From the IMG/VR virus record IMGVR_UViG_3300044859_002846, positions 1 to 20,366 of that record: a stretch of 20,366 nucleotides of DNA; one strand, written 5' to 3'. Below the pieces are notes generated by a model. The model did not search any database, was not told the DNA's origin, and saw only the letters and a program-made list of their open reading frames with translations. This document shows, piece by piece, positions 1 to 20,366 of the stretch (its first letter is position 1; the number at the start of each line of letters is the position of its first letter). The stretch comes from a virus. The translations under genes were made by a program, and so were the position numbers.

Positions 1-1637
1 AGAATATTAAAATTATCAAAGTTAAGGTAGCAAGTTTTTGTATTCCAAGAACTATTAGGCCTAAAGGTTATAAAGGTTTCATCATCAATTGGTCCAGAAA
101 CGCTATTTTGAATTGACTTATTATCTTCATACAGTTCGGTTAAAGTTTTATCTGATAAAAAAATTTCTGGAAGTTCGTATTCAGGAGTTCTTAAAACTTT
201 TGTTGTTGTTGTTAAATTATCAAAAGACCCTTGTTGCCATTGAGCAAAATCTGGATAACTGTAGTTAGCGGTGTAATCTGCAAAAGAATAATCAATAAAT
301 GCAGATGTTCCTCCGTAAGAAGAGTTAATTCCTTCTGGAGAAATAACTCCTTGTCCATAAACCCATCTCCTTTTTGCTACATTTATAGGAACCTGATAAG
401 AATAAATAGCAACACAGTCTATATCAATTGGAGTAATATCGTTATATGCATAAAATCCTAGCCAGTCTTGGCTTTTATTTGATTCATTACGTTCTTCTGG
501 TAGTTCAAGGTTATCAGTTTCAATTGTTAAAGATATAACTTCTTCTCCATTTAAAATTAAACTTGCAGCATTTCTAATTAATCTAATTTGAATAAGCATT
601 GGCCTAAACCATTCTCCAACAAAATGAGAAGAAAAGTTTTTACCTATTACTAATGTTAAAAATCCATTATCAGCATAAAGACCATCTTCTGATGCTATTG
701 GACCAAATATTTTTTTAGAAGTAGGAGAGTCTGAATTTATTCTTGCCCAAAACTCTACGGTGTAGTCTTTATACTGACCAACTTTATTTAAAAACCCTTT
801 TCCTGGAACAATTAAGGATGGTTCTCCGCTAGGATTTGCTCTAAGAGTTGTTATATTTGATGCTCCATAAACTAAAGGTATGCTTGTATTTTTTGCAAAA
901 AGACTATTATCTGAAACTATATGATAGGCATTATCAAGAACATTGTTTCCAGACACTCCGTAGGCTGGTGAAGGAATTACTTGATCTGAAGTTAATGCTA
1001 TTTCCGCTGGCATTGATATTGGGACAACCCCAAGTGATTGATAATTAAATTCTTCAGACCATTGACCAACGCTGACTCCATTTATATAATACAAATAGTC
1101 AGAGGATGTTGCACCACCAGTTTGAGAAGTTATTTTTATTACAACCCTAAGTGTTGTATTTTCACTGACTATTTCTGAAGTTTGTGAAACAAAAACCCAA
1201 GAATTTTCTGTAAGATTTTCATAAGTTTTTAATTTTTGGACTACACTTGCTGTTGTTGTGTCTGTGTATTCAAAACCAATAGATATAGAGTTTATGTGTA
1301 CGCTGTCAACGTATATGTGAGCACCTACACAAAATGTACCAAGATCTGCATTTAAGTCTGAAAAGTTTACTAACTCTGGGCTGATGCAAACAATATCTGC
1401 AGTTGCTCCTGCAGGAACAGTTCCTAATAGTTTATTTACTTTTACTGTAGAAAATGGTGCGTCTACGTCTGATGTTTCTAAAGAGGCGGTTGCTCCACTT
1501 ACCGTCCAAAAACTTTGAATATCCTGATAGTTTAAATTAAATAAACTTATATAGTCAACAGTTTGATCCAAAGCCCATAGCGCCAGAGGATGCTCAGAAA
1601 ATATCTTTTCTGCATATAAGTTAGACGGGTTGGCCAT
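1..1637 (-). CDS. LamG-like phage tail fibre / adhesin (3' end outside window)
   Basis: The frame is open from ATG at 1637 to the window edge (545 full codons, no stop), so the C-terminus is missing. The start is supported by AGGAG 5 nt upstream. The N-terminus (MANPSNLYAEKIF, then HPLALWALD) resembles the opening of long fibre or minor tail proteins in phages of Actinobacteria. Around residues 280-440 there is a concanavalin/LamG-like stretch with YTVEFWARI near residue 290, followed by a strand-rich region ending in W-V-Y-G-Q-G. LamG domains bind glycans or surface proteins, so a role in host adsorption is likely; this is inference. No signal peptide or membrane segment is visible. The gene lies 35 bp downstream of the reductase gene but has its own promoter in that gap. 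Confidence 0.8.
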   Translation of the reverse strand, partial: MANPSNLYAEKIFSEHPLALWALDQTVDYISLFNLNYQDIQSFWTVSGATASLETSDVDAPFSTVKVNKLLGTVPAGATADIVCISPELVNFSDLNADLGTFCVGAHIYVDSVHINSISIGFEYTDTTTASVVQKLKTYENLTENSWVFVSQTSEIVSENTTLRVVIKITSQTGGATSSDYLYYINGVSVGQWSEEFNYQSLGVVPISMPAEIALTSDQVIPSPAYGVSGNNVLDNAYHIVSDNSLFAKNTSIPLVYGASNITTLRANPSGEPSLIVPGKGFLNKVGQYKDYTVEFWARINSDSPTSKKIFGPIASEDGLYADNGFLTLVIGKNFSSHFVGEWFRPMLIQIRLIRNAASLILNGEEVISLTIETDNLELPEERNESNKSQDWLGFYAYNDITPIDIDCVAIYSYQVPINVAKRRWVYGQGVISPEGINSSYGGTSAFIDYSFADYTANYSYPDFAQWQQGSFDNLTTTTKVLRTPEYELPEIFLSDKTLTELYEDNKSIQNSVSGPIDDETFITFRPNSSWNTKTCYLNFDNFNI

Positions 1638-1654
1638 AGTTCTCCTATCCTCTT

Positions 1655-1663
1655 ATTATAGCA
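1655..1663 (-). promoter_or_regulatory. Extended -10 promoter of the LamG-like gene
   Basis: On the minus strand the sequence reads TGCTATAAT, a perfect extended -10 box. It sits 9 nt after the reductase stop codon and 17 nt before the ATG at 1637. The leader would be about 11 nt and holds an AGGAG ribosome-binding site. No good -35 is seen, as usual for extended -10 promoters. Confidence 0.6.
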
Positions 1664-1672
1664 GGATGAAGG

Positions 1673-3706
1673 CTAGTATAATTTAATTTCGCAAGCGTCT
1701 GTTGAGCAATACTTTTCAGACTCTGCGTCAAGATTATCCTTGCCATCATAGATAGCGGACCAATCAATTTTACCAATTTTTCCAACGTAAGAGTTATATT
1801 CTTCTCTTGTAATATTTGTATATGGTTGTTGAGGATAAGTTTTATTACCCATCGGCAGAAATGAAACTGCCTTTAATTGACCTTCATACATGTGTAATGC
1901 TGGAGCAATATGCTTAGTCTCAGATTCCTTGTCAAATGATAAAGTTACAGATACTCCATTGTCAGACCAATACTTTTGAGCGGTAGCAGCCAAACCAATC
2001 TTTTCAAAAAGACTTACATCTTTTTCAGAACGAGGATGTCCAGATGCTACTGGGAAATATACTACTGAAGTGTTTGCAGATACTACGTCATCTTCAATTT
2101 TATACCCTGCCGCTTTAAATAAATGCACCATTGGATCTGTATTGCCAAACCTTATAGCACGAAGATAGAATTCTCCTCCTGGACCCCAATGAACTCCTGG
2201 TGTTGCACCAGATAATAGGGAAACAGATCCTGAAGGTTTGACGGTAGTTACACGAATTGACTCACGTACACATAGCCATTCTGAGTATGAGTGATCGTAT
2301 GCACGAATCTTTTTATACCCTTCGTCCATCCACTCACGAATTACTGGCATACCTTTTGTGTCTGCAAATGATGCAATACCAGTTAGAGATGTTCCAATAC
2401 GACGATTACGTTGCATAATTCCATTTGTGGTTTGCCAATGTGTTGGCATAAGTGTAACGGTCTTACCATATAGATATGCAAACTTTAGTGTACGAAGAAA
2501 ATCTTCTTTGTCTTCATGACGGTTTAAATGAACTTCTACAAGTGTGCATAACTCATAACTTTCTAATGGTTGTTCAGCGCAAGGATTAAATCCCATAACA
2601 CGAGAATCTTTATAGTCTGCAGGATCTGCTAGTCTTCCATAATCTCTAGCAACGTCTAGCCAAATAAATCCTGGCTCACCATTGTCTGCAATTAAATTAA
2701 CATAGTCTTCATATTTTGTTCCAACCTCTGCAGCAATAGAATTATTAGACATCCATGCCCATCCTGGATTTTCTGAATCAAATGAGTTTCTGTCTGGAAA
2801 AACCTCTGCATTTTTTAAATTAATAAAATCTTTGTCTTCTGGTAATCCTAAAGCCAAGGTAGCAGAACGACGAACATTTCCAGAAACAACACATGTACCA
2901 ATAAGGTTAACAATATCTACAATTGCACGAGAATCAAGTTTTTCTCCTGCTCTACCGCCGATTACTGCGTCTATCTTGTTATGTAGTGCAATGAGTGGTG
3001 CTGGACCGCTAGCAACCCCTCCAAAGCCTTTTATAGGGGCACCTAGAGGACGGATAAGGTCGTAGTTAAACTTTTGTATAGCCTGATTAGGACGTAGGTA
3101 TGAGTTTAATAACATTCTTACAGAGTCTACCCAACCTTCACGAGTATCTGGAATTTCCCATACATTTTCTGGCTCTGTAGGAGCATTAATAGTGATTTCT
3201 TTGTCTTGACCGACGGTATCAAAACCTACACCTATACCTAACATTAAAGCATCCATAACCCAAGCAAACAATGCTCCTGGATCATTACGATCAATATCAC
3301 GAGTAGACACCATTGCACAGTTTTGTAGAGAAGCAGAGTTGCGCTTTTCCATAGTCATAGGAGTTCCAAATGCCCAAAGACCTCTACCTGGCGGAGTCCA
3401 TTTTAAATTAAACATACGGTCATATGCTTCTTGAGCAGATTTTTGACTCTTGTTATCGTTCCACGGTAGACGATTATCTTTAGCGTGGTTTTTTTGTACT
3501 GAGTACATTCCTTCAATTACCCGCTTACAAACCTCATGCCATCTTTCTTTTGTTCCGTCTTCTTTCATACGAGAGTATGTGCGTATAAACGTAATTTCTC
3601 CTAATGAATTAGAGCCTGCGTCTGAGAATCCAAAGGGTGCAGGAGTTAATGAGTACTTTGTTACAAAGTCCTCTGATAGACGAAATGAGAATACGCTTTC
3701 TGACAT
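1673..3706 (-). CDS. nrdJ: Adenosylcobalamin-dependent (class II) ribonucleoside-triphosphate reductase
   Basis: This 677-aa protein matches the monomeric class II reductase type, which uses B12 to make the thiyl radical and reduces NTPs to dNTPs in the cytoplasm. The known enzymes are slightly longer, about 740 aa. Visible landmarks are: PPGRGLWAFGT (residues 105-115); the first active-site cysteine C130 in LQNCAM; the NPCAE loop at 374-378 with thiyl-radical cysteine C376 and glutamate E378; the partner cysteine C387, 11 residues on; KPSGSVSLLSG (490-500); and a C-terminal CSTDAC pair (C667, C672) that would be re-reduced by thioredoxin or a similar donor. All catalytic residues are present, so the enzyme should be active. 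The start ATG has AAAGG 10 nt upstream. It lies between the glycan cassette and a fibre gene, apparently as a separate transcription unit. The monomeric rather than dimeric class is inferred from the motifs. Confidence 0.95.
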   Translation of the reverse strand: MSESVFSFRLSEDFVTKYSLTPAPFGFSDAGSNSLGEITFIRTYSRMKEDGTKERWHEVCKRVIEGMYSVQKNHAKDNRLPWNDNKSQKSAQEAYDRMFNLKWTPPGRGLWAFGTPMTMEKRNSASLQNCAMVSTRDIDRNDPGALFAWVMDALMLGIGVGFDTVGQDKEITINAPTEPENVWEIPDTREGWVDSVRMLLNSYLRPNQAIQKFNYDLIRPLGAPIKGFGGVASGPAPLIALHNKIDAVIGGRAGEKLDSRAIVDIVNLIGTCVVSGNVRRSATLALGLPEDKDFINLKNAEVFPDRNSFDSENPGWAWMSNNSIAAEVGTKYEDYVNLIADNGEPGFIWLDVARDYGRLADPADYKDSRVMGFNPCAEQPLESYELCTLVEVHLNRHEDKEDFLRTLKFAYLYGKTVTLMPTHWQTTNGIMQRNRRIGTSLTGIASFADTKGMPVIREWMDEGYKKIRAYDHSYSEWLCVRESIRVTTVKPSGSVSLLSGATPGVHWGPGGEFYLRAIRFGNTDPMVHLFKAAGYKIEDDVVSANTSVVYFPVASGHPRSEKDVSLFEKIGLAATAQKYWSDNGVSVTLSFDKESETKHIAPALHMYEGQLKAVSFLPMGNKTYPQQPYTNITREEYNSYVGKIGKIDWSAIYDGKDNLDAESEKYCSTDACEIKLY

Positions 3707-3767
3707 TTATTATTTACCTTTCATAGCAAAATTGAGTGAGTACTTCTTATTTTACGAAGTGGTCTTA

Positions 3768-3776
3768 AGTATATCA
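3768..3776 (-). promoter_or_regulatory. Candidate extended -10 promoter of the reductase gene
   Basis: On the minus strand the sequence reads TGATATACT, an extended -10 with one mismatch in the hexamer. It would give a leader of about 55 nt before the ATG at 3706. No convincing -35 was found. The 216-bp gap 3707-3922 separates two divergent genes and carries this site and the plus-strand one at 3884. Confidence 0.4.
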
Positions 3777-3883
3777 CAAATTTAAAAAGAAAAACACGCT
3801 TAAAAAAATATGTAAATCTTTTGTTGAGGGTTAGTGCTTTTGTTTTTTTAAAGTCTATATGTTATTTATAATGCTTGTTTTTA

Positions 3884-3892
3884 TGGTATAAT
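3884..3892 (+). promoter_or_regulatory. Extended -10 promoter of the plus-strand glycosyltransferase-like gene
   Basis: TGGTATAAT is a perfect extended -10 box. It is followed 30 nt later by an ATG at 3923 with a strong GGAGGT ribosome-binding site at 3913-3918. This argues against the longer reading frame that opens at 3875, since that start would lie inside the promoter. Confidence 0.6.
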
Positions 3893-3922
3893 TATAGAAA
3901 GTTTACCACAGCGGAGGTGCCT

Positions 3923-4579
3923 ATGAATAATGTTTGGATAGTAGTTCCAGTTATTTCTAACGATATTGATTTAACATCATATGTTGATAGACTATCTGGC
4001 GGCTATACCGCCCCAGAAACATATGAAAAAACTGTTTTTAACCCTGAAACACAAGCAAGTGAAAAAGAAGATGTGGCTCATCCATATGCTGGTCAAGTGT
4101 CACATGATTTTTCAAATAAAATTATTTTTGTAAACAAAGTAGACGGGTACGGCGAGTATGAAGGCGTAGTTCATTTGGAAGATTTTAATGATATAGGCAT
4201 ATATCGTTATTGGAATACTGGACTAGAGTATGCTTTTGCAAATGGGGCAGACTCAGTAATCTTAACAAATGGTGTTTTTGAATTTGATCCATTTGTAATT
4301 AAAGAAGCATATGATGAATTTTCTAAGGGTGAATCAGAGGTTATAAATATCTCTGATGGGGCTATGTTGTTAGTTTCATCATCTTCTAGCCTACGTGCTG
4401 ATGAGCAATTTCAAATATGGTTTGGTGATAATGATTTTTATCGTAGAGCAGAGCCTGTATTAGGATATTCTCGTTCAGAATATTTATGGGGAGATTATTT
4501 AATTGATTCTAGTTCTACCGAATCTTTTGATAGCATTGTTGCTTCTGATCAAGTAAAATATAATGCTAAGTGGAACTAA
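3923..4579 (+). CDS. Degenerate GT-A glycosyltransferase-like protein
   Basis: This 218-aa protein is the only plus-strand gene in the interior of the window. The start at 3923 is chosen because GGAGGT lies 4 nt upstream and the upstream in-frame ATG falls in the promoter. The N-terminal strand (NVWIVVPVIS), then WNTGLEYAFANGAD (97-110) and the later WFGDNDFYRRA (166-176) match the plan of family-2-like glycosyltransferases. In those, WN.G...A...GAD is normally followed by an N-D-D-V metal-binding motif. Here that position reads TNGVFEFDP (115-123), so the usual DxD is missing. It may therefore be inactive, metal-independent or only a binding protein. The last 14 bp overlap head-on with the 3' end of the GT4 gene. 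Fold assignment is by motif pattern only. Confidence 0.7.
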   Translation: MNNVWIVVPVISNDIDLTSYVDRLSGGYTAPETYEKTVFNPETQASEKEDVAHPYAGQVSHDFSNKIIFVNKVDGYGEYEGVVHLEDFNDIGIYRYWNTGLEYAFANGADSVILTNGVFEFDPFVIKEAYDEFSKGESEVINISDGAMLLVSSSSSLRADEQFQIWFGDNDFYRRAEPVLGYSRSEYLWGDYLIDSSSTESFDSIVASDQVKYNAKWN

Positions 4580-5540
4580 TTTTTTCAAACAATCTATTCC
4601 ACTCTTTAGACCTTAAATCCCAAGAGTAATTTTCATTATAAAAATCTGATTGTTTTTGTAATTTACTTTGTGTTTCTATAGACCAATAATTGTCAATCTC
4701 TTCATTTAGTGTTTTTGCATATGCTGGAATAAATGTTTCTGGTACCGCTTGCATTGGCATAAGCCTTGCATATTCTGATCCAGTTTCATATAATGCACCA
4801 AGATTAGTTGTAACCATACGACATCCCGCAGCACCAGCCTCAACCATAGCCAAACAACATGTTTCTTCAAACGTACTTGGGTATGCAAATATATGAGATT
4901 CTTGTAAGGCTTTTTTAATTACATCATTTGTAGCGTATCCCATATAATTAACGTTTTTCATATTACGGGCTATTTCAAAATGTTCTTCGTATACCCCGTT
5001 TGTATGAGCCTCATATCCAGTTCCATACATCTTTGCTGATGAATAAATATCAAGTTCAACATCATCTCTATTTAGCATTTCAAATGCTGGCAAAAGCATG
5101 TCTAATCCACGAAATGGGGCAGAAGTATAAATTAACTTTATCTTGCCATCTTTTGTCTTAGGTTTAAACTCTATTGGGTCAATAGCATTTTTAATTACAT
5201 ATGCATTTTCAAGAGGGATTTTAAATATCCAGCGATACTTTTCATGTTGCCAGTGAGAAATATATACAAATGAATTTATGGCATTCATAAATAAGGGATC
5301 TGTATATCCTGATCTTAACGATTCATCACTATGAGCCAAATGCTGCCATAGCAAATTCTTTTTTGTATATTTTACATTTTTAAAATATGGATTAGATAGC
5401 AAAAGGTTAATATCTTTATGCTGTGCTATATTAGTATATTTATATAGTCCAGATTTTAATATTTCTGTACCGCCCATTGGGGGCAAAGATTCTTCTACCA
5501 CCCCAATATCGTTTTGTGGAACCTGCTGCAACCAATCCAT
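4566..5540 (-). CDS. GT-B glycosyltransferase, GT4-like
   Basis: The product (324 aa) should transfer a sugar from a nucleotide donor to an acceptor, working in the cytoplasm on a glycan or a phage protein. The N-terminal domain has a GGTE motif (residues 23-26). The C-terminal domain has TSAPFRGLD (139-147) and the GT4 donor-site signature FEETCCLAMVEAG (224-236), with two glutamates eight apart (E226, E234). The start at 5540 is preferred to a TTG at 5573 because AGGAG lies 5 nt upstream of it and overlaps the TAG stop of the preceding gene; this also suggests translational coupling. It is the last gene of the operon beginning at 8451 and converges with the plus-strand gene, overlapping it by 14 bp. 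Donor and acceptor cannot be read from the sequence. Confidence 0.88.
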   Translation of the reverse strand: MDWLQQVPQNDIGVVEESLPPMGGTEILKSGLYKYTNIAQHKDINLLLSNPYFKNVKYTKKNLLWQHLAHSDESLRSGYTDPLFMNAINSFVYISHWQHEKYRWIFKIPLENAYVIKNAIDPIEFKPKTKDGKIKLIYTSAPFRGLDMLLPAFEMLNRDDVELDIYSSAKMYGTGYEAHTNGVYEEHFEIARNMKNVNYMGYATNDVIKKALQESHIFAYPSTFEETCCLAMVEAGAAGCRMVTTNLGALYETGSEYARLMPMQAVPETFIPAYAKTLNEEIDNYWSIETQSKLQKQSDFYNENYSWDLRSKEWNRLFEKISST

Positions 5541-5548
5541 GCTATCTC

Positions 5549-6271
5549 CTAATTGTAAGTTTTTTTCTGCCAAAACTGTTGTTTATATGAACGAACTATT
5601 TTTGATTTTAATAAGAAACCATTTTTACGATTTTCTTCTTCATCAAATTCTACAACATCGCTTTTCCAGTCTTCTCTCTTAAATGGAATAACCTGACAGA
5701 TAGGAGTTCCCTTTTCAAGAATAAAAACATTTTTGTCAATTATGGAATCCAATAGTTGAAATGGAAACTCAACACCAAGTTTATACATATCAGTATCCAC
5801 AACACCAGAAAATGTTCTAAATGGAAGATCGTGCCTGTTTGTTGGGTGCGTAAACAGACAACTATAGCCTTTTGGAGTAATAACTCTCCATCCTGGTCTC
5901 CACTTAAGAAGACTTGAAGAGCCACCAAATGGTCCTGGTAATCCTGGTGCTTGATCTGGTCCGTGTTGTCCTATAAGATTAATATTTGTTGCCCAACGAA
6001 CATTAATCATTCCTTTATCATTTTTTCTAAACTCCATATCAAATGGTAATTCAAACATGTAGCCTGTACTTAAAGCGTCAAGAAAAGGAGAGCATCCCTT
6101 TAATGTTAAGTTACTAACTGCAACCCCATCTTTTGATAAACCGTCTAATTTTTCTTCATCCATTCTTGTTGGCATATCTTTATACCATTGTGGAAGAGAC
6201 TGAACTGCTGGCTTTGGACTTTCAAACAAAAGTTCTGTTTCTTTATCAAATGCTTCAAATTGTAATTTCAT
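5549..6271 (-). CDS. Conserved phage protein of unknown function
   Basis: I cannot name this 240-aa protein with certainty. It has SLPQWYKDMP near residue 25, KGCSPFLDAL (58-67), TPKGYSCLFTHPTNR around 132-146, SGVVDTDMY (around 155-163) and KGTPICQVIPFKREDW around 187-202. This pattern of short, strongly conserved-looking motifs resembles a family of hypothetical proteins known from marine and freshwater phages; the match is from memory and was not searched. There is no signal peptide and no membrane segment. The ATG overlaps the upstream stop as TAATG, with AGGAAA about 9 nt upstream. Its place between glycosyltransferases suggests a part in making or modifying the same glycan, possibly as a sugar-modifying enzyme; that is inference from position alone. 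Confidence 0.75.
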   Translation of the reverse strand: MKLQFEAFDKETELLFESPKPAVQSLPQWYKDMPTRMDEEKLDGLSKDGVAVSNLTLKGCSPFLDALSTGYMFELPFDMEFRKNDKGMINVRWATNINLIGQHGPDQAPGLPGPFGGSSSLLKWRPGWRVITPKGYSCLFTHPTNRHDLPFRTFSGVVDTDMYKLGVEFPFQLLDSIIDKNVFILEKGTPICQVIPFKREDWKSDVVEFDEEENRKNGFLLKSKIVRSYKQQFWQKKTYN

Positions 6272-6975
6272 TATTTATTTTCCTGTGGATAATTTTTTTG
6301 TAAAACATCCATCCAATGAAGTTTAAATGTTTTTTGATGAGTTACTCTAACTTTGGGATCCGCCCAAATTTCAAAACCAGAATTAATGGCTTTTGTGCAC
6401 CAAGAAAGATCTTCACCAATAAGTATAAACTCAGGATTTGTGTCTTTGTTTTCATCTGTATTGGGTATTGCTACTGGGCCAAACCAAGGTCTTGGCATTT
6501 TTTCAAATACTCCTTGTTTAACGGCTAGGAACCCAAATCCAGCCCCAGCAACTTTGAATGGCTCATTCTTATCAAGGAGCATTTGTTCTGGCATCATTCC
6601 GCCTCTAGGCTGATTATAAATAGGAACGTGGCGATCTTCCATTAAATAGCATCCAGAAATAATATCTTTTTCAGAATTATATAATGCAAAAAAGTCTGAT
6701 GGCTCCCACTCAATATCTGAATCAATCCAAATAATTTTGTCGTAAGTCCATTCACCACTACATGGCTCTGTCATATTTATATTATTTGTATCCCAGCCAC
6801 CAATTGTACACTCACGGGCCATTGCAACTAAAGATCCACCTTGATTTAAAAAGTTCCAAGATAAGCCTTCTTCATTTAGTATGTATGTTGTTTTAAGAAT
6901 ACTTCTCATATATCCAGGAGTAAATCCATTTCCTGGAGTAGCGATTACTACATTAAAATGTGGCTTATTTGCCAT
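6271..6975 (-). CDS. GT-A glycosyltransferase (phage type), copy 2
   Basis: This 234-aa protein has the order of parts expected for a small GT-A enzyme. There is a nucleotide-binding strand (FNVVIATPG, 7-15), an early conserved arginine in MARECT (52-57), the metal-binding DSD at 85-87 within WIDSDIEW, and GAGFGFLAVK. Late in the chain comes IGEDLSWCTKA, with the general-base acidic pair, followed by a histidine in VTHQK. These motifs are typical of glycosyltransferases found in many tailed phages. It is a clear paralog of the next gene upstream (6965-7636), with the same motifs in the same order. Its first 11 bp overlap that gene's end, and only a weak AAGG lies before the ATG, so it may be translated by coupling. 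Sugar and acceptor are unknown. Confidence 0.88.
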   Translation of the reverse strand: MANKPHFNVVIATPGNGFTPGYMRSILKTTYILNEEGLSWNFLNQGGSLVAMARECTIGGWDTNNINMTEPCSGEWTYDKIIWIDSDIEWEPSDFFALYNSEKDIISGCYLMEDRHVPIYNQPRGGMMPEQMLLDKNEPFKVAGAGFGFLAVKQGVFEKMPRPWFGPVAIPNTDENKDTNPEFILIGEDLSWCTKAINSGFEIWADPKVRVTHQKTFKLHWMDVLQKNYPQENK

Positions 6976-7636
6976 AGTTATCTAACCTTACCTTTACTTT
7001 TTTATAATGCGACAAACTTACTGTAGGATCTAAGTATATCTTAAATCCTGCTTTCTGTGCTTTTTTGCACCAAGAAAAATCTTCTCCGTAAGGAATAAAA
7101 ATTTCTTTTTCCCCATCTTCTGAAGTCATTTTTTCAAATACTGACTCAAACCATGGTCTTTTTATATTTTCAAATACGCCTTGTTTCATTGCTATAAAAC
7201 CAAATCCTGCAGCAAAAATTTCTTCTTCCTTATTGCTTTTTAAAATTTTATCAATTTCTGTTGCTGCATCTTCTACTGCTACAGAAAACATTGGTACCAT
7301 TTTTTCATTAAAATATAAACCAGAAACAATATCTTTATCAGATTCATATATTTTCATAAAGTCTGTTATTTCCCATCCAATATCAGAATCAATCCAAAAA
7401 ATTTTATCATATGTTACTTGTCCACGAACTGGGCTATTATTAAAAGGATCGAGATATTGATCCCCCATTGCTGTTGCTTCTCTAGCGGTACTAACCATAG
7501 ATGAATATTCATTTAAGAACATATATGAAATACCTACTTGATTTAGATATGAAATAGTTTGTATTAGACTTTTTACATATTCTGCTTCCATATTTCTACC
7601 AGGAGTAGCGATAAGAATATTTACATGTGGATTCAT
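6965..7636 (-). CDS. GT-A glycosyltransferase (phage type), copy 1
   Basis: The product is 223 aa from the ATG at 7636. A TTG 12 nt further upstream is possible, but that stretch supplies the GGAGA ribosome-binding site of the ATG. Motifs are: NILIATPGR (6-14); a conserved arginine in TARE (50-53); the DSD metal site at 83-85 in WIDSDIGW; AGFGFIAMK; the acidic GEDFSWC; and a late histidine in LSHYKK. All key residues of a GT-A enzyme are kept. The ATG shares its A with the sulfotransferase stop (TAATG), so the two are very likely co-translated. Two related GT-A enzymes side by side suggest successive sugar additions to one glycan; this is inference. Confidence 0.88.
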   Translation of the reverse strand: MNPHVNILIATPGRNMEAEYVKSLIQTISYLNQVGISYMFLNEYSSMVSTAREATAMGDQYLDPFNNSPVRGQVTYDKIFWIDSDIGWEITDFMKIYESDKDIVSGLYFNEKMVPMFSVAVEDAATEIDKILKSNKEEEIFAAGFGFIAMKQGVFENIKRPWFESVFEKMTSEDGEKEIFIPYGEDFSWCKKAQKAGFKIYLDPTVSLSHYKKVKVRLDNYGK

Positions 7637-8451
7637 TAGTTTCTCCAAAATTCTTGACCAGAATATTTATTTATTACATATTCAGATAATAGTTCTTGTT
7701 TATTTATATTTCGACGGGATATAGAAGATCTTACATCATGTTGTCCTATAAGTCCATAGACATTATCATCTTCTTTAATGTTGTTTGCTATATTTGAATA
7801 ATCATGGGTAAATCTTTCAATACCGTAAAAATCATAAATCTTGTTAATTTCTTCTTCTGGATTTGCTATTAAATCATCGTATTCTACAAAATGGAAATAC
7901 TTTCTGTTGTCTGGATGCATTGCAAATGCTATACCATATAAGCAGTTATCAATAATGCCTTTTGGTCTCATTAAACTATCACACCTAATATCATCTGCTG
8001 GACGGTAAAAATTAAATTCCTGTCTTGTCTGTATTTCAGAATCAATAAAATTATTTTTATTTGGATTTTTCTTAACTAGACTTATAAATGATGCAAGGAT
8101 ATCTGTTATTCCTCTTATTGGTAGTATTATTTTTGGTTCATATCCAAGATTTCTTTGCAATACCCCGAAATGTTCAGGCATTGACCATTCTCTTGATTTA
8201 TCAATAATGATAGGTTTATTTGTATCAGAGTAGTATCCTTCTAATACCCCCATAATTGTATTTGGCATTACTACAGGTTTGGGATATGCAGAGTATTGTT
8301 CTGATGCCAAAATACTACGTTCTAAATTAAATATCATTCCACACATAGGTGAATTTGCTGATGAATAAATATCAGGATTTTGATTTAATATAGATGATAT
8401 TAGAGTACTACCAGATCTTGGAAGACCTGCCATAAAATAAAAATTTTTCAT
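7636..8451 (-). CDS. PAPS-dependent sulfotransferase
   Basis: This 271-aa protein should move a sulfuryl group from PAPS to a hydroxyl or amine, most likely on a sugar. The 5'-phosphosulfate loop is GLPRSGSTL (residues 9-17). The 3'-phosphate site is seen as R113 in LPIRG with S121 eight residues later, the spacing seen in sulfotransferases. The C-terminal half has the usual VEYDDLIANPEEEINKIYDFYGI-type element (positions 189-211) and GQHDVRSSI near 236-244. The length is normal for the family. It is the first gene of the glycan operon, 47 bp downstream of the giant repeat gene, with its own promoter and a GGGGGT element before the ATG. A phage would rely on the host for PAPS. Which molecule is sulfated is not known; a virion or host surface glycan is the obvious guess. 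Confidence 0.88.
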   Translation of the reverse strand: MKNFYFMAGLPRSGSTLISSILNQNPDIYSSANSPMCGMIFNLERSILASEQYSAYPKPVVMPNTIMGVLEGYYSDTNKPIIIDKSREWSMPEHFGVLQRNLGYEPKIILPIRGITDILASFISLVKKNPNKNNFIDSEIQTRQEFNFYRPADDIRCDSLMRPKGIIDNCLYGIAFAMHPDNRKYFHFVEYDDLIANPEEEINKIYDFYGIERFTHDYSNIANNIKEDDNVYGLIGQHDVRSSISRRNINKQELLSEYVINKYSGQEFWRN

Positions 8452-8469
8452 ATTACCCCCGTAATATCT

Positions 8470-8497
8470 ATTATAGCAGAGAGATATTTTTTTTCAA
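8470..8497 (-). promoter_or_regulatory. Promoter of the sulfotransferase-glycosyltransferase operon
   Basis: On the minus strand there is TTGAAA (8497-8492), a 16-nt spacer and TATAAT (8475-8470), the latter preceded by TGC as an extended -10. The -35 begins just inside the 3' end of the giant repeat gene (stop codon at 8501-8499). The leader would be about 12 nt before the ATG at 8451. This is one of the two best promoters in the window. Confidence 0.7.
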
Positions 8498-8498
8498 A

Positions 8499-11400
8499 TT
8501 ATGCAAGTTCAATATCAGTTAAATTATAATTAGATATTGGTAATGTCAATGCTTGAGTAGTCCATGTAGCACCATCAGTTGATACATATATGCCTAGGTT
8601 TTCATTTACTGTTGAGGTATTTATGTCTCCTGATCCTGAAATTGCTGTCCATAGGTTGTTGCCATAGGCTACTGAAAATATATCATTTACAAAGTTTAAG
8701 GTTTTGGTAGTCCAGGTTACTCCATCGGTTGAAGTTCTTAGGGCTCCAAAATTGCCACCTGCTACCCAAATACTGTTTCCGTAGGCTATTGATCGTATAG
8801 TTCCACTTCCAAAGTTTGAAGTTTGTGTGGTCCAGGTTGTGCCATCTGTTGAGGTACGGAGTGTGCCTGAAATTCCACCTGCTATCCAGAGGTTATTTCC
8901 GTAGGCTACTGATATTATACGTGTAGTTCCAAAGTTAGAGGTGCGTGTAGTCCAGGTTATGGCATCGGTTGAGGTGCGCAATTGGCCTCCATCCCCACCT
9001 GCTATCCAAAGGCTGTTGCCGTAGGCTGCTGACCATATAGTGGTATTTCCAAAGTTAGAGGTTTGGGTAGTCCAGGTAGTGCCGTCTGTTGAGGTACGGA
9101 GTTGTCCTGTATAGCCAGTTGCTACCCAAAGGCTGTTGCCGTAGGCTACTCTTTGTATTTGTGTATTTCCAAAGTTAGAGGTGCGTGTGGTCCAGGTTGT
9201 TCCATCCGTTGAGGTACGTAACTGGCCTGTATTTCCACCTGCTATCCAAAGATTGTTTCCGTAGTCTACTGAGTTTATCTGTGTATTACCAAAGTTAGAG
9301 GTGCGTGTGGTCCAGGTTGTTCCGTTTGTTGATGTACGGACTTGTCCTGAACCACCACCTGCTACCCACAGGTTATTGCCGTAGGCTACTGATGTTATAA
9401 AAGTATTGCCAAAGTTGGAGGTTTGTGTTACCCATCTATTTGGTGTTTTTCCATCTACATATATTGAATAAGTGTTATTATAAGAATTTACTTTTTCTAC
9501 CCAACCCAAAACTCCTGTTCTAGTTGAGGCATATGTAGAATTTGATGTATTAAATGTATAAAATATTCCTTGATCTGATGCTAATATATCTGTGTTTATT
9601 GATGTAATAATTGGTGATATTGATGGGGTGTAGGAAATTCGTAGTTGTCCTGCCTCACCACCTATTGCCCATAGGTTGTTGCCGTAGGCTACTGAGTTTA
9701 TAACGGTACTTCCAAAGTTAGAGGTTTGGGTAGTCCAGGTTATGGCATCTATTGAGGTACGTAACTGGCCTGCATCTCCAACTATTGCCCAAAGGTTGTT
9801 AGCGTAGGCTACTGAGTTTATAGTTGTAGCACCAAAGTTAGAGGTGCGGGTGGTCCAAGTTATTGCATCAGTTGAGGTGCGGAGATTGCCTGCCTCACCA
9901 CCTGCTACCCAGAGGTTGTTGCCGTAGATTATTTTGTTTATAAGTGAAGCACCAAAGTTTGAGGTTTGGGTGGTCCACGTTATAGCGTCTGTTGAGGTGC
10001 GGAGTTGTCCTGAATATCCACCTGCTATCCAAAGGCTATTACTATAGACTGCTGTGCGTATACCTGAAGTTCCAAAGTTTGAGGTTTGGGTGGTCCATGT
10101 TATTGTATCTGTTGAGGTACGGAGTTGTCCTGAACCACCAACTGCTACCCAGAGGTTATTTCCGTAGGCTATTTCGTTTATAAGTGAAGCACCAAAGTTT
10201 GAGGTTCTGGTAGTCCATGTTATTGCATCTGTTGAGGTGCGTAGTTGGCCATTAGCCCCTCCTATTACCCAAAGGTTGTTGTTATGGGCTAATGCAAATA
10301 TACTGTCAACAGCAGAAAAGTTAGAGGTTTGGGTAGTCCATGTTATTGCATCTGTTGAGGTGCGTAGTGTGCTAAAGATTCCACTTGCTACCCACAGGTT
10401 ATTGCCGTAGGCTATGTCTCTTATAGCAAGGTTTCCAGAAATATTTGAAGTTTGAGTAGTCCATTGCAAATTTTGAATGGTATATGAAATTAAATTATTA
10501 CTAGTAACAAAATTATTATCTGCTATTAATCCAAATGCTGTATTTCCAAATGCAGATATTGACTTTATATTGTTGAATAATGGTGTTACGGTTGAGGTGC
10601 GGACTTGGCCTGCACTACCGCCTGCTACCCAAAGGCTGTTGCCGTAGGCTACTGATTGTATACGTGTATTTCCAAAGTTAGAGGTTTGGGTATCCCAGGT
10701 TGTGCCATCTGTTGAGGTACGGAGTGTGCCTGTGTAGCCAACTGCTATCCATAGGCTGTTGGCGTAGGCTATTGACTCTATGCGTGTAGTTCCAAAGTTG
10801 GAGGTGCGTGTGGCCCAGGTTATGGCATCTGTTGAGGTACGAATTCGGCCATATACTCCACCTGCTACCCAAAGGTTGTTGCCATAGGCTACTGAGAATA
10901 TAGTTGTTCCAAAGTTGGAGGTGCGGGTGGCCCAGGTTATGGCATCTGTTGAGGTACGTATTTGGCTTCCAGTACCACCTGCTACCCACAGGTTATTGCC
11001 GTAGGCTATTGCATATATATTTGAGGTTCCAAAGTTGGAGGTTTGGGTGGTCCAAGTTGTGCCATCGGTTGAGGTGCGGATTTGTCCTGTATAGCCGCCT
11101 GCTACCCAAAGGCTGTTGCCGTAGGCTATTGATTGTATCTCTGTATTACCAAAGTTAGAGGTGCGGGTGGTCCAGGTTATGGCATCTGTTGAGGTGCGGA
11201 GTTGTCCTGTATTACCACCTGCTATCCATAGGCTGTTGGCGTAGGCTACTGATTGTATAAAAGAGGTTCCAAAGTTTGAGGTACGAGTGGTCCAGGTTAT
11301 GGCATCTGTTGAGGTACGGAGTGTGCCTGAACTACCACCTACTACCCACAGGTTATTGCCGTAGGCTACTGATGTTATAAAAAAGTTTCCAAAGTTAGAG

Positions 11401-13664
11401 GTGCGGGTGGTCCAAAAAATTCCTGCCTGATACAAACTTCTATATTGATTATATTGATCTGTATTTCTATCAGAATATAAAAGAGATCCATTTATATTTG
11501 ATATTGCTTTATAGCGTTCTGTTGTTGCTATGCCGCTTGATTTTACGTTGGTATCTACAGAAGCAATAGCATTTAAAATACTAATAGTAGTCCATGATAT
11601 TCTATCAGTAGACACTCTTGTATTTGTTCCTGTTGAAGATGCTACTGTTGATATATTTGGATTATATAATAAGATTGAGGTACGGAGTTGGCCTGACTCT
11701 CCACCTGCTACCCAAAGGCCGTTTCCATAGGCTACTGATGTTATACTTGAAGTTCCAAAGTTGGAGGTTTGCGTAGTCCAAGTTATTGCATCTGTTGAGG
11801 TGCGGAGTTGGCCTGTATTTCCACCTGCTATCCAAAGATTGTTTCCGTAGTCTACTGAGTTTATCTGTGTATTACCAAAGTTAGAGGTGCGTGTGGTCCA
11901 GGTCGTACCATCCGTTGAGGTACGTAACTGGCCTGTATCCCCACCTATTGTCCATAGGTTGTTGCCATAGGATATTGCTCTTATGGCTGTACTTCCAAAG
12001 TTTGAGGTACGGGTAGTCCAGGTTATGGCATCTGTTGAGGTACGAAGTGTTCCTGTATAGCCGCCTGCTATCCAAAGATTGTTTCCGTAGTTTAACCTTA
12101 GTATATCCGTATTACCAAAGTTTGAAGTTTGGGTAGTCCAGGTGGTGCCGTCTGTTGATGTTCGTAGTTGTCCTCTATTTCCACCTGCTACCCAGAGGCT
12201 GTTTCCATAGGCTATTGAGTGTATAAAAGAGGTTCCAAAGTTGGAGGTACGAGTGGTCCAGGTTGTGCCATCTGTTGAGGTGCGTAGTGTTCCTGCATTA
12301 CCACCTGCTATCCAAAGGTTATTGCCGTAGGCTATTGAGTATATACGTGTACTTCCAAAGTTGGAGGTGCGGGTATCCCAGGTTGTGCCATCTGTTGAAA
12401 TTTGTATTTGTCCAGTATCTCCACCTGCTATCCATAGGCTGTTGCCGTAGGCTACTGAGCGTATTGTTGTGCTTCCAAAGTTAGAGGTTTGTGTATTCCA
12501 ACTAGATATTGCATTATTATTTTCAGCAATTTGCACATTATTTATATTACTTGATCCAAATCCAGCATCTATTGTTGTCCATGATATGGAGTCGGTAGAA
12601 AATAAGAGTCTATTATTGTTCCCGCCGACAATATAATTATTTAAAGTAGGATTATATGAAATATCGTTTAAAGAATCATCTGCTGAAGTGCGGATTTGTC
12701 CTTGATTTCCACCTGCTACCCAGAGGCTGTTGCCATAGGCTACTGAGTATATATCTGAAGTTCCAAAGTTAGAGGTTTGGGTGGTCCAGGTTATGGTATC
12801 TGTTGAGGTGCGCAATTGGCCATATTGCCCACCTGCTACCCAAAGACTGTTGCCGTAGGCTACTGAGAATATACTTGTATTACCAAGGTTTGAGGTTCTG
12901 GTAGTCCAGGTTGTGCCATCTGTTGATGTGCGTAGTTGTCCTGAATTTCCACCTGCTATCCAAAGGTTATTGCCGTAGGCTATTGAGCCTATAGATGTAC
13001 CACCAAAGTTGGAGGTTTGGGTAGTCCAGGTTATGGCATCTGTTGAGGTGCGTAAGGTGCCTGTATTTCCACCTGCTATCCAAAGACTGTTGCCGTAGGC
13101 TATTGAGCGTATTGCTGAAGTTCCAAAGTTTGAGGTTTGAGTGGTCCAAGTTGTGCCATCTGTTGAGGTGCGCAATTGGCCATATTGCCCACCTGCTACC
13201 CAAAGGCTGTTGCCGTAGGCTACTGAAAATATATTTGTATTACCAAAGTTTGAGGTTTGAGTGGTCCAAGTTGTGCCATCTGTTGAGGTGCGCAATTGGC
13301 CTGTATAGCCGCCTGCTATCCATAGGCTGTTGCCGTAGGCTACTAATCGTATATCCGTATTTCCAAAGTTGGAGGTACGAGTGGTCCAGGTTATGGTATC
13401 GGTTGAGGTGCGAAGTGTGCCAGATTGCCCACCTGCTACCCAAAGGTTATTTCCATAGGCTACTGCTCTTATCTGTGTGTTTCCAAAGTTTGAGGTTTGT
13501 GTGGTCCAGAATGTGCCATTATTTGACGGTATATTAATATCAAAAGTTGTTAAATCTCCAGTAGATGATCTTAATGTTCCATCAGTTCCAGTAATAAAAA
13601 GTTTTTTTAAAAAGTTGAATGTTGATACAAATACAGCGCTAGCAGTAATTCCTAAGATTGGCAT
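8499..13664 (-). CDS. Giant tail-fibre protein with five tandem seven-bladed beta-propellers
   Basis: The product is about 1721 aa from the ATG at 13664, which shares a base with the upstream fibre stop (TAATG); a TTG at 13694 gives a less likely longer form. After a 52-residue N-terminus (MPILGITASAVFVSTF, then AT-rich sequence) come 35 repeats of about 40 residues. Consensus pieces in order are WTT[QR]TSNFG, three variable residues, I, two variable residues, [VI]AYGN[NS]LW[VI]AGG, two variable residues, G, and [QT][LI]RTSTD. The S-x-D-G-x-T-W-like end of each unit recalls the Asp-box (BNR) propeller blade. The repeats fall into five blocks of exactly seven, divided by linkers of 61, 87, 43 and 66 residues. 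There is no catalytic signature. A long multivalent adhesin, perhaps for glycans, is the likely role; the propeller fold is inferred from repeat length and number. The repeats are much richer in GC than the rest of the window. Confidence 0.85.
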   Translation of the reverse strand: MPILGITASAVFVSTFNFLKKLFITGTDGTLRSSTGDLTTFDINIPSNNGTFWTTQTSNFGNTQIRAVAYGNNLWVAGGQSGTLRTSTDTITWTTRTSNFGNTDIRLVAYGNSLWIAGGYTGQLRTSTDGTTWTTQTSNFGNTNIFSVAYGNSLWVAGGQYGQLRTSTDGTTWTTQTSNFGTSAIRSIAYGNSLWIAGGNTGTLRTSTDAITWTTQTSNFGGTSIGSIAYGNNLWIAGGNSGQLRTSTDGTTWTTRTSNLGNTSIFSVAYGNSLWVAGGQYGQLRTSTDTITWTTQTSNFGTSDIYSVAYGNSLWVAGGNQGQIRTSADDSLNDISYNPTLNNYIVGGNNNRLLFSTDSISWTTIDAGFGSSNINNVQIAENNNAISSWNTQTSNFGSTTIRSVAYGNSLWIAGGDTGQIQISTDGTTWDTRTSNFGSTRIYSIAYGNNLWIAGGNAGTLRTSTDGTTWTTRTSNFGTSFIHSIAYGNSLWVAGGNRGQLRTSTDGTTWTTQTSNFGNTDILRLNYGNNLWIAGGYTGTLRTSTDAITWTTRTSNFGSTAIRAISYGNNLWTIGGDTGQLRTSTDGTTWTTRTSNFGNTQINSVDYGNNLWIAGGNTGQLRTSTDAITWTTQTSNFGTSSITSVAYGNGLWVAGGESGQLRTSILLYNPNISTVASSTGTNTRVSTDRISWTTISILNAIASVDTNVKSSGIATTERYKAISNINGSLLYSDRNTDQYNQYRSLYQAGIFWTTRTSNFGNFFITSVAYGNNLWVVGGSSGTLRTSTDAITWTTRTSNFGTSFIQSVAYANSLWIAGGNTGQLRTSTDAITWTTRTSNFGNTEIQSIAYGNSLWVAGGYTGQIRTSTDGTTWTTQTSNFGTSNIYAIAYGNNLWVAGGTGSQIRTSTDAITWATRTSNFGTTIFSVAYGNNLWVAGGVYGRIRTSTDAITWATRTSNFGTTRIESIAYANSLWIAVGYTGTLRTSTDGTTWDTQTSNFGNTRIQSVAYGNSLWVAGGSAGQVRTSTVTPLFNNIKSISAFGNTAFGLIADNNFVTSNNLISYTIQNLQWTTQTSNISGNLAIRDIAYGNNLWVASGIFSTLRTSTDAITWTTQTSNFSAVDSIFALAHNNNLWVIGGANGQLRTSTDAITWTTRTSNFGASLINEIAYGNNLWVAVGGSGQLRTSTDTITWTTQTSNFGTSGIRTAVYSNSLWIAGGYSGQLRTSTDAITWTTQTSNFGASLINKIIYGNNLWVAGGEAGNLRTSTDAITWTTRTSNFGATTINSVAYANNLWAIVGDAGQLRTSIDAITWTTQTSNFGSTVINSVAYGNNLWAIGGEAGQLRISYTPSISPIITSINTDILASDQGIFYTFNTSNSTYASTRTGVLGWVEKVNSYNNTYSIYVDGKTPNRWVTQTSNFGNTFITSVAYGNNLWVAGGGSGQVRTSTNGTTWTTRTSNFGNTQINSVDYGNNLWIAGGNTGQLRTSTDGTTWTTRTSNFGNTQIQRVAYGNSLWVATGYTGQLRTSTDGTTWTTQTSNFGNTTIWSAAYGNSLWIAGGDGGQLRTSTDAITWTTRTSNFGTTRIISVAYGNNLWIAGGISGTLRTSTDGTTWTTQTSNFGSGTIRSIAYGNSIWVAGGNFGALRTSTDGVTWTTKTLNFVNDIFSVAYGNNLWTAISGSGDINTSTVNENLGIYVSTDGATWTTQALTLPISNYNLTDIELA
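8613..9434 (-). repeat. Propeller block 5 (seven 40-residue repeats)
   Basis: The block runs from a Trp codon (9434) to the end of an N-T-S codon triplet (8613): 274 residues, six units of 40 plus one of 34. The last unit is the most worn (WTTKTLNFV). A 37-residue low-complexity tail follows to the stop. Confidence 0.85.
9633..10463 (-). repeat. Propeller block 4 (seven repeats)
   Basis: The block is 277 residues; its first two units are 41 residues instead of 40 (TSNISGN and TSNFSAV variants). It starts at Trp and ends at R-I-S. The 66-residue linker at 9435-9632 separates it from block 5. Confidence 0.85.
10593..11414 (-). repeat. Propeller block 3 (seven repeats)
   Basis: The block is 274 residues. 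Its fifth unit is 39 residues long (one residue lost after SNFGTT) and two units start WAT rather than WTT. A 43-residue AT-rich linker (10464-10592) follows. Confidence 0.85.
11676..12500 (-). repeat. Propeller block 2 (seven repeats)
   Basis: The block is 275 residues and starts WNTQTSNFG. Its sixth unit is nearly identical in DNA to the second unit of block 5 (95 identical bases, 11809-11903 and 9223-9317). The longest linker, 87 residues (11415-11675), follows it. Confidence 0.85.
12684..13508 (-). repeat. Propeller block 1 (seven repeats)
   Basis: The block is 275 residues, six units of 40 plus one of 35. Units 3 and 6 share 47 identical bases (13159-13205 and 12799-12845), exactly 360 bp apart. 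The linker at 12501-12683 (61 residues) contains FSTDSISWTTI, an older-looking blade end. Confidence 0.85.
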
Positions 13665-15916
13665 TATGCGCTTAAATCCCCTACAGCCACCCAAGTATTT
13701 GCTGCTCTTTTAACAATTGTGGCGACAGACCATTGTCCTCTTAGTTTTAAACCAGGACTTCCATTTACTGTTGTAGTTGCTGGAGTTACCGCTGCAATTG
13801 TTATTTGTCCTGCTCCAGTTTGTAAAATATTTATTTGTGATCCTATTGCAAAATTTGCAGTAGCATCTGTTGGTATATTTAGTGTACCCGCAGTTGCTCC
13901 ATTACTTAACTCAAGCCATTTATCTTTATCTGCTAGAACTACTGTGTATGCATTTGTTGTAAATGTAGGTGTTGAAATAGTTAAAGTAGAAGAAGCAAAC
14001 TCAACTGCTTGTGACACCGAATTAAGAGTGCCCCCAACAAGAATTTTGTCATTAGTAGAATCCCAAGCAATTCTGCCATCTGTTGTAGAAGATGTAGTAG
14101 ATAGAGTAAGGAGTGGTGTATCAATTGTTGGACTTGTTAAAGTTTTATTTGTAAGGGTTTCAGATACATCTTTAAGAGCAGTTCCATTCATAGAGTATGA
14201 CTTACCAGAAGCAAGATTTATGTGTTCCGATGAAGTCCAAGAATCTGTAGAGTCAACCCAGTTAAAGGTTTTATCGGTTGTGCCTTTAAGTGTAATACCT
14301 CCGCCATCGGCAGTTATGTCTGTTGGAGTTTCTACATCTCCAAGAATAATATTTTTATCTTCAACAACTAGGTTAGTTGAGTTAATATTTGTAGTTGTAC
14401 CGTTTACGGTAAAGTTTCCAGATACCGTCAAAGAAGGAACTGTAAATTCTCCAGATGAAGATACATTAGCAAGGATTGTTCCGCTTGAGTTTTGCCATTC
14501 TTGCAGGTTAGCGGTTTGTGATGCTATGCCTCTAATAACTTGTCCAATATTTGTTGTAGCAGTTGTGGTAACTTCCATTTGTGCGCCGTAGTTAGTAGTA
14601 CCACCAGTACGCATTTTTCCAGTTGATGTTACAAAAGATACACCTGTAATAAAATCTGAAACAAATGCGCCATCTGATTGAATTCTTGCCAATAGTGTAC
14701 CAGCACTATCCTGCCATTGTTGAAGGTTGGCGGTTTGGGAGGTTGCACCACGAACAACTATCGGAGTAATTGCTGCCGTACCAGCAACAAAACTTCCAAC
14801 GGCAGACAAAGTAAATGTTCCACCTGTACCTGCTACATCTGTAAATCCTGAACCAAGAACCGTAAAGGTTGTTGATGTAACTGCTGTGACTGTCCAAGTT
14901 CCATTGTAAGTGCCACCACTTACTGATGCCACTGTAACTCGCTGACCTGCTTGCACAAGTGATGTGCCACCATAGGTAAAGACTGCAACTGTCGCAGATG
15001 TATATGCAGCCGATGTGATTGCCGTAGTAGTTGAACCATTGATGCTTGTGGTAGTCCCTGCGTATATTTGTCCAGCAGAATTAATTCCTGAAAGAACAGT
15101 TCCAGCACTACCCCTCCATTGTTGTAGGTCTGAAGTTTGAGTTGAAATACCTATTACTTGTAAAGATGGATAACTTCCTGCTGTTGATGTGACAGCAAAA
15201 TAGGCAGAATTATTTCCTGATTGAAATACTAGTTGGCTTCCTCCGCCACCTACATATCCCATTGAACCTGAAATACGTAAATTACCACTTGCCTGGATTG
15301 ATGCCAACGTTGTACCAGCATTATTCTGCCATTGTTGAAGGTCGTTTGATTGTGACGTTGCGCCTCTCACAACTATTCCAGTAGTAGTATTATTTATAGG
15401 AATTACTGATAATTGTGTTCCTGTTATTAAGGTTCCAAGATTTAGTGCGCCAGTATTTCTTAGGCTTGCCCTTACCGTTCCATCAAAATTGTGCCATTCT
15501 TGCAGGTTAGCGGTTTGAGATTCGGTGCCCTTTACAATTAAACCAATAGTTTCAGCATTAGCAGTAGTAATCTGTTGCACTCCACCAGTAAAAGTATTGG
15601 CGGTAGCAAGATAAGGAACACCAGTAATTGCTGAACCTGCTGGAATTGTTACTGTGCCAGTAAAAGTGGGGGAAGCAAGTGGGGCTTTAGCATCTATCTG
15701 AGTTTGAATTGCTGAAGTTACACCATCTACATAATTTAATTCTGTAGAAGTTGCTGTAAGATCAACGTTCTCGTTAATTTTTGGGGTAGTTAAAGTTTTA
15801 TTTGTAAGAGTTTGTGTATCCGATGTGGTAATAACTTGATTACCATTGACCGTAGCAGAGTTTCCTTCTACGATCAAACCATTCTTGACCCTAAAATCTT
15901 TATTTGTTGTAGTCAC
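13664..15916 (-). CDS. Modular phage tail fibre with LQ-W repeats
   Basis: This 750-aa protein starts at GTG 15916, with an AGGGAA element about 5 nt upstream. Residues 6-24 (KDFRVKNGLIVEGNSATVN) match the N-terminus of the 793-aa fibre and are probably the shared attachment segment. TLTNKTLT motifs occur near 36-43 and 587-594. Between 125 and 490 lie five copies of a module with SQTANLQ[EQ]WQ, then [SN].GT.LA.I...G, typical of phage fibres. A distinct segment at 292-372 (AGQRVTVASVSGGTYNGTW) is inserted in the third-to-fourth repeat interval. The C-terminus (655-750) has LADKDKWLEL, G.QINILQTGAGQITI and KLRGQWSVATIVKRAANTW, a common trimeric fibre ending. Its stop overlaps the start of the giant propeller gene as TAATG, so the two are probably made together and sit in the same tail structure. 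Confidence 0.85.
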   Translation of the reverse strand: MTTTNKDFRVKNGLIVEGNSATVNGNQVITTSDTQTLTNKTLTTPKINENVDLTATSTELNYVDGVTSAIQTQIDAKAPLASPTFTGTVTIPAGSAITGVPYLATANTFTGGVQQITTANAETIGLIVKGTESQTANLQEWHNFDGTVRASLRNTGALNLGTLITGTQLSVIPINNTTTGIVVRGATSQSNDLQQWQNNAGTTLASIQASGNLRISGSMGYVGGGGSQLVFQSGNNSAYFAVTSTAGSYPSLQVIGISTQTSDLQQWRGSAGTVLSGINSAGQIYAGTTTSINGSTTTAITSAAYTSATVAVFTYGGTSLVQAGQRVTVASVSGGTYNGTWTVTAVTSTTFTVLGSGFTDVAGTGGTFTLSAVGSFVAGTAAITPIVVRGATSQTANLQQWQDSAGTLLARIQSDGAFVSDFITGVSFVTSTGKMRTGGTTNYGAQMEVTTTATTNIGQVIRGIASQTANLQEWQNSSGTILANVSSSGEFTVPSLTVSGNFTVNGTTTNINSTNLVVEDKNIILGDVETPTDITADGGGITLKGTTDKTFNWVDSTDSWTSSEHINLASGKSYSMNGTALKDVSETLTNKTLTSPTIDTPLLTLSTTSSTTDGRIAWDSTNDKILVGGTLNSVSQAVEFASSTLTISTPTFTTNAYTVVLADKDKWLELSNGATAGTLNIPTDATANFAIGSQINILQTGAGQITIAAVTPATTTVNGSPGLKLRGQWSVATIVKRAANTWVAVGDLSA

Positions 15917-15944
15917 TGAAGTTCCCTATCCCCTCAGATACATA

Positions 15945-18326
15945 TTAGGCTTCTATAAGCGTCTTATGCACCTTTACTGTTGTCTCGTCTGATGCCGTTA
16001 CAAGTAGTCTAACATTTCCGCCTGAGTAATCTGCATTAGTTGTTCCTAAAGATGCTGCTGCATTGATTACATCTGCGTATTCTGTAAGAGCAACGTTGTT
16101 GCCTCCGTCTACGTTAACAAGGATTTCTATGGTTTGAATTTCTGTACCCTTTTTCATTTGTACTAAATATTTAGCACTTGAGTATGTGGTTGCTGACCAA
16201 GAGTCAACTACGGTTGCAGTTCCACTTGTAAGTGCTTGTGTAGCAGTTCCAATTAATGCATCTGTCAGTGTAAGCGATGTTGCAGTTGCTGCACCAATGT
16301 TTGGAGTTGTAAGTGTTGGAGAGGTGCCAAATACTAGAGCGCCAGACCCTGTTTCGTCAGAGATTACTGATGCTAGTTCTGTTGAAGTGGTTGCTGCAAA
16401 AACGTCCAATTTGTTGTTTGTAAGAGCAACAGTACCTGTAGCATCTGGAAGAGTAATTGTTCTGTCTGCAGTTGGATCAGTTACTGTAATAGTTGTTTCA
16501 TGGTCGTTTGCTGTAGCACCTTCAAGAACGATACTTCCGTCTGAAAGGGTAAGTCCTGAAATTGTTGGTGATGTTAGAGTTTTGTTTGTTAAAGTGTCCG
16601 TTGAAGAGGTAGTGACAACATTAACACCTTCAACAGCAATAACACCTGCTGAAACTCTTGAAATTGTTGTGTCTGTAGCATGGCCTAACTCAACAGTTCC
16701 TACACCTAAAGCGGTGGAAGTTGAAGCAACTAATCCACTAATCGGTAAGCCAGTTGCATTTGTTAAAGTTCCTGATGCTGGAGTTCCAAGTGCTGGAGTA
16801 GTTAGTGTTGGCGATGTGAGAGTTTTATTTGTAAGGGTTTGTGTATCTGTTAATGTTACTACAGTTGAATCAATATCAAGAGTGTTTCCAGTCTTGTCTA
16901 ATCCTGTACCCGCAACAATTTGTCCAAGACCAGTAAACTGAGTAAAGGTAAGTGCTGTAGTTCCAACTGTAATTGCACCATCGTTAGTTAATACATAACC
17001 TTGATCAGCGTTTACAGTTCCTTCTTCTACGAATACCGCAAAATTTGAAGTAAGTTCAGCACCTTCATCACAATCTTGTGCACGATCTGGATTACCAAAT
17101 GGTCGAACTATATAAATACCGTTTTCTGAAGCAGTTGATTGATTCTTAACAAGAATACGCTCATTAACAACAAGAGTTACTCCGTCAATAACATCTCCAT
17201 TGTTAAGATCACTGAAAAGGTTAACGTTTGCAGTTGTTGCTGCACGTACTGATGGTTTCCAGTCAATACCTACAACTGCTGTATCAACATAACCTTTTGT
17301 TGCTGCATCTGATGAATCAGTTGGTGTACCAAGACCTGTAATCTTGTAAGTTGCCATACTGACGTTGCCAGTTGGTGCTCCAACAGCGCTTAGTGCAAAC
17401 TCTGAAGGGTCTACAGAAATTGCGCCTGTTGAATCATCATAGTCAAGACCATTTCCTACAACAGTTCCAATTGCATCTTGTGCTCTTTCGTCTGTGAAGT
17501 ATTTGTTTGTTGAACCTTCTGCAATATCGTCAGATCCAAGAGTACGTGAACCACCAAGAGATGTTGATGTACCGTTAATAGTAATTGCTGAGTTTGATAG
17601 TTTATCGTTTGCAATTGATCCTGCAAGCATTGTGTTTGTTACAGAACCTGTATCTCCAGTTGTTACAACAGTTCCAGTTACGTCTGGAAGAGTAATTGTA
17701 CGGTCTGCTGTAGGGTTTGTTACTGTAAGAGTTGTCTCGTTAGCATCTGCTGATGAACCTTCAAAAACAATGCTTGAATCTGAAAGTGCAAGTCCTGAAA
17801 CCACTGGGCTTGTAAGAGTCTTATTTGTAAGTGTTTCAGTTCCTGCAAGAGTTGCAAAGTCTTGATCTGTTAGTGCTGTATTAAACTCTGCAATAGTTCC
17901 TGTAATTGTGTTTGTAGTTAGTGAAACCGATTTGTTTGTAAGTGTATCAGTTGTGTCTTTAAGAACTACCGTTCCAGTTGCATTTGGAAGTGTAATTGTT
18001 CTATCTTCAGTTGGATCGGTTACTTGAAGGGTAGTTTCAAAGTCATTTGCAGTTGCACCTTCAAATGAAACGCTTGCTTGAAATACTCCAACTGGTTGTG
18101 TTTCTTTCCAGGCAATTCCATTTGTTGCTTGATCGTCTGCTGTAAGCACATAGTTATTTGTTCCAACTGCTAGACGAGTTACTGCATCTGCACCAGATGC
18201 AACTAGTAAATCACCTTTTGCGTCTACTAATGCTTCTGTTAATATATCGTGGTTGTTTACAGTTGCAGTTGATCCTTCAACTACTAGTCCCGCTTTTACT
18301 CTAAAATCTTTTGTTACGGTTGCCAT
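15945..18326 (-). CDS. Modular phage tail fibre with TLTNKTLT repeats
   Basis: This 793-aa protein starts at ATG 18326, with AGGAGAT about 5 nt upstream. The shared attachment segment is at 6-24 ([19 protein letters not shown]). Three copies of a roughly 35-residue module ([13 protein letters not shown]..., ending in DRTITLP.ATGTV) lie at about 88-122, 188-221 and 601-634, and TLTNK motifs are at about 128, 165, 497 and 578. A central region has [13 protein letters not shown] (273-285), AATKGYVD (341-348) and an approximately 130-residue domain from [14 protein letters not shown] to LTFTQFTG that is widespread in phage fibres. The C-terminal 88 residues ([12 protein letters not shown]..., ALTEYADV) resemble the C-terminal part of the 148-aa protein at 18342-18788. 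No enzyme motif is visible. It is a structural, probably trimeric fibre. Confidence 0.88.
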
Positions 18327-18341
18327 CTTATATCTCCTTGG

Positions 18342-18788
18342 TTAGGCCTTTAATCCCATACGCATGTAGCGTAGGGTTATAGGTGTAATTCCCCCTACTG
18401 GAACAACAGTTAGTGAAACTGTGTCTCCAGCCCTTGAAACAGAGATGGTGCCAATATTCCCATCATTGTCAATTGTTGCATACTGAGTAAAGTTAACATC
18501 TGTACCGTCAATCAGAATGCTAAGTTCTGTAGAAAAGTACTTGTTAGCCCCACCTACCACATATTTGAGTGAGATCATATATTTCATTGATCTAAACTCG
18601 CTTGCTAAAAAGTTATCAAAAACCGTTGGGTTTTCAATTCCATTAATTGTTGACTCGTTATTACCATCTGATCCAAGATCGGTAGACCTAGCAGAAGTAC
18701 TATCAATTAAGTCTATATAGTTTTGTTCCGTTGGTCTATCACCTGTTTGAAACAGGGCTTTTACATTGGTGGTTGATATCTTTGCCAT
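18342..18788 (-). CDS. Small tail protein with fibre-type C-terminal domain
   Basis: The product is 148 aa. The N-terminus has NVKALFQTGDRPTEQNYIDLIDS-type sequence (positions 8-30), a motif common at the start of phage fibre and minor tail proteins. From about residue 54 on (FRSMKYMISL, ILIDG.....TQYATI, GNIGTISV) it matches the C-terminal domain of the adjacent 793-aa fibre ([22 protein letters not shown]). The domain probably folds on its own as a beta-sandwich tip or collar. The ATG is exactly where transcription should begin, six bases after a TATAAT box, with no ribosome-binding site, so the mRNA looks leaderless. The stop is followed after 15 bp by the fibre start. Confidence 0.8.
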   Translation of the reverse strand: MAKISTTNVKALFQTGDRPTEQNYIDLIDSTSARSTDLGSDGNNESTINGIENPTVFDNFLASEFRSMKYMISLKYVVGGANKYFSTELSILIDGTDVNFTQYATIDNDGNIGTISVSRAGDTVSLTVVPVGGITPITLRYMRMGLKA

Positions 18789-18794
18789 AGGTCT

Positions 18795-18803
18795 ATTATA
18801 GCA
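18795..18803 (-). promoter_or_regulatory. Extended -10 promoter placed for a leaderless mRNA
   Basis: TGCTATAAT on the minus strand is followed by six bases and then ATG (18788). Counting seven bases from the box puts +1 on the A of ATG. The -35 region is not recognisable. Confidence 0.6.
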
Positions 18804-18808
18804 TTATG

Positions 18809-19069
18809 TTAAAGAATATAGTTAGAAAAACCAATCATCTGAACACCAATTACTGGTGGATTGTTTGGGCTATAGCCTTGAATGCCAATATTGGTTATGC
18901 TTAGTCTAAATGGAAGAATTTCTGTTAATATAACTACCTTCGAATAATTGACTAATGCAACAGGATTTGATGCTGGCTTAATGTCTGAAATTGCTATTGT
19001 TGGAGAAATTGTTGCTGCTGAAACTAATACCGCTAAAGCAATACCTTGGGAAATCGAGGTTGTTGCCAT
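18809..19069 (-). CDS. Small phage tail-region protein, unknown function
   Basis: The product is 86 aa. After a mildly hydrophobic start (ISQGIALAVLVSAATI, 6-21) the chain ends in SPNNPPVIGVQMIGFSNYIL-type sequence (67-86). Similar short proteins with a Y.P..PP.IG....G..NYIL ending occur among phage tail genes as I remember them; no function is known to me. The hydrophobic stretch carries no positive charges before it and is weak for a membrane segment. The ATG shares a base with the upstream stop (TAATG), so translation is probably coupled to the 148-aa protein at 19069-19515. The next gene downstream has its own promoter in the 20-bp gap. Confidence 0.7.
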   Translation of the reverse strand: MATTSISQGIALAVLVSAATISPTIAISDIKPASNPVALVNYSKVVILTEILPFRLSITNIGIQGYSPNNPPVIGVQMIGFSNYIL

Positions 19070-19515
19070 TATGAATCCTGATCTGTTACTTCACCAAGCA
19101 TAATCATTTCGCCTTGACATACTGTCCAAATACGATCATTGTCTGTTAGTTGAATATCAAAAACATCTCCAGTTCTTAACTGTTTTGATTGTACTGCAGA
19201 TACCGTTACTGTAAATTCTCCTGGATCATCAAACTCTGTTGCATAAGGATAGACTGTAAATAATAAATCATCTCCGACATCGTCTGAATACCTTCTAAAA
19301 TCTCCTTTTATGTCCCAACCAGTGATATCTCCACTTTCATCATTTGTATAATCTAAAGGATTTCCTAAATCATCTTCTACGTAAATTCTAAAAGATATAG
19401 TATCTCCTATTACAGCAGTCCAGTTAATTAATGGTGGCTTATTGCCAAGGTTATATACTGAAGGTGTTGTTACATTTGTAATTGAACTTTCATCAGGGTT
19501 TCTATATGTAGCCAT
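19069..19515 (-). CDS. Baseplate-like Ig-fold tail protein (tentative)
   Basis: The product is 148 aa. The core GDTISFRIYVEDDLGNPLD (37-55), a W-x-I-K-x-D-F-R-R element at about 67-75, and then EFTVTVSA and GDVFDIQLTD read as alternating beta-strands. They resemble the N-terminal Ig-like domain of baseplate or fibre-attachment proteins (BppU type) that describe an optional material property; the match is by pattern only. It is acidic overall and has no signal peptide. The start ATG lies six bases after a TATAAT box without a ribosome-binding site, so translation is probably leaderless. It is the second gene of the tail cluster and is coupled to the next gene by TAATG. Confidence 0.72.
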   Translation of the reverse strand: MATYRNPDESSITNVTTPSVYNLGNKPPLINWTAVIGDTISFRIYVEDDLGNPLDYTNDESGDITGWDIKGDFRRYSDDVGDDLLFTVYPYATEFDDPGEFTVTVSAVQSKQLRTGDVFDIQLTDNDRIWTVCQGEMIMLGEVTDQDS

Positions 19516-19521
19516 TATTTA

Positions 19522-19530
19522 ATTATACCA
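19522..19530 (-). promoter_or_regulatory. Extended -10 promoter filling a 15-bp intergenic gap
   Basis: TGGTATAAT on the minus strand begins directly after the TAA stop of the 173-aa gene and is followed by six bases and ATG. The whole gap is the promoter. Predicted +1 is the A of the start codon. Confidence 0.6.
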
Positions 19531-20052
19531 TTAAGCAAGTCCATTTTTTAATGCCCCCCATGTTCCGTTGCCCTTTGGTTGACCAACAATCAATATTCCA
19601 GTAGTTGCATTAGATTTTGCTACTACTGCTACCGCTCCAGAACCAGTTGCTGGTTGTGTTGCTGTTAATCCTCCACCATCTGCTACATAAAGAACATTGC
19701 CAGCAGTAAATGAATTTGTATTTGCATCAAGGATTACACCAGAAATAGTAACAACGCCATCTGTATTATTTCCAATTGCAGAACTTGTTAGTCCTAATAC
19801 TGGAAATGTGGCAATGTTATCAGAGTCACATTTTCCTATTGTTGTTTTTGTATTAAATCCAGTAACAAAAACTGGTGTTGCTTTTGCAATACTTGCACCA
19901 CTTACATTTCTAACCTCTATTGTATGATTTACAAGATCAGGAAGAATTAATTCAATTTGTTCCGCTAAGTCTTGCAAATCTTCATGAATGTTTACTGGAT
20001 CGCTAGAAAGCGGAAAGGGAATATCATAATTTGCGGTTGCACCAGTAGCCAT
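19531..20052 (-). CDS. Phage virion structural protein, tail or decoration type
   Basis: The product is 173 aa. The N-terminus (ATANYDIPFPLSSDPVNIHED, positions 6-26) resembles the start of short fibre proteins. From about 46 onward the sequence EVRNVSGASIAKATPVFVTG, then PVLGLTSSAIGNN, VVTISGVI, and AGNVLYVADGGGLTATQP forms the beta-rich module seen in many phage structural proteins, where it is thought to sit on the virion surface. There is no enzyme signature. No ribosome-binding site precedes the ATG; a TGGTATAAT box lies nine bases upstream, so the leader is at most a few bases. It is the first gene of the leftward tail cluster and faces away from the plus-strand gene at 20195. Confidence 0.78.
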   Translation of the reverse strand: MATGATANYDIPFPLSSDPVNIHEDLQDLAEQIELILPDLVNHTIEVRNVSGASIAKATPVFVTGFNTKTTIGKCDSDNIATFPVLGLTSSAIGNNTDGVVTISGVILDANTNSFTAGNVLYVADGGGLTATQPATGSGAVAVVAKSNATTGILIVGQPKGNGTWGALKNGLA

Positions 20053-20061
20053 AATCTTATT

Positions 20062-20070
20062 ATTATACCA
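20062..20070 (-). promoter_or_regulatory. Extended -10 promoter starting the leftward tail cluster
   Basis: TGGTATAAT on the minus strand lies 9 nt before the ATG at 20052. Predicted +1 is 3 nt before the start codon. There is no Shine-Dalgarno sequence and no clear -35. Confidence 0.6.
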
Positions 20071-20117
20071 CTTCCTAAAGCAATATTTTTAATAAATGTG
20101 CGGGTATATTGATAAAG

Positions 20118-20147
20118 TTGACTTTAATCCCTAAATCATGTTATAAT
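20118..20147 (+). promoter_or_regulatory. Rightward promoter for the secreted-protein gene
   Basis: TTGACT (20118-20123) and TATAAT (20142-20147) are spaced 18 bp apart, with TG one base before the -10. Expected +1 is about 20154. It is the most complete promoter in the window, with a 5/6 -35 and a perfect extended -10. Confidence 0.7.
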
Positions 20148-20153
20148 TAATAT

Positions 20154-20169
20154 ACTACCGAAAGGTAGT
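20154..20169 (+). other. 5'-terminal mRNA hairpin with GAAA tetraloop
   Basis: ACTACC-GAAA-GGTAGT forms a 6-bp stem closed by a GNRA loop and is followed by TTTTTG. It begins at the predicted transcription start. It could protect the mRNA 5' end, or act as a weak terminator or attenuator. The short stem and the AGGAGG ribosome-binding site just downstream favour stabilisation. Confidence 0.5.
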
Positions 20170-20194
20170 TTTTGTTTCTAAGGAGGTAACACTA

Positions 20195-20366
20195 ATGAGA
20201 AACATTGAAAAGAAGGTTTGGTTGGGGTTACTATCTATTGTTGGTTTGGTTGCGCCTTTTAGCAATTCTGCTAATGCTTTAGATAATAATTTATTGACTA
20301 AACCCTCCGTTGAAGCCGTTCCAGCCCCTACAGGGGCTTTTCTGGTTTCTAAGGAGAGTATATTAA
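20195..20366 (+). CDS. Secreted protein, N-terminal part only (3' end outside window)
   Basis: The frame is open for 57 codons to the window edge. AGGAGGT at 20181-20187 lies 7 nt before the ATG, a near-ideal ribosome-binding site. The N-terminus is a Sec signal peptide: positive residues R2, K6 and K7; a hydrophobic core at 9-21 (WLGLLSIVGLVAP); and an A-N-A motif with cleavage expected after residue 28. The mature part begins LDNNLLTKPSVEAVPAPTG and gives no family clue. A GC-rich hairpin (20323-20338) and a second ribosome-binding-site-like element (20345-20356) lie inside the frame, so the true gene may be a short leader, or may have two starts. It could be a lysis protein or a host-type secreted protein; this is not decidable here. 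Confidence 0.7.
   Translation, partial: MRNIEKKVWLGLLSIVGLVAPFSNSANALDNNLLTKPSVEAVPAPTGAFLVSKESIL
20323..20341 (+). terminator. Candidate intrinsic terminator or attenuator inside the secreted-protein frame
   Basis: AGCCCC-TACA-GGGGCT forms a 6-bp GC-rich stem followed by TTT. The T tract is short, and the sequence is also ordinary coding (A-P-T-G-A), so the call is weak. Confidence 0.3.
20345..20356 (+). promoter_or_regulatory. Second copy of the GTTTCTAAGGAG ribosome-binding element
   Basis: The 12 bases are identical to those at 20174-20185. In the first copy the ATG begins 9 nt after the repeat. In the second copy that position is 20366, the last base of the window, and it is an A. A start codon there would be in frame with the 20195 gene. 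Confidence 0.4.

Follow-up and report, generated by a model that had tools for sequence, protein, structure and literature searches.

The gene considered here raises the question of how 35 near-identical repeats are organised within one viral protein, and what the sequence lying between groups of these repeats represents. The whole stretch of DNA analysed, referred to below as the window, is a complete IMG/VR virus record of 20,366 bases. The gene occupies its minus strand, with the ATG start codon at position 13,664 and the stop codon at 8499, and encodes 1721 residues; the start codon overlaps the stop codon of the upstream tail-fibre-like gene (TAATG). Splitting the translation at the motif W-x-T-[QRK] yields 35 Trp-anchored repeats forming five blocks of seven (7-7-7-7-7), and a period of 120 bp was found independently by TRF. 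The 30 complete units reaching from one Trp to the next are mostly of 40 residues (27 units), one being of 39 and two of 41, while the final unit of every block ends after strand C. Four of the blocks terminate in R-x-S and block 5 in N-T-S. The arrangement described previously in a sequence-only reading, i.e. 35 repeats of about 40 residues grouped 7-7-7-7-7 with block ends [RN]-x-S, is thus reproduced. A 100% identical protein is encoded in three further IMG/VR metagenome records, L002, L005 and L008 (here and below, the L-numbers label the contigs or records that carry relatives), the identical gene having been checked at the DNA level in L002; since the same protein is present in four records, an assembly chimera is unlikely.

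As far as the fold of a single block—or cassette—is concerned, the structure of block 1 was predicted from 72 aligned cassettes with a pLDDT of 95.6 and a pTM of 0.91. The predicted strand order is D-(A-B-C-D)x6-A-B-C, the model placing four strands, A-B-C-D, in each blade. Every block runs from a D strand to a C strand and contains seven D strands and six Asp-boxes; the box STD[GAT]xTW is present in nearly all inner blades. The Asp-box of the window, STDGTTW, lacks one residue compared with the classic SxDxGxTW, which is seen in the relatives from L060 and L064 (STDNGVTW); the Pfam family BNR is weak in the latter two and missing from the list for the window. No glycosidase family (GH74/GH33) was matched when these were sought in Pfam for the cassette protein. 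The Foldseek comparison of block 1 with the PDB retrieved the seven-bladed YCF48 (2xbg, 5ojr; TM-scores 0.77–0.80, 15–17% identity) and the WD40 propeller 5yzv (TM-score up to 0.80), and the comparison with BFVD retrieved many phage proteins with TM-scores of 0.88–0.91; one outer capsid and one baseplate protein are among the viral matches. At the sequence level, only the designed propellers Tako8/Ika8 were matched in the PDB (E-values from 6e-5 to 2.5e-4).

Judging from the strands and the TM-scores, block 1 is predicted to be a closed seven-bladed Asp-box propeller, as the sequence-only reading had supposed; the prediction gives a closed ring in place of the open solenoid or beta-helix that it had named as the opposite outcome. 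The shortened last unit points to a velcro closure, by which both ends of the cassette would be brought together. Six Asp-boxes per seven blades and the shortened end unit also fit what the survey by Quistgaard and Thirup (2009; PMC2716378) gives for Asp-box (BNR) propellers, i.e. a box in the C-D hairpin, a 1+3 velcro closure and n-1 Asp-boxes.

The blade number was then followed in relatives. Scans of IMG/VR proteins led to about 30 different viral contigs with blade runs, in which the blades were counted by a blade HMM and then by an iterated HMM; runs merging with the blades of the surrounding protein (the host blades discussed below) were separated by eye, and the degenerate blades in L034, L044, L059, L064, L071 and L072 were additionally inspected by eye. 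Approximately 81 of the 83 complete runs have a blade number divisible by seven, this tally being partly manual, and the expectation that block counts in relatives should lie near seven has thus been borne out. The great majority of the complete runs have seven blades, others having 14 (L007, L009, L043), 21 (L044, L060, L065), 28 (L034, L064) or 35 (L060). The only exceptions to multiples of seven are two five-blade runs, in L048 (residues 553–749 of its ORF) and L050 (positions 7770–9254), which could be either collapsed repeats or five-bladed rings. The 35 blades in L060 (7179–11,696) form a single unbroken run (5 x 7) within one ORF, and a 21-blade ORF lies nearby. Near-identical repeats of 120 bp are difficult to assemble, and a collapse could explain both five-blade runs; an assembly artefact of short repeats is nevertheless opposed by the multiples of seven over many contigs and by the identical protein in four records, and an open solenoid by the confident prediction and the good TM-scores to closed rings, so that both of these explanations are scarcely credible.

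With the five blocks taken out, 345 residues remain, distributed over six separated pieces (Table 1). It appears from their sequence that the linkers and both termini are themselves blades, belonging to a degenerate Asp-box propeller, designated here as the host. By inspection, the ordered host pieces of the window contain seven C-D hairpins—GTLRSSTGDLTTF, LLFSTDSISW, TRVSTDRISW, SLLYSDRNTDQY, FVTSNNLISY, IFYTFNTSNSTY and IYVSTDGATW—and seven were also recognised by inspection in the host pieces of L043. The C-terminal strand A (NLTDIEL) complements the N-terminal strands B-C-D of host blade 1, and we infer that the pieces close into one ring.

Table 1 Parts of the gene and the two adjoining tail-fibre-like genes; host blades and strands are predicted assignments
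Feature	Position	Strand	Residues	Description
N-terminal host piece	13509..13664	-	1-52	host blade 1, strands B-C-D
Cassette 1	12684..13508	-	53-327	7 blades; D-A loop before host blade 2
Host piece 2	12501..12683	-	328-388	blade 2 (Asp-box STDSISW), strand A of blade 3
Cassette 2	11676..12500	-	389-663	7 blades; A-B loop of host blade 3
Host piece 3	11415..11675	-	664-750	remainder of blade 3 (STDRISW) and blade 4
Cassette 3	10593..11414	-	751-1024	7 blades; D-A loop before host blade 5
Host piece 4	10464..10592	-	1025-1067	host blade 5
Cassette 4	9633..10463	-	1068-1344	7 blades; D-A loop before host blade 6
Host piece 5	9435..9632	-	1345-1410	blade 6, strands A-B of blade 7
Cassette 5	8610..9434	-	1411-1685	7 blades; B-C loop of host blade 7
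Host piece 6	8502..8609	-	1686-1721	Asp-box STDGATW, strand D, strand A closing blade 1
P0002	13664..15916	-		tail-fibre-like; cassette-free
P0003	15945..18326	-		tail-fibre-like; C-terminal domain (aa 696-782) cassette-free

The concatenated host pieces of four proteins were matched to the cassette profile by hhalign with Prob 97.7 and an E-value of 2.3e-12 over 241 columns, and the controls, i.e. the column-shuffled and the reversed host alignment, gave no match to that profile; as the score is about unchanged with the pieces permuted, this result speaks for blade homology and not for the order of the pieces or the closure. The blade HMM matched six host blades individually in the L009/L043 lineage; the individual host blades of the window have weak scores, and the host of L044 scores below its own shuffles. 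The window host aligns collinearly, end to end, with the host of L044 (40% identity) and those of L043/L009 (22–23%), with three divergent lineages agreeing in all six pieces and in their order. It should be pointed out that AlphaFold, applied to residues 1–750 with a seven-row alignment, gave a pLDDT of 37.6, that a PDB search with the host profile returned matches at chance level only, and that host-only searches of viral contigs and phages for a complete cassette-free host found none. Enlarging the host alignment with cassette rows was rejected, the host relatives having been misplaced into block 1.

With regard to conservation, the host pieces L3, L4 and C of L007 are 85–97% identical to those of the window and the blocks 70–78%; the identities for L1/L2 (50–53%) were set aside as coming from a forced alignment, L007 being truncated and carrying a 14-blade insert there. 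Wherever they can be aligned, the host pieces are more conserved than the propellers. This bears on the alternative that the linker blades are just decaying relics of once larger arrays, with no functional host propeller. Disrupted and diverging repetitive propellers have indeed been described (Pereira and Lupas 2022; PMC9218822), and the weak HMM scores of the window host blades would agree with it; relics, however, should drift faster, whereas the host pieces rank among the best-preserved parts when close relatives are compared, and all six have been kept in order across three lineages at 22–40% identity, which makes that origin very improbable.

Concerning the sites of insertion, four of the five cassettes are located, by inspection, in D-A or B-C loops and the remaining one in an A-B loop. 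Host blade 2, at which seven blades are inserted in the window, L003, L013 and L009, is unbroken in L011, L042, L043 and L044, the N-terminal host piece being directly joined to piece 2 in L011, L042 and L044; host blade 6 is unbroken in both L009 and L043. In the last half-blade, L009 has no insertion (WTTVTIPVSASTVNDIIGLE) and L043 has a 7-blade cassette, the flanking DNA being the same in both. It is these naturally empty sites that lend support to the closure of the host into one ring. The slots also differ in their load: that of blade 5 holds 14 blades in L007 and seven in the window, and that of blade 7 holds 21 blades in L044, five in L048 and seven in the window. Occupied slots, moreover, appear to change their content as a whole. 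The L003 protein is 97–100% identical to that of the window everywhere except for block 3 (82.8%), the mismatches clustering at codons 760–1022 of a block that spans 751–1024, which indicates that cassette 3 was replaced whole. Similarly, the N-terminus and cassette 1 of L013 are 100% identical to the window and cassette 2 only 77%, pointing to a replacement of cassette 2 by a 77%-identical one.

These observations also speak against a simple string in which spacers merely keep five seven-bladed propellers apart, the model put forward in the sequence-only reading, with the linkers outside. In its favour, there is good support for the five closed rings, Asp-box propellers in tandem have been described (GH74; PMC2716378), and unbroken runs of 14–35 blades occur without any spacers. 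The spacers, however, bear Asp-boxes and the blade homology detected by hhalign and the blade HMM, where the two can be compared they have diverged less than the rings, and the host sequence of relatives passes through the sites of the window's blocks as a normal, unbroken blade; the string is thus improbable, and its outside linkers are not supported.

In L009 (7929–13,236) and L043 (4223–9497), two ORFs share the host propeller, the break lying at an identical place in both (..FVGGD stop / MTEIRYSTNSITW). As two different contigs agree in its position, this split is likely to be genuine, and one ring would there probably be built from two polypeptides.

The blades themselves share 76.8% identity within blocks, 75.9% between blocks and 76.0% at the same index. 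Being no more alike within blocks than between them, they do not make the blocks simple mutual copies, and whole-block duplication was rejected. The median dN and dS from blade comparisons are 0.21 and 0.58, respectively. Among 354 distinct 40-residue blades, an entropy of at least 2.4 bits is reached only at positions 10, 12 and 14, on the D-A side, and 28 and 29, in the B-C loop; the variable face lies opposite the Asp-box hairpin, on the side of which the cassette is tethered. Between blades of the window these five sites differ in 83% of comparisons and the other sites in 21%, and the swap of block 3 between L003 and the window changed 18 of 30 variable sites versus 29 of 205 others. A reverse transcriptase (RVT_1) was absent from 17 contigs, these being fragments, with the control genomes giving matches in 3, so that a diversity-generating retroelement is not supported; long inverted repeats at the block ends, sought as a signature of a mobile element, were not found. 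Homologous recombination among the repeats is the likely engine.

The gene sits in a virion structural module, the adjoining genes being tail-fibre-like, and the 86-kb contig that encodes the identical protein is that of a tailed phage, with genes for portal, protease, head and minor tail. The cassette is also found in other proteins. A homologue of the P0003 domain carries cassettes of 7 or 14 blades, once or twice, in L010, L031, L035 and L059; in the window, this fibre-tip domain occurs cassette-free both at the P0003 C-terminus (E-value 2.6e-7) and in P0011. The relative of P0002 in L050, 62% identical in its C-terminal part, has five blades. Further cassettes reside in a collar-like protein frame (L033, L039, L046, L058, L060, L064 and L075), the frame being assigned by motif and the Pfam family Collar matching in L075 only, with an E-value of 3e-4 below the cut-off, and inside another small beta domain (L071, L072). 

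Several observations lie outside this comparison. Within the virion module of the window, sulfotransferase, glycosyltransferase-like and ribonucleotide-reductase-like genes are encoded after the fibre gene, on its own strand (1673–8451). A cassette-like propeller is present in a collagen-repeat protein of the giant virus Hokovirus (A0A1V0SF56; TM-score 0.86, 37% identity), and distant relatives of the cassette occur in uncultured actinobacterial genome bins (L086, L088), possibly as prophages or binned phage contigs.

The explanation we consider probable is that of a propeller of propellers: a degenerate host ring carrying five seven-bladed, loop-inserted and exchangeable cassettes, putatively binding receptors. 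The product would be a virion fibre or tail-tip protein, its location being suggested by the gene neighbourhood. The host would be a seven-bladed Asp-box propeller in six separated pieces, closed by the C-terminal strand A; in each cassette the N-terminal D strand would complete the last blade, and this velcro would put the cassette ends side by side, so that a cassette fits a loop. Whole rings would be gained, lost and replaced, homologous recombination being the most likely mechanism, and individual blades would be shuffled among the rings; almost only multiples of seven would persist, as only these close. The host propeller would remain constant and each ring would vary in the residues of its open face, the rings serving as multivalent receptor-binding heads, with a surface glycan as the probable ligand, and the exchange of cassettes may diversify host recognition.

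The same nested architecture could hold rings that are structural, decorative or glycan-cleaving instead. Asp-box propellers include the glycosidases of families GH33, GH58 (phage K1F) and GH74 (PMC2716378), and the outer capsid and baseplate proteins among the viral Foldseek matches would suit a structural role. Near-identical blades, however, offer no unique catalytic site, Pfam gives no glycosidase family, and the variability of one face together with whole-ring exchange fits recognition better, which leaves a role other than binding rather unlikely. Since the fibre module, the one-face variability and the whole-ring replacement favour receptor binding, the reading with the best support is that of a fibre binding receptors or glycans multivalently, with heads that would be exchanged as folded units. 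In its wider form—a rack with loop slots holding zero to three interchangeable rings exchanged between phages, the cassette being used in unrelated fibre domains as well, for a combinatorial diversification of receptor binding free of reverse transcriptase—the proposal has roughly even chances.

With respect to known systems, the ring fold and the near-identical blades are not new, the latter having been described by Pereira and Lupas (2022; PMC9218822), who reported repetitive propellers amplified from single blades. Those arrays are similar in their near-identical blades, in long arrays splitting into several rings and in ongoing amplification; their blade numbers, however, show a continuous distribution and they lie mostly near protein termini, whereas the present runs are multiples of seven, inserted in loops and matched by empty sites. 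The Asp-box propellers surveyed in PMC2716378 share the C-D box, the closure and, as in YP_299179.1 and GH74, seven blades. Among the types 1–4 distinguished there, type 2 has insertions of foreign domains and types 3 and 4 comprise two propellers, tandem or interrupted; the arrangement proposed here, five Asp-box propellers of near-identical blades inserted in one Asp-box propeller, differs from these, and the insertion of several such propellers into another, with slots loaded by sevens, is absent from the organisational types. Among natural Asp-box-like folds with seven blades, the photosystem II assembly factor YCF48 comes nearest by Foldseek; it differs in being a single propeller with diverged blades that acts in cellular PSII assembly. 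Single phage BNR/DUF6242 propellers, such as WJZ48562.1 of the Actinomycetia phage DSL-LC01 and the BNR protein of the Synechococcus phage S-CBWM1, likewise consist of a seven-bladed cassette, that of DSL-LC01, however, being a lone free-standing propeller. The latter (L015; OQ999401.1) lies among collagen-like genes and is annotated as 'photosynthesis system II assembly factor', which probably reflects the fold similarity to YCF48. The designed Tako8/Ika8 propellers are artificial, with eight identical blades. There is some precedent for nesting itself, one propeller being discontinuous in three-propeller proteins such as DDB1. The open-access literature searched contains no description of nested Asp-box propellers with slots loaded by sevens.

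If the proposed architecture is true, the nested rings would show directly, in a natural protein, that the blade number is set by ring closure, and the presence/absence and replacement alleles occurring naturally can be used to test this closure rule. The five-blade runs provide an exact test, being either collapsed assemblies or five-bladed rings made from the same blade. For the phages, it would mean that binding heads are changed by swapping whole folded cassettes, with an effect comparable to that of diversity-generating retroelements, yet achieved without one.
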